A DNA stretch of 64,000 nucleotides from Paracoccaceae bacterium (GTDB lineage: Bacteria > Pseudomonadota > Alphaproteobacteria > Rhodobacterales > Rhodobacteraceae). The stretch's first letter is position 1. Every line of letters begins with the position of its first letter. The notes beneath the pieces were generated by a model, which was not told where the DNA came from, made no database searches, and saw nothing but the letters and a program-made list of their open reading frames with translations. The DNA is taken from positions 62,001 to 126,000 of the forward strand of contig JAFWNM010000028.1 in NCBI GenBank assembly GCA_017510335.1. Direction: 5' to 3'. Positions 1 through 64,000 of the stretch are shown here, in pieces. Made by a program: the position numbers and the translations under genes.

Positions 1-234
1 TGTCCGGTGGCTGTTGTGTGGCGCGCAAGCTGGCCTGACCAGCGCATCATCCGCGCGACACTTGCCACAGTTGAGGATGAGGTTGCAGGCAGCATGGAGC
101 GCACAGCCCTTATTTTGGTCGGGCCTGCACTGGCGGCGGAAGGATTTGGTGAAAGCGCGCTTTATGCGCCCGAGTATGACCGCCGCTTTCGTCCCCAGAC
201 CGCCGCATCCATTTACAGGGACAGCACAGAATGA
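1..234 (+). CDS. cobM: Precorrin-4 C11-methyltransferase, C-terminal part
   Basis: The reading frame is open from the first base and ends at 232-234. The visible 77 residues contain [17 protein letters not shown] followed by a region ending in [12 protein letters not shown], which is the typical C-terminus of CobM, the SAM-dependent enzyme that methylates C-11 of precorrin-4 in the aerobic cobalamin pathway. The SAM-binding core lies before the window. The stop codon overlaps the start of the next gene (ATGA, 231-234), so the two are probably translationally coupled. Identity rests on the short tail and on the cob neighbours. Confidence 0.85.
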
Positions 235-1547
235 CGCCCGGTGTGATGATTTCTGCCCCTGCATCGGGCACAGGCAAGACAACGGTGATGCTGGGGCTGT
301 TGCGTGCCCTGCGTGACCGCGGGCTGGGGGTGCAACCCTTCAAAAACGGGCCGGATTACATTGACCCTGCCTTTCACCATGCGGCCAGCGGGCGCGAGGC
401 CTATAATCTGGACAACTGGGCCATGAACGCGCGGCTGATGGACGCGATTGCCGCACGCGCCGCAGGTGCCGATATGGTGCTGGCGGAAGGGTCCATGGGA
501 TTGTTTGACGGGGTGGCCAAACCCGGCGCGGCAGGGCATGGCAGCAGTGCGGAACTGGCGCGGCGCATGGGCTGGCCGGTGGTGCTGGTGCTTGATGTGT
601 CAGGGCAGGCGCAATCGGCTGCGGCGGTGGCACTGGGATTTGCGCGCTACTGGCCGGATCTGCCCTTTGGCGGGGTGATCCTGAACCGTGTGGCCAGCGC
701 GCGCCATGAACGGCTGGTCCGGCTGGGCATGCGGGCTGCGGGACTTCCGGTTCTGGGGGCATTGCCGCGCAGGGGCGATCTGGTGTTGCCACAACGCCAT
801 CTGGGATTGGTGCAGGCGCTTGAGCACCCGGACCTGGAACGCGCGATCTGCGATTACGCAGGTTTTCTGCGCGATCATGTCGATCTGGACGCGCTTGTGG
901 CCTGTGCGCGTGCCGCAGAAAACGGGTGTGGCACTGGTGCGGCCCCGCTGCCGCGCCCGCCCGCACATAGAATTGCGCTGGCGCGCGATGATGCGTTTTC
1001 CTTTATCTATCCGCATCTGCTGGAAGGGTGGCGGCGCGCGGGCGCAGAGGTGATCCCGTTTTCCCCCCTGGCCGATGAGCCGCCCGATGCGAAGGCTGGT
1101 CTGGTCTGGCTGCCCGGGGGCTATCCTGAACTGCATGCAGGCCGTTTGGCTGCCGCGACCCGGTTTCGCGCAGCACTTCAGGACCATGCCCGCACGCGGC
1201 CTGTGCATGGCGAATGCGGGGGGTATATGGCACTTGGGCAAGGGTTGATTGACAAAGAAGGCACGCGCCACCAGATGGCGGGATTGCTGGGTCTGGTGAC
1301 ATCTTATGCACAGCGCAAGATGCATCTTGGATACAGGCGCGCCCAATTGCGCCAGCCCATGCCCGGGTTTGGGGCTGGTGCGGCACTTCGGGGGCATGAA
1401 TTCCATTATTCCACCATCCTTGAGCAGCCCGACACCCCCCTGGCACAGGTGCGCGATGCCGAAGGGGCCATCGTGCCCGAAACCGGGTCGCGCCGGGGGC
1501 CGGTGACAGGAACATTCTTTCACCTGATTGCGGAAGATCAGGGATGA
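231..1547 (+). CDS. cobB: Cobyrinate a,c-diamide synthase
   Basis: The 438-residue product amidates the a and c side chains of (hydrogeno)cobyrinic acid using glutamine and ATP. A P-loop-like segment ([12 protein letters not shown], about residues 8-19) opens the N-terminal dethiobiotin-synthetase-like domain. It is followed by [12 protein letters not shown], a substrate-binding signature of this family. The C-terminal type-1 glutamine amidotransferase-like domain carries the nucleophile in [11 protein letters not shown] (Cys at about residue 329) and a late His in GHEFHYS. Length and architecture are normal. It overlaps cobM by 4 bp and is followed by 121 bp containing an intergenic repeat before cobA. 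Confidence 0.95.
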
Positions 1548-1589
1548 CGGGCGGTTTACGGCTGCGTGCGGGGGGCATGATGGCGGGGC

Positions 1590-1661
1590 AAGGCAAGGGG
1601 GCTGTCTGCCCCCTCGGGCCTGCGGCCCTTACCCCCGAGGATATTTTGTCCAGAATGAAAG
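1590..1661 (+). repeat. Dispersed intergenic element, copy 1
   Basis: Between cobB and cobA a hairpin half (GGGGGCTGTCTGCCCCC) is followed by a G/C-rich spacer and then CCCCCGAGGATATTTTG and TCCAGAATGAAAG. A near-identical block occurs on the opposite strand at about 58480-58545, and a diverged core occurs at about 57030-57053. The element sits in an intergenic gap and keeps the same order of parts, so it is a repeat family rather than chance. Translating through it would give a spurious N-terminal extension of cobA, which is one reason the later cobA start was chosen. Confidence 0.75.
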
Positions 1662-1668
1662 GGCAGTG

Positions 1669-2400
1669 ATGGGCGGGTTTGTGTCATTTGTGGGGGCGGG
1701 GCCGGGGGACCCGGAGTTGCTGACCCTGAAAGCCGTGGCGCGGTTGAAACAGGCCGATGTTGTGTTGTTTGATGACCTGTCGTCGGGGCCGGTTCTGGGG
1801 CATGCGCGCCCGGGGGCAGAGTTGGTCGCAGTGGGCAAGCGCGCGGGTCGCCCGTCCCCAAAGCAGGATCATGTCAGCCGTTTGCTGGTGGAGTATGCGG
1901 CGGGGGGCGCGCGGGTGGTGCGGTTGAAATCCGGCGATCCGGGCATGTTCGGGCGGCTGGAGGAAGAAATTACAGCCTGTCGTTCTGCCGGGGTCGGTTT
2001 TGAGGTGATCCCGGGTGTGACCTCGGCCAGTGCGGCGGCGGCGGCGGCAGGCATACCACTGACGCGCCGGTTAAGTGCGCGGCGGGTGCAATTTGTCACA
2101 GGCCATGATGTGCATGGCGCCTTGCCGGAGGGGCTGGATATGGCAGCACTTGCGGATGCGCAGGCGACGACAGTGGTGTTCATGCCCAAGCGGACATTTC
2201 CGCAACTGGCACAAGCCTTGATCGCTGCGGGCCTGCCTGCGCGGACGCCCGCGCTTCTGGCCGAGAATGTGAGCCATCCTGACCAGTTCCTGATCTGGTC
2301 GGATGTGGGCGGGCTTGCGGCCCTGCTGGGGCAAGCCCCCGCGCGCGGGGGGCCTGCGCTGATTGTGTATGGTCCTTTGTCAGGCGAGGAGGGGGCATGA
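1669..2400 (+). CDS. cobA: Uroporphyrinogen-III C-methyltransferase
   Basis: The 243-residue SUMT enzyme methylates uroporphyrinogen III at C-2 and C-7 to give precorrin-2, the branch to cobalamin and siroheme. The family signatures are clear: VGAGPGDPELLTLKA at residues 6-20, LKSGDPGMFGR in the middle, and PGVTSASAAAAAAGIPLTRR, the typical SAM/substrate loop. It lacks the CysG oxidase/ferrochelatase domain, so it is the stand-alone type. The ATG at 1669 was chosen because the frame upstream runs through the intergenic repeat. The stop overlaps the start of cobF by 4 bp (ATGA, 2397-2400). Confidence 0.93.
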   Translation: MGGFVSFVGAGPGDPELLTLKAVARLKQADVVLFDDLSSGPVLGHARPGAELVAVGKRAGRPSPKQDHVSRLLVEYAAGGARVVRLKSGDPGMFGRLEEEITACRSAGVGFEVIPGVTSASAAAAAAGIPLTRRLSARRVQFVTGHDVHGALPEGLDMAALADAQATTVVFMPKRTFPQLAQALIAAGLPARTPALLAENVSHPDQFLIWSDVGGLAALLGQAPARGGPALIVYGPLSGEEGA

Positions 2401-3146
2401 TAGAGTTGCGCCTTGTGGGGATTGGAACGGGCAATCCCGACCACCTGACGCGCGCCGCGATGCGCGCCCTGAACGAGGCCGATCTGGTGTTGTTGCCGCG
2501 AAAAGGGGCGGCCAAGGTGGCGTTGCTGGAGGTGCGCCGCGTGATCTGCGCGGAGGTTCTGACCCGTCCGGTTCCCCTGGTGGAATTTGACCTGCCTGTA
2601 CGCGATGCCAGCGGGGCGTATCTGGACGGGGTGCAGGACTGGCATGAGGCCATTGCGCGGGCATGGGCGCGCGAGATTGCCGCGCATCTGCCGGGCGGGG
2701 GGCGGGTTGCAGTTATGGTGTGGGGTGATCCGTCATTATACGACAGCAGCCTGCGTATTGCCGCGCGACTGGGCGCCGGGGGGATGGATTTGCGCGTGTC
2801 GGTGGTGCCCGGAATTACCAGCCTGTCGGTGCTGACGGCCGCGCATGCGATTGCGCTGAACACCCTTGGGGCGCCTGTGGTCATAACCACGGGCCGGCAG
2901 TTGCGCGACAGGGGCTGGCCCGAAGGGACCGATAGTGTTGCCGTCATGCTGGATTCGGGCACTGCGTTCGAGGTGATCGAAGACAGCCGCGTGCATATCT
3001 GGTGGGGCGCGTATCTGGGCATGCCGCAACAGGCCCTTGTTGCGGGGCCGCTTGCGAAGGCTGGCGCACAGATTACCGCCTTGCGCGCGCAGTTGCGGGC
3101 GCGGCACGGATGGATCATGGATATCTATCTGTTGCGCCGGTCCTGA
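2397..3146 (+). CDS. cobF: Precorrin-6A synthase (deacetylating)
   Basis: The 249-residue protein starts IELRLVGIGTGNPDHLTRAA, the nucleotide-binding start of the tetrapyrrole methylase fold, and continues with the CobF-specific LVLLPRKG. It should methylate C-1 of precorrin-5 with loss of the acetyl group, a step of the oxygen-dependent pathway only. VWGDPSLYDSSLRI and VPGITSLSVLTAAHAI are the SAM-site loops. It is the last visible gene of the cob operon and is followed within 20 bp by a strong hairpin. The presence of cobF and cobM points to aerobic rather than anaerobic B12 synthesis. Confidence 0.92.
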   Translation: MIELRLVGIGTGNPDHLTRAAMRALNEADLVLLPRKGAAKVALLEVRRVICAEVLTRPVPLVEFDLPVRDASGAYLDGVQDWHEAIARAWAREIAAHLPGGGRVAVMVWGDPSLYDSSLRIAARLGAGGMDLRVSVVPGITSLSVLTAAHAIALNTLGAPVVITTGRQLRDRGWPEGTDSVAVMLDSGTAFEVIEDSRVHIWWGAYLGMPQQALVAGPLAKAGAQITALRAQLRARHGWIMDIYLLRRS

Positions 3147-3163
3147 GGGACAGGTCGCGCAGT

Positions 3164-3207
3164 CCTGATGGGTGCGTGCCTGTAGGGTGGGGCAGGCACC
3201 CGTCAGG
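3164..3207 (+). terminator. Hairpin ending the cob operon
   Basis: Arms CCTGATGGGTGCGTGC (3164-3179) and GCAGGCACCCGTCAGG (3192-3207) pair with one mismatch and one G-T pair around a 12-base loop, 18 bp after the cobF stop. No T-run follows, so it may stabilise the mRNA end rather than act as a classical intrinsic terminator. Confidence 0.5.
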
Positions 3208-3538
3208 GCAGGATGACCAGCATCAGGCGCCGGTTTTCAGTATGGGAACCATTTGTTGCACTGATGCGGCTGTTCGGCGCAGGGCGGGAAGGGAGCATAT
3301 CATTAAAAGTAAAGTAATTATAACAAATGTTTGTGTTAAAAATGAAGAAATACATTCAGAAAATGTGATTTTATGTTGCGACAATATGTCCCATGGGGTT
3401 AGGGTACTACAGGAAGGATCGGATCATGCGATCATGTCGCGCCACACATGGGGGACTACGCTGCACCAGTGCAGGTGTCCCCGAAAGGCCAGGCACGGCA
3501 TGGGGGCGTTCCGAGGGTGATGAACGGGAGAGAGGCAA
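3208..3538. other. Intergenic region upstream of sox, with AT-rich island
   Basis: No convincing gene is visible between the cob hairpin and soxY. Bases 3295-3385 are strikingly AT-rich compared with everything around them and contain a small palindrome at 3321-3338. A second short palindrome, CTGCAC-CA-GTGCAG, lies near 3461-3474. This is where a promoter and operator for the sox operon would be expected, and also where soxX stands in most sox clusters. No remnant of soxX was recognised. Confidence 0.5.
3321..3338. promoter_or_regulatory. Candidate operator upstream of soxY
   Basis: TAACAAATGTTTGTGTTA contains TAAC-N10-GTTA and, nested within it, ACAAA-TG-TTTGT. It lies in the AT-rich island about 200 bp before soxY. 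Which regulator binds is unknown; no soxR gene is in the window. Confidence 0.3.
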
Positions 3539-3955
3539 ATGACGTATTCACGGCGGCGCACCCTTGCGCTGGGCCTTGGTGGGCTTTTTGTGACGGTGGT
3601 TCCGATGCGCGTGTCGGCAGACGCGCAGGGGTTGATTGCCGCCTTCACTGGCGGGGCGGAGATTGTTGAGGGGGCGCTGCACATCACGGCGCCTGAAATT
3701 GCCGAGAACGGAAATGCGGTGCCTGTGACAGTGGCCTGTCCTGATGCGGTTTCCATTCGCATTCTGGCCCCTGCAAACCCCAACCCGGAAGTGTGCACAG
3801 TGCATTTCGGCCCGCTGGCGGGCAGCCATTCGGCGACAACGCGCATTCGCATGGCCGAAACCATGGATGTGATCGCCCTTGCAGAAATGCCTGATGGCAC
3901 GTTTGTTCAGGCAGCGGCGAATGTGCGCGTCACCATCGGGGGCTGTGGTGGCTAG
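3539..3955 (+). CDS. soxY: Sulfur-carrier protein SoxY
   Basis: This 138-residue periplasmic protein covalently carries the sulfur substrate on a C-terminal cysteine. The sequence ends VTIGGCGG, the diagnostic swinging-arm motif with Cys136 as attachment site. The N-terminus SRRRTLALGLGG is a twin-arginine signal, as expected for a protein exported folded, with cleavage probably near residues 27-28. The ATG at 3539 is preceded by a GAGAGAGG ribosome-binding site. It is first in the visible sox operon. In most sox clusters soxX precedes it; here only a non-coding AT-rich gap does. Confidence 0.95.
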   Translation: MTYSRRRTLALGLGGLFVTVVPMRVSADAQGLIAAFTGGAEIVEGALHITAPEIAENGNAVPVTVACPDAVSIRILAPANPNPEVCTVHFGPLAGSHSATTRIRMAETMDVIALAEMPDGTFVQAAANVRVTIGGCGG

Positions 3956-4038
3956 GGCGCGCCCCCCGGTATTGCCACCACAAGACACTGACAGGACCGG
4001 CCCCGTTGGCCTGTCGTCACTTACGAGGAGTATTGCCC

Positions 4039-4371
4039 ATGTCCGGTTTTGATGTCCGTCCCCGCGTCCGCGTTCCGCGCACCGCGTCTGTCGACGAGGT
4101 GGTTCTGGTGCGCACATTGATCAACCATCCCATGGAAAACGGTCACCGGGTGGATACGGACGGGAACATTGTTCCACGCCATATCATCAATCGGTTCACC
4201 TGCACCTTTAATGGTGAGACGGTTATTGAAATGGATATCGAACCCAGCCTGTCGGCAAACCCCTTCATTGAATTTGAGGCGCGTGTGCCGCAATCGGGTG
4301 AATTCGCCTTCACCTGGTTGGATGATGACGGGTCGATTTATGAAGATAGCGCCAGCATTACTGTAGCGTAG
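4039..4371 (+). CDS. soxZ: Sulfur-carrier partner SoxZ
   Basis: This 110-residue protein pairs with SoxY to form the SoxYZ carrier. It has no signal peptide of its own, consistent with co-export with the Tat-targeted SoxY. The beta-sandwich core is recognisable by VDEVVLVRTLINHPMENGHR and the C-terminal FAFTWLDDDGSIY. The ATG at 4039 follows the ribosome-binding site ACGAGGAG; an earlier in-frame start is not supported. Only 110 bp separate it from soxB, so the soxA gene usually found here is missing. Confidence 0.95.
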   Translation: MSGFDVRPRVRVPRTASVDEVVLVRTLINHPMENGHRVDTDGNIVPRHIINRFTCTFNGETVIEMDIEPSLSANPFIEFEARVPQSGEFAFTWLDDDGSIYEDSASITVA

Positions 4372-4428
4372 GCGGGGCAGGCGCGCCCGAAGCGGCGGCG
4401 CAGTTTCCACACATACCCGATTGCCGGT

Positions 4429-4447
4429 TGCGAAGGCACACTTCGCA
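4429..4447 (+). repeat. Short hairpin between soxZ and soxB
   Basis: TGCGAAG (4429-4435) and CTTCGCA (4441-4447) form a perfect 7-bp stem with loop GCACA. It lies in the spot where soxA is usually found. It could be an mRNA processing or attenuation structure, or a trace of the deletion. Confidence 0.35.
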
Positions 4448-4481
4448 GCCCTGGCCAGATATGCGCAAGAAGGAAGGTGCC

Positions 4482-6167
4482 ATGATTTCGCGGCGGGAAT
4501 TTTTTCAGGCGTCCCTTGCGGCCTCGGCCTTGATTGGCGCGCAGGGCGGCTGGTCGCGGCTGGCGGCACAGCAAAGCGTGCATCAGGATGATTTGCTGCG
4601 GTTTGACACGTTCGGGAATGTGTCGCTGATTCATATCACCGATATTCATGCGCAATTGAAACCTGTGTGGTTTCGCGAAGCGTCGGTCAAGCTGGGTGCG
4701 GCGCCGGTTCGGGGGCAACCGCCGCATCTGGTGGGGCAGGATTTTCTGGCGCATTACGGGCTGGACGCCACATCGGCAATGGCGCATGCGCTGACCCATG
4801 ATGATTTTGTCGCGCTGGGGCGCGCATATGGGCGCATGGGCGGTATGGACAGGGTGGCCACGATCATCAACGCCATCCGCGCCGACCGCCCCGATGCGCT
4901 GTTGCTGGACGGGGGCGATACATGGCACGGGTCCATGACGGCGCTGCGCAGCAACGGGCAGGATATGGTCAATGTAATGAACGCGCTGGGCGTGGATGCC
5001 ATGACCTCGCATTGGGAATTCACCCTTGGGGCGGACCGCGTGGATGAAATTGTGGCGGACCTGCCATTTGCGTTTCTGGGGCAGAATATCTTTGATACTG
5101 ACTGGAACGAGCCGGTGTATGACCCTTACCGCATGTTTGAACGTGGCGGGGTGCGGGTTGCCGTCATCGGGCAGGCATTCCCCTATACGCCCATTGCCAA
5201 CCCGTCCTGGATGTTTCCGGGCCTAAGTTTCGGCATACGCGAACAGCGCATGCAGGACATGGTCAACGAGGTGCGCGCGCAGGGTGCCGACCTGGTTGTG
5301 GTGTTGTCGCATAACGGGTTTGACGTGGACCGCCAGATGGCCGCGCGCGTGCAGGGCATTGATATTGTGCTGACCGGCCACACGCATGACGCCTTGCCCG
5401 AACCGTTGCTGGTTGGGCAAACGCTGCTGATTGCATCAGGGTCGAACGGCAAGTTCGTCACGCGGCTGGATCTGGATGTGCGCGACGGGCGCATGATGGG
5501 GTTTCGCCACAAGTTGATTCCGGTATTCGCTGATGTGATTGAACCGGATGCCGACATGGCCGCGTTGATTGACGCAGAACGCGCCCCCTACTTGGACGAG
5601 CTGACTGAAATTGTGGGCCATACCGACAGCCTGCTGTATCGGCGTGGCAATTTCAACGGCACCTGGGATGACCTGATCTGCAATGCCTTGATACAGGAAC
5701 GTGACGCCGAAATCGCGTTGTCGCCCGGTGTGCGCTGGGGGCCAAGCCTGATGCCGGGGGATGCGATCACCCGCGAAGATATCTATAATATGACCGCCAT
5801 GAGTTACGGGCAGGTGTACCGCCGCGAGATGACAGGCGCACAGTTGCACGGCGCGCTGGAAGATATTGCCGAAAACCTGTTCCACCCCGACCCTTATTTC
5901 CAGCAGGGCGGCGATATGGTGCGCGTGGGCGGGCTGGGCTACCGCATTGCCGTTGACGCGCCCATGGGGGAACGGATTTCAGGCATGGTGCATCTGGCCA
6001 GTGGTGATCCCATTGCGATGGACCGCGCCTATATGGTGGCGGGCTGGGCCAGTGTGAATGAAGGCACGCAAGGCCCGCAAATCTGGGATGTGGTGGAAAG
6101 CTATATTCGTGCGCAGGGCCGTGTCAGCGTGCCCGAAAACACAACAATCGAGGTGGTGACAGGTTAG
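4482..6167 (+). CDS. soxB: Thiosulfohydrolase SoxB
   Basis: The 561-residue periplasmic di-manganese enzyme hydrolyses sulfate from SoxY-bound thiosulfonate. The N-terminus SRREFFQASLAASAL is a Tat signal. Metallophosphoesterase motifs of the 5'-nucleotidase family occur in order: DIHAQLKP (54-61), GGDTWHG (144-150), SHWEF (176-180), LSHNGFD (275-281) and GHTHD (299-303). The C-terminal nucleotidase-like domain follows. The ATG at 4482 has a GGAAGG site just upstream, so the two earlier in-frame starts at 4428 and 4461 are less likely. Length is normal for SoxB. Confidence 0.96.
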   Translation: MISRREFFQASLAASALIGAQGGWSRLAAQQSVHQDDLLRFDTFGNVSLIHITDIHAQLKPVWFREASVKLGAAPVRGQPPHLVGQDFLAHYGLDATSAMAHALTHDDFVALGRAYGRMGGMDRVATIINAIRADRPDALLLDGGDTWHGSMTALRSNGQDMVNVMNALGVDAMTSHWEFTLGADRVDEIVADLPFAFLGQNIFDTDWNEPVYDPYRMFERGGVRVAVIGQAFPYTPIANPSWMFPGLSFGIREQRMQDMVNEVRAQGADLVVVLSHNGFDVDRQMAARVQGIDIVLTGHTHDALPEPLLVGQTLLIASGSNGKFVTRLDLDVRDGRMMGFRHKLIPVFADVIEPDADMAALIDAERAPYLDELTEIVGHTDSLLYRRGNFNGTWDDLICNALIQERDAEIALSPGVRWGPSLMPGDAITREDIYNMTAMSYGQVYRREMTGAQLHGALEDIAENLFHPDPYFQQGGDMVRVGGLGYRIAVDAPMGERISGMVHLASGDPIAMDRAYMVAGWASVNEGTQGPQIWDVVESYIRAQGRVSVPENTTIEVVTG

Positions 6168-6226
6168 CGCCTGAATGGAATTGCGACCCGCGGGGGGCGG
6201 GCCAACTGCTAGGGAGGACAGGGCAG

Positions 6227-7522
6227 ATGTCAGAAGAACTTACAGGCGGTGCCAGTGCTGGCGGGTCTGGCGCGACAAACAGGCGGGGGTTTTTGCGCGG
6301 CGCGGGGCTGGCGGGGGCCGGTCTGGTGGTGGGGACGGGGGCTGTGCGCGCAGCCTCGCCCGACCCGCTGATCACCGATGTGCAGCCTTGGGCGCAGTTT
6401 CTGGGCGACGGTGTGGATGCCGCCCCCTATGGCAAGCCATCGCGCCATGAAGCGCATGTTATCCGGCGCAATGTCGAATGGTTGACGGCGGACACATCCA
6501 GTTCCGTCAATTTCACGCCCATCCATGAACTGGACGGGATCATTACGCCCAATGGCGTGTGTTTTGAACGCCATCATGCCGGTGTCGCGGATATCGCGCC
6601 GCAGGATTACCGGCTTATGATCAACGGGTTAGTGGACCGCGAACTGGTGTTCACACTGCAAGACCTGTTGCGCCTGCCGCGCGAAAACCATGTGTATTTT
6701 CTGGAATGCGCGGCCAATTCCGGCATGGAATGGCGCGGGGCGCAGCTGAATGGCGCGCAGTTCACCCACGGGATGATCCATAACTGCATGTATACCGGCG
6801 TCACGCTGCGCACGCTTCTGAATGAAGCGGGTGTCAAGCCGCAAGGCAGCTGGCTTCTGGCCGAAGGGGCGGATGCATCGGCCATGTCGCGGTCCATCCC
6901 CATGGAAAAGGCGCTGGATGATTGCATGATCGCCTTCAAGATGAACGGCGAAGCGCTGCGCCCCGAACAGGGCTATCCGGTGCGGCTGATCGTGCCGGGC
7001 TGGGAAGGCAATATGTGGGTCAAATGGCTGCGCCGTCTGGAAGTGGGCGATGCGCCCTGGCACCACCGCGAGGAAACGTCGAAATATACCGACCTGCTGG
7101 CAGACGGGCGCGCGCGCCGCTTCACATGGGAAATGCATGCCAAATCGGTCATCACCAACCCAAGCCCGCAGGCCCCCATTCTGCACGGGCATGGGCCAAC
7201 TGTGATAACTGGCTTGGCATGGTCTGGCGTGGGCAAGATTGCGCGGGTGGATGTGTCTCTTGATGGCGGGCGCAACTGGGCACAGGCGCGGCTCAGCGGG
7301 CCAAGTTTCGACAAATCGCTGCACAGGTTCTATTTCGAATTCGACTGGGACGGGCGGGACTTACTGCTGCAATCACGCGCCATTGATGAGGCAGGCTATG
7401 TCCAGCCCACCAAATCCGCCTTGCGCGACTTCCGCGGGGTCAGTTCCGTGTATCATAACAACGGCATCCAGACATGGCATGTCCATTCCAACGGGGAGGC
7501 CGAGAATGTCGAGGTTTCTTAA
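6227..7522 (+). CDS. soxC: Sulfane dehydrogenase molybdenum subunit SoxC
   Basis: This 431-residue protein belongs to the sulfite-oxidase family and carries molybdopterin. With SoxD it oxidises the sulfane sulfur left on SoxY, releasing six electrons per sulfur. A Tat signal (TNRRGFLRGAG, Arg19-Arg20) fits export of a folded cofactor protein. The molybdenum-ligating cysteine is in FLECAANSGMEW (Cys161). The C-terminal dimerisation domain begins around residue 300. AGGGAGG precedes the start. The end overlaps soxD by 17 bp. SoxCD favours complete oxidation of thiosulfate to sulfate without sulfur globules. Confidence 0.95.
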   Translation: MSEELTGGASAGGSGATNRRGFLRGAGLAGAGLVVGTGAVRAASPDPLITDVQPWAQFLGDGVDAAPYGKPSRHEAHVIRRNVEWLTADTSSSVNFTPIHELDGIITPNGVCFERHHAGVADIAPQDYRLMINGLVDRELVFTLQDLLRLPRENHVYFLECAANSGMEWRGAQLNGAQFTHGMIHNCMYTGVTLRTLLNEAGVKPQGSWLLAEGADASAMSRSIPMEKALDDCMIAFKMNGEALRPEQGYPVRLIVPGWEGNMWVKWLRRLEVGDAPWHHREETSKYTDLLADGRARRFTWEMHAKSVITNPSPQAPILHGHGPTVITGLAWSGVGKIARVDVSLDGGRNWAQARLSGPSFDKSLHRFYFEFDWDGRDLLLQSRAIDEAGYVQPTKSALRDFRGVSSVYHNNGIQTWHVHSNGEAENVEVS

Positions 7523-8576
7523 ATCCGGTTTGCTCTGTGCGGGTGCCGCGCTGGTGGCCCTGCCTGCAATCGCGCAAAGCTCTGGTCTGGGGCGCGCGGC
7601 CTTGCCCGAAGAAGTTGCCGCATGGGATATTGACATCCGCCCCGATGGCGCGGGCCTGCCTGACGGGTCCGGCGATGTCTGGACGGGCGAAGAACTGTAT
7701 GAAGCGCAATGCGCCCATTGCCATGGCACCTTTGGTGAAGGGATGGGGTCCTGGCCCATGCTGGCGGGCGGGCAGGGCAGCCTGACGCATGAACACCCCC
7801 AGAAAACCATCGGGTCTTACTGGCCGTATCTGTCGACTGTGTGGGATTACGTCAATCGGGCCATGCCCTATGGTGCGGCGCAATCCCTGACACCGGACGA
7901 AGTGTATGCGATCACCGCCTATCTGATGTATCTGAATGATCTGGTCGATGATGACTTTGAATTAAGCCGTGATAATTTCGGGGATATTCGCCTGCCGAAT
8001 GAAGATGGCTTCTATCTGGACGACCGTGTGGCGCTGGAATGGCCGGTCTTTACCCAAGCGCCATGCATGAGTGATTGCAAACCTGATGTGCAGGTGACCA
8101 TGCGCGCAGCAGTGCTGGACGTGACGCCCGATGACCCGACCGCAGATGCGCGCCGCGCACAGGCGCGCGCAATGGCTGCGGCATCAGGTGGCGGGGATGC
8201 AGCAGCGTCAACGCCCGAAGTGGAACCTGATGAAGAAGCCAGCGCAGCCCATAGCCCCGAATTGATTGCACAGGGCGAAAGCCTGTATCGGGCGTGCCGG
8301 TCCTGCCATCAGGTGGGGGATGGCGCGCGCAATTCAGTCGGGCCAGTGCTGAACGGCATTCTGGGCCGCGTGGCAGGCCGCGTGGAGGGGTTTCGCTATT
8401 CACCGGCCTTGACCGGCGCGGGCGATGCGGGTTTGATCTGGACTGAAGACACAGTGTCGGATTTCATCGCGGACCCGCGCGGATACCTGCCGCGCAATCG
8501 CATGTCCTATGCGGGTTTGCGCGATGCGGATGAACGGCGCGCGCTGGTGGCCTATCTGTCCACCTATTCGGAGTAA
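7506..8576 (+). CDS. soxD: Diheme cytochrome c subunit SoxD
   Basis: The 356-residue electron-transfer partner of SoxC has two class-I heme sites, CAHCH (Cys69-His73) and CRSCH (Cys264-His268). They are separated by an Ala/Pro/Glu-rich linker at about residues 208-250 (SGGGDAAASTPEVEPDEE), typical of SoxD. The N-terminus SGLLCAGAALVALPAIAQ is a Sec signal. The start at 7506 lies inside the end of soxC, suggesting translational coupling. Electrons from SoxCD pass to soluble c-type cytochromes. Confidence 0.94.
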   Translation: MSRFLKSGLLCAGAALVALPAIAQSSGLGRAALPEEVAAWDIDIRPDGAGLPDGSGDVWTGEELYEAQCAHCHGTFGEGMGSWPMLAGGQGSLTHEHPQKTIGSYWPYLSTVWDYVNRAMPYGAAQSLTPDEVYAITAYLMYLNDLVDDDFELSRDNFGDIRLPNEDGFYLDDRVALEWPVFTQAPCMSDCKPDVQVTMRAAVLDVTPDDPTADARRAQARAMAAASGGGDAAASTPEVEPDEEASAAHSPELIAQGESLYRACRSCHQVGDGARNSVGPVLNGILGRVAGRVEGFRYSPALTGAGDAGLIWTEDTVSDFIADPRGYLPRNRMSYAGLRDADERRALVAYLSTYSE

Positions 8577-8582
8577 GGCGGG

Positions 8583-9323
8583 ATGCGGACCTACTGGTTA
8601 AAGGCAGCAGTGGTGGCAGGGGTGACCCTTGCCGCCCTTGGGGCGCTGTCGGCGCAGGCACAAACCGGCAGCGGTGCCGAACCCTTGGGGGATGCTGAAC
8701 AGGGCGCGGAGCTGTGGGACTATGAATGCGCGGCCTGCCATGAAATGGGGCGGGGTGCCGAAAACGGGATTGGCCCGCACCTGACCCGCGTTTACGGGCG
8801 GCGTGCAGCAGATGTGGACGGGTTCACCTATTCCGAGTCCATCGAACGCATGGGCCGCGACGGGTTGCGCTGGACGTTCCGCACCTTGGACGCCTATATC
8901 GAAAATCCCTATGCGCTGGTTTCGGGCACCCGAATGAGTTACCCCGGCCTGCCCGATGCACAGGACCGTGCGGACCTGCTGGCCTTTATCCGGCAATTTT
9001 CCGACATGCCCGGCAATATTCCCGAAGCCGAACCCACCGCGCGCCGCATCGAGATTGACCTGCCACCCGAAGTTCTGGCCATTCGCGGGGACAGGGAATG
9101 GGGCGAATATCTTGCCAGCGAATGCACGACCTGTCATCAACGTGATGGCGCGGCCGTGGGCATCCCATCTATAACCTATTGGCCGGAAGACCGTTTTGTG
9201 GTGGCAATGCACGCATATAAAGAAGGGTTGCGCCCGCATGCTGTCATGCAGAATGTGGCACGGCGGCTGGATAATGAGGAAATCGCGGCCCTTGCCGCCT
9301 TTTTCGCAACAATAGATGACTGA
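8583..9323 (+). CDS. soxE: Diheme cytochrome c SoxE
   Basis: The 246-residue periplasmic cytochrome has two CXXCH sites, CAACH (49-53) and CTTCH (181-185), and a Sec signal (VVAGVTLAALGALSAQAQ). The first half resembles a cytochrome c550-type domain (NGIGPHLTRVYGR, YSESIERM). The second half is shorter. Position after soxD and directly before soxF matches the SoxE/SoxF pair of Paracoccus, where the diheme cytochrome partners a flavoprotein resembling flavocytochrome c sulfide dehydrogenase. The next coding region begins 25 bp after its stop. Confidence 0.88.
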   Translation: MRTYWLKAAVVAGVTLAALGALSAQAQTGSGAEPLGDAEQGAELWDYECAACHEMGRGAENGIGPHLTRVYGRRAADVDGFTYSESIERMGRDGLRWTFRTLDAYIENPYALVSGTRMSYPGLPDAQDRADLLAFIRQFSDMPGNIPEAEPTARRIEIDLPPEVLAIRGDREWGEYLASECTTCHQRDGAAVGIPSITYWPEDRFVVAMHAYKEGLRPHAVMQNVARRLDNEEIAALAAFFATIDD

Positions 9324-9348
9324 GCACATCAGTAAGGGAGGAAACCTG

Positions 9349-10614
9349 ATGGACCTGAAACGACGCAGTATTCTGGGCAGCATGGCGGCAGGTGCCGCGC
9401 TTTTGTCCGCGCCCGCAGTGTTGGGCCAGACGCGCCCGCGCGTTGTGGTGATTGGTGGCGGGTCCGGCGGGGCCACAGCGGCGCGCTATATCGCGCGCGA
9501 CAGTCAGGGCGCGATCGACGTGACGCTGGTTGAACCGTCGCGCGTTTATTACACCTGCTACTTTTCGAACCTGTATCTGGGCGGGTTCTGGGAACTGGCG
9601 GATATGGGCCATTCCTATGGCACGCTGGCCGCGCGCCATGGCATAAATGTGGTGCATGACTGGGCCGTGGGCGTGGACCGCGACGCGCAGACTGTAACAC
9701 TGGCGGGCGGGGACACGCTGCCCTATGACCGGCTGGTGATTTCACCGGGTATTGATTTCCGCGAAGACAGCGTGCCAGGCTGGTCGGTGGCGGCGCAAAA
9801 CCGTATGCCGCACGCCTATAAGGCAGGCAGCCAGTCGGAGCTTCTGAAAGCGCAGGTGGAAAACATGCGCGAGGGTGGCACCTATTGCATGGTTGCGCCG
9901 CCAAACCCCTACCGTTGCCCCCCTGGACCCTATGAGCGGATTTCGATGGTCGCGCATGTGCTGTCGCAGACCAACCCGACCGCGAAAATCCTGATTGTGG
10001 ACCCGAAGGAAAACTTCTCCAAACAAGGTTTGTTTGAAGATGGTTGGGCGCGTCATTACCCCGGTATGATTGAACGTGTCGGCCCGGATTTCGGCGGCGA
10101 CATTGTGTCGGTCGATCCCGAAGCGATGACCGTGTCCATTGATGGCGTGGTGGAGAATGTTGATGTGTGCAATGTCATTCCGGGCCAGAAGGCCGGGCGC
10201 ATTGCCGAACTGGCCGGCATTACTGATGACAGCGGATGGGCACCTGCGGTTCCCGCGAATATGAAAAGCCGCATGGATGACAAGGTCTATATCCTTGGCG
10301 ATGCATCCGCGCAGGGCGATATGCCGAAATCCGGTTTCTCGGCCAATAGTCAGGCCAAAGTAGCGGCAAACTCCATCCGGCATGAACTGACAGATGCGCG
10401 CCTGTTCCCTGCACGCTATGCCAACACCTGCTGGTCGCTTATTGCCACAGATGACGGTGTGAAGGTGGGCGCATCCTATGAACCCACGGAAGAAAAGATT
10501 GCCAGTGTCGAAGGGTTCATAAGCCAGGTGGGCGAAGATGCCGATCTGCGCCGCCAAACCTATGAGGAAAGCATCGGTTGGTATAACGGCATAGTTGCCG
10601 ATATGTTCACCTGA
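9349..10614 (+). CDS. soxF: Flavoprotein SoxF (sulfide dehydrogenase-like)
   Basis: The 421-residue FAD protein is homologous to FccB, the flavin subunit of flavocytochrome c sulfide dehydrogenase. It has a Tat signal (LKRRSILGSMAAGAALLS), a dinucleotide-binding loop VVVIGGGSGGATAAR (about 32-46), and YYTCYFSNLYLGG, in which Cys70 matches the cysteine that covalently holds FAD in FccB. VYILGDASAQGDMPKSGFSA is the second FAD-contact motif. The ATG at 9349 follows AAGGGAGG, so an earlier in-frame start at 9316 is rejected. A hairpin ends the operon. Confidence 0.92.
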   Translation: MDLKRRSILGSMAAGAALLSAPAVLGQTRPRVVVIGGGSGGATAARYIARDSQGAIDVTLVEPSRVYYTCYFSNLYLGGFWELADMGHSYGTLAARHGINVVHDWAVGVDRDAQTVTLAGGDTLPYDRLVISPGIDFREDSVPGWSVAAQNRMPHAYKAGSQSELLKAQVENMREGGTYCMVAPPNPYRCPPGPYERISMVAHVLSQTNPTAKILIVDPKENFSKQGLFEDGWARHYPGMIERVGPDFGGDIVSVDPEAMTVSIDGVVENVDVCNVIPGQKAGRIAELAGITDDSGWAPAVPANMKSRMDDKVYILGDASAQGDMPKSGFSANSQAKVAANSIRHELTDARLFPARYANTCWSLIATDDGVKVGASYEPTEEKIASVEGFISQVGEDADLRRQTYEESIGWYNGIVADMFT

Positions 10615-10628
10615 TCAAGTGAAACCCT

Positions 10629-10662
10629 GTGTTCGGGCGGCAGGATATGCGCGCCCGAACAC
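10629..10662 (+). terminator. Hairpin ending the sox operon
   Basis: GTGTTCGGGC (10629-10638) and GCCCGAACAC (10653-10662) form a perfect 10-bp stem with a 14-base loop, 14 bp after the soxF stop. No T-run follows. Confidence 0.55.
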
Positions 10663-10944
10663 GCGCATCTGGCGTCAGCCGATGTTCTGACAGCGCGTTC
10701 CCCCCCCCCGCCTGCAGGCAGGGGGGACGCTGCATGCGCATATTTCGTGTTTGCCATTCCCGCATGTCCTGACCGTCGCCAAGCCCGACCGCGCAAGGAC
10801 ACCGCCCCCCGAACTGTCGTCAATACCCGTGCCCCGGCGTACCGCTGTGGGGCCGCATATGCGTGCACGCCCGAACATGTCCCGCAATCCCGGCATGGCC
10901 AGTTCCGCCTGGCCCGCGACCGGACTCTGCCCGATCGGGCAGGC
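10663..10944. other. Intergenic region between soxF and the TetR gene
   Basis: No credible gene is seen. A run of ten C residues (10700-10709) merges into a G/C-rich stem with the following CCTGCAGG and GGGGGG. The rest has no recognisable domain in any frame. A promoter for the downstream regulator begins at 10945. Confidence 0.5.
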
Positions 10945-10983
10945 TTGACAAGGTCGATTGAAAATTCTACCAACCAGTCGGTA
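10945..10983 (+). promoter_or_regulatory. Promoter and TetR-type operator
   Basis: A consensus -35 TTGACA (10945-10950) is followed after 17 bp by TACCAA as a weak -10. This overlaps TACCAAC-CA-GTCGGTA (10968-10983), an inverted repeat with one mismatch and the typical look of a TetR/AcrR operator. The arrangement fits autorepression of the regulator and pump genes that start at 11000. Confidence 0.6.
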
Positions 10984-10999
10984 AGTTTGGAGATGGACC

Positions 11000-11557
11000 A
11001 TGCGCAAGGCAGTTTCCCGCAGCAAGATTCTTGATGCCGCGTCGGTTGTGGCACAACGCGACGGCGCGTCGCGCCTGACGATTGAAGCGGTCGCAAATGA
11101 AGTCGGGCTAAGCAAGGCCGGCTTACTTTACAGTTTTCCCAGCAAGGACGCGCTGATGCAGGCGCTGTTGCAAAAGATGATTGACGAATTCGGGTCGAAT
11201 GCCTGTTGTGCGCTGACCGGGCAGGAGGGGGACCAGACGCCACAGGGTCAGATGCACAATAAGCTTCAGGCATTTCGTCACCTGATGGAAGAGGACACGC
11301 ATCTTGCCCATGCGGTGTTGATTGCGGGAACGCATAATCCCGACCTGCTGCAGCCGTTGCGCGCGCATATCACCCAACAACTGGACACTATGCTGCAGGG
11401 GGTCAATGACCCTGTGGCGGCGCTGGTTTTGCTGTCGGCACTGGACGGCATGCTGTTGCAACATCTTCTGGGCCTTCCGCCAGTTGACCCCGATTTGCGG
11501 CACCAGATGCTCGGACGCATCGAGAAGCTGATGTCCGAACTGGAGGTCCGATCATGA
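11000..11557 (+). CDS. TetR/AcrR family transcriptional regulator
   Basis: The 185-residue protein has an N-terminal helix-turn-helix: SKILDAASVVAQRDGASRLTI leads into VANEVGLSKAGLLYSFPSKDAL, the TetR signature (about residues 7-50). The rest is the ligand-binding and dimerisation domain. Its stop overlaps the next start by 4 bp (ATGA, 11554-11557), so it is co-transcribed with the efflux genes. A palindrome covers its own promoter. It probably represses this operon until an inducer binds; the inducer is not predictable. Confidence 0.9.
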   Translation: MRKAVSRSKILDAASVVAQRDGASRLTIEAVANEVGLSKAGLLYSFPSKDALMQALLQKMIDEFGSNACCALTGQEGDQTPQGQMHNKLQAFRHLMEEDTHLAHAVLIAGTHNPDLLQPLRAHITQQLDTMLQGVNDPVAALVLLSALDGMLLQHLLGLPPVDPDLRHQMLGRIEKLMSELEVRS

Positions 11558-12621
11558 CCCCCCCCTTGCGCCAGTTCGCTTTGCTGGTCTTGCTGTCCTT
11601 TCTGCTGGCGGGTTGTATGCCTGACGCCAGTGCAGACACATCGGACACATCCGCCAAACCCGCACCGCTTGTTGTTCCGCTGATCACTGTTGCCACTGAC
11701 ACCACGACCAGTTCGCGCAGTTTCATAGGGCGGGTCCGGCCGCGCAGCACTGTCGATCTGGCGTTTCAGGTCGACGGGCAGTTGATTGAACGCCCCGTAT
11801 CTGAAGGGGACCGCATCGACACAGGGGCGCTGATCGCGCGGCTTGATCCAGTGTCTTATGAACTGGCCGTTGCCCGCGCCGAGGCAGTGAACGCGCAGGT
11901 TCTGGCCGAGTATGAACGCGCGAACACGCTGGTGGACCGCGTATCGACCCGCGCGCGCCTTGATACCGCAGAGGCCGAGCGCGCGCAGGCCCAGATCGCC
12001 CTGGCCGAGGCCCGCCGCGCGCTGGACCAGACCCAGATTACCGCGCCGTTTCCAGCGTTGGTCGCGCGGACCCTGGTGGAGGAATATGCCAATGTCACGA
12101 CCGCAGTGCCCGTCCTTCGGTTGCAGGATATCAGTGAAATGCAGGTTGTTATTTCACTGCCCGAACACATTGCAGCGGTTGCGCGCAGCACCGCAGACGC
12201 CTTCACTGTCACCGCAAGTTTTCCGGCATTGCCCGACCTGAATGCACCGTTGGAACTGCGCGATTTCGTCACCGAGGCCGACCCCGTCGCCCAGACCTAT
12301 GATGTCAGCCTTGCAATTGCGGGGCCGCTTGACCCGCGCCTGTTGCCGGGGATGACCGCGAATGTCCGTATCGCGCCCAAGGACGAAACTGGCCGCATGA
12401 CCCTGCCCACCGGCGCGATTGACACAACCGGCCCGGATGGACCGCGTGTCTGGGTGTATGACCCGAACACCAGCACAGTTCATAGCCGCACCGTCACGCT
12501 TGGCCTGCCGCAGGGCGGTTCGGTGGTCATCGCGCAGGGGTTGAATGTAGGCGATGTGATTGTGGCCGCCGGCTGGTGGCAACTGACCGAGGGCGCGTCT
12601 GTGCGTCCCGGCAATTTGTAA
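11554..12621 (+). CDS. RND efflux periplasmic adaptor (lipoprotein)
   Basis: This 355-residue membrane-fusion protein links an inner-membrane RND pump to an outer-membrane channel. The N-terminus is a lipoprotein signal with lipobox LAGC (Cys about 21). The lipoyl/barrel part VDLAFQVDGQLIERPVSEGDRI, a helical hairpin rich in Ala and Glu (about 105-155), and the C-terminal beta domain are in the usual order. The hairpin is short, as in the small adaptors paired with HAE1-like pumps. It is followed after 12 bp by the pump gene. No outer-membrane channel gene is adjacent. Confidence 0.9.
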   Translation: MTPPLRQFALLVLLSFLLAGCMPDASADTSDTSAKPAPLVVPLITVATDTTTSSRSFIGRVRPRSTVDLAFQVDGQLIERPVSEGDRIDTGALIARLDPVSYELAVARAEAVNAQVLAEYERANTLVDRVSTRARLDTAEAERAQAQIALAEARRALDQTQITAPFPALVARTLVEEYANVTTAVPVLRLQDISEMQVVISLPEHIAAVARSTADAFTVTASFPALPDLNAPLELRDFVTEADPVAQTYDVSLAIAGPLDPRLLPGMTANVRIAPKDETGRMTLPTGAIDTTGPDGPRVWVYDPNTSTVHSRTVTLGLPQGGSVVIAQGLNVGDVIVAAGWWQLTEGASVRPGNL

Positions 12622-12633
12622 GGGTGGCGGAAC

Positions 12634-15600
12634 ATGCGCGTTTCCATTTCTGCGGCAGCCATTCGCCGCCCTGTTTCGGTGTGGATTGTAATCCTGCTGT
12701 GCATCTTTGGCGGGCTTTGGGGGTTTAGCAATGTCGGCCGGCTGGAAGATCCGGGCTTCACGCTGAAGACGGCGCTGGTCTTCACACCCTATCCCGGTGC
12801 CACCGCAGACGAGGTTGAAACCGAGGTCAGCGAGCATCTGGAAAGCGCCATCCAGCAAATGCCGCAACTAAAGCGGATTGAATCGAAATCCATGCCCGGC
12901 CTGTCGCAACTGACGGTCGAGATTGAGGACACCTATGGCCCCGACCAGATGCCGCAGGTCTGGGACGAACTGCGCCGCCGCATTGGCGATGCGCAGGGCA
13001 GTTTGCCACAAGGCGCACTGGCCCCGGTAATCAATGATGATTTCGGTGATGTGTATGGTCTGTATTATGCTGTATCCGCCGAAGGGTATTCACCCCGTCA
13101 GATCCGCGAAATCGCGCGTCAGCTGCGGCGTGGGCTGGTCACAGTGGACGGGGTCGCCAAGGTCGATATTTCCGGCCTGATTGATGAAAATGTGGTCGTT
13201 GAAATCAGTTCCACCCGGTTGGAAAGCCTGGGCCTGCCACCCGCCCAACTGGTCGAGTCCATTGCCAATGACAATGCAGTGCTGCCGCAGGGCGAAGTTG
13301 CAAGTGACCTGTCGCGGCTGCGCCTTGGTCTGCCGCCGGGATATGCCACGCCCGAAGGAATTGCGGCGTTGCGCGTCGGACAGGCGGGCACAACAGGCCA
13401 GCTTGGTCTGGCCGACATTGCCACTGTCCGGCGTGAAATTTCCGAAACACCGGACCTTGTTGTAACCCATAACGGCATGCAGGTTTTCACGCTTGGGGTT
13501 TCGGCCATCACCTCTCGCAATGTGGTTGCAGTCGGTCACGCGGTCGAAGCGCGGCTGGGCGAACTTATGGCCGAATTGCCGCCCGGCGTGAAATTGCACC
13601 CCATCTATGAACAGCACAAGGTTGTCGACCAGTCGGTGTCGGGGTTCATTGTCAGCCTTGCGCAGTCTGTGGCCATTGTTGTGGCGGCGCTGATGATCGC
13701 CATGGGCTGGCGCGCGGGTGTTGTGGTGGGCGCAACGCTGTTGCTGACGGTCATGGCAACTGTCATGTTCATGGCCCTGTCGGGAATTGAGATGGAGCGT
13801 ATTTCACTGGGGGCGCTGATCACCGCCATGGGCATGCTGGTGGACAATGCCATCGTCATTGTCGAAGGGATGGTGATCGGCATCGACAAGGGCAAATCGG
13901 CTGAACAGGCCGCTGCCGAAACCGAAGCGGCAACCGGAATTCCGCTGTTGGGGGCAACAGTGATCGGCATCATGGCTTTTTCGGGGATTGGCCTGTCGCC
14001 GGATGCGACGGGTGAATTCATGTTCTCGCTTTTCGCGGTCATTGCCATTTCGTTGCTGCTAAGCTGGATTTTGGGGGTCACAGTGACGCCGTGGCTGGGG
14101 GCCTGGCTTTTGCGCCCGTCCAAAGGGGCGGGGGGTGATCCCTATGCAGGGCGGTTCTACAAGGATTATGGCGGGCTTTTGCGCGCCAGTCTGCGCGCGC
14201 GCTGGCTGGTCATCGGGGCGGTTGTGGTCATTACCGCAACTTCGGTCATGGCGTTCGCGGGCGTGAAACAGCAGTTCTTTCCGGCATCGACCACGCCCTT
14301 GCTGTATGTGCATTACAACTTGCCGCGCGGGGCGGATGTGGCGGCCACACAGGCAGATATGGTGCGCATAGCAGAACGTCTGGCCACAGTTCCCGGGGTT
14401 ACGGACGTGACCACCTTTGCCGGGGCCGGGGCCAGCCGGTTCATGCTGACCTACCCGCCCGAACAACCGGACCCGTCCTATGGTCTGGCGGTGGTGCGCA
14501 CCCAAAGCGCGGGGGTCATTCCGGCGCTTGCTGCAGATCTAAGTCGCAGCCTTCCGGCGGAATTTCCCGCAGGCCATCTGCGGGTGGAACAACTGGTCTT
14601 CGGGCCGCCCACCGGGGCTGATGTCGCGCTGCGCATTTCGGGGGACGATCCGGCAGTGTTGCGCGCGCTGGCCGCACAGGCCCAGCAGATCATGCGCCAG
14701 GGTGGCGCCCTGCGCGATCTGCGCCACGATTGGCGGCAACCGGAACTGGCCATTGTGCCCTTTGTGGATGAAGCGCGCATGCGTCTGGCCGGGGTCACGC
14801 GCAGTGCCATCGCCGATACAATCCTGTTCGGCAGTTCCGGGCTGCGCGCCGGGTCGCTGCGCGAAGGCGACACGCAATTGCCCATCCTGCTGCGCCGCCC
14901 CGAAGCCGAACGCACCAACCCGGAGGGTCTGATAGACCTGTCCGTATGGTCCGAGGGTGCAGGCAGCTACGTCCCCATGAGTCAGGTTGTGGACCGTATT
15001 GAACTTCGCGCCGAAGAAGCGCTGATTCATCGCCGCGACAGGGTGCGCACATTGACAGTGCAGGCCGATGCCGTGATCGGATTGACGGCTGATCAGGCGT
15101 TTCGCACAGTGCGCGCCCAGATCGAGGCAATGCCCTTGCCGCCGGGCTACAGCCTTGCATGGGGCGGTGAATACGAAAGTTCCGCTGATGCACAGGCGTC
15201 GCTGGCCGCGCAACTGCCGCTTGGCTTTCTGGTGATGCTGGTGATTTCAGTGTTGATGTTCAACCGCGTCAGGCAGCCCGCGATCATCTGGCTTGTGGTG
15301 CCGATGTCCGTCACGGGCATGTCACTTGGCCTTCTGGTGACGGGCCTGCCCTTTACCTTTACCGCGCTTTTGGGGCTTTTGTCGCTGTCAGGGATGCTGA
15401 TGAAAAACGCCATCGTTCTGGTCGAGGAAATTGACGCACGGCGCGCAGCCGGGGACGCGCCCTTCGCGGCGTTGGTGGATGGGTCCGTCAGCCGGTTGCG
15501 GCCTGTGTTGCTGGCAGCAGTAACGACAATCTTTGGCATGTTGCCCTTGCTGCCGGATGCGTTCTTTGCGTCCATGGCTGTGACGATCATGGGCGGGCTG

Positions 15601-15711
15601 GCTTTTGCCACGGTGCTGACCATGATTGTGGTGCCAGTGCTGTATGCGCTGATGTTCGGCATTCGCGCACCGGCCCGCGCCGCGCCCGCCCAACCTGTGC
15701 CTGCCGCATAA
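12634..15711 (+). CDS. RND efflux transporter, inner-membrane pump
   Basis: This 1025-residue AcrB/HAE1-type proton antiporter has the expected two-fold repeat: an N-terminal membrane helix, a large periplasmic loop, a block of helices from about 335 to 490, then the same again in the second half. Helix 4 carries GMLVDNAIVIVEGM, the usual place of the proton-relay acids, here with one Asp followed by Asn. PGATADEVETEVSEHLE is a porter-domain signature. The substrate is not predictable. It is the last gene of the TetR-controlled operon. Confidence 0.92.
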   Translation: MRVSISAAAIRRPVSVWIVILLCIFGGLWGFSNVGRLEDPGFTLKTALVFTPYPGATADEVETEVSEHLESAIQQMPQLKRIESKSMPGLSQLTVEIEDTYGPDQMPQVWDELRRRIGDAQGSLPQGALAPVINDDFGDVYGLYYAVSAEGYSPRQIREIARQLRRGLVTVDGVAKVDISGLIDENVVVEISSTRLESLGLPPAQLVESIANDNAVLPQGEVASDLSRLRLGLPPGYATPEGIAALRVGQAGTTGQLGLADIATVRREISETPDLVVTHNGMQVFTLGVSAITSRNVVAVGHAVEARLGELMAELPPGVKLHPIYEQHKVVDQSVSGFIVSLAQSVAIVVAALMIAMGWRAGVVVGATLLLTVMATVMFMALSGIEMERISLGALITAMGMLVDNAIVIVEGMVIGIDKGKSAEQAAAETEAATGIPLLGATVIGIMAFSGIGLSPDATGEFMFSLFAVIAISLLLSWILGVTVTPWLGAWLLRPSKGAGGDPYAGRFYKDYGGLLRASLRARWLVIGAVVVITATSVMAFAGVKQQFFPASTTPLLYVHYNLPRGADVAATQADMVRIAERLATVPGVTDVTTFAGAGASRFMLTYPPEQPDPSYGLAVVRTQSAGVIPALAADLSRSLPAEFPAGHLRVEQLVFGPPTGADVALRISGDDPAVLRALAAQAQQIMRQGGALRDLRHDWRQPELAIVPFVDEARMRLAGVTRSAIADTILFGSSGLRAGSLREGDTQLPILLRRPEAERTNPEGLIDLSVWSEGAGSYVPMSQVVDRIELRAEEALIHRRDRVRTLTVQADAVIGLTADQAFRTVRAQIEAMPLPPGYSLAWGGEYESSADAQASLAAQLPLGFLVMLVISVLMFNRVRQPAIIWLVVPMSVTGMSLGLLVTGLPFTFTALLGLLSLSGMLMKNAIVLVEEIDARRAAGDAPFAALVDGSVSRLRPVLLAAVTTIFGMLPLLPDAFFASMAVTIMGGLAFATVLTMIVVPVLYALMFGIRAPARAAPAQPVPAA

Positions 15712-15851
15712 CGCGGTGCAGCCCACGCAACACCTGCGCAGCGGGGCAAAATGATCTGTTGCCTTGAAAAGGGTGCTGGACGATCTGGCACCAGCGCCTG
15801 TGGACATGACCGGAGCAAAGCGGCGTTTTGCGCCAGTCGTCTTGCTGCCCG

Positions 15852-15875
15852 CACCCCATACACCCCATACACCCC
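15852..15875 (+). repeat. Short tandem repeat CACCCCATA
   Basis: Two full and one partial copy of the 9-base unit CACCCCATA stand in the 299-bp gap between the RND pump and the PhnD-like gene. Apart from this the gap (15712-16010) shows no gene. It should hold the promoter of the transporter operon. Confidence 0.5.
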
Positions 15876-16010
15876 TTCAAGCCCACTGAGGGGGCGAAAA
15901 AATCCCGCGCTATTTGGCGGCATGGGTGGCTTTGGCCGGGCAACTGTCACAGGTCTGTTATGTTGCGTTGGTATTGCCTGCCCGAGAATTGCAAACCGGG
16001 AGATTCAGAC

Positions 16011-16895
16011 ATGAGCACATTCAGGCTTCGCGCCACATCGGCCGCCATTGCCGCCATTTGTTTTGCAGGCGCGGCAACCGCGCAATCGGTGGCCGATGTT
16101 TGCCCCGCGCCGCTGCGCATGGCCGATACCGGCATCGAGGGGATGGGCGACCTTACAGAAGCCTTCGGCCCCTTTGCCGAAACCTTCGAGGAACTGACAG
16201 GCGTTGAACTGGCGCTTTACTCGCTGTCCAACCGCACTGCTGCGGGCACCGCGCTTCAATTCGACGAAGTTGAGTTTGTTTTTGCAGGGCCGTCCGAATT
16301 TGTGCTGTTCCAGCAACTGGCCGAAATGGACATCCTGTTTTCCATCGTGCGCCCGCATTACGGGTCCAGTTTCGTGGTCAAGGCCGACAGCGATATCCAG
16401 ACACTTGCAGACCTGAAGGGCAAGCGCGTCGCGCTGAAGGATGTGGGGTCGACTTCCGGCCATATTTTCCCGATGATGCTGATGGCCGATGCCGGGTTGG
16501 ACCCGGAACGCGACGCCGAAATCATCATGGCCGGGGATGCGCGCATTCAAGTGCTGATCAATGGCGATGTCGACGCGATGGGCGGCGGCAACAAGGACTG
16601 GGACGCCGTGCGCAGCCAGGACCCCGACACTGAATACCGGCTTCTGGCGCAAACCGACACCCTGCCGGGGGACCCGGTGGTGATGCGCGCGACCCTGCCG
16701 CAGGATTGCCGCGACGCGCTGCGCGCCACGCTGGCCGAACATGCCGATGAGCTTTGGGACAGCCTGACCGTAACGGATCGCAACGCCGACAAGTTCATTG
16801 AACGCGATGCCTATATGTCCTTCGAGACTGACCCTGCAATCTATGACGTCGTGCGCATGGCCTATGACGTCGCCGGTATTGCGCTGGACGATTGA
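16011..16895 (+). CDS. PhnD-type substrate-binding protein
   Basis: This 294-residue periplasmic protein has a clear Sec signal (SAAIAAICFAGAATAQS) and the PhnD/PtxB fold pattern: VEFVFAGPSEFVLF, LADLKGKRVALKDVGSTSGHIFP and GDVDAMGGGNKDWDAV. The GSTSGH loop is the anion-binding turn seen in binding proteins for phosphonate, phosphite or related oxyanions. It precedes matching ATPase and permease genes, so it forms a complete importer. No C-P lyase (phnGHIJ) or phosphite dehydrogenase gene is nearby, so the ligand stays open: phosphonate, phosphite or another organophosphorus anion. Confidence 0.82.
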   Translation: MSTFRLRATSAAIAAICFAGAATAQSVADVCPAPLRMADTGIEGMGDLTEAFGPFAETFEELTGVELALYSLSNRTAAGTALQFDEVEFVFAGPSEFVLFQQLAEMDILFSIVRPHYGSSFVVKADSDIQTLADLKGKRVALKDVGSTSGHIFPMMLMADAGLDPERDAEIIMAGDARIQVLINGDVDAMGGGNKDWDAVRSQDPDTEYRLLAQTDTLPGDPVVMRATLPQDCRDALRATLAEHADELWDSLTVTDRNADKFIERDAYMSFETDPAIYDVVRMAYDVAGIALDD

Positions 16896-16982
16896 CCCCG
16901 AACTCGGTTTCGTGACGGGCGGCCACCCTTCGCGGTGGTCGCCCTTCTCCATGAAATGGCCATAACACAGAAAGCTTGCCCA

Positions 16983-17768
16983 ATGACATCAGCCATTACA
17001 TGCCAGAACGTGCGCGTTGGTTATGGCCCCCTGAATGTTCTGCGTGGCGTGTCTTTTGACATTCCCGTGGGTCAAGGGGTGGTGTTGCTGGGGGCGAATG
17101 GTTGTGGAAAGTCCACTTTGATGCGCAGCCTGAACGGGCTGGAAAAACTGCAATCAGGCAAGATCATTATCCATGGCGCCAGCCTGACAGATGCCACACG
17201 CCGCGATTTACGCCAGATCAGGCGCGGCATGGGCTATGTGTTTCAGCAATTCAACCTTGTGCCACAACTCAGCGCTTTTCAGAATGTGCTTCTGGGGGCG
17301 ATGGGGCGTCACAGGTTGGGAATTCTGGCTTGCCTTGGGCTGACTGCCCCCGCAGGCGAACGCGCGCGCGCCATGGCCTGCCTTGAGCGTGTGGGCATGG
17401 CGGATCGCGCGCGCCACCGCCCCACGGAATTGTCGGGCGGCCAGCAACAGCGCGTGGCCATCGCCCGCATGCTGATGCAGGCGCCCAAGGTCGTGATTGC
17501 CGACGAACCCATCGCAAGCCTGGATCCCAAGGCCGGGCGCGAGGTTCTGGATCTGCTGTGGCAGATCGTGCGCGAAGAAGGACTAAGCATGCTGTGCACG
17601 CTGCATCAGCTTGATCTGGCACAGGAATATGCCGACCGCATCATCGGCATGAAGGCAGGGCGGGTAGAAATTGACGCCGCCATTGCAGACACGGACATGA
17701 CGCAGATGAATGCGCTTTACAGCGGCATGACCCGCGTGGATGCCCAACCTACCGGAGAAGCCGCATGA
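16983..17768 (+). CDS. PhnC-type ABC transporter ATPase
   Basis: This 261-residue ATPase has Walker A GANGCGKST, Q-loop in YVFQQFNLVPQLSAFQNVLLG, signature LSGGQQQRVAIARML and Walker B VVIADEP, followed by the family-typical SLDPKAGREVLDLL. The segment LGAMGRHRLGILACLGL is characteristic of phosphonate/phosphite importers (PhnC/PtxA). The ATG at 16983 gives the usual PhnC length; an earlier in-frame start at 16935 would add a non-conserved extension. The stop overlaps the permease start (ATGA, 17765-17768). Confidence 0.88.
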   Translation: MTSAITCQNVRVGYGPLNVLRGVSFDIPVGQGVVLLGANGCGKSTLMRSLNGLEKLQSGKIIIHGASLTDATRRDLRQIRRGMGYVFQQFNLVPQLSAFQNVLLGAMGRHRLGILACLGLTAPAGERARAMACLERVGMADRARHRPTELSGGQQQRVAIARMLMQAPKVVIADEPIASLDPKAGREVLDLLWQIVREEGLSMLCTLHQLDLAQEYADRIIGMKAGRVEIDAAIADTDMTQMNALYSGMTRVDAQPTGEAA

Positions 17769-18556
17769 GCAAGGCACCATCCATTCCCCCGCGCTTTCGT
17801 GCGCCATCCGCACTGACATGGGTGTTGGTGGTGGGGTTTGCTGCGTTCTTCATTCAGGGGCTGATCGCGTCGAACATATCGATTGACCGGCTGGTGCGCG
17901 GGGCCAACAACCTTGTGCGCTTTATCGGGCAGGCGGTGCCGCCTGACTTTTCGCGCGCGCCCAATATCGCAGATGCCATGTTGGAGACGCTGAATATCGC
18001 AATTGTGGGCGTCACTTTCGGGTGTCTGCTTTCGATCCCGCTTGCCTTGCTGGCCGCGCGCAACACTGCACCCAATGCCATGATCCGCACATTGGCACGG
18101 TTCATCATTTCAGTATCGCGCACTGTCCCGGACCTGATCTGGGCGCTGATTTTTGTTGTGACTGTCGGGCTGGGGCCGCTGGCCGGTATTCTGGCCATCA
18201 TCATGGACACAATCGGCTTTGCCGCGCGTTTTTATTCAGAACGGTTCGAGGAAGTCCAGAAAGGCCCGTCAGAGGCGCTGACCTCCACAGGTGCAGGCCG
18301 CTTGTCGGTCATCTTCGGGGCCATCCTGCCCGAAAGCTTCGCATCCATGACCGCAACATCGCTGTTCAGTGTAGAAAAGGCGATCCGGTCAGCGGTGACG
18401 CTTGGGCTTGTGGGTGCGGGCGGCATTGGCGTGGAACTGTCAACCGCCATGCGCCTGTTCCGCTATGATCAGGCGGCCGCGATTATCCTTGTCATTCTTG
18501 TGGTCGTGATTGTGTTCGAACACATATCGTCAAGCATTCGAAAGCGGATCATCTGA
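17765..18556 (+). CDS. PhnE-type ABC transporter permease
   Basis: This 263-residue inner-membrane protein has about six hydrophobic helices and the BPD_transp_1 coupling region with EALTSTGAGRLSVIFGAILPE, where the EAA-loop meets the ATPase. IADAMLETLNIAIVGVTFG and SRTVPDLIWALIFVV match PhnE/PtxC. Only one permease gene is present, so it probably works as a homodimer. It ends the three-gene transporter operon and is followed by 433 bp without a recognisable gene. Confidence 0.87.
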   Translation: MSKAPSIPPRFRAPSALTWVLVVGFAAFFIQGLIASNISIDRLVRGANNLVRFIGQAVPPDFSRAPNIADAMLETLNIAIVGVTFGCLLSIPLALLAARNTAPNAMIRTLARFIISVSRTVPDLIWALIFVVTVGLGPLAGILAIIMDTIGFAARFYSERFEEVQKGPSEALTSTGAGRLSVIFGAILPESFASMTATSLFSVEKAIRSAVTLGLVGAGGIGVELSTAMRLFRYDQAAAIILVILVVVIVFEHISSSIRKRII

Positions 18557-18989
18557 CCGGGCGCCATAGCGGCCTGTTCTGGCACCGCCTGTCACGGACA
18601 CCAATGCGCGTGGTGGCGCAAATGCGCCGTTTTGCGCCTTTCATTGACGCGAGTAGATAATTCGCCCCGTGTTTTATCGAAATTTCAAGGCCAAAACAGC
18701 CCATCCGCTTTTTGAAAACGCTTTGGCACATGTCGCGGCGGTTTGCCTCCCTCGCGCAGATCGACTATGTGAAGTCCGATAAAAGTGCTGCTGCGCACGA
18801 TGCGGAAGGCTGCGGGATGTCCCGTTTGCATAAGCGGCCCTTTCCTTTGATCTGGATGCGGTCGGCACCGCAGGGGAGTTTTCATATGCGCCGTGTGTGC
18901 AAGGCGTCGTCGCAATGGGGCAAATTCGGGGATAACGGGGCCTGGACCAGCACCCCAGCCTCCGCCGCAAACAGTTTGAAGATACAAAA
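18557..18989. other. Gene-free interval before dusA
   Basis: This 433-bp stretch shows no protein with a recognisable domain in any frame. A TTGACG hexamer lies near 18643-18648 and the segment 18655-18700 is AT-rich, so promoters may lie here. No tRNA-like or strong terminator-like structure was found. Confidence 0.4.
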
Positions 18990-19994
18990 ATGAAACCAAG
19001 TCAGAATGCTAGACTATCGGTTGCGCCGATGATGGATTGGACCGACAGGCATTGCCGGTTCTTTCATCGTCAATTTTCGCGCCACAGCCTGCTTTATACG
19101 GAAATGGTGACCGCGCCTGCGCTGGTGCGCGGCGGGGCGGTGCATTTGCTGGACCATGATCCAGCCGAGCATCCGGTTGCGTTGCAACTTGGCGGGTCTG
19201 ATCCGCGCGAACTGGCGCGGGCGGCGGCGCTTGGCTGGCAGGCGGGGTATCAGGAAATCAACCTGAATTGTGGCTGCCCGTCCGACAGGGTGCAATCGGG
19301 CAGTTTCGGGGCGGTGCTGATGGAATATCCTGCGCTTGTCGGCGACATATGCGCCGCCATGATCGCGGCCAGCCCCGCAGAGGTGACAGTGAAATGCCGC
19401 ATCGGTGTCGATGACCAGATACCGCAAGAAGTGCTGCCGGAGTTTCTGGACACGCTTGGCAAGGCAGGGGTGCGCCGTGTCATCATTCATGCCCGCAAGG
19501 CCTGGCTGCAAGGGTTGTCGCCCAAGGACAACCGCGAAATTCCGCCGTTGGACTATCCGCTGGTTGTGGCGATGAAAGCCGCGTTTCCGCAACTGCATAT
19601 TTCGGTCAATGGCGGGATCACTTCGCTTGTGCTGGCGCGAGATTTGCTGGATCAGGGGCTTGACGGGGTGATGATCGGGCGCGCGGCCTATCAGCGGCCT
19701 GCCGATATTTTGCAAGATGCAGATCGCCTGATATTCGACGACATGGGGCAGGCGCAGGATGCGTTTGGCGTGCTGGAGGGCATGCGCCCCTATATTCAGC
19801 GCGAAATGTCCCGGGGGGTGCGGTTGGCCAGCATCACGCGCCACATGCTGGGGCTGTTTGCGGGCAAGCCGGGTGCGCGGGCATGGCGTCGCGTGCTGTC
19901 GGAAAACGCGCATCGCGCGGGTGCCGGGCCAGAGGTTCTGGATATGGCGCTAGCTGCGGTGCAGGCCGCGGCCATGCAACCCAGCGCCGACTGA
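18990..19994 (+). CDS. dusA: tRNA-dihydrouridine(20/20a) synthase
   Basis: The 334-residue flavoenzyme reduces uridines in the D-loop of tRNA with NADPH. The DusA-type start LSVAPMMDWTDRHCRFFHRQ and FMN-barrel motifs QLGGSDPRELARAA, EINLNCGCPSDRVQSGSFGA (catalytic Cys within) and ISVNGGIT are present. The C-terminal helical tRNA-binding domain ends the protein. Length is typical for DusA. Upstream is a gene-free interval; downstream the neighbour is on the other strand, so it is probably a single-gene transcript. Confidence 0.95.
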   Translation: MKPSQNARLSVAPMMDWTDRHCRFFHRQFSRHSLLYTEMVTAPALVRGGAVHLLDHDPAEHPVALQLGGSDPRELARAAALGWQAGYQEINLNCGCPSDRVQSGSFGAVLMEYPALVGDICAAMIAASPAEVTVKCRIGVDDQIPQEVLPEFLDTLGKAGVRRVIIHARKAWLQGLSPKDNREIPPLDYPLVVAMKAAFPQLHISVNGGITSLVLARDLLDQGLDGVMIGRAAYQRPADILQDADRLIFDDMGQAQDAFGVLEGMRPYIQREMSRGVRLASITRHMLGLFAGKPGARAWRRVLSENAHRAGAGPEVLDMALAAVQAAAMQPSAD

Positions 19995-20048
19995 CGTTCC
20001 TGCGACCGTGGGGGCGGGGGTGTTGCGTGCATATGCGGCACCTCGCGG

Positions 20049-20378
20049 TCAGCATGCGTGTATCTGGCGCAGAACGGCGGTCCGGTTCTGTTGTGCCCGC
20101 AGGGTTGCCGTTTCGGCCATCAGCGCGGCCATGACAAGCACATGCTCCGCCACGCGCCAGCCCGCATCATGGTGGCGCCGTGCCTGTTCCATTGCTGCTT
20201 CCAGCGTTGTCAGTTGCTCGATCGCCTGTTGCGGTGGGGGCAGGGCGCTTGCCATTGGCAGGCCCAGCACCCTGGGCAGGACTGTGTCACGGGTGTAGTC
20301 CCCCGTCGCATGCCGCGCCGCCACAACCAAAAGGCGAGGGCGAATTGTCGTTTCCAAAGTGTTGCGCAGCGTTTTCAT
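20049..20378 (-). CDS. DUF6477-type small protein
   Basis: This 109-residue protein of unknown function begins MKTLRNTLETTIRPRLLVVA and resembles the DUF6477 family of Rhodobacterales from memory of that family. It is rich in Ala, Arg and Leu and appears helical, with a segment of alternating Ala/Glu/Gln in the middle (about 45-75). It has no signal peptide or membrane helix. CAGGAG stands 8 bases before the ATG. It is divergent from the DUF6456 gene over about 190 bp, an arrangement that suggests shared control. Confidence 0.7.
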   Translation of the reverse strand: MKTLRNTLETTIRPRLLVVAARHATGDYTRDTVLPRVLGLPMASALPPPQQAIEQLTTLEAAMEQARRHHDAGWRVAEHVLVMAALMAETATLRAQQNRTAVLRQIHAC

Positions 20379-20570
20379 ACCCGAACTCCTGAATCATCAA
20401 GACAACCATCTTGCCATGGAAAACGGGGTGTTGCGTCAATGGCGCGGCTGCGCGCGATGCGTTCAGCAGGGTTTATTGTTTCTTTGCGATGATCGCCGGA
20501 AGCTCGAATGTTTAGAAATCGGTAACCAATGCAATCTTAGGTGGTGTTGTAAAATAGGAGCATGATCCTG

Positions 20571-21650
20571 ATGAGTGCGAACCCGTGCCGACCCGCAGAA
20601 CCCCACCCCTGTCAGGTGGAAAAGCTTACAGACTGGGTGCCAGAGGGGGTCAGGGTGTATTTGTCGCACACGGCGGGGGGGCTGTCCTTGCGCGCGATCG
20701 CACGCAAACGGGGGTGTCATCCCTCTACGGTGTTGCGGCAGGTGCGCAGGTTCGAAAACCGCCGCGATGATCCGCTTGTTGATGACGCGCTTACCCGTCT
20801 GGACAATGCCATGCGCGGACCATTGCCCGGTCCATACCGAAGGGAACCTGCCATGAAACCAGCCAAAACCGGCCCTGTGCATACAAATCTTGCTGCCACA
20901 GGCGCAGATGAAGATGTGATGGTTGTGTTGCGCCACCTGAAAACGCCCGGTGCAGTTTTGGTGGTTGCCGCCCAGATGCCCAAAGCGGTGGTCATGCTGG
21001 AAACCAGCAGCGGCACGACACAGCGTATTGCGGTGCTGGATCGTGACATCGCCGAGGTAATGGCCCTGCACGACTGGATATGCTGTTCGCGTCCCGGGCG
21101 GGTGGCGTGCTATCGCATTACCCCAACGGGCGAGGCGGCATTGCTGGCGCATGGGGCCAATGACGCGCATGCGCCAGCAACGGATGCGGGCGGCGTTGGA
21201 CGGCGGGCGCGCTATGGGCAGGCAGAAACCCCTGTCAGCATTCTGGCGCGCCGGCGGGAAAAATCCGGCAAGCTGTTTTTGCACCCTGACCTGGCCGCTA
21301 CCGCCGAACGCCTGCGCGAGGATTATGTCATGGCGCAACTGGACAATGTGCCGCTGCAGCCTGTTGAAAACCTTGTAGAAGTGCTGAAAGGGCGCAAGTC
21401 GCCCGGCCCCAATATTGCAGCCCCCGGAACACGGGCGGCGCGCCTGCGTGTGCTGGATGTGCTGCGTGATCTGGGGCCGGGGTTGGGCGATATTGCGCTG
21501 CGCTGTTGCTGCTATCTGGAAGGGGTGGAATCGGCAGAAACCGCGCTGGGGTGGTCCGCGCGTTCGGGCAAGATTGTGTTGCGCATCGCGCTGCAGCGGC
21601 TGAAAATCCGCTATGACCAAATGGGCAAGGACACGGCCCTGATGGGGTGA
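20571..21650 (+). CDS. DUF6456 / helix-turn-helix protein
   Basis: This is a 359-residue cytoplasmic protein. Residues about 30-55 (LSLRAIARKRGCHPSTVLRQVRRFENRR) form a clear helix-turn-helix, so it probably binds DNA. The C-terminal part, PVSILARRREKSGKLFLHPDLAATAERLREDY to the end, matches the DUF6456 domain of alphaproteobacteria, of unknown function. The ATG at 20571 is preferred over 20562 because the AGGAG site is about 10 bases before 20571 and only one base before 20562. A role in global or cell-cycle regulation is possible but not shown by the sequence. Confidence 0.72.
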   Translation: MSANPCRPAEPHPCQVEKLTDWVPEGVRVYLSHTAGGLSLRAIARKRGCHPSTVLRQVRRFENRRDDPLVDDALTRLDNAMRGPLPGPYRREPAMKPAKTGPVHTNLAATGADEDVMVVLRHLKTPGAVLVVAAQMPKAVVMLETSSGTTQRIAVLDRDIAEVMALHDWICCSRPGRVACYRITPTGEAALLAHGANDAHAPATDAGGVGRRARYGQAETPVSILARRREKSGKLFLHPDLAATAERLREDYVMAQLDNVPLQPVENLVEVLKGRKSPGPNIAAPGTRAARLRVLDVLRDLGPGLGDIALRCCCYLEGVESAETALGWSARSGKIVLRIALQRLKIRYDQMGKDTALMG

Positions 21651-21665
21651 ACGGCCCTTCGGGCG

Positions 21666-23516
21666 TCAGGCGTTCTGCGCACCATCAAGCGCTTCTTGCG
21701 CGGCCACCCACATGGTTTCAGCGCGGTCCAGCGCTTCCATCACTTCGGTATATTTGCGCTGCCATACCCCCAGATCCCCTTCGCGGCCCTGTTCATACAA
21801 TTCGGTATCGGCCAGTTTTGTGGCCAGTTTGCTGCGCATGTCTTCCAGCTTTTCGATGCGGGCTTCGGCCTTGCGCAGGTCACTGCGCAGCATGGCGATA
21901 TCTTCGCGGGTGGCGCGCTTGGGTTTGGGCGCGCTTGGCTTTTCGCGGGCGGGTTTGTCATCATTGGACAACAGGAACGCACGATAGCTTTCAAGATCAC
22001 CTTCATAGGGGGTGACCTTGCCGCCAGATACCAGCCACAGCCTGTCGGCCACCAGCGACAGCAAATGCATGTCATGGCTGACCAGCACAACTGCGCCGGT
22101 ATAGACTGTCAGCGCATCCACAAGCGCTTCGCGCGATTCGATGTCCAGGTGGTTGGTCGGTTCGTCCAGAATCAGCATATGCGGCGCATCCAGCGTGGCC
22201 AGCAGCAGCGAAAGGCGCGCTTTTTGTCCCCCCGACAGGCGTGCAACCACGGTTTCCGCCTGATCGGCCATCAGCCCGAACCCTGCCAGACGCGCGCGCA
22301 GGCGCGGTGGCGCTTCGGCAGGGCGCATCCGTTGCAGGTGTTGCAGGGGTGTTTCATCCAGTTCCAGTTCATCAACCTGATGCTGGGCGAAATACCCCAC
22401 GCGCAGCTTGTTGGCGCGAGTCATCTGGCCATTGCCTTCCAGCTTGCCGGCCAGCAATTTCGACAGGGTTGATTTGCCTTCGCCATTGCGCCCCAGAAGG
22501 GCAATGCGGTCATCCTGATCAATGCGCAGTTCCAGCCCCCGCAGCACATGCGGGCCACCATAGCCCACCGCGACCCCGTCCAGCCGCAAAATGAGCGGCG
22601 ACAGTTCTTCTGGCGCGGGAAAGGTGAAAACATGGCGCGCGGCTTCCGATGGCGGCGTGATGGGCGTCAGCTTTTCCAGCATTTTCAGCCGCGACTGCGC
22701 TTGTTTCGCCTTTGACGCCTTCGCGCGGAAACGGTCCACGAATTTCTGCATATGGTCGCGTTTAAGCGACACTTTCTGCGCCTCGGCGGCCAGAACAGCG
22801 CGCTGTTCGGCGCGGGTGCGCGCGAATGTGTCGTAGCTGCCCGCATATAGCGTCAGTTTGCGGTCTTCCAGATGCAGGATATGGCTCACCGCGCGGTTCA
22901 GCAATCCGCGATCATGGCTGATAATAAGGACTGTGTGCGGGTATTTGGCCAGATAGCTTTCCAGCCATAGCGCGCCTTCAAGATCCAGATAGTTGGTCGG
23001 TTCGTCCAACAGCAGCAAGTCAGGCTGCGCAAACAGCACCCCCGCCAGCGCAACCCGCATTCGCCAGCCGCCCGAAAAATCCGAACAGGGGCGCGCTTGT
23101 GCGGCAGTGTCAAACCCAAGCCCCTTCAGGATGGAACTTGCCCGCCCTTCTGCGGACCATGCGTCAATATCGGCAAGGCGCGTCTGGACAGCGGCAACGC
23201 GGGCAGGGTCGGTTGTTGTTTCGGCCTCGGCCATCAGGGCGGCGCGTTCCACATCGGCTTGCAGCACTGTTTCCAGCAGGGATGTGGACGATGACGGCAC
23301 TTCTTGCGCGACACCCCCGATGCGCGCGCGCGACGGCAGCGTGATGGCCCCGCCTTCCAGTGGCAGATCGCCCTTGATCATGCGAAACAGCGTGGTTTTT
23401 CCCGTGCCGTTGCGCCCGACCAGCCCGACCTTGTGGCCTGTGGGAATATTGGCTGATGCCCCTTCAAACAGGGGTCTGCCTTCGATGGAGAATGAGATGT
23501 CGTCTATATGCAGCAT
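21666..23516 (-). CDS. ABC-F family ATPase
   Basis: This 616-residue cytoplasmic protein has two ABC domains and no membrane segments. The first has Walker A GRNGTGKTT (about 38-46), signature FSGGWRMRVALA and Walker B LLLLDEPTNYLD. The second has GRNGEGKST, LSGGQKARLSLL and LILDEPTNHLD. Between them lies the basic P-site tRNA interaction motif region (about 235-285), rich in Lys/Arg/Gln. A C-terminal coiled coil follows (about 530-616). This is the Uup/YheS-like architecture acting on ribosomes. The start was chosen at 23516, where the conserved MLHIDDISFSIEGRPLF begins; the upstream frame is non-conserved. Confidence 0.88.
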   Translation of the reverse strand: MLHIDDISFSIEGRPLFEGASANIPTGHKVGLVGRNGTGKTTLFRMIKGDLPLEGGAITLPSRARIGGVAQEVPSSSTSLLETVLQADVERAALMAEAETTTDPARVAAVQTRLADIDAWSAEGRASSILKGLGFDTAAQARPCSDFSGGWRMRVALAGVLFAQPDLLLLDEPTNYLDLEGALWLESYLAKYPHTVLIISHDRGLLNRAVSHILHLEDRKLTLYAGSYDTFARTRAEQRAVLAAEAQKVSLKRDHMQKFVDRFRAKASKAKQAQSRLKMLEKLTPITPPSEAARHVFTFPAPEELSPLILRLDGVAVGYGGPHVLRGLELRIDQDDRIALLGRNGEGKSTLSKLLAGKLEGNGQMTRANKLRVGYFAQHQVDELELDETPLQHLQRMRPAEAPPRLRARLAGFGLMADQAETVVARLSGGQKARLSLLLATLDAPHMLILDEPTNHLDIESREALVDALTVYTGAVVLVSHDMHLLSLVADRLWLVSGGKVTPYEGDLESYRAFLLSNDDKPAREKPSAPKPKRATREDIAMLRSDLRKAEARIEKLEDMRSKLATKLADTELYEQGREGDLGVWQRKYTEVMEALDRAETMWVAAQEALDGAQNA

Positions 23517-23575
23517 GTGCGCGAAGTGCCTGTAAATCAGCGGGGCGTCAAGGTGGCCTTCGCAATGCGGATATG

Positions 23576-23606
23576 AAAACCCCCGGCGCAAGGTGGCGGC
23601 CGGGGG
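23576..23606 (-). terminator. Intrinsic terminator of the DsbA-like gene
   Basis: On the minus strand CCCCCGGC and GCCGGGGG pair over an 11-base loop and are followed by TTTT. It lies 30 bp after the stop of the DsbA-like gene. Confidence 0.7.
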
Positions 23607-23637
23607 GCAGATGGTCGTAAAACGGCGGGCGTTGCGT

Positions 23638-24498
23638 TCACTCGCGCAGGTTTTCGGCCACCAGCGCCAGCGTATCGGCGGGCACAAAGCCGCGCAGGAA
23701 TTCGGTTTCCATGATGAAGCTGGGCGTGCCGCTGATTTGCAGACGTTGGGCCAGCGCGCGGTTTTCGGACAGAATGGTGGTGATGTCGTCATCATTGAGC
23801 ATCGCCAGCACCGCGTCACCGTCCAGGCCCAGATCCACCGCAAGATCGGTCAGCATGTCGGGGCTGTAGCGCCCCTCATACTGGATCAGGGCGGAATGCG
23901 CGGCGCCATAGGCGTCATCCCCGGCCAGTTTCTTGACTGCAATTGCAAAGCGCGACGCCAGTTCCGATTCTGGGCCAAGGATGGGGAATTCCTTGATGAT
24001 CAGGCGCACATTTCCGTCCTGTTCCAGAAAGTCTGTCACTTCGGGATAGGCGCGTTTGCAAAAACCGCACTGATAATCCATGAATTCCACAAGTGTCAGG
24101 TCCCCGTCAGGGTTGCCGCCGACCCATGAATACCCGTCATTGAAGATTTCGTCATAATTGGCATCAATCAGCGCAAGGTCCATACCGGCCTGCGATGCAG
24201 TGTTGCGCATTTCATATTCGGCCACGGCTTCGAAAATGACTTCGGGGTTTTGCAACAGGTAGCTGCGCACCTTCTCGCCGAATTCGGCATCGACTGCGAT
24301 TGTGTCGGGCAGGGGTTGTGCGCCCAGTTGCGCCAGTGCCGCATCTGCGGTGTCGGGTTGGGTGGAGGTGGTTGCCTCTGTTTGCGCGGGTGTGTCCAGC
24401 GGGGCGGACCCGCCGGCGCTGGACAATACCAGAACCCCAAGGGCCGCCGCCGCCATGCAGGTTCCGATAAGGGCGGTGTCGGTCACGGGAAGGGTCAT
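23638..24498 (-). CDS. DsbA-like thiol oxidoreductase
   Basis: This 286-residue protein has an N-terminal membrane anchor or signal (about residues 9-29) followed by a Pro/Thr/Ala-rich linker (about 30-60). A leading helical part is followed by a DsbA/ScsC-type thioredoxin fold with active site CGFC (144-147) in VEFMDYQCGFCKRAYPEV, and the cis-proline loop SGTPSF. It should act in the periplasm on disulfide formation or isomerisation. The helical N-terminal segment before the fold is seen in trimeric Com1/BdbD-like members. It is transcribed alone, with its own terminator. Confidence 0.85.
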   Translation of the reverse strand: MTLPVTDTALIGTCMAAAALGVLVLSSAGGSAPLDTPAQTEATTSTQPDTADAALAQLGAQPLPDTIAVDAEFGEKVRSYLLQNPEVIFEAVAEYEMRNTASQAGMDLALIDANYDEIFNDGYSWVGGNPDGDLTLVEFMDYQCGFCKRAYPEVTDFLEQDGNVRLIIKEFPILGPESELASRFAIAVKKLAGDDAYGAAHSALIQYEGRYSPDMLTDLAVDLGLDGDAVLAMLNDDDITTILSENRALAQRLQISGTPSFIMETEFLRGFVPADTLALVAENLRE

Positions 24499-24645
24499 AC
24501 GCTACTCCTTGTGAAACTGGCCTTGCGCTGCGTTGCACCTGAAGGCCGGAAAAATGTTCTTTGCATTCTTAAACCCTGTCGAACCGGCAGAATCAACCCA
24601 AAGGATATGGACAAAACGCCGCTTTCGCAGATTTGATCGCCCCAG

Positions 24646-24686
24646 TGGCAAATCCCGCCGGGCAGGGGCGGGATGGGCATTTGCCA
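24646..24686. repeat. Hairpin upstream of the amidase gene
   Basis: TGGCAAAT (24646-24653) pairs with ATTTGCCA (24679-24686), and inside it CCCGCC pairs with GGCGGG with an asymmetric bulge. The structure stands in the 250-bp gap between the divergent DsbA-like and amidase genes. Its role is unknown. Confidence 0.4.
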
Positions 24687-24748
24687 ATGCCGCCGTTCGG
24701 TGTAGGGTCGCCGTCAGGCAGGGCAGGGCAGCAGGCAGACTGGTGATC

Positions 24749-26026
24749 ATGGGCATGAACGTCATTTCGCCAAACAGGGCGGCGCTATGGGTCTTTTGTG
24801 TTCTGGTCGCATCATTGGTGGCACTGGGCGCACAGGCCCAAGGCCGTCTTGGCGCACAGGCCCGCATCCTGCCAGAGGGCACGCAGCTTCAGGCGGATAC
24901 AGAAACCATAACGCTGGATCTGACGTTAAGTCAGGCTGTGCCGTACCGGGTGCGCGTGTTGCCCTTGCCGCCGCGCTTCGTGCTGGATCTGGGAACAGTG
25001 GACTGGGCGCAAGCGGGTCAGGTGTTCATGCTGCCCGCAGTCGGGGTGCGCAACATTCGCAAAGGGCAGCTTGGCAATGGCTGGGCGCGGCTGGTTCTGG
25101 ATATGGACGGGCCATACCTGCCCGAACAGGTCGACCAGCGCGTTGACCCCGACACAGGGCTGGCGCGCATTCAGGTGGTGCTGGCGCGCGTGGCGCGCGA
25201 CAGCTTTGAGCAGCGCGCGACACAGGAACAGGATTTTCTGGCGCGCAACCCTGCAGGCTTGCTGCATCCGCCTGCAGCCGATGACACCCGTGACACCACT
25301 GCGCGCGCTGGCGAACGGGGGCGCCGCCCCGTTGTCATGCTGGACCCTGGCCATGGCGGGGTTGATCCGGGGGCCGAACGTGACGGCGTGCGCGAATCCG
25401 ATCTGGTTCTGGCCTTCGCGCGCACCCTGCGCGAGGAATTGGTCCGGCGCGATCTGGTCGATGTGGCGATGACACGCGACGAGGATGTGTTTGTGTCCCT
25501 TGACGGGCGCATCAGGGCTGCGCGCGCCGCCAATGCCGATATGTTCATTTCCTTGCATGCTGATGCCCTGCCCGAAGGGTTGGCCACGGGAACAGTCGTC
25601 TACCTGCTGGGCGAGGACGAAGGCGATGCGGCCGCGTCCTATCTGGCCGAACGCCATGACCGCGCGGACCTTCTGGCGGGGGTGGATCTTGCGCGCACCA
25701 GCGATGAAATTGCCCGCGTGCTGATGTCGGTTGCATGGCAGGACACGGCACCGCGTTCGCGTCATCTGGCAGAAGCGCTGGTGCAGGGCATTGCACAGAC
25801 CGGGCTGCGCCTGCATCGGCGTCCTGTTCAGGCCGGTGCCTTCAGCGTGTTGCGCGCCCCGGACATGCCATCGGTGCTTATTGAACTGGGGTTCATGTCC
25901 AGCCCGCGCGACATGGCCAATCTGCGCGATCCTGACTGGACATCGCGCATGTCCGGCGCGATTGCCGATGCCATTGAAACATGGCTGGTGGACGATCAGG
26001 CCCAAAGCTTGTTGCGCCGCCAATAG
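24749..26026 (+). CDS. amiC: N-acetylmuramoyl-L-alanine amidase
   Basis: This 425-residue periplasmic zinc enzyme cleaves the peptide side chains from peptidoglycan, mainly during daughter-cell separation. A Sec signal (FCVLVASLVALGAQAQ) is followed by an N-terminal AMIN domain (about 30-125) for septal targeting. The amidase_3 domain then runs from VVMLDPGHGGVDPGAERDG (zinc His near residue 202) through ADMFISLHADAL to PSVLIELGFMSSPRDMANL, which holds the catalytic Glu. The start is not certain: ATG 24749, ATG 24755 and GTG 24743 are all in frame and the ribosome-binding site is weak. The symbol is by architecture. Confidence 0.88.
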   Translation: MGMNVISPNRAALWVFCVLVASLVALGAQAQGRLGAQARILPEGTQLQADTETITLDLTLSQAVPYRVRVLPLPPRFVLDLGTVDWAQAGQVFMLPAVGVRNIRKGQLGNGWARLVLDMDGPYLPEQVDQRVDPDTGLARIQVVLARVARDSFEQRATQEQDFLARNPAGLLHPPAADDTRDTTARAGERGRRPVVMLDPGHGGVDPGAERDGVRESDLVLAFARTLREELVRRDLVDVAMTRDEDVFVSLDGRIRAARAANADMFISLHADALPEGLATGTVVYLLGEDEGDAAASYLAERHDRADLLAGVDLARTSDEIARVLMSVAWQDTAPRSRHLAEALVQGIAQTGLRLHRRPVQAGAFSVLRAPDMPSVLIELGFMSSPRDMANLRDPDWTSRMSGAIADAIETWLVDDQAQSLLRRQ

Positions 26027-26072
26027 CGCGCAGGCGCGGTCACGGCGGCCCGGTGGGGGCGCATCGCGCAAG

Positions 26073-26101
26073 AAACCCGAAATCGTGAAGCGGGGGTTTT
26101 T
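26073..26101 (+). terminator. Candidate terminator after the amidase gene
   Basis: AAACCCG (26073-26079) can pair with CGGGGGTTT (from 26091), and the stem runs into TTTTT. It is short and imperfect, so read-through into the PBP gene is likely. Confidence 0.4.
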
Positions 26102-26155
26102 GACGTGCTGCGCGAATGGGCGTATAAGCGCGCCATCCGGTGCAAGGGGTAACGC

Positions 26156-28714
26156 GTGCTCAGAACGATTCTATCTTTTTTTGGCGGTCTGTTCAGCTTC
26201 GCCATCACGGCTGTATTTTTTGTCGCACTTGCCATAGGCGGTGTGTTCTGGATGTATGGTCAGGATTTGCCAAGCCATGAACAACTGGCCAATTATACGC
26301 CCCCCACCATCAGCCGCATCTATTCCGGCGAAGGGCGGCTGATTGATGAATTCGCAATCGAACGGCGGCTTTTCACGCCTGTGGCCGATATTCCCGAGCT
26401 GGTGAAAAATGCCTTCATCAGCGCCGAGGACCGGAATTTCTATGTCCATGCCGGGTTTGACCCGCGCGCGATTGCTGTTGCAGGGTATGAAGCAATCGCC
26501 TCTCGGGGGCAGAATGTGCGCGGCGCGTCCACGATTACGCAACAGGTGATGAAGAACTTTCTGTTGTCAGGCGACCGCACCGGCGAGCGCAAGATCAAGG
26601 AACTGATCCTTGCCAGCCGCGTGGAAGGGACATTGACCAAGGACCAGATCCTTGAACTGTACCTGAATGAGATCTTTCTGGGTCAGAATTCCTATGGTGT
26701 GACAGCGGCAGCGCAGACCTATTTCAACAAGACACTGGATGATCTGGAACTCCATGAAGCGGCGTTTCTGGCCGCCTTGCCGCAGGCCCCGTCCAATTAC
26801 CACCCCGTGCGCAACCGCGACCGTGTGGTGGCGCGGCGCAATTATGTGCTGGGCGAAATGCTGCGCAATGGCCATATTTCGCGGGCGGAACATGACCGCG
26901 CGCGCGAATTGCCGTTGCTGACAGTGCAATCGGGCGATTTTACCAGCCCGCGCGACATTATCCCGCCCCGCGATTATTTCACCGATGAAGTGCGCCGCCA
27001 GCTTTCGGGCACCTTCGGCGAGGAGGAGTTCTTCACCGGCGGCCTGAGCATTCGCGCCACCATCGACCCCGACATGCAGACCCATGCCGCCCATGCGCTG
27101 CAACGCGCCTTGGAAAACTATGACCGCAATCGCGGCCAGTTGCGCCCCAGCGGCGAACGGCTGGAAGCAGTTGATCTGGTGGATGAGGCGACATGGCGCG
27201 CGGCGCTGGCCCGCGTTGAAGTGGCGCGCGACATTACCCTTGGCGGACGCTGGTATCCTGCGGTTGTGCTGGACGCTTCCCCCGATCAGGTGCGGCTGGG
27301 TATTGAGGATGTGCGCGCCGATCAGGATGCGCCCCATGTCGTCACCCGCCCTGACATAAACTGGGCGCGCGGGTCCCTGTCCGACAATCTGTCTGTGGGC
27401 GATGTGGTCCATGTGCGCCGTGTCACGGACGATTCCGGCAGTTTTCAGCGCTGGTCCTTGCGGCAAGTGCCCGAAGTGCAGGGCGGTTTCATGGCGATGG
27501 ATGTCAATACCGGCCGTGTCATCGCCATGCAGGGCGGGTTCTCCTATGAATATTCGGTGTTCAACCGCGCCACACAGGCCCAACGTCAGCCAGGTTCGGC
27601 CTTCAAGCCGTTTGTGTATGCTGCCGCCCTCGACAGCGGGTTTACACCTGCCACCATCGTCATTGATGCCCCCATCGAAGTGGAAACTGTGCAAGGCATC
27701 TGGCGGCCCACCAATGCCAGCAACCAGTTTTATGGCCCCACGCCTGTGCGCACCGGGATCGAAATGTCGCGCAACCTGATGACGGTGCGTCTGGCACAGG
27801 AAATCGGCATGGATGTGGTGGGCGGGTATTCCGAACGCTTCGGGGTATATGATCGTTCGCAGCAATATTTGGCAGCGGCCTTGGGCAGTCAGGAAACCAC
27901 GTTGTTTCGTATGGTTGCGGCCTATGCGATGTTTGCCAATGGCGGCGAACGGGTTGAACCCACGCTTGTGGACCGCGTGCAGGACCGCTGGGGCCAGACC
28001 ATCTATCGCCATGACCAGCGCAATTGCGTTGATTGCAGCGAAGCAAACCTGCCGGAAGGGCGTGCGCCCTGGATTACATCGCAGCGCCAGCGTGTGATGG
28101 ATGCCGTGACGGCGTATCAGCTGACCTCGATGATGGAAGGGGTTGTGCAGCGGGGCACCGCAGCGCGCACTGTCAACCTGCCCGTGCCCACCGCCGGCAA
28201 AACCGGCACCACCAACGAGGCGCGCGATGTCTGGTTTGTGGGCTATACGTCCAACATCGTGGCGGGTTGTTATATTGGTTATGACCAGCCCCGCCCGCTG
28301 GGCCGCGGGGCAGGGGGCGGCACAATGTGCGGCCCTGTGTTTAACGAATTCATGCAAGAAGCAGTCAAGAAATACGGCGGCAGCCGCTTTCGCGTGCCAT
28401 CGGGCGGGTATTTCATCAATATCGACCGCCATTCAGGCGCAAGACTGCCCGAAGGGGCATCTGGTGCGAATGTGATTGCCGAATTTTTCCGCGAAGGTGT
28501 GGAGCCGATCTTCGGTCTGGCGGCCATCATCGATGGCGGTTTTACCTTGGGGGGCGATTTGCCGATGTTCGAGCCGGGCGAATCCTACGAGGAATTGCAA
28601 CGAGAGGATTCTGGCCGTGGCCAGTTGCCAGATGATCGCACCAGTGACGGGGGCGGGGGCAGTAGCGCGCCGGCGGCAAGCTTTGGCACGGTATCTACGG
28701 GCGGTTTGTATTAG
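26156..28714 (+). CDS. mrcA: Penicillin-binding protein 1A
   Basis: This 852-residue bifunctional enzyme polymerises and cross-links peptidoglycan. A membrane anchor lies at about 8-32. The GT51 transglycosylase domain follows, with FISAEDRNFYVHAGFD, GASTITQQVMKNFLL and KDQILELYLNEIFLGQ. An OB-like insert typical of PBP1a comes next. The transpeptidase motifs are GSAFKPF (catalytic Ser481) and KTGTTNEARD. The start is GTG at 26156 with AAGGGG upstream. The Gly/Ser-rich tail is disordered. It lies behind the amidase, so septal hydrolysis and synthesis are linked in one locus. Confidence 0.95.
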   Translation: MLRTILSFFGGLFSFAITAVFFVALAIGGVFWMYGQDLPSHEQLANYTPPTISRIYSGEGRLIDEFAIERRLFTPVADIPELVKNAFISAEDRNFYVHAGFDPRAIAVAGYEAIASRGQNVRGASTITQQVMKNFLLSGDRTGERKIKELILASRVEGTLTKDQILELYLNEIFLGQNSYGVTAAAQTYFNKTLDDLELHEAAFLAALPQAPSNYHPVRNRDRVVARRNYVLGEMLRNGHISRAEHDRARELPLLTVQSGDFTSPRDIIPPRDYFTDEVRRQLSGTFGEEEFFTGGLSIRATIDPDMQTHAAHALQRALENYDRNRGQLRPSGERLEAVDLVDEATWRAALARVEVARDITLGGRWYPAVVLDASPDQVRLGIEDVRADQDAPHVVTRPDINWARGSLSDNLSVGDVVHVRRVTDDSGSFQRWSLRQVPEVQGGFMAMDVNTGRVIAMQGGFSYEYSVFNRATQAQRQPGSAFKPFVYAAALDSGFTPATIVIDAPIEVETVQGIWRPTNASNQFYGPTPVRTGIEMSRNLMTVRLAQEIGMDVVGGYSERFGVYDRSQQYLAAALGSQETTLFRMVAAYAMFANGGERVEPTLVDRVQDRWGQTIYRHDQRNCVDCSEANLPEGRAPWITSQRQRVMDAVTAYQLTSMMEGVVQRGTAARTVNLPVPTAGKTGTTNEARDVWFVGYTSNIVAGCYIGYDQPRPLGRGAGGGTMCGPVFNEFMQEAVKKYGGSRFRVPSGGYFINIDRHSGARLPEGASGANVIAEFFREGVEPIFGLAAIIDGGFTLGGDLPMFEPGESYEELQREDSGRGQLPDDRTSDGGGGSSAPAASFGTVSTGGLY

Positions 28715-29007
28715 GGCAGTGCCCGCCGGGCGGGAACTATTCACCGTTAAGCCCCTTTGATCCGTCGCAATTGGCCGCACCATAAACTGCCCGCCAAAAT
28801 CGTGGCAGCGCCCCCTGCGGTCGGGTGCTGCGCGGCTTGTCCAACGACCCTTCAGGCCAGAAAACCACCGCAACCGGCGGTGTTGCTGCAGCTTTTGACA
28901 CTGCACTGCCAGCTTGCGGGCAGGATCACAGGCCGGGTGGCTTGCCCCTGATGCGGTGTCGCGCTATGGACAGGCCCAGCTTTCAGCTTCAGGAATGGAC
29001 GATCCCC

Positions 29008-30135
29008 ATGCGCGCAGAGACGCTTAGCACCATTGACGCGATCCGCAAATCACTTGCCTTGCTTGGCCAGCGGATGGATATCGACACCGCGCCGCATCGG
29101 CTGGAAGAATTCGATGCGATGACCGAAAACCCGGATCTGTGGAATGACCCCGCCCGCGCGCAGGCACTGATGCGCGACCGGCGGGTGTTGTCCGATGCAC
29201 TGGGAACCTACCGCAGCATCGCGCAGGAACTGGAAGATCAGATCGGCCTGATCGAACTGGGCGAGGCCGAGGGCGATGCCGAAGTGGTGGCAGAGGCCGA
29301 GGAGGAGTTGCGCAAACTGGCCAAATCCGCCGCTGCCAAGGAACTGGAAGCGCTGCTGAATGGCGAAGCCGACAGCAACGACACATTCCTTGAAATCAAC
29401 GCAGGCGCGGGCGGCACCGAAAGTTGTGACTGGGCGTCCATGCTGGCGCGCATGTATGTGCGTTGGGCCGAAAAGAAGGGCTACACTGTCGAATTGATGT
29501 CCGAAAGCGCGGGCGAGGAAGCGGGCATTCGGTCTGTGGCCTACAAGATTTCGGGCCATAATGCCTATGGCTGGCTGAAATCGGAATCCGGCGTGCACCG
29601 TTTGGTGCGCATTTCACCCTTTGACGGGTCGGCGCGGCGGCATACCTCTTTCAGCTCGGTCTGGGTGTATCCGGTTGTTGATGACAATATTGAAATTGAC
29701 ATCAACCCATCCGACATCCGCATTGACACTTATCGTTCATCCGGTGCGGGGGGGCAGCACGTCAACACCACCGACTCGGCCGTGCGCATTACCCATATTC
29801 CGACCGGCATTGTCACCACATCCAGCCAGAAATCGCAGCACCAGAACCGTGAAATTGCGATGAATGCGCTGAAATCGCGCCTGTATGAAATGGAACTGCG
29901 CAAGCGCACCGAAGCGATTGAAGCCGCCCATGACGCCAAGGGGGATGCGGGCTGGGGTAACCAGATCCGGTCTTATGTGTTGCACCCCTACCAGATGGTA
30001 AAGGATCTGCGCACGTCGCATGAAACATCTGACACGCAAGGGGTGCTGGACGGGGCGCTGGACGGGTTTATGGCGGCCACGCTGGCGATGGATGTGTCCG
30101 GCAAATCCCGCGCCGAGGCAAACGCAAGCGACTGA
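29008..30135 (+). CDS. prfB: Peptide chain release factor 2
   Basis: This 375-residue factor recognises UGA and UAA stop codons. The tripeptide anticodon SPF is in [16 protein letters not shown] and the catalytic GGQ in [15 protein letters not shown]. The gene reads through in one frame with no in-frame UGA near codon 25, so the autoregulatory +1 frameshift known from many bacteria is absent. The ATG at 29008 begins [16 protein letters not shown], the usual start; an upstream frame to 28825 has no conserved content. The 293 bp before it show no gene and contain only a G/C-rich inverted repeat near 28730-28745. Confidence 0.95.
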
Positions 30136-30191
30136 CCGCGCGCGCCGCTGTTCTGCGGGCTTGGGGGCCCCGCGCGGCGATGTGAATTTGC

Positions 30192-30221
30192 TTGCATGAC
30201 ATAATGTCGCACCCGTATCAT
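30192..30221 (+). promoter_or_regulatory. Candidate promoter of the DUF2189 gene
   Basis: TTGCAT (30192-30197) and TATCAT (30216-30221) are spaced by 18 bp and lie just upstream of the gene starting at 30247. The match is moderate. Confidence 0.35.
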
Positions 30222-30246
30222 TCCCCAAAAGGGAATGGAGAACATC

Positions 30247-31029
30247 ATGAGCGACAACACCAGCCAAGGCACCCATCTGCCCCCGTCCATACTGCCTGCA
30301 CCGCAAACGATTGCGCTGGCAGACCTTGCTGCATCCTTGCGGGCGGGATGGTCGGATTTCAAGCAGGCGCCGATGTTCGGGCTGGCGTTTTCGCTGGTCT
30401 ATGTTCTGGGCGGGCTGGTGCTGTATGCGATATTCCTGGCATCCGGGCAAAGCTGGTGGTTCATTCCTGTTGCTGTCGGGTTTCCGTTGCTGGCCCCCTT
30501 TGCCGCGACCGGGTTGTATGAAGTCAGCCGCAGGATAGAGCAGGGCAAAGACCTGAACTGGGCAGCGATTGCAGGCTGCGTTTTTGCGCAACGGGACCGG
30601 CAGGTGCCGTCCATGGCGATGGTCATCATGCTGGCCTTCATGTTCTGGGTGTTTGTCGCGCATACCATCTTTGCCCTGTTTTTCGGGCTGCGCCCCATCA
30701 CCAGTTCAACATTCGACATGCTGATGTCCGGACCGGGCCTTATGATGCTGCTTGTAGGGGGCGCGATTGGCGGCAGCATGGCGGCGGTGTTATATGCCCT
30801 GTCTGTAATCAGCCTGCCGCTGTTGCTGGACAAGGAAGTGGATTTCATCACCGCGATGATAACCTCCTTCTCGGCGGTGATGCAGAACCTGTGGGTAATG
30901 GCGGTCTGGGCGGGAATTATTGCGGCGTTGCTGTTTGCGGCCATGCTGCCCATGTTTTTGGGCCTGTTTGTCGTGCTGCCCGTGCTGGGGCACGCATCCT
31001 GGCACCTGTATCGGCGGGTTCTGGTTTAA
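30247..31029 (+). CDS. DUF2189 integral membrane protein
   Basis: This 260-residue protein has about six hydrophobic helices, beginning around residue 45. The family marker is the segment with LRAGWSDFKQAPMFGLAFSLVY near the N-terminus, with PLLAPFAATGLYEVSRRIEQG before helix 3. DUF2189 proteins are sometimes described as cytochrome c oxidase-associated (caa3 subunit I-like), but no role is established. The ATG at 30247 has GGAG six bases upstream, so the earlier ATG at 30235 is not used. It stands alone with its own promoter-like sequence. Confidence 0.8.
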   Translation: MSDNTSQGTHLPPSILPAPQTIALADLAASLRAGWSDFKQAPMFGLAFSLVYVLGGLVLYAIFLASGQSWWFIPVAVGFPLLAPFAATGLYEVSRRIEQGKDLNWAAIAGCVFAQRDRQVPSMAMVIMLAFMFWVFVAHTIFALFFGLRPITSSTFDMLMSGPGLMMLLVGGAIGGSMAAVLYALSVISLPLLLDKEVDFITAMITSFSAVMQNLWVMAVWAGIIAALLFAAMLPMFLGLFVVLPVLGHASWHLYRRVLV

Positions 31030-31379
31030 CCCTGTATCGGGGTCAGTCAGGGTGACCTGCCAGGATTGCGCGTAAACGAATCCTGAACATAAGGCAGTGC
31101 GCGGGCGCGCAACGCAGAGTGGGTGAAAGATGATTGTTTCGGGATCATCGGCAATGTGGCAACGCGCCGCCTATTGTTTTCGTGATCGGCCTGATGATGC
31201 TGAATTTATCTTTCTAACCAAACAGATTGCCGTTATTATGCCATATTGTGGGAGTATCGCTGAAACTTAACAGATATTATATTCGTTGACGAAGCAGTGT
31301 CCGGCTTAGGTATGTGTTAACGCATTCGCGGGCTTGGGCCGGTTTCAGATGTCGATGTGGCGAACAAGGGTGAATCATA
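31030..31379. other. AT-rich intergenic region before the Hint gene
   Basis: No gene is seen in these 350 bp. Bases 31180-31320 are much more AT-rich than the genome average here. TTGACG (31286-31291) followed by TAGGTA/TATGTG around 31307-31316 could be a promoter. The composition differs from both neighbours and may mark recent insertion of the downstream gene. Confidence 0.4.
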
Positions 31380-32456
31380 ATGCCGGTGACAATCAATGAC
31401 CTGATCAGGCTAAGCGGGGCTGGTGTGGACACCGGAAGTTTCCGCACAATTTTCGGATATAATCCCGACCCTGCGCAATCAGATCTGCTGGGCGTGCTGG
31501 ACGGGGTGGAATTTGAACGAGCGCCCGGCACCGTCGACCAGTCACTGCCAACGGGGTCGACCACCATTATTGACGGCGTTGAATACGAACTAAGCGAAGT
31601 CTACAATTTCTGGGGCGGTTTTACGAAAATTGACCCAGATACGGGTGAAGGCTTCACGCAGTTCGGCCAGACGATCGCTTTCACATTGACCGCAGCGGAT
31701 GGGTCTGAGCTGTCCTTCATTTCGCCCAGTGACAATTTCAACCCTGATAGCCCTTGGGTTCCTGGCGAAATACAATCCATCGAAGTTGCGTCCACACCGA
31801 CGGTTGAAACCGCCATCACCGAAGGCAGCGATGGCGAGAATAAACTGAGCGGTGATGATGATGTTACCGTGCCATGCTTCGTCGCGGGCACGCTGATCGA
31901 CACAGCGCAGGGGCGCAGACCCGTGGAGCAGATCATGGCGGGCGATCTGGTCATGACCCGTGACAACGGTTACCTGCCGGTCGTTTGGGCCGGATCGCGC
32001 GATTTGACCCAGGATGAGATTGACCAGAACCCAGACTATGCCGCCGTCATCATTCGTGCTGGCGCGCTTGGGGACGGGATGCCGCAGCGCGATTTGCGTG
32101 TGTCACCATGGCACCGCATTTTGATAAGCGGACAGCGCGCGGAACTGCTGTTTGGTGAACATGAGGTTCTTGTTCCTGCGCTGCATCTGGTAGGTCAGGC
32201 CGGAATTGAACGTGACCATGCGCCAGTAAGCTATGTGCATGTGATGTTCACCTCTCATCAGATTATCCGCGGCGAGGGCGCTTGGAGCGAGAGTTTCCAG
32301 CCCGGACAAAAAACCCTTGGCGGCATGGATGACAGGCAGCGCGCGGAATTGCTGGCGCTGTTTCCGGAACTGGCCAGCATGTCTGGGCAGGATGCCTATG
32401 CTGCGGCGCGTTTGACGCTGAAAGAAAGCGAAGTGCGCGCCTTGATGGCCGCCTGA
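31380..32456 (+). CDS. Hint-domain protein
   Basis: This is a 358-residue protein with no Sec signal. The first 160 residues are acidic and rich in Gly/Asp/Thr, resembling the adhesin-like or RTX-like fronts found on secreted alphaproteobacterial proteins. The second part is a Hint (hedgehog/intein) domain: it starts VPCFVAGTLIDTAQGRRPVE with the catalytic-type Cys166, then DLVMTRDNGYLPVVWAGSR, LRVSPWHRILISGQRAELLFG and HVMFTSHQIIRGEGAWSESF. The family can cleave its own peptide bond at the Cys. Such genes are common in Rhodobacterales but their function is unknown. Export by a type I system is possible; no exporter is adjacent. Confidence 0.85.
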   Translation: MPVTINDLIRLSGAGVDTGSFRTIFGYNPDPAQSDLLGVLDGVEFERAPGTVDQSLPTGSTTIIDGVEYELSEVYNFWGGFTKIDPDTGEGFTQFGQTIAFTLTAADGSELSFISPSDNFNPDSPWVPGEIQSIEVASTPTVETAITEGSDGENKLSGDDDVTVPCFVAGTLIDTAQGRRPVEQIMAGDLVMTRDNGYLPVVWAGSRDLTQDEIDQNPDYAAVIIRAGALGDGMPQRDLRVSPWHRILISGQRAELLFGEHEVLVPALHLVGQAGIERDHAPVSYVHVMFTSHQIIRGEGAWSESFQPGQKTLGGMDDRQRAELLALFPELASMSGQDAYAAARLTLKESEVRALMAA

Positions 32457-32481
32457 TACGCGCACAGATTTTGCGAATTTT

Positions 32482-32510
32482 GCCCTGTTGCCGTGCAACA
32501 GGGCATTTCT
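32482..32510 (+). terminator. Intrinsic terminator of the Hint gene
   Basis: GCCCTGTTG (32482-32490) and CAACAGGGC (32496-32504) form a perfect 9-bp stem with a five-base loop, followed by ATTTCT. It lies 25 bp after the stop. Confidence 0.8.
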
Positions 32511-32807
32511 ATGTGCGCGCAGCGCAGTCGACTGTGTCCTGCGCGGTATGCCCCCCCCCCCACCGGGGGTGAGAGCTGCTTGATCATGTGTCGCGGTTCT
32601 TTGCAGCCATGCGTCCACTGTTTTATGCCCTATGTTGCAAAAGCCGTTTCCGGTTTTCCGCAATATGTGCGCGTTTGGTGGTTTCATCACTGAAAAATGC
32701 GCTGGGTGCACGCAAATGAACGCGGGCGGGTGCGCGCCCGTCCCCTTGGGGGTGGACACTGCCCGCAGCGCAAGGCAATCTGCATCAAATAACTGCGGGA
32801 GTCTATC
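32511..32807. other. Intergenic region with poly-C tract
   Basis: No gene is recognised. Eleven consecutive C residues (32551-32561) are followed by ACCGGGGG, which can fold back on the tract. A similar tract of ten C residues followed by a fold-back stands after the sox operon. The promoter of the small membrane-protein gene should lie in the last 100 bp. Confidence 0.45.
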
Positions 32808-33248
32808 ATGGCGGAAAAACGGGCGCGTGGCGTATTGGTGACCGTGTTTGGTGTTATCGGAACAGCCTGTTTCGGGTTTCTGGCGCTGGAATATGTGCTG
32901 GCGCGATATGATGCGCTTGGCGCGATCATTGATTTGCCCGCACCGTTTGGTCTGGGAAATTTTCTGGACGTAATGCCGGACTGGGCCGCCTTCGCCACAA
33001 CTGCGGGTATCTGGCTTGGGGTTCTGGGCGCTGTGTTGCTGTTGTTGGGCGACAGGGCGTCAGTTCTGGTGCTGGCGCTGGCGATGCTGGCCAATCTGGT
33101 GGCGCTGGTCTGGGGCGTTCTGGCTTTCGCGCAGGGACAAACCCTGATTGTGACCATTCGGCCGCTGGAGTATCTGGGCGCATTGGTGCTTGGCAGTTTT
33201 GGCCTGTGGCTTTATGCGCGCACTGCAAAACGGTATGGGCGGCTGTAA
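32808..33248 (+). CDS. Small four-helix membrane protein
   Basis: This 146-residue protein of unknown family has four hydrophobic helices (about residues 8-30, 57-80, 85-108 and 113-138) and a basic C-terminus (ARTAKRYGRL). No enzymatic motif is visible. CGGGAG upstream could be its ribosome-binding site. It stands alone between the Hint gene and the cysteine synthase gene, so context gives no hint of function. Confidence 0.65.
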   Translation: MAEKRARGVLVTVFGVIGTACFGFLALEYVLARYDALGAIIDLPAPFGLGNFLDVMPDWAAFATTAGIWLGVLGAVLLLLGDRASVLVLALAMLANLVALVWGVLAFAQGQTLIVTIRPLEYLGALVLGSFGLWLYARTAKRYGRL

Positions 33249-33357
33249 CAGCGACCTGCCAGCCCCCAACCGGCTTATTGGCCCACAGGGCGCGGCATCA
33301 TAACGGGTGCTGCGTCCACAAATAATTCCATGGTCTTGAGAATATTGGAGAACCTTG

Positions 33358-34389
33358 ATGACGCGCTACGCAAACCTTGCACAGGCCATCGGAAACACGC
33401 CCTTGATCCGGCTGAACAAGGCCAGTGACGCGACAGGCTGCGAAATCCTTGGCAAGGCAGAATTCCTGAACCCTGGCCAGTCCGTCAAGGACCGCGCTGC
33501 GCTGTATATCATTCGTGATGCGGTGGCGCGCGGGGCGCTGAAACCGGGTGGCACGATTGTGGAAGGGACAGCAGGCAACACGGGTATCGGGCTGGCCCTT
33601 GTGGGCGCATCGATGGGGTTCAGGACAGTGATCGTTATTCCTGAAACCCAAAGTCAGGAAAAAAAGGATATGCTGCGGCTTGCGGGGGCCGAACTGGTAG
33701 AGGTTCCCGCAGCCCCCTATCGCAACCCCAACAATTATGTGCGCTATTCCGGGCGTCTGGCCGAAGCCTTGGCCAAAACCGAACCTAATGGCGCCATCTG
33801 GGCCAACCAGTTTGACAATATTGCCAACCGTCAGGCCCATGTGGAAACCACTGGACCGGAAATCTGGAACCAGACAGATGGCAAGGTGGACGGATTCATT
33901 TGCGCCGTAGGCTCTGGCGGGACATTGGCGGGGGTGGCGCAGGCGTTGCAGCCCAAAGGTGTGAAAATCGGTCTGGCCGACCCGCTGGGCGCGGCGTTGT
34001 ATAGTTTCTACACCATTGGCGAATTCAAGTCCGAAGGCGGGTCCATCACCGAAGGCATAGGGCAGGGGCGCATTACCGCCAATCTGGAAGGGTTCACCCC
34101 AGATTTCTGCGCGCAAATCCCTGATGAGGAAGCGCTGCCTTATGTGTTTGACCTATTGGCCGAAGAAGGGCTGTGTCTGGGCGGGTCGTCCGGGGTGAAT
34201 GTGGCGGGCGCGGTGCGCATGGCGCGCGATATGGGGCCAGGGCATGTGATTGTGACAATCCTGTGCGATTATGGCACGCGCTACCAGTCCAAACTGTTCA
34301 ACCCGGATTTTCTGCATAGCAAGAACCTGCCGGTGCCAAGCTGGCTGGACCGTGAACAGCGTGCCCTTCCCCCCGTGTTTGAAGCCTGA
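33358..34389 (+). CDS. cysK: Cysteine synthase A
   Basis: This 343-residue PLP enzyme makes cysteine from O-acetylserine and sulfide. PLP-binding Lys44 lies in NPGQSVKDRAALYII. The substrate loop GTAGNTGIGLALV replaces the usual TSGNTG of CysK with TAGNTG, a variant seen in alphaproteobacterial relatives. GSGGTLAGVAQAL binds the PLP phosphate. The C-terminal DYGTRYQSKLFNPDFL is typical. The start is ATG 33358, with TGGAG upstream. Length slightly exceeds classical CysK (about 320). Confidence 0.88.
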   Translation: MTRYANLAQAIGNTPLIRLNKASDATGCEILGKAEFLNPGQSVKDRAALYIIRDAVARGALKPGGTIVEGTAGNTGIGLALVGASMGFRTVIVIPETQSQEKKDMLRLAGAELVEVPAAPYRNPNNYVRYSGRLAEALAKTEPNGAIWANQFDNIANRQAHVETTGPEIWNQTDGKVDGFICAVGSGGTLAGVAQALQPKGVKIGLADPLGAALYSFYTIGEFKSEGGSITEGIGQGRITANLEGFTPDFCAQIPDEEALPYVFDLLAEEGLCLGGSSGVNVAGAVRMARDMGPGHVIVTILCDYGTRYQSKLFNPDFLHSKNLPVPSWLDREQRALPPVFEA

Positions 34390-34401
34390 TAGTCTGAAAT
34401 C

Positions 34402-36861
34402 ATGCAGTTTATGAAAGTTCTTCTTCTGGCGTTGTTCTGCGCCATATCAATCGTAACGCCGCCCAGCGGGGCGGGGGCACAATCAAATGAACAGTCTGCC
34501 AGCACAGCGCCGGATTACGACGCCTGGCGCACCGTCGCTGCGCAGGCCGAAAGCATTATTGACGCGGGCACAGCAGATGACGAGGCGCTGAATGAATTGC
34601 GTCAGGAACTGGTGGCGTTCCGGGCGCGTTTTCTGGCCGCGCAGGATGCCAACCAGACGCGTATTGCCAGTATTCGCGAACAAATCGCAGCGCTTGGACC
34701 CGTGCCAGAGGAAGGTGCGTCAGAGGCCCCTGAAATTGCCGCGCGGCGCGCCGAACTGACCGAGCAGCTAACGGCCCTTCAAGCCCCCGGTATTGCCGCG
34801 CAAGAAGCGTTTCGGTGCGCGGACGGGTTGATCCGGCAAATTGACGTCATCTTGCGCGAACGGCAGGCCGAAGCGCTGCTGGAACTGTGGCCGTCCCCCC
34901 TGAACCCTGTGAACTGGGTTGCTGCCGCTGACGCGGTCTGGGGGCGCAGTTTCACATTCTACACGCAAGTGGCCGGTGCGCTGGATGATCCTGCGCGTCT
35001 GCGCGAATTCCGGTCTAACCTGCCGATTGTGCTGTTGCTGTTCGGGTTTGCCGGTTTTGTGCTGCTGCGCGGGCGGCGCTGGATTGAACGTGCCGTGGCC
35101 AAACTGTTGCACGAAGAAGGGGCACGCAAAAGCAAACGGGTCTTTGCCGAAATCGCATCGCTTGCACAGATCCTCGTTCCGGTGACGGCCGTTATTGCTG
35201 TGGCGGTCGCACTGGACCTGACCGGGGTGATCGGGGATATCGGCAGCGACCTTACGACTGCGCTGATCGGGTTCGGGGTCATCTATTTTTCGGCCAGATG
35301 GGCAGGAGGAGAGATTTTTCCAGCTGTGGAAACCCCGCAACTGCCGCTGAAATTGCCCGAAGCCCGCCGCCGCGAGGGGCGTTTCCTGTCCCATCTTATG
35401 GGGCTGATCGTTGGCGCGGCGTTGATGGTGCTGGAGTTCATCAATCCTGATGTCCAGACCGATGCCGCGAATTCCGTGATCCTGTTCCCGATTATCGTGC
35501 TTGCCGGCCTTGTGCTGATACGCTTCGGTTCGCTGATGACGCTGCACGCCAAACTTTGCACCGAACAAGGTGATGAGCGGCGCTTTTTTGACAGGATGAT
35601 CAATATCCTGGGGCGCGGAGCGCTTGTTATTGGTGCGGGCAGCCCTGTATTTGCGGCCGTTGGGTATGTTCAGGCCGCCGAAGCGGTCCTGTTTCCCGCG
35701 ATCGTATCCTTGTGGATTGTCGCGGTGCTGATCTTCGTGTCGCAACTGGTGTCAGACACATATGATATGGTCACAGCCCGCAAACCCGATGACCCCGACG
35801 CGCTGATCCCCGCGCTGATCAGTTTCGCCTTGGTGTTGTTTTCCTTGCCGGTTTTCGCGCTGACCTGGGGCGTTCGCCCGACCGAGTTGATGGAACTGTG
35901 GCAAGTTCTGCGTGAAGGGTTCCGCATTGGTGAAACGCGCATATCGCCCACCAATATCCTGAGTTTTGTCATCATCTTTTCGATCGGCTATATGCTGACG
36001 CGTATGGTGCAAGGCGCGCTTGGGTCCACAGTCCTGCCAAAAACCAAGATCGACAAGGGCGGGCAGAAAGCTGTCATTTCCGGCACCGGCTATGTCGGGA
36101 TATTCATTGCCGCGCTGGTGGCCATTTCCACTGCAGGGATTGATCTGTCGGGCCTTGCCATTGTGGCAGGGGCATTGTCGGTCGGTATCGGGTTTGGTCT
36201 GCAAAACATCGTTTCGAATTTCATTTCGGGGCTGATTTTGCTGATCGAACGCCCTGTGGCCGAAGGGGACTGGATCGAAGTTGGCACCACCATGGGCACA
36301 GTGCGCTCGATCTCGGTGCGTTCCACGATCATTGAAACCTTTGACCGGACAGATGTGATTGTGCCCAATGCGGACCTGATTTCGGGCACCGTGACAAACT
36401 GGACGCGGTTTAGCCAGACCGGGCGCGTCATCATTCCTGTGGGGGTGGCCTATGGGTCGGATACGCGCAAGGTTGAACGCATCCTGAAAGAAATCGGGGA
36501 TGCGCAGCCCCTCGCCCTTCTGGACCCTGCGCCAGCCGTGCATTTCACCAATTTCGGGGCGGATGCGCTGGAATTTGAACTGCGCATTGTGATCAGCGAT
36601 GTGGGGTTCGGGTTAAGCGTGCGCACAGAAGTGCGCCATCAGATTGCGGAACGCTTCAAGCAGGAAGGTATAGAAATACCGTTCGCGCAGCGCGACATCT
36701 GGCTGCGCAACCCCGAAGTGTTGCGCGGTGATGCGCCTGTCGCGCCAGAACCAGACACGCCAGACGAAGCGGCACAACCAAAAGTGATGCAACATGATGA
36801 AATCACGGAAACGGATATAGCGGGCGATGCATCAGCCGCTGACGGGCCGGATCAGCGGTGA
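34402..36861 (+). CDS. DUF3772/mechanosensitive channel family protein
   Basis: This 819-residue inner-membrane protein starts with a Sec signal (LLLALFCAISIVTPPSGAGAQ). It continues with a periplasmic helical DUF3772 domain (about 30-180, with coiled-coil character) and many membrane helices (about 205-600). The MscS core follows, with GLQNIVSNFISGLILLIERPVAEGDWIEVG, the pore helix and start of the beta domain. VPNADLISGTVTNWT ends that domain. The C-terminal tail is acidic. It resembles the large MscK/YbdG-like channels and probably protects against osmotic downshock. The gene follows cysK by 12 bp. Confidence 0.88.
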   Translation: MQFMKVLLLALFCAISIVTPPSGAGAQSNEQSASTAPDYDAWRTVAAQAESIIDAGTADDEALNELRQELVAFRARFLAAQDANQTRIASIREQIAALGPVPEEGASEAPEIAARRAELTEQLTALQAPGIAAQEAFRCADGLIRQIDVILRERQAEALLELWPSPLNPVNWVAAADAVWGRSFTFYTQVAGALDDPARLREFRSNLPIVLLLFGFAGFVLLRGRRWIERAVAKLLHEEGARKSKRVFAEIASLAQILVPVTAVIAVAVALDLTGVIGDIGSDLTTALIGFGVIYFSARWAGGEIFPAVETPQLPLKLPEARRREGRFLSHLMGLIVGAALMVLEFINPDVQTDAANSVILFPIIVLAGLVLIRFGSLMTLHAKLCTEQGDERRFFDRMINILGRGALVIGAGSPVFAAVGYVQAAEAVLFPAIVSLWIVAVLIFVSQLVSDTYDMVTARKPDDPDALIPALISFALVLFSLPVFALTWGVRPTELMELWQVLREGFRIGETRISPTNILSFVIIFSIGYMLTRMVQGALGSTVLPKTKIDKGGQKAVISGTGYVGIFIAALVAISTAGIDLSGLAIVAGALSVGIGFGLQNIVSNFISGLILLIERPVAEGDWIEVGTTMGTVRSISVRSTIIETFDRTDVIVPNADLISGTVTNWTRFSQTGRVIIPVGVAYGSDTRKVERILKEIGDAQPLALLDPAPAVHFTNFGADALEFELRIVISDVGFGLSVRTEVRHQIAERFKQEGIEIPFAQRDIWLRNPEVLRGDAPVAPEPDTPDEAAQPKVMQHDEITETDIAGDASAADGPDQR

Positions 36862-37003
36862 ACTGGCGTCCCGTCAGGGCATGTCACGTTCATTGGCATG
36901 TATATTCCATGCTCTGACCTATTGATTTCGCGGGTTCCAGAAGCGCAAGACCTGTTCCCGCTTGTGCGCAACATGCATTGAAGTTTCGCGCTTACCTACG
37001 CAT

Positions 37004-37038
37004 AAAAAACCCCGCTGCACATTGTGCAGCGGGTTTTT
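37004..37038. terminator. Bidirectional terminator between the MscS-like gene and atpC
   Basis: CCCGCTGCAC and GTGCAGCGGG form a perfect 10-bp stem around ATT, with AAAAAAC on the left and TTTTT on the right. Both convergent transcripts therefore see a stem followed by a T-run. It sits 94 bp before the atpC stop. Confidence 0.9.
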
Positions 37039-37131
37039 CCTATGTTCGAAAAGCAACGTTCAAATAGCATGAGCAAACTAAGCGTGTTTGCTATTCCTGC
37101 TATCTTGCCGAAAACCTGCGCCCGATAGGCG

Positions 37132-37527
37132 TCAGAACATCGTTGCGATGGTGTTGGCCAGATCGTCCGCGGCCTTGTTCAGCGCATCCCGGTCGTGACC
37201 TTCGGCAGTTGCTGCTTTGGCACGCGTTTCGTCAAGCAGCGCTTGCAGGGCATCACGGCCTTCCTGGCCTACAGGATAGGCGCGTTCAGCCAGAACAGAT
37301 GTCGTGTTGGGGGTGATTTCTGCAAATCCCCCCGTCACGGCAAACCGGGTTTCCCCGTCCGCCCCGTCCACCACCAGAACGCCGGGGCGCAAGGTGGTGA
37401 TCAGGGGCGCATGATCGGGCATGGCCGTCAGGTCGCCATCTGCTGCAGGAATCTGCACAGCGCGCGCCTGAACAGAAGCCAGCTTCCGTTCGGGCGAGAC
37501 CAGTTCGAATTGCATCATGTCAGCCAT
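37132..37527 (-). CDS. atpC: ATP synthase F1 epsilon subunit
   Basis: This 131-residue subunit of the F1 central stalk starts MADMMQFELVSPERKLAS and has the beta-sandwich domain (PAADGDLTAMPDHAPLITTLRPG, about 28-50) and a helical hairpin tail (about 88-131). It couples gamma rotation and can inhibit ATP hydrolysis. It is the last gene of the atpHAGDC operon, followed by a strong terminator. Confidence 0.95.
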   Translation of the reverse strand: MADMMQFELVSPERKLASVQARAVQIPAADGDLTAMPDHAPLITTLRPGVLVVDGADGETRFAVTGGFAEITPNTTSVLAERAYPVGQEGRDALQALLDETRAKAATAEGHDRDALNKAADDLANTIATMF

Positions 37528-37537
37528 AAGGCCCCCT

Positions 37538-39852
<2,315 letters not shown>

Positions 39853-39875
39853 TCGCTGCTCCTGTTACCCCGCCC

Positions 39876-41414
<1,539 letters not shown>

Positions 41415-41975
41415 TTATCCGACCTCTTTCATACTGTTCTTGAGGGCCGCGAGCTGCGCACGGATCGATGTATCGATCATTTGCGAGCCCACCTTGATGA
41501 CAAGACCACCGATAAGGGATTCATCGATAGCCAGTTTCAGTTTTATATCCTTGCCAATACGCGCTTTCAGCGTTTTGACAAGGTCTGTTTCCTGTGCCTT
41601 GGACAACGCTTGCGCAGATGTCACCTCGGCGGTGACTTCGCCCTTTTCATGGGCGATGCGTGCGCGCAGCGCAGACAGGACATGCGGCAGGGCAAACAGG
41701 CGGCGTTTCTGGGCCATAAGCCCAAGTGCGCCCGCCACGTTCTGCGACAAATTCATTTTCTTGGCGATTGCAGTAATCGCTGTGGCAACCTGATCGCGCG
41801 TGTAAACCGGCGAAGTTATCAGGGTGCGCAGATCAGCACTTTCTGTCAGCGCGCCATCCAGCGCGTCAACATCTGCTTCAAGGGATTTGAGCGTTTTTGA
41901 CTCTTTCGCCAACTCAAAAATTGCAGTGGCATAGCGCGCGGCGATGCCGGAGGAGATCGAAGCTGGTTCGGACAC
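41415..41975 (-). CDS. atpH: ATP synthase F1 delta subunit
   Basis: This 186-residue stator subunit (OSCP homologue) connects F1 to the peripheral stalk. [20 protein letters not shown] is the N-terminal signature. [30 protein letters not shown] is the C-terminal one. Two GTG starts are in frame, 41981 and 41975. The ribosome-binding site GGAAGG is directly against 41981 but about six bases before 41975, so 41975 was chosen. It opens the operon atpHAGDC; F0 genes are not here, the usual split in alphaproteobacteria. Confidence 0.93.
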
Positions 41976-42302
41976 GTCCACCCTTCCATCTGGTTTTCAT
42001 CAAGCCTCGCGCTGGCCCGATGTTATGAATGCTACAGTTACGCGGCATGTGAGGTCGGCGCGGGTTTAGCAGAGGTCCATTTCTGCCGCAACCGCGAAGG
42101 TAACCACTTCTTGATGATCCGGGTCATAAAATTACCCCGCATCCCGTTTTTGGCGCAGTGCGGGGCGTTCATCGCGGTCTGTTTGCGCAATCACCTGCGG
42201 GCAAGGCCCGCTTTTGTGGTGGTGCTGATTCCCCGAAGCCGCGCGGCGGGCTTTTGCCGGCGGGACAATTTGCCGCAGATAGATGCATGTGAAAATCATC
42301 AT
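41976..42302. other. Interval with atp promoter region and two hairpins
   Basis: No gene is recognised in 327 bp between the atp operon and the methyltransferase gene. The part next to atpH should hold the atp promoter; TTGCGG and TAAACC at a 17-bp spacing on the minus strand are a weak candidate. Two hairpins follow, at 42135-42165 and 42197-42211. Confidence 0.4.
42126..42165 (-). terminator. Candidate terminator of the methyltransferase gene
   Basis: On the minus strand CCCCGCA and TGCGGGG form a 7-bp stem over 17 bases, followed by TAATTTTATG. It is 138 bp after the stop, so the assignment is tentative. Confidence 0.4.
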
Positions 42303-43052
42303 TTACCACGCCGGGCGTGCTCCGGGTTGGGTTACCCCGTCCAGAACGCGCAAGGGCTTGCGCGATTTCACAACAAGTCCGGTCGTTCCGGGCGTGTCGC
42401 TGACGCGCCGTGCCTGCACGACAAGAACCCCGCCCGCAGGGTAGCGCGACAATCTTTGTCCGACCCGTTCCAGTGTCATTGCCCATCGCAACCATCGCGC
42501 AGTGTCACGCGGGGGGAAAAACAGCGCGGCAGAATGGCCTTCCAGCGCGAAGCCATGCTCCTTCAGTTGCGTTTCGATCTGGCCCAGCGAATAAGGCCTG
42601 CCCAGTGCAAAAGGCGTGCCGTCGCGGCGTGCCCACAGTCCTGACCTGTTGGGCAGGATGAACACGGCCTTTGCCCCGGTTTTCAGCACGCGCGCGGCGT
42701 CTTCCAGCAAGGCCGCGGGCCGGTCGGATGTTTCCAGCCCGTGCAGCAAAACCAGCCGGTCAATCGTGCCAGTGGCCACGGGCCAGTTTGTTTCTTCTAC
42801 CAGCACGGAATGATTTGCGGATTCAGCGGGCCAATGCATGACACCTTGCTGCGCGGGCATCAGGGCGGTGACGCGCGCGGCTTCGTGCAGGAACGGGCGC
42901 AGCAGCGGGGCTGCGAAGCCGAACCCCGCCACCGACAGGCCCGATGTGTCGGTCCAGCAGGCGCGCAACTGGTCGCGCATGGCCTTCTGGGCCGCGCGTC
43001 CCAACGAGGTGGTGTAATAGAAGTCGCGCAGCGCACGGACATCGTGATGCAT
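42303..43052 (-). CDS. Class I SAM-dependent methyltransferase
   Basis: This 249-residue cytoplasmic protein starts MHHDVRALRDFYYTTSLGRAAQ, typical of a methyltransferase family common in Rhodobacterales. VAGFGFAAPLLRPF replaces the glycine-rich SAM loop, and LVLLHGLETSDRPAALLEDAARVLKTGAKAVFILPNR is motif II/III of the fold. The substrate is unknown. It is divergent from the glyoxalase II gene over 95 bp, a neighbourhood that I recall as frequent in this order. Confidence 0.75.
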   Translation of the reverse strand: MHHDVRALRDFYYTTSLGRAAQKAMRDQLRACWTDTSGLSVAGFGFAAPLLRPFLHEAARVTALMPAQQGVMHWPAESANHSVLVEETNWPVATGTIDRLVLLHGLETSDRPAALLEDAARVLKTGAKAVFILPNRSGLWARRDGTPFALGRPYSLGQIETQLKEHGFALEGHSAALFFPPRDTARWLRWAMTLERVGQRLSRYPAGGVLVVQARRVSDTPGTTGLVVKSRKPLRVLDGVTQPGARPAW

Positions 43053-43147
43053 GGTTTGCCCTTCACCCCTTGATGATGCCTTGGTTGCACATGTCGCCTA
43101 TTTGGCGCAGTCTTGAGGTGACTGTAACGGATGAAAGCGAAAAGACC

Positions 43148-43915
43148 ATGCCCTTTGTGTTGCACGCTGTGCCCTGCCTTGCTGACAATTATGCCTACCT
43201 GATTCACGACCCCGCGTCAGGCAGGACAGCAGTTGTTGACGTGCCTGACGCAGCGCCTGTGCAGCAGGCCCTGACGGCGCAAGGCTGGACACTTCATGAT
43301 ATTTTGATCACCCACCACCACAACGACCATATTGACGGCGTGCAGGACTTGCGCGCGGCCACTGGCGCGGCCGTATGGGGCGCGCGCAAGGATTCCCACA
43401 GGTTGCCCCCCCTTGATCACGCCCTCGCCGAAGGGGACACTGTCACCATCGGCAAAGAGCAGGGCAGGGTGCTGGATGTGTCCGGGCATACGATCGGGCA
43501 TATCGCGTTCCATTTTCCCGATAGCCGGCTGGCCTTCACTGCCGACAGCCTGATGGCGCTGGGATGTGGCCGCCTGTTCGAAGGCACGCCCGAACAGATG
43601 TGGTCCAGCCTGACAAAACTGATGGCGCTGCCCGATGACACTGTTATTTGCTCGGGACATGATTATATCAAAGGAAACGCATCATTTGCATTAAGTGTGG
43701 ATGGGGATAATCCCGACTTGCAAGCCCGCATTGCCCAGTGCAAAATGGATGCAGAAGACGGCAAGCCAATGGCAGTTGTGCCCCTTGCGCTGGAACGCCA
43801 GACCAACCCTTTCCTGCGGGCCGCTGACCCCCGCATGAAGGCCAAGGTCGGACTGCCCGGCGCCAGCGATGCCGAGGTATTCGCGCATCTTCGCGCGCTT
43901 AAAGACAAGTTCTAA
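43148..43915 (+). CDS. gloB: Hydroxyacylglutathione hydrolase (glyoxalase II)
   Basis: The 255-residue metallo-beta-lactamase-fold enzyme cleaves S-lactoylglutathione to lactate and glutathione. Metal site THHHNDH (55-61) supplies His56, His58, Asp60 and His61. GHTIGHIAFHF and FTADSLMALGCGRLFEG provide further ligands, and the C-terminal half FALSVDGDNPDLQARI plus ERQTNPFLR binds glutathione. The frame is open upstream, but the ATG at 43148 gives the standard start MPFVLHAVPCLADNYAYL. It is a housekeeping detoxification gene. Confidence 0.94.
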   Translation: MPFVLHAVPCLADNYAYLIHDPASGRTAVVDVPDAAPVQQALTAQGWTLHDILITHHHNDHIDGVQDLRAATGAAVWGARKDSHRLPPLDHALAEGDTVTIGKEQGRVLDVSGHTIGHIAFHFPDSRLAFTADSLMALGCGRLFEGTPEQMWSSLTKLMALPDDTVICSGHDYIKGNASFALSVDGDNPDLQARIAQCKMDAEDGKPMAVVPLALERQTNPFLRAADPRMKAKVGLPGASDAEVFAHLRALKDKF

Positions 43916-44027
43916 CCGGCCTGAGCTGCTTAATCCGTGCTTGTTTCGTGCCTTTGGGACCAAGTTGGAAAAAAAATACTTGAACGGCGGAAAATAAAAC
44001 CGAAGTTTAAGATTAAGAGGCGAGACT

Positions 44028-44053
44028 GATCTTCCGGTATGGGCCGAAAGATC
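44028..44053 (+). promoter_or_regulatory. 5'-leader hairpin before clpA
   Basis: GATCTTCCGG and CCGAAAGATC pair with one mismatch around TATGGG. The stem ends about 10 bases before the AGGAG ribosome-binding site of clpA. The 160-bp gap is AT-rich at 43965-44015 and no clpS gene is present there. Confidence 0.4.
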
Positions 44054-44075
44054 AAAGTATACAGGAGCGTCTGAC

Positions 44076-46393
44076 GTGCCATCATTTTCTGCGACACTGG
44101 AACAATCCATCCACGGGGCCCTGGCCTTGGCCAATTCCCGTCGGCACGAATTCGCAACGCTGGAACATTTGCTTTTGTCACTGATTGACGAACCGGATGC
44201 CAGCCGCGTGCTGCAGGCCTGCAATGTCGATCTGGAGGAGCTTCGAAAGACCCTCAATGATTTCATCGAAGAAGAACTGACATCTTTGGTGACCGATGTT
44301 GAAGGGTCCGAAGCTGTGCCAACGGCCGCTTTCCAGCGCGTTATCCAGCGCGCGGCAATCCATGTCCAAAGTTCTGGCCGAAATGAAGTGACAGGCGCGA
44401 ATGTGCTTGTGGCAATTTTCGCCGAACGCGAATCGAACGCGGCCTATTTCCTGCAAGAACAGGATATGACGCGCTATGATGCGGTGAATTTCATTGCCCA
44501 TGGTGTTGCCAAGAATACCAGCTTTTCCGAAGCGCGCCCCGTTTCCGGCGCGGATGAAGAACAGGCCGGACCCACCGGCAGCGATGAAAAGACCAAGGAA
44601 ACGGCATTGGGCAAATTCTGCGTCGACCTGAACGCCAAAGCGCGCAAGGGCGAAGTGGATCCGCTGATTGGCCGCGGACCGGAAGTGGAGCGTTGCATTC
44701 AGGTTCTGTGCCGCCGGCGCAAGAACAACCCCCTTCTGGTGGGCGATCCCGGTGTTGGCAAAACCGCCATTGCCGAAGGGCTGGCCAAGAAGATTGTCGA
44801 AGGGCAGACGCCTGAAATACTGGCGCATTCCACCATCTATTCGCTGGATATGGGCGCGCTTCTGGCGGGCACACGCTATCGCGGCGATTTTGAAGAACGC
44901 CTGAAATCAGTGATGCAGGAACTGGAAGACCACCCCGACGCGGTGCTGTTCATCGATGAAATCCATACCGTTATCGGGGCGGGCGCGACCTCAGGCGGGG
45001 CGATGGATGCGTCCAACCTGCTCAAACCCGCGCTTCAGGGCGGCAAGTTGCGTTGCATGGGGTCCACGACCTATAAGGAATTCCGCCAGCATTTTGAAAA
45101 GGACCGCGCCCTGTCGCGCCGGTTCCAGAAAATCGATGTGGTTGAACCCACTGTCGAGGATTCGATCAAAATTCTGATGGGCTGAAACCCTATTTCGAAG
45201 AGCATCACGACATCCGCTACACCAATGAAGCCATCAAAACCGCCGTCGAACTGGCCGCGCGCTATATCAACGACCGCAAATTGCCCGACAAGGCGATTGA
45301 CGTGATCGATGAAGCGGGCGCAGCACAGCATTTGCTGGCAGATTCCAAGCGGCGCAAAACCATCAGCCCCAAAGAGATTGAGGCCGTGGTGGCCAAGATT
45401 GCCCGCATTCCGCCGAAGAATGTGTCCAAGGATGATGCCGAGGTGCTGCGCGATCTGGAGCGTTCGCTCAAACGTGTGGTTTTCGGTCAGGACACGGCCA
45501 TCGAAGCGCTGTCCTCCGCGATCAAACTGTCGCGCGCGGGTTTGCGTGAACCGGAAAAACCCATCGGTAACTACCTGTTCGCTGGGCCGACAGGTGTTGG
45601 CAAAACCGAAGTGGCCAAACAGCTTGCCGATAGTCTGGGTGTGGAACTGCTGCGCTTTGACATGTCGGAATACATGGAAAAGCACGCTGTCTCCCGCCTG
45701 ATTGGTGCCCCCCCGGGCTATGTCGGGTTTGATCAGGGTGGTTTGCTGACCGACGGGGTGGACCAGCACCCGCATTGTGTGCTGTTGCTTGACGAGATCG
45801 AAAAGGCCCATCCGGATGTGTATAACATTCTGCTGCAGGTCATGGATCACGGCCAATTGACCGATCATAACGGGCGGACCGTCAATTTCCGCAATGTCAT
45901 CTTGATCATGACATCGAATGCGGGCGCGGCGGAACAGGCGAAGGCGGCTATCGGCTTTGGCCGCGACCGCCGCGAAGGTGAAGATACCGCTGCAATTGAA
46001 CGGACCTTCACGCCGGAATTCCGCAACCGGCTGGATGCGGTAATCAGCTTCGCGCCGCTTCCCAGAACTGTCATTGTGCAGGTCGTCGAGAAATTCGTTC
46101 TGCAGCTGGAAGCCCAGCTTATGGACCGCAATGTGACGATTGACCTGTCGGAAGAAGCGGCCGCATGGCTGGCGGAAAAAGGGTATGATGATAAAATGGG
46201 CGCACGTCCGCTGGCGCGTGTGATTCAGGAAAACATCAAGAAACCGCTTGCTGAAGAATTGCTGTTTGGCAAGCTGACCAAGGGCGGGCTGGTGCGCGTG
46301 CATGTGCGCGATGGCAAAATCGCCCTTACAGTTGAGGGGCCAGAGGCCAAGCGCCTTACCGGCAAGAACCCGCCCTTTCTGACTGCAGACTGA
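44076..46393 (+). pseudogene. clpA: ClpA, ATPase subunit of ClpAP, with one-base frameshift
   Basis: Two collinear frames together encode a complete ClpA (about 772 residues if repaired). The first (GTG 44076, AGGAG upstream) has the N-domain, then AAA-1 with [14 protein letters not shown] and [14 protein letters not shown]. It stops at the TGA 45183-45185 directly after SIKILMG. The second frame resumes without gap at 45182 with [17 protein letters not shown] and runs through AAA-2 (GPTGVGKTEVAKQLA, LLLDEIEKAHPDVYN) to the normal C-terminus. One C appears to be missing where GGCCTGAAA would be expected and GGCTGAAA is found. It is either a true mutation or a sequencing error. If real, only the truncated first half is made. 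clpS is not adjacent. Confidence 0.9.
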
Positions 46394-46440
46394 GATTGCA
46401 GCGCCCCTTGCGGTACGGGGCCGCATAAAGCAACGACCAA

Positions 46441-46465
46441 ACGCCCGAACGTAATGTTCGGGCGT
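46441..46465 (+). terminator. Terminator after clpA
   Basis: ACGCCCGAAC (46441-46450) and GTTCGGGCGT (46456-46465) form a perfect 10-bp stem with loop GTAAT. Only a short T/G stretch follows. It lies 48 bp after the clpA stop and just before the next gene. Confidence 0.7.
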
Positions 46466-46487
46466 TGTGGCTTTCAGGAACCTGCAA

Positions 46488-47270
46488 ATGCTTATCCCGA
46501 TCCGCGATCATAACCCGCCGACGAAACGGCCCTTTGTGACCTATGCCCTGATTGTGGCGAATATTGTCGTGTTTGTTGGGTATGCTGGCCTGTTTGCGCA
46601 AGAACTTCGCCTGATGGAGTTCTTCCAAAGCTGGGGCATGCTGCCCGCGCGCCTGCGTCTGGGTGATGGGTATATCACCCTGATCACGCATCAGTTCCTA
46701 CATGCAGATTTGTTGCATTTGGGGTGCAACCTGCTGTTTCTGTGGATATTTGGAAACAACATGGAAGATGTCTGGGGGCATTTCAGGTTCTTGGGGTTCT
46801 ATTTGCTTTGCGGGATATCCGCAGCGGGTTTGCAATTCGCATCGGACCCGGACTCTGTGATCCCGATGGTGGGCGCATCAGGTGCGATTGCCGGTGTTCT
46901 GGGGGGGTATTTGCTGTTTTACCCGCGTGCGCGGGTAGACTTGTTTTTGTTCCTGATTGTCATTTTCCGCGTGATACCCACCCCCGCATGGGTGGTTTTG
47001 GGCGGGTGGTTCACGTTGCAGATCCTTGGTGGCCTGTCTGTGCCTGCAGGGGACGGCGGGGTGGCCTATTGGGCGCATGCGGGCGGGTTTCTGGCCGGGA
47101 TTGCGCTGTCATTCCCGTTATGGCGGCGAATGGGGGGGCGGGCGTTCTGGTCGCGTTGCCTGGGCCAGCCGCCACACCCCGAAGCGCGCTACAGGTTTGT
47201 GGCATCCAGTGTGCCGAAATCAGGCAAACCCGCACGGGCCACACGCCCCGGCCCGTGGGACAGAAAGTAA
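46488..47270 (+). CDS. Rhomboid family intramembrane serine protease
   Basis: This 260-residue membrane protein has six or so helices. The catalytic serine is in MVGASGAIAGVLGGYL and the catalytic histidine in YWAHAGGFLAGIAL; HQFLHADLLHLGCNLLFLWIFGNNMED is the conserved helix-2 block with H and N. Such proteases cleave within membrane segments of other proteins; substrates are unknown. The ATG at 46488 has AGGAA upstream, so an earlier GTG at 46467 is less likely. Its stop is 2 bp from the convergent ugpQ stop. Confidence 0.9.
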   Translation: MLIPIRDHNPPTKRPFVTYALIVANIVVFVGYAGLFAQELRLMEFFQSWGMLPARLRLGDGYITLITHQFLHADLLHLGCNLLFLWIFGNNMEDVWGHFRFLGFYLLCGISAAGLQFASDPDSVIPMVGASGAIAGVLGGYLLFYPRARVDLFLFLIVIFRVIPTPAWVVLGGWFTLQILGGLSVPAGDGGVAYWAHAGGFLAGIALSFPLWRRMGGRAFWSRCLGQPPHPEARYRFVASSVPKSGKPARATRPGPWDRK

Positions 47271-47272
47271 CC

Positions 47273-48184
47273 TCAGGCCACGGCGACGCCCAATTGGTGC
47301 TGCACACGGGCGGGATAGTCGGTGATGATGCCGTCAACGCCCATGTCAATCATGGCGCGTATGTCGGCGTCGGTATTGACGGTCCAGACATTGACCGCCA
47401 GATCCAGCGCATGTGCCTGCGCCAGTCGCGCTGCTGTCAGGTCGCCAAAATAGGGGCACCATGCTTTGGCCCCTTGCGCGGCAATCAGCGCGGGCAGGTT
47501 GCCGTCAAAATCTGCTCTGTCCAGCCCGTCCATAAGAACCCCGCCATCAACGATATTGGTGTCCTGGCCCGGTTGTTCAAAACTAAGATGGGCGCGGGCA
47601 ATTTCCGGGGCAAGCTGGCGCAATGCCGACAAAACACGCCAATCAAAAGAGGAGATGACCACCCGCGCCCCCAGACCCGTGCCCTGCACCAGTTGCGCAA
47701 CATCTGCGGCCAGTATGTCGGGCGCATCGCCCAGGTCCGGCTGATGGGCATGGGACTTGATTTCGATATTGATCAGCAAATCAGGCCATGTTTGCGCCCA
47801 GTCCAGGAATTCCGCAAGCGTTGGAATGCGCGCCCCATCATGGGGGGCCTGTTGGGGGTAACGGGACGCATAGGCGGTGGCGGGATTCATGCGCCCGATA
47901 TCATACCCGCGCAGCGCGTCCACAGTCAGATCAATGACTTTGGGTCCGGCCGCGGGCAGCCATTTGCCCTGCGCGTCGCGGGTATGGGCCACGGGCAGTA
48001 GCGGGTCATGCAATATGACAGGAACGCGGCCCCTGGCGTTCTGGACATCCAGTTCAACAGCAGTCACGCTGATGTCGCGCAAATATGCAAACCCCGCCAT
48101 GGTGTTTTCGGGCAGCACACCGCGCGCGCCGCGATGCCCGTAAATTTGCGGGTGCCCGGCAGGGCGGCGCAAGAAATTTGTCAT
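47273..48184 (-). CDS. ugpQ: Glycerophosphodiester phosphodiesterase
   Basis: This 303-residue cytoplasmic enzyme hydrolyses glycerophosphodiesters to glycerol-3-phosphate and an alcohol. GHRGARGVLPENTMAGF carries the metal-binding and catalytic His-Arg and Glu. AVELDVQNARGRVPVILHDP supplies the other acids and His. NVWTVNTDADIRAMIDMGVDGIITDYP is the family C-terminal signature. It is the last gene of the ugp operon, 15 bp after ugpC, so imported diesters are processed by the product of the same transcript. Confidence 0.93.
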   Translation of the reverse strand: MTNFLRRPAGHPQIYGHRGARGVLPENTMAGFAYLRDISVTAVELDVQNARGRVPVILHDPLLPVAHTRDAQGKWLPAAGPKVIDLTVDALRGYDIGRMNPATAYASRYPQQAPHDGARIPTLAEFLDWAQTWPDLLINIEIKSHAHQPDLGDAPDILAADVAQLVQGTGLGARVVISSFDWRVLSALRQLAPEIARAHLSFEQPGQDTNIVDGGVLMDGLDRADFDGNLPALIAAQGAKAWCPYFGDLTAARLAQAHALDLAVNVWTVNTDADIRAMIDMGVDGIITDYPARVQHQLGVAVA

Positions 48185-48199
48185 ATCACAAGGCCCTGT

Positions 48200-49252
48200 T
48201 CAAGAAACGCGTTTGCCGGTCGTGCGGTCAAACGGGTGCAAGCTGTCACGCCGCACGCTGAAGGACAATGTCTGACCTTCCGCCACCGAGGGGACATGCG
48301 GCAGTCGCACGATCATGTTTTCGTTCAACCCGTCGAATTTCAGGTGCAAATGGCTTTCGGCACCTGCAGGTTCCAGCAACAGCAGGGTTCCCGTCAGGAT
48401 CAGGTCACCATCGCCGGGCGTTTCAAGGGCGAAATCTTCGGGGCGAATACCGACCAGATCAGCGGCTTGTGGAATATGTGCCAAGCTGTCGGCCTGTTGG
48501 GTGCCCCGCAGGTAATCGGCAGGCAGCATGTTCATGGCCGGTGACCCGATGAACCCGGCCACAAAAGTGGTTTCGGGCCGCGAATACACGTCCATGGGGG
48601 TGCCGACCTGTTCAATCTGGCCCCCATTCAGGACCACCAGCCGGTCGGCCATGGTCAGCGCTTCCAACTGGTCATGGGTCACATACAGCGATGTGGTGGC
48701 CAGACGTTTTTGCAACTGCCGGATTTCCACCCGCATTTGCACACGCAGTTTCGCATCCAGGTTCGACAGCGGTTCGTCGAACAAGAACGCAGCCGGTTCG
48801 CGCACCAAGGCCCGGCCCATGGCCACACGCTGGCGTTGCCCCCCTGAGAGCTGGCGTGGCTTGCGGTCCAGAAACTGGCCGATTTCCAGCATTTCAGCGG
48901 CTTGACGCACGCGGCGGTCAATCTCGGTCTTGGAGAAGCCACGGTTTTTCAGCCCGTAAGCCAGGTTGTTGAACACGGTCATATGCGGATAAAGCGCATA
49001 GTTCTGGAACACCATGGCAATATCACGGTCTGCCGGTTCCAGCGTGTTCACAACGCGGTCCCCGATTTTCAGCGTGCCTTCGCTGATGGTTTCCAACCCT
49101 GCAACCATGCGCAAAAGCGTGGATTTGCCGCAGCCCGACGGGCCGACCAGCACAATCATTTCGCCATCTGCAATATCAAGGTTGATGCCGGTTACCGCAC
49201 GCACACCGCCTGTATAGACCTTGTGCAGGTTATCCATTTTAATGGAGGCCAT
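48200..49252 (-). CDS. ugpC: ABC transporter ATPase UgpC
   Basis: This is a 350-residue ATPase of the MalK/UgpC type. Walker [11 protein letters not shown]-loop [21 protein letters not shown], signature [19 protein letters not shown] and Walker [13 protein letters not shown] lie in the first 230 residues. A regulatory TOBE/OB domain follows (about 240-350), ending near [12 protein letters not shown]. The ATG at 49252 begins [16 protein letters not shown], the usual start. It energises uptake by UgpAE. Confidence 0.93.
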
Positions 49253-49254
49253 TG

Positions 49255-50103
49255 TTATTTCTCCGTCTCGGTCAGGCCTTTGACAAACAGGCGTTGCATG
49301 AACAGGATCACAAGGATCGGGGGCAGGGCGGCCAGAACCACAGTGGCCATCACCAGATGCCACAGCGGTTCACTGTCGCCGCCGGTGACCATGCGCTGAA
49401 TGCCCATGACGATGGTGTAATATTCAGGGTCCGTGGTGATCAGCAGTGGCCACAAGTACTGGTTCCAGCCATAGATGAACATGATCACAAACAGCGCCGC
49501 GATATTGGTTATCGACAGGGGCATCAGAATATCCTTGAAGAATTTCATCGGCCCCGCGCCGTCCACGCGGGCGGCTTCCATCAGTTCTTTGGGCACCGTC
49601 ATGAAAAATTGCCGGAACAGGAAGGTGGCGGTCGCGCTGGCAATCAGCGGGATCGACAGGCCCGCGAAACTGTTGAGCATGCCAAGATCGGCCACCACCT
49701 GAAAGGTTGGCAAAATCCGCACTTCGACCGGCAGCATCAGGGTCAGGAAAATGACCCAGAAAAAGAAGATGCGGAAGGGAAAGCGGAAATAGACGATTGC
49801 GAAGGCCGACAGCAGCGAAATGGACAATTTGCCGATAGTAATGGCCATGGCCATGACAAAGCTGTTCCACAACATGCCCCCGATGGGGGGCGTGCCCGCG
49901 CGCGAACGCCCTTCGACAATGACAGTCTTGTAGTTTTCCAGCGCATTCGGGCCGGGCAATAGCGGCATGACACCGCGCACGAATGTTCCCGGCGGGTGGG
50001 TCGAGGCCACGAGCGCCACATAGACAGGAAACACCACAATCGCCACGCCAAAGATCAGGATGATATGGGCAAACAGGTTGCCCCAACGGTTATTTTCGAC
50101 CAT
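49255..50103 (-). CDS. ugpE: ABC transporter permease UgpE
   Basis: This 282-residue inner-membrane permease has about six helices and the EAA loop [25 protein letters not shown], which docks on Ugp[18 protein letters not shown] and [17 protein letters not shown] are typical of UgpE. It lies between ugpA and ugpC with gaps of 13 and 2 bp. Confidence 0.92.
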
Positions 50104-50116
50104 GTGCCGCGCCCCT

Positions 50117-51001
50117 TTAGTAGTTTACGCGCCGCTCGATATAGCGGAACTGGATGACGGTCAGGATGATGACGATCCCCATCAGGATCACGGATTGCGC
50201 AGCAGAAGACCCGAGGTTCAGGTTCACGAACCCGTCACGGTAAACCTTGTAGACAAGAATATTCGTGGCCTGCGCCGGTCCGCCTTCGGTGGTGGCATGG
50301 ATCACGCCGAATGTGTCGAACATGGCATAAACCACATTCACCACCATCAGGAAAAAGGTGATGGGCGACAGCAACGGAAACACGATGGTCCAGAAGCGCT
50401 TCATCCGGCTGGCCCCGTCAATTGCGGCCGCCTCGATCAGGCTTTGGGGAATGGATTGCAGGCCCGCAAGGAAAAACAGGAAATTATAGCTGATCTGCTT
50501 CCACGCGGCCGCGATGATGACCAGCAGCATGGCATCCGTGCTGGAGGACCGATGATTCCAGTCATAGCCAAACCCCTTGAGCATATAGGGCATTATCCCG
50601 ATTGAGGGGTTGAAGATGAACCACCACAACACGCCCGCAATCGCAGGGGCCACAGCATAGGGCCAGACCAGAAAGGTGGTGTAAGTGTCGCGCGACCGGA
50701 TCATGCGGTTGACCATGACGGCAAATAGCAAGGCAACCGACATCGACAACAAGGTTGTGCCGACACTGAACCAGAAAGTCACATTCAGTGAATTCAGGTA
50801 TAAGGGATCGTCAAACAGCCGCACAAAATTGTCGAGGCCCACGAATTCCGTGCGCAGCCCGAAAATATCCTGACGCAGCACAGATTGATAAAGGGCCTGC
50901 GATGCGGGCCAGATAAAGAAGATCAGCGTGATGATAACTTGCGGGGCCAGCAGGGCATAGGGCAGCCATTTGCTGGAAAAGGTCATCCGTTTGGTTTGCA
51001 T
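50117..51001 (-). CDS. ugpA: ABC transporter permease UgpA
   Basis: This 294-residue permease has about six helices. [27 protein letters not shown] is the EAA loop. [29 protein letters not shown] is a UgpA-type block. The ATG at 51001 gives [21 protein letters not shown]; an earlier in-frame start at 51052 lies inside the spacer hairpin, and a later ATG at 50986 is also possible. It follows ugpB across a hairpin that may reduce its expression relative to the binding protein. Confidence 0.9.
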
Positions 51002-51031
51002 ATCGTGTGGCCTTGGCTGGCGTCCAACGAA

Positions 51032-51064
51032 AGCGCCCCCGGCAAGCGTCATGCCGGGGGCGCT
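51032..51064 (-). terminator. Attenuating hairpin between ugpB and ugpA
   Basis: AGCGCCCCCGGC and GCCGGGGGCGCT pair perfectly over 12 bp with a nine-base loop. On the minus strand it is followed by TTTCGTT. It lies 15 bp after the ugpB stop. Such a structure usually gives more binding protein than permease mRNA. Confidence 0.75.
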
Positions 51065-51079
51065 GGTTTCATCGTGGTA

Positions 51080-52402
51080 TCAGTTCATTGCAGCTTCGAA
51101 TTCGCGCAGAAGCGTGTTGCCACGGCTTACGGCGTCATCTGCAGCTTGCTGGCCGGTTTTTGCGCCCGTCATGACCGATTCCATTTCTTCCGAAATGATA
51201 TCGCGGATCTGAACGAAGCTGCCGAAGCGCAGACCTTTGGAATTTTCGGTCGGCGGGTTCAGCGTCATTTGCAGGATCGATGTGTCTGCACCGGGGTTTT
51301 CGTCGTAATAGCCCTGTTCGCTTGTCAGGTCGAATGCTGCCTGCGTGATGGGCAGATAGCCGGTGTCCTGATGCCATTGTGCCTGAACTTCAGGTTGCGA
51401 CAGGTATTCGAAGAAACGCGCAACACCTTCATAGTCGGCGTCATCCTTGCCGCGCAGCACCCACAGGGTTGCCCCGCCAATGATGGTGTTTTGCGGCGCA
51501 CCCTCGACAGTGTCGTAATAGGGTTGGAAGCCGTAGCCTACGTTGAAATCAGTGTTCCGCAGCACACCTGCGCGGCTGGCCGATGACCCGAAGACCATCG
51601 CACATTCGCCTGAATAGAACGCGGGGAACGCATCTGGGCCAGTGTTCGGGCCACCCCAACGGAACGCGCCTGCGTCCTGCCATGCCTTCAGGTTGTCCCA
51701 ATGGGTGGCGACCAGGTCATTGTTGAACACGAATTCGGTGTCAAACCCGGCGAACCCGTTTTCTTGTGTGCCCAGCGGAATATTGTGCCACGCGCTGAAG
51801 TTTTCCAGCATCACCCAGCTTGGCCACGACGTGGTGAACCCGCATGGTGCAGCACCTGATTCCAGAATCGCAACAGAGGCGGATTCCATTTCCGCCCATG
51901 TGCGCGGGGGTTGTTCGGGGTCCAGACCTGCCGCTTCGAAAACATCCTTGTTGTAATACATGATCGGGGTGGATGAATTGAACGGGAAGGACAGCATATT
52001 GCCGTTCGGGTCCGTGTAATAGCCCACGACTGTCGGCAGGTAAGCGGACGGGTCGAAGGGGACGTCATAATCGGCCATCAACTGATAGATGGGATAGATC
52101 GCGCCTTCGGCTGCCATCATGGTGCCGGTGCCCACTTCGAACACCTGCACGATATGGGGCTGTTGCTGCGCACGGAATGCGGCAATCGCGCCTGTCATGG
52201 TTTCGGTATAGGTGCCGCGGAAACTGGGCCGCACTTCAAATTCGCTTTGGCCAGCGTTGAAATCCTCGGCGATGGCTTCCAGCATTTCACCCAGTTCGCC
52301 ACCCATGGCATGCCACCAGTCAATGGTAACCTGCGCATTGGCCCAGACGGGGGTAATTGCGGTGCTTGCGGCAATACAGGCGCCAAACACATGTTTCTTC
52401 AT
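51080..52402 (-). CDS. ugpB: Glycerol-3-phosphate-binding protein UgpB
   Basis: This 440-residue periplasmic solute-binding protein has a Sec signal (ACIAASTAITPVWANAQ). The mature start VTIDWWHAMGGELGEMLEAI is typical of UgpB. FPFNSSTPIMYYNKDVFEAAGL and GGATLWVLRGKDDADYEGVARFFEYLS are further family blocks. It should bind sn-glycerol-3-phosphate or its diesters, supported by ugpQ in the operon. The perfect site AAGGGAGG precedes the ATG. It is the first gene of ugpBAECQ, divergent from a LysR regulator. Confidence 0.92.
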   Translation of the reverse strand: MKKHVFGACIAASTAITPVWANAQVTIDWWHAMGGELGEMLEAIAEDFNAGQSEFEVRPSFRGTYTETMTGAIAAFRAQQQPHIVQVFEVGTGTMMAAEGAIYPIYQLMADYDVPFDPSAYLPTVVGYYTDPNGNMLSFPFNSSTPIMYYNKDVFEAAGLDPEQPPRTWAEMESASVAILESGAAPCGFTTSWPSWVMLENFSAWHNIPLGTQENGFAGFDTEFVFNNDLVATHWDNLKAWQDAGAFRWGGPNTGPDAFPAFYSGECAMVFGSSASRAGVLRNTDFNVGYGFQPYYDTVEGAPQNTIIGGATLWVLRGKDDADYEGVARFFEYLSQPEVQAQWHQDTGYLPITQAAFDLTSEQGYYDENPGADTSILQMTLNPPTENSKGLRFGSFVQIRDIISEEMESVMTGAKTGQQAADDAVSRGNTLLREFEAAMN

Positions 52403-52493
52403 GATTTCCTCCCTTTCGAAGGTAGCGATGAAACTTTTCGGTTTGTCACGGGGCCAAGGTTTTGTCCCCGCTCGCTACGGGGATTAACGTTGC

Positions 52494-52551
52494 ATTGTAA
52501 CAATCATAAGACAAGACAATTTTTTTATTTTGATACATAATGCGATGTTAT
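52494..52551. promoter_or_regulatory. Divergent promoter region with LysR-type box
   Basis: The 183-bp gap between ugpB and the LysR gene is AT-rich at 52500-52560. TACAAT on the minus strand (52494-52499) is a -10-like hexamer for ugpB. ATAATGCGATGTTAT (52537-52551) contains ATAA-N7-TTAT and a T-N11-A core, the pattern bound by LysR regulators. Confidence 0.45.
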
Positions 52552-52585
52552 ATAAATTGACCTTGGGTCACATGGGAAAGCACCG

Positions 52586-53494
52586 ATGTCAGGGCAGATC
52601 AGTCCACGCCAGCTGGAAGCGTTTCACGCTATTGTCGAACATGGCACGATGACGCGTGCCTCTCAGCAGTTGAATGTGTCCCAACCTGCAGTCAGCCGGC
52701 TGTTGTCCGATCTGGCGCATGATCTGGGCTTCGCGCTGTTTGACCGGCGTGACGGGCGGCTTGTGCCCACCCAAGAAGCGCGGTTCCTTCTGCCGGATAT
52801 CCGGCGCTTGCTAGAATTGTTGAACCGTATTTCAGAAACCAGCCGCAACATTACCCAACGCAAGGCGGGGGATTTGCGGATTGCCTGCCTTCCGGGATTC
52901 GCAATCAGCCATTTGCCGCGTGTTGTGGCCGGTTTTCTGAAGGACCGGCCCGGCGTTACCGTCACACTGGAACCCGACCGGCCCGAACGTATTCTGGAAT
53001 GGATGGTGGGCGAACAGTTTGATTTCGGCATCACTGACGGCTTCGAGGGGCACCCGGCGGTCGAGCATGAAGAAGTGCGCGTCAGAACTGTGTGCATTTT
53101 TCCGCAAGACAGCCCGTTGGCGCGGCTGAAAGTGATTCGACCCCGCGATCTGGTCAGCCAGAAACTGATTCACACCCGCCGCGACAGTCCGTTCTTCCGG
53201 CTTCTGAGCGAATCATTCGCGGCAGACGGCCAAAGCATAACAACCTTCGTTGAAGCGCGCCAATTCACAACCGCCTGCGAATTTGTGGCCCAAGGGGTGG
53301 GTGTGTCGGTGGTCAGCGAACTTGACGCGGTGAAGTATCGCGGGCAGGGGGTAATGTATCGCCCCTTCCGGCCCATCGTTCCGCACCGCCTGTCACTGGT
53401 GCGCCCGGTTCACAAACAGCCCTCCATGATCACGCTGGAATTCATGGAATGCTTTATCGAAAGCCTGCGTCCGTTCTATCTGGAGGAAGAATGA
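52586..53494 (+). CDS. LysR family transcriptional regulator
   Basis: This 302-residue regulator has an N-terminal winged helix-turn-helix (about 6-65; RQLEAFHAIVEHGTMTRASQQLNVSQPAVSRLLSDL) and a LysR substrate domain from about residue 95. It is divergent from ugpB, so it probably senses an intermediate and controls ugp, and it is coupled to the HAD gene by a 4-bp overlap (ATGA, 53491-53494). Control of a ugp operon by LysR rather than PhoB alone is a reasonable inference from layout only. Confidence 0.9.
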   Translation: MSGQISPRQLEAFHAIVEHGTMTRASQQLNVSQPAVSRLLSDLAHDLGFALFDRRDGRLVPTQEARFLLPDIRRLLELLNRISETSRNITQRKAGDLRIACLPGFAISHLPRVVAGFLKDRPGVTVTLEPDRPERILEWMVGEQFDFGITDGFEGHPAVEHEEVRVRTVCIFPQDSPLARLKVIRPRDLVSQKLIHTRRDSPFFRLLSESFAADGQSITTFVEARQFTTACEFVAQGVGVSVVSELDAVKYRGQGVMYRPFRPIVPHRLSLVRPVHKQPSMITLEFMECFIESLRPFYLEEE

Positions 53495-54411
53495 GTTTTT
53501 CCCTGCACTCGCCGCCCGTGACTGGTGCGGATGCGTTTGCCCTGTATCAGGCCATCAGGCAGCGCCTGCCACAAGCTGCCCCCAAGATGCGGTCAAATAT
53601 GGCGGCCAACCTGGCCGAAATTGCCGCGCAGTATGACGGTTTCGCGCTGGATGCGTTTGGCGTGCTGAATGTGGGGCAGGGGGCCATTGCAGGGGCAGTG
53701 GCGCGCATGGCGCAATTGCGTGCCGCGGGCAAGGCGCTGTGCGTCCTGTCCAACGCGGCAAGTTACCCCAAACCCGACCTGGTGGCGAAATACCACCGGC
53801 TGGGGTTTGACTTTACCGCAGATGAAGTGGTGTCGTCGCGCGATGTCGCGCTGTCCTTGTTGCCGCACCTTGCCGATGGGGCGTCTTGGGCGGTTATCAG
53901 TGCGGCAGGCGACATGCTGGATGATATTTCGGCCCCGTGCCATGATGCGCTGGCCACGCCTGACGGGCTGGACCATGGCGACGGGGTTTTGTTCCTGTCA
54001 TCTGCGCGCTGGACCATGGCCTTGCAGGAACGGCTGCAAGACACGCTGCGCGCGCGCCCGCGCATGGTGGTAATTGCAAACCCTGATCTGGTCGCCCCGC
54101 AGGAAACCGGGTTCTCGTTGGAACCGGGCTATTTCGGCCATGCGCTGGCGCAGGAATTGCAACCCTGCCTGCGCTACATTGGCAAGCCTTATGGGGATGC
54201 CTTTTCAATGGTGCAGGCACGGCTGGGGGGCGGTGCGCCGCACCGGCTGGCGATGGTGGGCGACACGCTGCATACGGATATTCTGGGCGGCAATGCGGCG
54301 GGCTTTGGCACTGTGCTGGTCACCGGGCATGGCCTGTTTCGTGGGCTGGATGTGGCCCCCTTTGTGACAGAAAGCGCGATTACGCCCGATCACATCATTC
54401 CCACCACCTGA
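53491..54411 (+). CDS. HAD-IIA family phosphatase-like protein
   Basis: This 306-residue HAD-superfamily protein is similar to the TIGR01459 group. Motif I reads ALDAFGVLNVG, so the second acid of the usual DxD is Phe; this is a variant seen in the group (often Trp). Motif II is VLSNAASYPKPDL. Motif III/IV is GKPYGDAF followed by MVGDTLHTDILGGNAAGFGTVLV. Because it is coupled to the LysR gene next to ugp, a role on glycerol-3-phosphate or a related phosphate is plausible but unproven; the altered motif leaves catalytic activity uncertain. Confidence 0.82.
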   Translation: MSFSLHSPPVTGADAFALYQAIRQRLPQAAPKMRSNMAANLAEIAAQYDGFALDAFGVLNVGQGAIAGAVARMAQLRAAGKALCVLSNAASYPKPDLVAKYHRLGFDFTADEVVSSRDVALSLLPHLADGASWAVISAAGDMLDDISAPCHDALATPDGLDHGDGVLFLSSARWTMALQERLQDTLRARPRMVVIANPDLVAPQETGFSLEPGYFGHALAQELQPCLRYIGKPYGDAFSMVQARLGGGAPHRLAMVGDTLHTDILGGNAAGFGTVLVTGHGLFRGLDVAPFVTESAITPDHIIPTT

Positions 54412-54419
54412 AGCGGGCA

Positions 54420-54452
54420 TGTGATTGGCCCGAACCTGTCGGGCCAATCACA
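54420..54452. terminator. Strong hairpin between convergent genes
   Basis: TGTGATTGGCCCGA (54420-54433) and TCGGGCCAATCACA (54439-54452) form a perfect 14-bp stem with loop ACCTG. It lies between the HAD gene and the iron alcohol dehydrogenase gene, whose transcripts converge. No T-run is present on either side. Confidence 0.75.
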
Positions 54453-54456
54453 CAAG

Positions 54457-55602
54457 TTACATGCAGGCGTCATACAGCGCGCGCGTATTCTCGCGCGTCA
54501 TGGTCACCGGATTGCCCCCGCAAGACGGGTCCAGCAGCGCCATATCTGTCATTTCATCCAGCCGTGAACCCTCCACACCCAGTGCCGACAGGTTTTCGGG
54601 AATGGACAGCGCGGCGCGCAGCTCCATGATGCGGGCGCGAAACCCCTCAAACCCGCCATCAATCCCCAGATAGGCTGCTGCACGAATAATGCGGTCCTCA
54701 ATGGCAGTACGGTTGAAATCCAGCACCATCGGCATGACCACAGCATTGGTGGTGCCGTGATGGGTATTGTATACCGCGCCCACAGGATGGCTTAACGAAT
54801 GGATCGCGCCCAGCCCTTTTTGAAAGGCCACAGCGCCCATGGCAGCGGCGGACATCATGTTTGCGCGCCCCTCCAGGTCATCAGGGGTGGCATAAACACG
54901 CGGCAGGTTTTCAAACACCAGCCGCATCCCCTCCAGCGCGATCCCTTGGGACATTGGGTGGTAATGCGGGCTGCAATACGCCTCCAGACAATGCGCCAAG
55001 GCGTCCATGCCGGTCCCGGCCGTGATGAAGGCCGGCATGCCCACCGTCAGCGCCGGGTCGCAAATGGTGACCACCGGCATCAGTTTCGGGTGAAAAATGA
55101 TCTTCTTGCGATGTGTGGCACTGTCGGTCAGAACGCCTGCGCGCCCCACTTCGGACCCTGTGCCCGCAGTGGTGGGCACGGCGATGATGGGCGCTATGGT
55201 GGCAGGGTTGGCCCGTGTCCACCAATCGCCTATGTCTTCCAGATCCCACACACCCACAGGTTGGTCCACCATCAGCGCAATCATCTTGCCCAGATCCAGC
55301 GCCGACCCGCCCCCGAAAGCCACAACCCCGTCATGCCCGCCCGCGCGGTAGACGTCCAGACCGGCGGTCATGTTGGCCTCTGTCGGGTTCGGGTCCACCT
55401 CGGAAAATACGGCGCGGCCCAGACCTGCGCTTTCCAGCACATCCAGCGCCTGCGCGGTGATGGGCAGCGCCGACAGCGCCTTGTCAGTGACCAGCAGCGG
55501 GCGTTTCATGCCGGCTGCGTTGCAATGCTGCGCCAGTTCCGAAATCCGGCCTGTGCCGAATTTGATGGCTGTCGGGTAACTCCAGTTTGCAGTGAATGCC
55601 AT
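54457..55602 (-). CDS. Iron-containing alcohol dehydrogenase
   Basis: This 381-residue group III alcohol dehydrogenase has GGGSALDLGKMIA as the NAD-binding loop, PTTAGTGSEVGRAGVLTD as the nucleotide/metal entry, and iron ligands in TGMDALAHCLEAY (Asp, His), GAIHSLSHPVGAVYNTHHGTTNAVVMP (two His). It oxidises an alcohol to an aldehyde with NAD, or the reverse. It starts 3 bp after the aldehyde dehydrogenase stop, so both steps are co-made. The substrate is not predictable from sequence; it is the last gene of the seven-gene operon. Confidence 0.92.
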   Translation of the reverse strand: MAFTANWSYPTAIKFGTGRISELAQHCNAAGMKRPLLVTDKALSALPITAQALDVLESAGLGRAVFSEVDPNPTEANMTAGLDVYRAGGHDGVVAFGGGSALDLGKMIALMVDQPVGVWDLEDIGDWWTRANPATIAPIIAVPTTAGTGSEVGRAGVLTDSATHRKKIIFHPKLMPVVTICDPALTVGMPAFITAGTGMDALAHCLEAYCSPHYHPMSQGIALEGMRLVFENLPRVYATPDDLEGRANMMSAAAMGAVAFQKGLGAIHSLSHPVGAVYNTHHGTTNAVVMPMVLDFNRTAIEDRIIRAAAYLGIDGGFEGFRARIMELRAALSIPENLSALGVEGSRLDEMTDMALLDPSCGGNPVTMTRENTRALYDACM

Positions 55603-55605
55603 GTC

Positions 55606-56985
55606 TCAGACCTTTTTCAGATGGTAGGATTTGGACCGCGTCAGCGCCAGATAGCCCAGTTTCGACAAGGCAGCACCCCGGCCCGTGTCCTTGCAGCCCG
55701 ACCAGCACAGTGCAGGGTCCAGATAATCGCAGCGGTTCATCAAAATGGTGCCGCACTCCAGCTGTGCGCCAATGGCGCGCGCGGCCTGCATGTCGCGTGT
55801 CCAGATCGATGCAGTCAGCCCGTAGGGGGAATCGTTCATCAACGCCACCGCCTGCGCATCCCCCTGCACGGGCATGATGCCCACGACAGGCCCGAAGCTT
55901 TCCTCGACCATCACCCGCATGGAATGGTCCACATCAACCAGAATTTGCGGCGCCAGATAGGCCCCGCCATCATCGGCAGGGAACAGCGCAGGGTCAATCA
56001 ACGCCCGCGCACCCGCCGCCACCGCGTCCTCAATCTGGCTGCGCACTGTGGCCGCAAAACGCACATGCGCCATCGGGCCCATGGTCGTGTCCTGCTCCAG
56101 CGGGTTGCCCAGCTTTTGCCCCTTCACCCAGGCCACAGCCTTTGCGACAAACGCCTCATACAGGCTTTCATGAACATAAATCCGCTCGATCCCGCAGCAG
56201 CACTGGCCTGAATTGAACATCGCGCCATCCATCAGCCCGTCCACTGCCGCATCCAGATCGGCATCTTCGCGCACATAGCCCGGGTCCTTGCCACCCAGTT
56301 CCAGCCCAAGTCCCGTGAAACCGCCTGCCGCCGCACGCTCGATCGCCTGACCTCCACCCACAGAGCCTGTGAAATTCACAAACCCGAAGGCCCGCTCGCC
56401 GATCAACGCCTCGGTCGTGGCATGGTCCAGAACCACATTCTGGAACACATCTTGCGGCACACCGCCCGCATGCATGGCCTGCGCCAGCCGCTCGCCCGCC
56501 AGCAATGTCTGGCTGGCATGTTTCAGCACCACCGCATTTCCGGCAATCAACGCAGGGACAACTGTGTTCACTGCTGTCAGGAACGGGTAGTTCCACGGCG
56601 CAATGACGAACACCACGCCCTGCGGCTCTCGCGCCAGAACCCGGGCGAGCGTGTCGCTGTCCTCGATCACCTCATCGGCCAGCGCGTCCGCGGCAATCTG
56701 CGCCATGTAGGCCGCGCGCTCGCGCACACCGCCCATTTCGCCCCCGTAGCGCACAGGGCGGCCCATCTGCCACGCCAGTTCGGGCACAATCTGCGCATTC
56801 ATCCCCTCCAGCGCGGCAATGCCCGCCATAACCAGATCAATACGCTCTTGCAGCGGGCGCGTGGCCCATTCCTTCTGCGCCATGCGCGCGCGCCCAACAC
56901 AGTGTCGCGCGTCGCCCAGCGACAAAACCGCGCGCTCGGCATGAACCGACCCATCCACGGGCGAGATCAGCTTGATCGTAGACAT
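55606..56985 (-). CDS. Aldehyde dehydrogenase
   Basis: This 459-residue NAD(P)-dependent aldehyde dehydrogenase has IAPWNYPFLTAVNTVVPALIAGNAVVLKHA as the cofactor loop, FTGSVGGGQAIERAAA, the general-base Glu in LELGGKDPGYV and the nucleophile in FNSGQCCCGIERIYVHE. EESFGPVVGIMPV follows. It oxidises the aldehyde made by the adjacent iron alcohol dehydrogenase, giving a carboxylate. CAGGAG precedes the start. The 87-bp gap to the upstream ligase holds copy 3 of the intergenic element. Confidence 0.93.
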   Translation of the reverse strand: MSTIKLISPVDGSVHAERAVLSLGDARHCVGRARMAQKEWATRPLQERIDLVMAGIAALEGMNAQIVPELAWQMGRPVRYGGEMGGVRERAAYMAQIAADALADEVIEDSDTLARVLAREPQGVVFVIAPWNYPFLTAVNTVVPALIAGNAVVLKHASQTLLAGERLAQAMHAGGVPQDVFQNVVLDHATTEALIGERAFGFVNFTGSVGGGQAIERAAAGGFTGLGLELGGKDPGYVREDADLDAAVDGLMDGAMFNSGQCCCGIERIYVHESLYEAFVAKAVAWVKGQKLGNPLEQDTTMGPMAHVRFAATVRSQIEDAVAAGARALIDPALFPADDGGAYLAPQILVDVDHSMRVMVEESFGPVVGIMPVQGDAQAVALMNDSPYGLTASIWTRDMQAARAIGAQLECGTILMNRCDYLDPALCWSGCKDTGRGAALSKLGYLALTRSKSYHLKKV

Positions 56986-57023
56986 CCTTGCTCCTGTTTT
57001 CTGCCCCGCACCCTTGGGGCGGC

Positions 57024-57063
57024 GGGCTTCATCTTGCCAAAAATACTCAAACAGCCCGCCATC
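57024..57063 (-). repeat. Dispersed intergenic element, copy 3 (diverged)
   Basis: On the minus strand GGCGGGCTGTTTGAGTATTT continues into TTGGCAAGATGAAGCCCGCC. GGCGGGCT and AGCCCGCC form an 8-bp stem around the GAGTATTTTTGGCAAGATGA core, which aligns with the GAGGATATTTTGTCCAGAATGA core of copy 1. It lies between the ligase and aldehyde dehydrogenase genes. Confidence 0.6.
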
Positions 57064-57072
57064 CCCGCGCGC

Positions 57073-58440
57073 TTACCCCCGCTCCAGCAACCGCTTGCGT
57101 TCCCAATCGGTCACCACGCGGTCATGTTCCGCAATCTCCCACCGGGCAGCATGGGTATAATGCTCCACCACCTCATCCCCGAAGGCCGCGCGCAACATCT
57201 CCGACCCCTCCAGCAGATCCGCCGCCTCGCGCAGTGTCTTGGGTATCTCGCGCGCCTCGCGGGCGCCATACATATCACCGCGCAATTCCGGCTCCAGCGC
57301 CATGCCCTGCTCAATCCCCGCAAGCCCCGCCGCCAGCAGCGCCGCGCAGGCCAGATAGGGGTTCAGATCCGCGCCCCCAATGCGGCATTCCACGCGCACG
57401 GCCTTTCCCCCATCCCCGCATACGCGGAAACCCGCCGTGCGGTTGTCCAGCGACCACACCGCCTTGGTGGGGGCAAACATGCCTGTGCAGAACCGCTTGT
57501 AGCTGTTCACATTGGGGGCCAGAAACGCCGTGATCTCGCGCGCATGGGCCAGTTGGCCTGCCATATACTGGCGCATCAGGGCCGACATGCCATATTCGGC
57601 ATCGCGGTCCATGAAGGCGGCAGCCCCCTCAGGCGTCCACAGCGACTGGTGCACATGGCTGGACGATCCCGCGCGCCGGTGGTCATATTTGGCCATAAAG
57701 GTCACGGATTTGCCCAGACTATGGGCGATTTCCTTGGTCGCCTGCTTGGTAATCACATGATAATCGGCCGTGGTCAGCATATCGGCATAACGGATGTTGA
57801 TCTCCGCCTGACCGGCTTCGGCCTCGCCCTTGGAATTTTCCACCGGAATGCCCGCGCCATACAGGCCATTGCGCAGCGCGCGCATCAGCGGCTCTTCCTT
57901 GGTGGTCTGGAACAGGTGGTAATCCTCGTTATACGCTGAAATCGGCGTCAGCCCCTCCGTGCCCGCATCGCGCAAAGCCTCATAACTTTGCTCGAAAATG
58001 TAGAATTCCAGCTCCGTCGCGGCCATCGCCACATATCCCAGCGCCTGCGCCCGCGCGATCTGGCGCTTCAAAATGGCACGCGGCGAAATCGCAATCTCCT
58101 CATGTGTGTGGTGATCCACCAGATCGCACAGCACCAGCGCGGTCCCTTCCAGCCACGGAAGGCGCCGCAGCGTGCCCAGATCGGGCTTCATGGTGTAATC
58201 GCCATACCCCTTTGCCCAACTGGTCGAGGCATAGCCCTCAACAGTCAGCATCTCCATATCCGTGGCCAGCAGGTAATTGCAGCAATGCGTTTCCTCATAG
58301 CCTGATGCCAGAAAATGCGCGGCATGGAACCGCTTGCCCATCAGGCGGCCCTGCATATCGGGGGCTGCCACCAGCACTGTATCAATCTCGCCCGCATCAA
58401 AGGCTTTTTGCAGCTCCTGCAATGTCATCTCAGCACCCAT
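57073..58440 (-). CDS. Glutamine synthetase family ligase (gamma-glutamyl amide type)
   Basis: This 455-residue ligase belongs to the type-I-like glutamine synthetase family but lacks the full housekeeping GS features, and resembles gamma-glutamylpolyamine/ethanolamine synthetases (PuuA/GlnT). ATELEFYIFEQ, NSKGEAEAGQAEINIRYAD, GSSSHVHQSLW and NSYKRFCTGMFAPTKAVW hold the metal and ATP sites. It probably joins glutamate to an amine using ATP. AGGAGG precedes the ATG at 58440. Position beside an alcohol and an aldehyde dehydrogenase and a TRAP importer suggests catabolism of an imported amine or amino alcohol. Confidence 0.87.
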   Translation of the reverse strand: MGAEMTLQELQKAFDAGEIDTVLVAAPDMQGRLMGKRFHAAHFLASGYEETHCCNYLLATDMEMLTVEGYASTSWAKGYGDYTMKPDLGTLRRLPWLEGTALVLCDLVDHHTHEEIAISPRAILKRQIARAQALGYVAMAATELEFYIFEQSYEALRDAGTEGLTPISAYNEDYHLFQTTKEEPLMRALRNGLYGAGIPVENSKGEAEAGQAEINIRYADMLTTADYHVITKQATKEIAHSLGKSVTFMAKYDHRRAGSSSHVHQSLWTPEGAAAFMDRDAEYGMSALMRQYMAGQLAHAREITAFLAPNVNSYKRFCTGMFAPTKAVWSLDNRTAGFRVCGDGGKAVRVECRIGGADLNPYLACAALLAAGLAGIEQGMALEPELRGDMYGAREAREIPKTLREAADLLEGSEMLRAAFGDEVVEHYTHAARWEIAEHDRVVTDWERKRLLERG

Positions 58441-58473
58441 AAGCCTGTCCTCCTGCCAAATGCCGCACGCGTT

Positions 58474-58545
58474 TTTTGCGCTTTCATTCTGGCCCAAATA
58501 CCCTCGGGGGGTGCGGGGGGCAGACAGCCCCCCGCCCTGTGTCGG
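58474..58545 (-). repeat. Dispersed intergenic element, copy 2
   Basis: On the minus strand GGGGGGCTGTCTGCCCCCC is followed by GCACCCCCCGAGGGTATTTG and GGCCAGAATGAAAG. Order and sequence match copy 1 (1590-1661), though the intervening spacer is shorter. It fills the gap between dctP and the ligase gene and could reduce read-through. An N-terminal extension of the ligase through this element is a prediction artefact. Confidence 0.8.
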
Positions 58546-58556
58546 TCGCGCCGGCC

Positions 58557-59594
58557 CTAGCCGTAGCGATAGGGGCGGCCTGCCTTGTCCATTGCCGCGT
58601 TATAGGCGCGGAACACGTCGACCACGCGGCGCTTGGTGTCGGACTCGGCGGCGATTTCTTCCCAGAAATCCCGCGCGGCCCCTTCAACGCTGGCCCATTC
58701 GGCATCGGGAATCGATGTCAGTTCCAGTTTCGTGCCTTCAGTGCGCAGCCGCGCTTCGCCTGCCCAATACCAATGCTGGCGATAGTAATGTGACTGCTCG
58801 AAACAGGTGGCCATCAGGCTGCGCAGATGTTCGGGCAATTCGTTCCAGCGGTCCATATTGGCAAAGAAATGCCCGATCCAGGCGCCAGAAATGTTGTTGG
58901 TTAGGAAATGGCTGCAGATATCGGCCCAGCCCACCTCATAGGCTTCCGTAATTCCGCACCAGGCCACGCCGTCAATCTCGCGGGTCTGCAGCGCGATTTC
59001 CACGTCTTCCCATGGCACGCTGACCGGCACGACACCGAATTGCGACAGGAACCGCCCCGCTGTGGGGAAGGTGAAAACCCGCTTGCCTTGCAGATCATCC
59101 AGCGAGGTGATGGGCGAGGAGGTGATGAAATGGCACGGGTCCCATGAGCCCGCCGAGATGTGCTTGACGCCCACCTTCTCGTATTCCTCGGCCCAGATTT
59201 CATTCAGGCCCCAGTCATTGAACAGCGCGGGCACATCCAGGCTATAGCGGCTTGCGAAGGGGAAATACCCGCCAAAGACGGTCACTTCGGTGGGGCTTGC
59301 CATGGAATCATCATCCGATTGCACAGCGTCGATCGTGCCGCGCTGCATGGCCTGGAACAGTTCTTCCGTGGGCACCAGTTGATCGGCATAAAACAGGTCG
59401 ATCTGCATTTCATCGCCTGCGATGGCGTTGAACATGTCAATCGCTGGTTTGGCCACCTGTGCGCCAAGCGACGCGCCCGCATAGGTCTGCAGCCGCCAGC
59501 GGATTGTGGATTGCGCGCGCACTGCGGGGGCTGCCAATGTGGCGGCACCGCCCAATGCGCTGGTGGTCAGAAACTTCCGTCTAGTCGTTGTCAT
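58557..59594 (-). CDS. dctP: TRAP transporter substrate-binding protein (DctP)
   Basis: This 345-residue periplasmic binding protein has a Tat signal (TTRRKFLTTSALGGAATLAAP). The DctP fold pattern is visible in WRLQTYAGASLGAQVAKPAIDMF, LQGKRVFTFPTAGRFLSQFG and VPWEDVEIALQTREIDGVAWCG, where an Arg usually contacts the carboxylate of the ligand. It belongs to the TakP-like branch by general look. Ligand unknown. AAGGAAG precedes the ATG. It follows dctM in the operon. Confidence 0.9.
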   Translation of the reverse strand: MTTTRRKFLTTSALGGAATLAAPAVRAQSTIRWRLQTYAGASLGAQVAKPAIDMFNAIAGDEMQIDLFYADQLVPTEELFQAMQRGTIDAVQSDDDSMASPTEVTVFGGYFPFASRYSLDVPALFNDWGLNEIWAEEYEKVGVKHISAGSWDPCHFITSSPITSLDDLQGKRVFTFPTAGRFLSQFGVVPVSVPWEDVEIALQTREIDGVAWCGITEAYEVGWADICSHFLTNNISGAWIGHFFANMDRWNELPEHLRSLMATCFEQSHYYRQHWYWAGEARLRTEGTKLELTSIPDAEWASVEGAARDFWEEIAAESDTKRRVVDVFRAYNAAMDKAGRPYRYG

Positions 59595-59658
59595 GGGTCT
59601 TCCTTCCTGTCTTGGGGTTCAGATTTACGGGCGCGTTATCCGCACCTTCTTGGTGGAT

Positions 59659-60984
59659 TTAGGGAAATACCACACCGGGCAGCCACAGCGCGATTTGTGG
59701 AAATGCCATCACCAGCGCAAGGCCTATGACCATCACCCCCACAAAGGGCACGATAGAGCGGTAGATATCAATCAGCGACACTTCCTTGGGCGCCATGGCC
59801 CGCATCAGGAACAGGTTATAGCCGAAAGGCGGCGTCATATAGGCGATCTGGCAAGTGATGGTATAGAGCACCCCATACCAGATCAGGTCGAATTCCAGCA
59901 TCCGCACAATGGGCACATAAAGCGGCGCGACAATCACCAGCATGGCCGTATCATCCAGAAACATGCCCATCAGAATAAAGGAAATCTGCATCAGGATCAG
60001 GATTTCCCAGCGCCCCAGACCCAGGTTTTCCATAAACAGCGCGCGCACAAAATCCACAGCGCGCAGCCCGTCGAACACGGCCCCGAAAGCAAGTGCTGCA
60101 AGGATGATCCACAGAAACATGCACGAAATGGCCAGCGTCTTGCGGGTGCAGCGTTCCAGCACATCCCAACTCATGCGGCCCTTGGCCAGCGACACCGCCA
60201 GCGCCGCCACTGCCCCCACGACCGAACTTTCCACCAGCCGCGTGTAGCCCAGCACAAAAGGCACCATCATCACTGCGAAAATGCCCAGCGGCATCAGCCC
60301 TGCCAGAAGCAGGCGGTATTTTTCCGAACGCGTCACACGCGCCAGTTCGTCAGGGTCGATGGTTGGGCCAAGGGCGGGGTTAATCTTGCAGCGTATCCAG
60401 ATATACAGGATGAACAACCCCGCCAGCATCAGCCCCGGCAACAGGCCCGCCATCCATAATTGCCCCACCGGCTGGCGCGCAATCATTGCATACAGCACCA
60501 GAACCACCGATGGCGGCACCAGAATGCCAAGGCTGGACCCGGCCTGAATAACGCCTGTGACCATGCGCTTGTCGTAATTGCGTTTCAGCAGTTCCGGCAG
60601 CGCGATTGTGGCACCAATCGCCATGCCCGCCACGCTTAGCCCGTTCATGGCCGAAATCAGCACCATCAACACAATCGTACCAATCGCCAGCCCCCCCGGC
60701 ACAGGGCCGAACCACACATGGAACATGCGATACAGGTCATCGGCCAGTTTGCTTTCCGACAGCACATAGCCCATGAAAATGAACATCGGCAGCGTCATCA
60801 GCGGAAACCAGTTCATCAGCTTGATGGTCTGCGCAAAGGCCAGATCATGCCCGCCCCGGTCGCCCCATAACCACACGGCAGCCACAACAGCCACAAAACC
60901 AATGACGCCAAACATGCGCTGGCCAGTCAGCATGACCACCAGCATGGACCCGAACATCAGGGCTGCAATCATTTCATATGACAT
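59659..60984 (-). CDS. dctM: TRAP transporter large permease (DctM)
   Basis: This 441-residue inner-membrane permease has about 12 hydrophobic helices. MFIFMGYVLSESKLADDLY and AGSSLGILVPPSVVLVLYAMIA are typical DctM blocks; TPPFGYNLFLMRAMAP near the C-terminus is the other. It uses a sodium gradient to move the ligand delivered by DctP. Its ATG overlaps the dctQ stop by one base. Confidence 0.93.
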   Translation of the reverse strand: MSYEMIAALMFGSMLVVMLTGQRMFGVIGFVAVVAAVWLWGDRGGHDLAFAQTIKLMNWFPLMTLPMFIFMGYVLSESKLADDLYRMFHVWFGPVPGGLAIGTIVLMVLISAMNGLSVAGMAIGATIALPELLKRNYDKRMVTGVIQAGSSLGILVPPSVVLVLYAMIARQPVGQLWMAGLLPGLMLAGLFILYIWIRCKINPALGPTIDPDELARVTRSEKYRLLLAGLMPLGIFAVMMVPFVLGYTRLVESSVVGAVAALAVSLAKGRMSWDVLERCTRKTLAISCMFLWIILAALAFGAVFDGLRAVDFVRALFMENLGLGRWEILILMQISFILMGMFLDDTAMLVIVAPLYVPIVRMLEFDLIWYGVLYTITCQIAYMTPPFGYNLFLMRAMAPKEVSLIDIYRSIVPFVGVMVIGLALVMAFPQIALWLPGVVFP

Positions 60985-61490
60985 CAGATGTCCTTGCCCC
61001 TGAGTTTGGCAATATCACGGATCAGAAACGCAGTGCATTGCAGGATCATCAGCACAATGCCCACGCACATGACAATCTTGATGGGGGCCATATAGGGCCG
61101 CCATAGCCCGCGGCGGCGTTCGCCATATTCCAGCGCGTATTGTGTGCTTTCAATCCCGCCCCATAGCAGCACGCCCAAATAGACCAGCAGCGTAAAGATG
61201 GTGATCGCATCGACCATGGCCTTGGTGCGGTCCGACCAGCGCGTATACAGAAGGTCCATCCGCACTGCGGACCCCAGTTGCAGCGAATACGCGCCCCCCA
61301 GCATGAAATAGCCCAGCAGCAGGAATTGCGCCATTTCATCGGTCCAGATTTGCGGTGTGAAGCCCGCACGCGCGATGGCCCCCCACATCAGAACCGCCAT
61401 CAGGGCAAACAGCCCCCACATGGCCAGTCGCCCCACGCGGTAGTTCAGCGCCTCGACCCAGCGGACATATGTAATCACGATCGCGGGCAT
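60984..61490 (-). CDS. dctQ: TRAP transporter small permease (DctQ)
   Basis: This 168-residue membrane protein has four helices. GAIARAGFTPQIWTDEMAQFLLLGYFMLGGAYSLQLG is the DctQ signature with W-x-D-E. It pairs with DctM. It overlaps the upstream amidohydrolase gene by 16 bp, so the operon is tightly coupled. Confidence 0.9.
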   Translation of the reverse strand: MPAIVITYVRWVEALNYRVGRLAMWGLFALMAVLMWGAIARAGFTPQIWTDEMAQFLLLGYFMLGGAYSLQLGSAVRMDLLYTRWSDRTKAMVDAITIFTLLVYLGVLLWGGIESTQYALEYGERRRGLWRPYMAPIKIVMCVGIVLMILQCTAFLIRDIAKLRGKDI

Positions 61491-62326
61491 GGGCGGTCCT
61501 TCAGGGTGTCCATGGCGCGCAGGATGACGGGGGCCAGCCGCGCGGCAATATCGGTTTGCTGCGCTGTGGTGGCAATCAGGTCATTGCGCAGTTCCAGCAT
61601 GGCGTTGGGCAGGAAATAGGGCAGGGCATGCAGGCGCAGCGTATGGGTAACATGGTCAGCGGCGCTATAGGGTTCGTTCAGGCGCGTTGTCAGCCCGGTG
61701 CCATCGGAATGTGCCAGAATGGCGCGCGCGAATTCGGGCGCATCATCATGGATAATTCCGAATTCCACCGCGCGGGGCTGGCCGTGCCAAACGGGCGTGA
61801 AGGAATGAATGGTCACAATGCACGGGCGTGCGCCCTGCACCAGCGCGCGCGCGATCCGGGCGCGGACATGGTTGTGAAACGGCAGATACAGCGCTTCCAT
61901 CCGCGCCATGCGCTGGCCGGCATCCAGCCCCTGATTCTGCGGAATGCGGAACGCCTCGGAGGTTGCGGGCATGGCGTCCATGCGGTCGGGGCTGCGGTTC
62001 AGGTCGTAAATCAGCCGCGACAGGGGGGCGTGCACCAATTCAGCGGCACCTGTGGACTGGCCCAGCAACGGCCCCAACGCCCGCGCCAACCCCAACGCGC
62101 CGGGGTCGCTGGCCACATGTGCGGCCATTTGTTCGGGGCTGTCGTCGAAATGCGCCCATGGCGGCGCCGCCGCATTCGAGGCATGTTCGCAAATCAGCAA
62201 CACCTTTGGCACCAGTTCATCCGCGCAAGCCGCGCCCGAGCTGTCCCATGCTTCACTCAGGCCCGGCCAGTCCCCTGTCAGGGGCGGCGGGGCAGCGGTC
62301 AATGTCGCAGGGTCAGTGTGTGACAT
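61475..62326 (-). CDS. N-formylglutamate amidohydrolase family protein
   Basis: This 283-residue cytoplasmic protein belongs to the FGase (HutG-like) family. LLICEHASNAAAPPW, HVASDPGALGLARALGPL and RLIYDLNRSPDR are the family's conserved blocks and carry its probable zinc ligands (E, H, D). The classical reaction is hydrolysis of N-formylglutamate, but the rest of the histidine pathway is absent and the gene opens a TRAP/ligase/dehydrogenase operon. An amidase action on a glutamyl or N-acyl intermediate is possible. Two ATGs (62335, 62326) are in frame; the second was chosen on weak evidence. Confidence 0.85.
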   Translation of the reverse strand: MSHTDPATLTAAPPPLTGDWPGLSEAWDSSGAACADELVPKVLLICEHASNAAAPPWAHFDDSPEQMAAHVASDPGALGLARALGPLLGQSTGAAELVHAPLSRLIYDLNRSPDRMDAMPATSEAFRIPQNQGLDAGQRMARMEALYLPFHNHVRARIARALVQGARPCIVTIHSFTPVWHGQPRAVEFGIIHDDAPEFARAILAHSDGTGLTTRLNEPYSAADHVTHTLRLHALPYFLPNAMLELRNDLIATTAQQTDIAARLAPVILRAMDTLKDRPCPRS

Positions 62327-62410
62327 CAGATACATTCCATCGCAGCAAGATATGCCAAGCCTGCAGCATCCGGATTGATTTCGTCAAGACTTTTTCTTGC
62401 ATTGATTTTC

Positions 62411-62426
62411 TGTAACAAACATTACA
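62411..62426. promoter_or_regulatory. RpiR-type operator in the divergent promoter region
   Basis: TGTAACAAACATTACA is TGTAA-N6-TTACA, close to the TGTAA-N5-TTACA pattern bound by HexR and other RpiR regulators. It lies in the 137-bp gap between the catabolic operon and the rpiR gene. One site could control both directions. Confidence 0.55.
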
Positions 62427-62463
62427 AACTTGTTCGCAGTTCTTTCAGGGGTGGGACGCTGGC

Positions 62464-63333
62464 ATGAAAGCTGTGGATACGCTGGAAGCGCGGCTGCGCG
62501 CGGCAATGCCGGACCTGACGCGCGCCGAACGCCAGCTTGCGGCCTATATGCTTGGTAATTTTCCGGTTTCCGTTCTGGGCAGCGTGTCCGATGTGGCGCG
62601 CGCCGCCGAAGTGTCCGGCCCGACAGTGGTGCGGCTGGTGCGCAAGCTGGGGTTTTCAGGCTATCCCGAATTTCGGGCGCAACTGCATGAAGATCTGGGC
62701 GAAAGACTGGCCTCGCCGATATCAAAGCACGAAAAATGGGCAGGGGCGGGCGCGCAGGACCATATTCTGAACCGCTTTGGTCAAAGTGTGATCGAAAATA
62801 TGGACATGACACTGCGCCAACAGGATCTGGTCAGCTTTGACGAGGCGGCGGGCATTTTGTCGGACAAGTCGCGCCCGGTGCATATGGTGGGCGGGCGGTT
62901 GACACGGTCCATCGCGGAATATTTCGCAACAGCGCTGAAGGTCATGCGCGCCGATGTGGCGTTGTTGTCCAGCCTGCCCAACACCTGGCCCCCCGCGCTG
63001 CTGGACATGACAGAACGTGACGTGCTGGTGGTGTTCGACATACGCCGGTATGAGCCGTCTGTGATGCAGCTTGCCGAACTGGCCAACGAACAAGGTGTCG
63101 AGATCATCTTGCTGACCGACAGATGGGTGTCGCCCGCCGCCAGCGTTGCCCGCCACATCCTTGCCAGCCATATTGAAGTGCCATCTGCATGGGACACTGT
63201 TGTGCCGCTTGTCGCCCTTGTCGAAGCGATGCTGGCACGCATTCAGGAACGCAACTGGGCAGATACCAGCGAACGGCTGCAACGCATGGAATCGCTTTAC
63301 GAACAGATGCGTCTGTTCAAACGGTTGCGCTAG
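62464..63333 (+). CDS. RpiR/MurR family transcriptional regulator
   Basis: This 289-residue regulator has an N-terminal helix-turn-helix (about 1-75; VSDVARAAEVSGPTVVRLVRKLGFSGYPEFRAQL) and a C-terminal SIS domain (about 125-265; PVHMVGGRLTRSIAEYFATAL), which in this family binds a phosphosugar-like or other effector. It is divergent from the seven-gene operon and shares its promoter region, so it probably controls it. Ligand unknown. Confidence 0.9.
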   Translation: MKAVDTLEARLRAAMPDLTRAERQLAAYMLGNFPVSVLGSVSDVARAAEVSGPTVVRLVRKLGFSGYPEFRAQLHEDLGERLASPISKHEKWAGAGAQDHILNRFGQSVIENMDMTLRQQDLVSFDEAAGILSDKSRPVHMVGGRLTRSIAEYFATALKVMRADVALLSSLPNTWPPALLDMTERDVLVVFDIRRYEPSVMQLAELANEQGVEIILLTDRWVSPAASVARHILASHIEVPSAWDTVVPLVALVEAMLARIQERNWADTSERLQRMESLYEQMRLFKRLR

Positions 63334-63656
63334 AACGGGTTTCGATCAGGTGAGGTATCCGGTTTGTGGGGGATGACGGCCTGAAGGGGACGTTCGGGGG
63401 AATGTCCCAGTGCGGAATCAAGGCCGCAGGCCGCCGCACACTCGGCGGGCCGTCCCGCGGCCTGCCGATGACCTGAAGGAACGCCAAGCCTTTGAAGGCT
63501 GGAATATGCCGCCTGGATAAAGTGCTTCCCCTACAACGCCGGATCGGCAGACCCCGGCCCGCCGATAATGCGGGCTTCATCCAGGTGCTAACGTCCCCTT
63601 CAGGCCAGAAGTAACCGGCCTTGCACACCTATCCGATAGGCCCTTGCGCTGTCAGA
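63334..63656. other. Interval holding a long palindromic element
   Basis: No gene of known family is seen between the rpiR stop and the inositol-monophosphatase gene. Most of the interval is the palindromic element at 63378-63606. A minus-strand frame through it (63317-63628) codes for a basic, Pro/Arg-rich peptide without a recognisable domain and is probably a product of the repeat. Confidence 0.6.
63378..63606. repeat. 229-bp palindromic, MITE-like element
   Basis: A perfect 17-bp inverted repeat GGCCTGAAGGGGACGTT (63378-63394) / AACGTCCCCTTCAGGCC (63590-63606) bounds the element. Inside it are nested pairs: CGGCGGGCCG (63443-63452) / CGGCCCGCCG (63555-63564) and CTGCCGAT (63462-63469) / ATCGGCAG (63543-63550). 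A further pair, CCTGGAT (63512-63518) / ATCCAGG (63579-63585), is interleaved. No transposase is present. It may be a non-autonomous mobile element or a structured RNA. Confidence 0.65.
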
Positions 63657-64000
63657 TCACTCCGGGCGTTTGCGCAGCACGCGGGTGAAACTGTCGAAAA
63701 CGCCGGAATTGGCCGCGATCACCTCGCCGCGTTCGGCAATATCTGCGCCGTCACGAATGGGGGCGGTGAACCCGCCTGCCTCGCGCACAAGCAACAACCC
63801 TGCGCTGTAGTCCCAGGGCTGCAATTCACGTTCCCAATAGCCGTCAAACCGTCCTGCCGCGACATAGGCCATGTCCAGCGCGGCCCCGCCCCATTGCCGC
63901 ACGCCCGCACAGGCAGGCATAAGCTGCGCCAGATCATGCAAGGTGGCGGGCAGGGTGCGTTTGGCCGCAAAAGGAATTCCGGTCGCAAACAGGCATTCGG
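63657..64000 (-). CDS. Inositol monophosphatase family protein, partial
   Basis: The gene runs off the right edge; the C-terminal 113 residues are visible. VRQWGGAALDMAYVAAGRFDGYWERELQPWDYSAGLLLVREAGG is the C-terminal signature of the family, with the metal-binding Asp in PWDYSAG. ATGIPFAAKRTL lies before it. It is likely an inositol-1-monophosphatase or SuhB-like phosphatase; the substrate cannot be told from this part. It ends before the palindromic element. Confidence 0.85.
   Translation of the reverse strand, partial: ECLFATGIPFAAKRTLPATLHDLAQLMPACAGVRQWGGAALDMAYVAAGRFDGYWERELQPWDYSAGLLLVREAGGFTAPIRDGADIAERGEVIAANSGVFDSFTRVLRKRPE

Follow-up and report, generated by a model that had tools for sequence, protein, structure and literature searches.

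A constrained soxYZBCDEF locus without soxX and soxA in a Paracoccaceae genome and its relatives

SoxXA is regarded as an essential part of the Sox cycle, and canonical systems usually carry their genes in the order soxY, Z, B, C, D, E and F. The stretch of DNA analysed here (64,000 nucleotides, hereafter the window) holds an intact soxYZBCDEF adjoining cobF, from which soxX and soxA are missing, and the locus raises the question of how SoxY would receive its sulfur. The features of the locus are:

3348..3391, + strand: putative promoter or operator, a conserved non-coding block upstream of soxY, nearly identical in the window, G284 and G289 (strain S2), with diverging flanks
3539..3955, + strand: soxY, sulfur carrier with a C-terminal GGCGG (TIGR04488, 127.5 bits, cut-off 125)
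4039..4371, + strand: soxZ, carrier partner, start codon uncertain (TIGR04490, 99 bits, cut-off 76)
4372..4481, no strand: soxZ-soxB gap of 110 bp, the position of soxA in relatives that have soxXA (synteny, permissive tblastn)
4482..6167, + strand: soxB, thiosulfohydrolase, likely starting at ATG 4482 (TIGR04486, 820.4 bits, cut-off 550; dN/dS 0.055 to S2)
6227..7522, + strand: soxC, molybdenum subunit of sulfane dehydrogenase (TIGR04555, 624.2 bits, cut-off 420)
7509..8576, + strand: soxD, cytochrome subunit of sulfane dehydrogenase, start inferred (follows soxC; cytochrome c domain, two CXXCH)
8583..9323, + strand: soxE, diheme cytochrome c (cytochrome c domain, two CXXCH, 89% identity to S2)
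9352..10614, + strand: soxF, flavoprotein of the flavocytochrome c sulfide dehydrogenase (FCSD) type (SQR-type model matches below cut-off; dN/dS 0.03)

SoxY, SoxZ, SoxB and SoxC were named by NCBIfam cut-offs, and SoxD, SoxE and SoxF by gene order and similarity. The SoxE cytochrome and the SoxF flavoprotein sit together in the locus; no FCSD-specific model passed, and FCSD activity is putative. SoxB is 94% identical to its counterpart in S2, and SoxF is 96-97% identical to those of S2 and G284. The SoxY of the window retains the arm cysteine, Cys136, and has additional cysteines at positions 67 and 86, a candidate contact pair; its predicted structure has a mean pLDDT of 81.5. When compared by eye, the block at 3348..3391 resembles both the block ahead of soxX in congeners with soxXA (XA+) and that ahead of soxY in one class (type II) of the loci lacking it (XA-less).

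The earlier note on this DNA had described soxYZBCDEF without soxX and soxA; this description was borne out, and its coordinates, gene order and 110-bp gap, from the soxZ stop at 4371 to the soxB ATG at 4482, were correct. Neither the gap nor the stretch before soxY contained a soxA or soxX remnant in a permissive tblastn search of the whole 64 kb (E ≤ 1) with 7 SoxA, 7 SoxX and 7 SoxW queries. The best match had an E value of 0.017 and the top five rows all lay outside both candidate sites, in agreement with the statement that soxX had left no coding trace before soxY. The remark that soxRSVW are absent here also held, no match to SoxR, S, T, V, W, X or A being found in the window at E ≤ 1e-4, and queries for SoxT, R, V, W, X and A gave none in a 19.9-kb stretch (L087) that reaches about 7 kb further upstream.

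The SoxA profile TIGR04484 had 0 matches throughout the window's own genome (G000), an assembly 99.99% complete in 43 contigs, and matched in 157 of 248 genomes across the family, in 154 above the cut-off. The SoxA/TsdA Pfam model PF21342 and a SoxX protein query likewise returned 0 matches in G000. The SoxX profile gave a single match there, on contig C10, at 24.9 bits against a cut-off of 61; the same profile scored 25.6 and 20.2 bits on SoxD and SoxE. Within profile sensitivity, SoxXA is missing from this genome, which has the canonical SoxYZ with GGCGG, SoxB and SoxCD and no SoxXA loader.

G284 and G289 carry the same cobF-soxYZBCDEF locus as the window. The latter, which has no SoxA, corresponds to the complete genome published for Roseinatronobacter sp. 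S2. Because both relatives carry this locus, an assembly error between 4371 and 4482, which the note had entertained, is refuted; its alternative that soxXA had been relocated was refuted by negative profile and protein searches of G000 and 11 congeners, within profile sensitivity. Both genes are missing from these genomes, 12 of the 27 SoxB-positive genomes of the genus, in two separate SoxB clades; SoxA and PF21342 searches were positive in 15 of 38 congeners. Outside the genus, four of the genomes sampled also have complete XA-less loci. On the SoxB tree, where several XA-less branches are long, the XA state requires at least five changes; for this tree and the locus tally, XA+ rows were mostly chosen by similarity to the window SoxB and XA-less rows outside the genus were looked for deliberately, and their proportions are not those of a random sample, although the genus count (12/27) and the family count (10/159) are unaffected by that selection. 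We conclude that the loader was also lost among relatives, several times over, and that the system is probably fed by another route.

Among the loci tallied, soxW was present in 62 of 63 that are XA+ and in 0 of 13 that are XA-less, including 0 of the 8 XA-less loci that retain soxS. That SoxW is absent jointly with SoxXA suggests that the SoxW thioredoxin serves SoxXA.

All seven sox genes of the window are under purifying selection, with dN/dS values of 0.03-0.11 in comparisons with G284 and S2, and the GGCGG arm is present in 90/90 SoxY rows. Type I loci keep 43/51 near-invariant columns in SoxY and 30/36 in SoxZ, as against 190/191 in SoxC; because the two carrier subunits are more changed than SoxC, SoxYZ itself may be altered. 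The window keeps 70/70 such columns in SoxD and 68/68 in SoxE, in column sets that counted some XA-less duplicates as XA+ (the sets for SoxY, SoxZ, SoxB and SoxC are clean), and in XA-less loci each of these two cytochromes retains two CXXCH motifs. The idea that SoxE had taken on a changed role thus found no sequence support. Of the interpretation offered in the note as a whole, relocation and assembly error fell, and another loader is the better branch, because the locus is constrained and the absence of SoxXA recurs.

We lean, by a small degree, towards regarding the locus as a working sulfane-oxidising Sox core without the thiosulfate-loading enzyme, with persulfide, polysulfide or sulfur handed on by a rhodanese as the putative donor that charges it. 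If established Sox chemistry holds here, SoxYZ would carry sulfane sulfur on the GGCGG cysteine of SoxY, SoxCD would convert the carried sulfur to a sulfonate, and SoxB would release sulfate from it by hydrolysis; the first sulfur would arrive on SoxY already as sulfane sulfur. It could come as persulfide or polysulfide from SoxEF and an SQR-type flavoprotein with a Tat signal, and/or from periplasmic rhodaneses that would take sulfur from thiosulfate and leave sulfite to another enzyme. On this view thiosulfate loading would be the task of a module that can be detached, made up of SoxW, SoxX and SoxA, and the core of SoxYZ, SoxB and SoxCD would be able to run without it.

The genome has a gene for an SQR-type protein whose signal is Tat-like. 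It also has two rhodaneses that bear signals, one small and the other with two domains and adjoining a YeeE-type transporter. A route by way of sulfide or persulfide is plausible. SQR-type and rhodanese-domain matches were present in all nine genomes searched (5 XA-less, 4 XA+), and neither protein is therefore a candidate specific to XA-less genomes. Enrichment of SoxEF in XA-less loci was unsupported as well, SoxF being present in 11/13 XA-less and 42/63 XA+ loci (Fisher p 0.32). TsdA was rejected as a substitute loader, with PF21342 matches confined to the 15 SoxA-positive genomes among 38 congeners. In the reconstituted Paracoccus system, oxidation of sulfur-loaded SoxYZ still required SoxAX, a need that the authors leave unexplained (PMC5336275), and we take this requirement to count against a core running without SoxXA.

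A bolder version is that Sox consists of two separable machines: SoxW-SoxX-SoxA, lost as a unit and with SoxW as the thioredoxin of SoxXA, and an autonomous SoxYZ-B-CD, which in Roseinatronobacter would be fed from thiosulfate via periplasmic rhodanese and from polysulfide via SQR or SoxEF, giving complete thiosulfate oxidation without SoxXA. We regard this as possible but doubtful. The note's premise that SoxYZ, SoxB and SoxCD cannot start on thiosulfate without SoxXA agrees with the textbook model, but one sentence of PMC10508151, citing another paper, reports that thiosulfate is oxidised to sulfate by strain S2.

That report could also be accommodated if thiosulfate were still joined oxidatively to SoxY and SoxXA had been replaced by a different cytochrome, be it SoxE, SoxD or something unrelated, and SoxD and SoxE do match the SoxX profile weakly. 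We consider this quite improbable; both cytochromes keep their CXXCH motifs and, in the window, every near-invariant column, with no indication of a new role, and a SoxA/TsdA-type domain was not found in the genome with PF21342. Somewhat less improbable, though still unlikely, is that thiosulfate bypasses the Sox core, by cytoplasmic import or tetrathionate formation, leaving the core to sulfide or polysulfide only; tetrathionate might also load SoxY by disulfide exchange. Tetrathionate-treated SoxYZ is described in PMC5336275 as giving conjugates, likely including SoxY(SSO3)Z, the Ney Springs cistern fluid is reported to contain 400 mg/L tetrathionate (PMC12198100), and the YeeE-type transporter beside the rhodanese would suit import. 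However, PF21342 detected no TsdA in the genome, and according to PMC11582611 thiosulfate oxidation by Hyphomicrobium is impossible without SoxXA and SoxYZ.

Decay of the locus, with XA lost first and the remainder on its way out, is very unlikely, even though several XA-less SoxB branches are long and degraded loci occur among relatives (G191, G054): the seven window genes are all open and constrained, and type I, common to three congeners, and type II, common to nine, retain an intact YZBCDEF as far as their contigs reach. Least credible of all is a soxXA at another site in the genome or in an assembly gap. The 43 contigs and the weak SoxX-like match on C10 leave a little room for it, but the assembly is nearly complete, the SoxA, PF21342 and SoxX protein searches were all empty, a SoxD domain by itself outscores the C10 match, and the same absence is seen in 11 congeners, including G289 with its 6 contigs.

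With the canonical Sox systems of Paracoccus pantotrophus and Rhodovulum sulfidophilum the window shares the order of its seven genes, which is also seen in XA+ relatives, SoxY, Z, B and C above the family-model cut-offs, and the GGCGG arm; it differs in having no SoxX, SoxA, SoxW, SoxR, S, V or T and in adjoining cobF. SAR116 subclades II/III are described as carrying soxCDBYZ and fccAB without soxAX; the authors propose a sulfane or sulfide-derived sulfur substrate and infer that thiosulfate oxidation is not open to such genomes (PMC12262181). G000 likewise has soxCDBYZ and, genome-wide, no soxAX, plus putative flavocytochrome c-type genes, a likeness drawn from the published description. 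SAR116 was thus already reported without soxAX and is a precedent for the kind, although its gene order is different, thiosulfate oxidation is reported for S2, and XA absence here recurs inside one family with SoxW missing along with it. What is added beyond that precedent is the recurrence in Rhodobacterales, the co-loss of W, X and A, and a culturable strain. The paper on that strain, S2, whose genome carries the same cobF-soxYZBCDEF locus, lists SoxBCDYZ, Sqr and FccB, and its main text makes no mention of the absence of soxXA (PMC10508151). Truncated Sox systems without SoxCD (described, for example, in PMC9959259) also lack one enzyme, but of the opposite half: the window has the sulfane dehydrogenase and no loader.

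With a natural Sox core that is constrained and lacks SoxXA, and a cultured member of the genus reported to oxidise thiosulfate to sulfate, the necessity of SoxXA can be tested directly. Surveys based on soxB or soxY only may miscount organisms without SoxXA as thiosulfate oxidisers of the SoxXA type. Partial Sox sets in soda-lake Roseinatronobacter genomes assembled from metagenomes, ascribed to incompleteness in PMC6704655, can be real.

Individual relatives showed further details. The gap between soxV and soxY in type II loci held no recognisable replacement gene among the open frames of five loci, and contains a conserved non-coding block. An apparent soxX remnant in L023 (E 1.4e-7) was not counted, because the match covers only the upstream block, translated in an over-extended SoxX query. 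L142 does have a soxX remnant before soxY, which has no open frame bearing CXXCH. The XA+ relative G191 is itself decaying, with a stop in soxB and a fragment of soxA, and in G054 soxYZB alone is left.

The sox genes of the window stand in the order soxY-Z-B-C-D-E-F that had been claimed in the earlier note, as judged by profiles, gene order and similarity, and SoxY, SoxZ, SoxB and SoxC scored above the curated cut-offs in the profile search of the window:

3539-10614, + strand: soxY, soxZ, soxB, soxC, soxD, soxE, soxF

Their upstream neighbours are cobB and cobF (models over cut-off), separated by a gene that looks like cobA, and downstream lie a TetR gene and an RND pair. No match to soxX, soxA, soxW, soxR, soxS, soxV or soxT was found anywhere in the 64-kb window, so the local absence of soxX, soxA and soxRSVW, also claimed in that note, was borne out. 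Downstream of the RND operon, 16011-18556 of the window encodes an ABC transporter of the phosphonate/phosphite type, made up of a PhnD-like binding protein, a PhnC-like ATPase and a PhnE permease. For two further products, a periplasmic thiol protein resembling DsbA/ScsC (23638-24498) and a protein with a Hint_2 domain (31380-32456), no sox link was seen.

Relocation of the genes for SoxX and SoxA (which attach thiosulfate to SoxY, and are together called XA here), an assembly error, or another loader had been raised as explanations, and a whole-genome search had been proposed. The genome under study, G000 (3.61 Mb, 43 contigs, 99.99% complete), gave no match to the SoxA profile, none to the SoxA/TsdA Pfam domain, and none over cut-off for SoxX: a 206-aa SoxX protein query from a congener found no match, and the short SoxX profile gave a single match of 24.9 bits against a cut-off of 61, about equal to the 25.6 bits that the SoxD protein scores with the SoxX profile. 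Genuine congener proteins scored 91.9 (SoxX) and 239 (SoxA) with the profiles. The identical SoxA profile matched 157 of 248 family genomes, 154 of them over cut-off; because 14 named control genomes were all without a SoxA match, this family search was taken as the positive control.

The genus is Roseinatronobacter in the wide sense, judging from the available part of PMC11092380 and from named relatives, namely Natronohydrobacter thiooxidans (L007, placed with G292) and a Roseinatronobacter sp. (L009). SoxB was present in 27 of the 38 genomes of the genus; it exceeds the cut-off in 25 of them and is split across two contigs in each of the other two, G269 and G282. SoxA was present in 15 of the 38, every one SoxB-positive, and SoxX in 17, comprising these 15, G266 (83% complete) and, as a fragment, G268 (71% complete). 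By set arithmetic, 12 of the 27 SoxB-positive genomes have neither protein. The synteny comparison proposed earlier showed that in each of these 12 a single contig covers the whole interval that starts at soxV or cobF, takes in soxY and soxZ and reaches into soxB.

Two XA-less forms were distinguished. Type I, soxYZBCDEF, comprises the window, G284, G289 (inferred to be Roseinatronobacter sp. S2) and L006, a record that is not among the 38; cobF adjoins the locus in the first three and not in L006. In type II, found in nine congeners, the locus follows soxV, and soxW, soxX and soxA are gone. The two forms are separate clades in the SoxB trees (support 100 each); the type I branch is about 0.5 long, and type II is nested among congeners with XA. 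Since soxY and soxZ sit between soxX and soxA, loss from the XA-containing order takes at least two deletions. A non-coding block ahead of soxX in the XA-containing congeners has a counterpart ahead of soxY in type II, and type I soxY is also preceded by a similar-looking block, nearly identical across the window, G284 and S2.

Across the family, SoxB was found in 159 of 248 genomes (E <= 1e-100), ten of which had no SoxA profile match.

SoxB-positive family genomes with no SoxA profile match
G000 (window genome), G011, G017, G172, G235: SoxA-less, YZBCDEF present
G029: SoxA-less, EF missing
G054: SoxA-less, YZB only
G191: no SoxA profile match, decayed XA-containing locus
G069, G220: no SoxA profile match, loci cut at contig ends

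G235 retains a soxX remnant ahead of soxY. In the decaying locus of G191 (L141), soxB is interrupted by a stop and soxA is reduced to a fragment, the remaining sox genes being recognisable. The XA-less locus of G172 (L140) has low third-position G+C and the order S-Y-Z-C-D-B, with F and E opposite. Its SoxB diverges strongly (branch 2.45), and the locus perhaps represents a different XA-less lineage. The XA state changes at least five times on the 100-row SoxB tree, all five changes being forced by well-supported branches; because the tree gives no direction to them and long branches (0.5 to 2.45) lead to some of the XA-less loci, the number of losses is unsure.

Co-loss was scored in 76 loci having more than 5.5 kb on either side, a filter that leaves out the window, which also lacks SoxW.

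Sox proteins in 63 XA-containing (one, L141, decayed) versus 13 XA-less loci; Fisher p values ignore kinship among loci, and the V, W, S, R and T labels are presumed from gene order and similarity
SoxW: 62/63 versus 0/13 (p 9e-14)
SoxS: 62/63 versus 8/13 (p 4e-4)
SoxV: 63/63 versus 6/13
SoxR: 61/63 versus 5/13
SoxT: 62/63 versus 4/13
SoxC and SoxD, each: 63/63 versus 12/13
SoxE: 38/63 versus 11/13
SoxF: 42/63 versus 11/13 (p 0.32)

SoxR, SoxS, SoxT and SoxV, too, are less frequent in XA-less loci, in part since relocated loci did not take that block along. SoxW was absent from all eight XA-less loci that retained SoxS and all six that retained SoxV. When loci were compared as independent pairs, almost every pairing had SoxW differing in 5/5; the sign test then gives p 0.0625, which is the minimum possible with five pairs. 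SoxS protects SoxYZ, according to the accessible text of PMC10451225.

Between the window and G284 or S2, dN/dS was 0.03-0.11 across all seven sox genes, similar to the 0.045-0.113 of the XA-containing pair L007/L009, which covers Y, Z, B and C only. The GGCGG arm is kept in 90 of 90 SoxY rows, and of the columns near-invariant in 73 XA-containing rows (70 for SoxC) the window keeps 43/51 in SoxY, 30/36 in SoxZ, 241/255 in SoxB and 190/191 in SoxC. Besides the arm cysteine, type I SoxY (window 3539-3955) has Cys67 (0/73 XA-containing rows) and Cys86 (14/73); these may be disulfide-bonded or supply another reactive thiol.

We conclude that the window locus is a real, recurrent and constrained XA-less Sox core. 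As a kind, such a core already has a precedent in SAR116, for which the part of PMC12262181 available describes soxCDBYZ with fccAB and no soxAX and proposes sulfane or sulfide-derived sulfur as the substrate, the hypothesis favoured here as well; this was the single direct precedent found in the literature searched. In the sections available, Elioraea tepida is listed with soxBCDYZ and soxXA is not commented on (PMC8781829), and partial Sox in soda-lake Roseinatronobacter MAGs is ascribed to incompleteness (PMC6704655). In the open-licence literature searched on missing soxXA or partial Sox, we found neither XA-less Sox in Rhodobacterales described as real nor co-loss of soxW, soxX and soxA.

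As to another loader, two results, each from the part of the paper available, count against a Sox core running without SoxXA: in vitro, SoxAX of Paracoccus is still required by sulfur-loaded SoxYZ (PMC5336275), and Hyphomicrobium shows no thiosulfate oxidation without SoxXA (PMC11582611). PMC10508151 describes S2 as a strain isolated on polysulfide and reports that it oxidises thiosulfate to sulfate. G000 encodes several candidate sulfur donors.

Candidate sulfur donors in G000; signal sequences were judged by eye
L204, 4205-5536: SQR-type flavoprotein with a Tat-like signal, 205 bits to the type III SQR model (cut-off of 525 not reached)
L203 (contig C12), 3071-5193: two-domain rhodanese with a signal, adjoining a Sulf_transp (YeeE-type) transporter; same arrangement in G289/S2 (L207, 2040-4167)
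L205: small rhodanese with a signal

The rhodanese and its YeeE-type neighbour resemble a pair for sulfur transfer and import. At L204 (4205-5978) and, in a second genome, L023 (1894-3760), a small gene of similar appearance, DUF5368 by Pfam in L204, comes after the Tat-signal SQR-type gene; in G287 no more than about 6 kb separates this pair from the sox cluster. SQR-type and rhodanese-domain matches were obtained in all nine genomes searched, five XA-less and four with XA.
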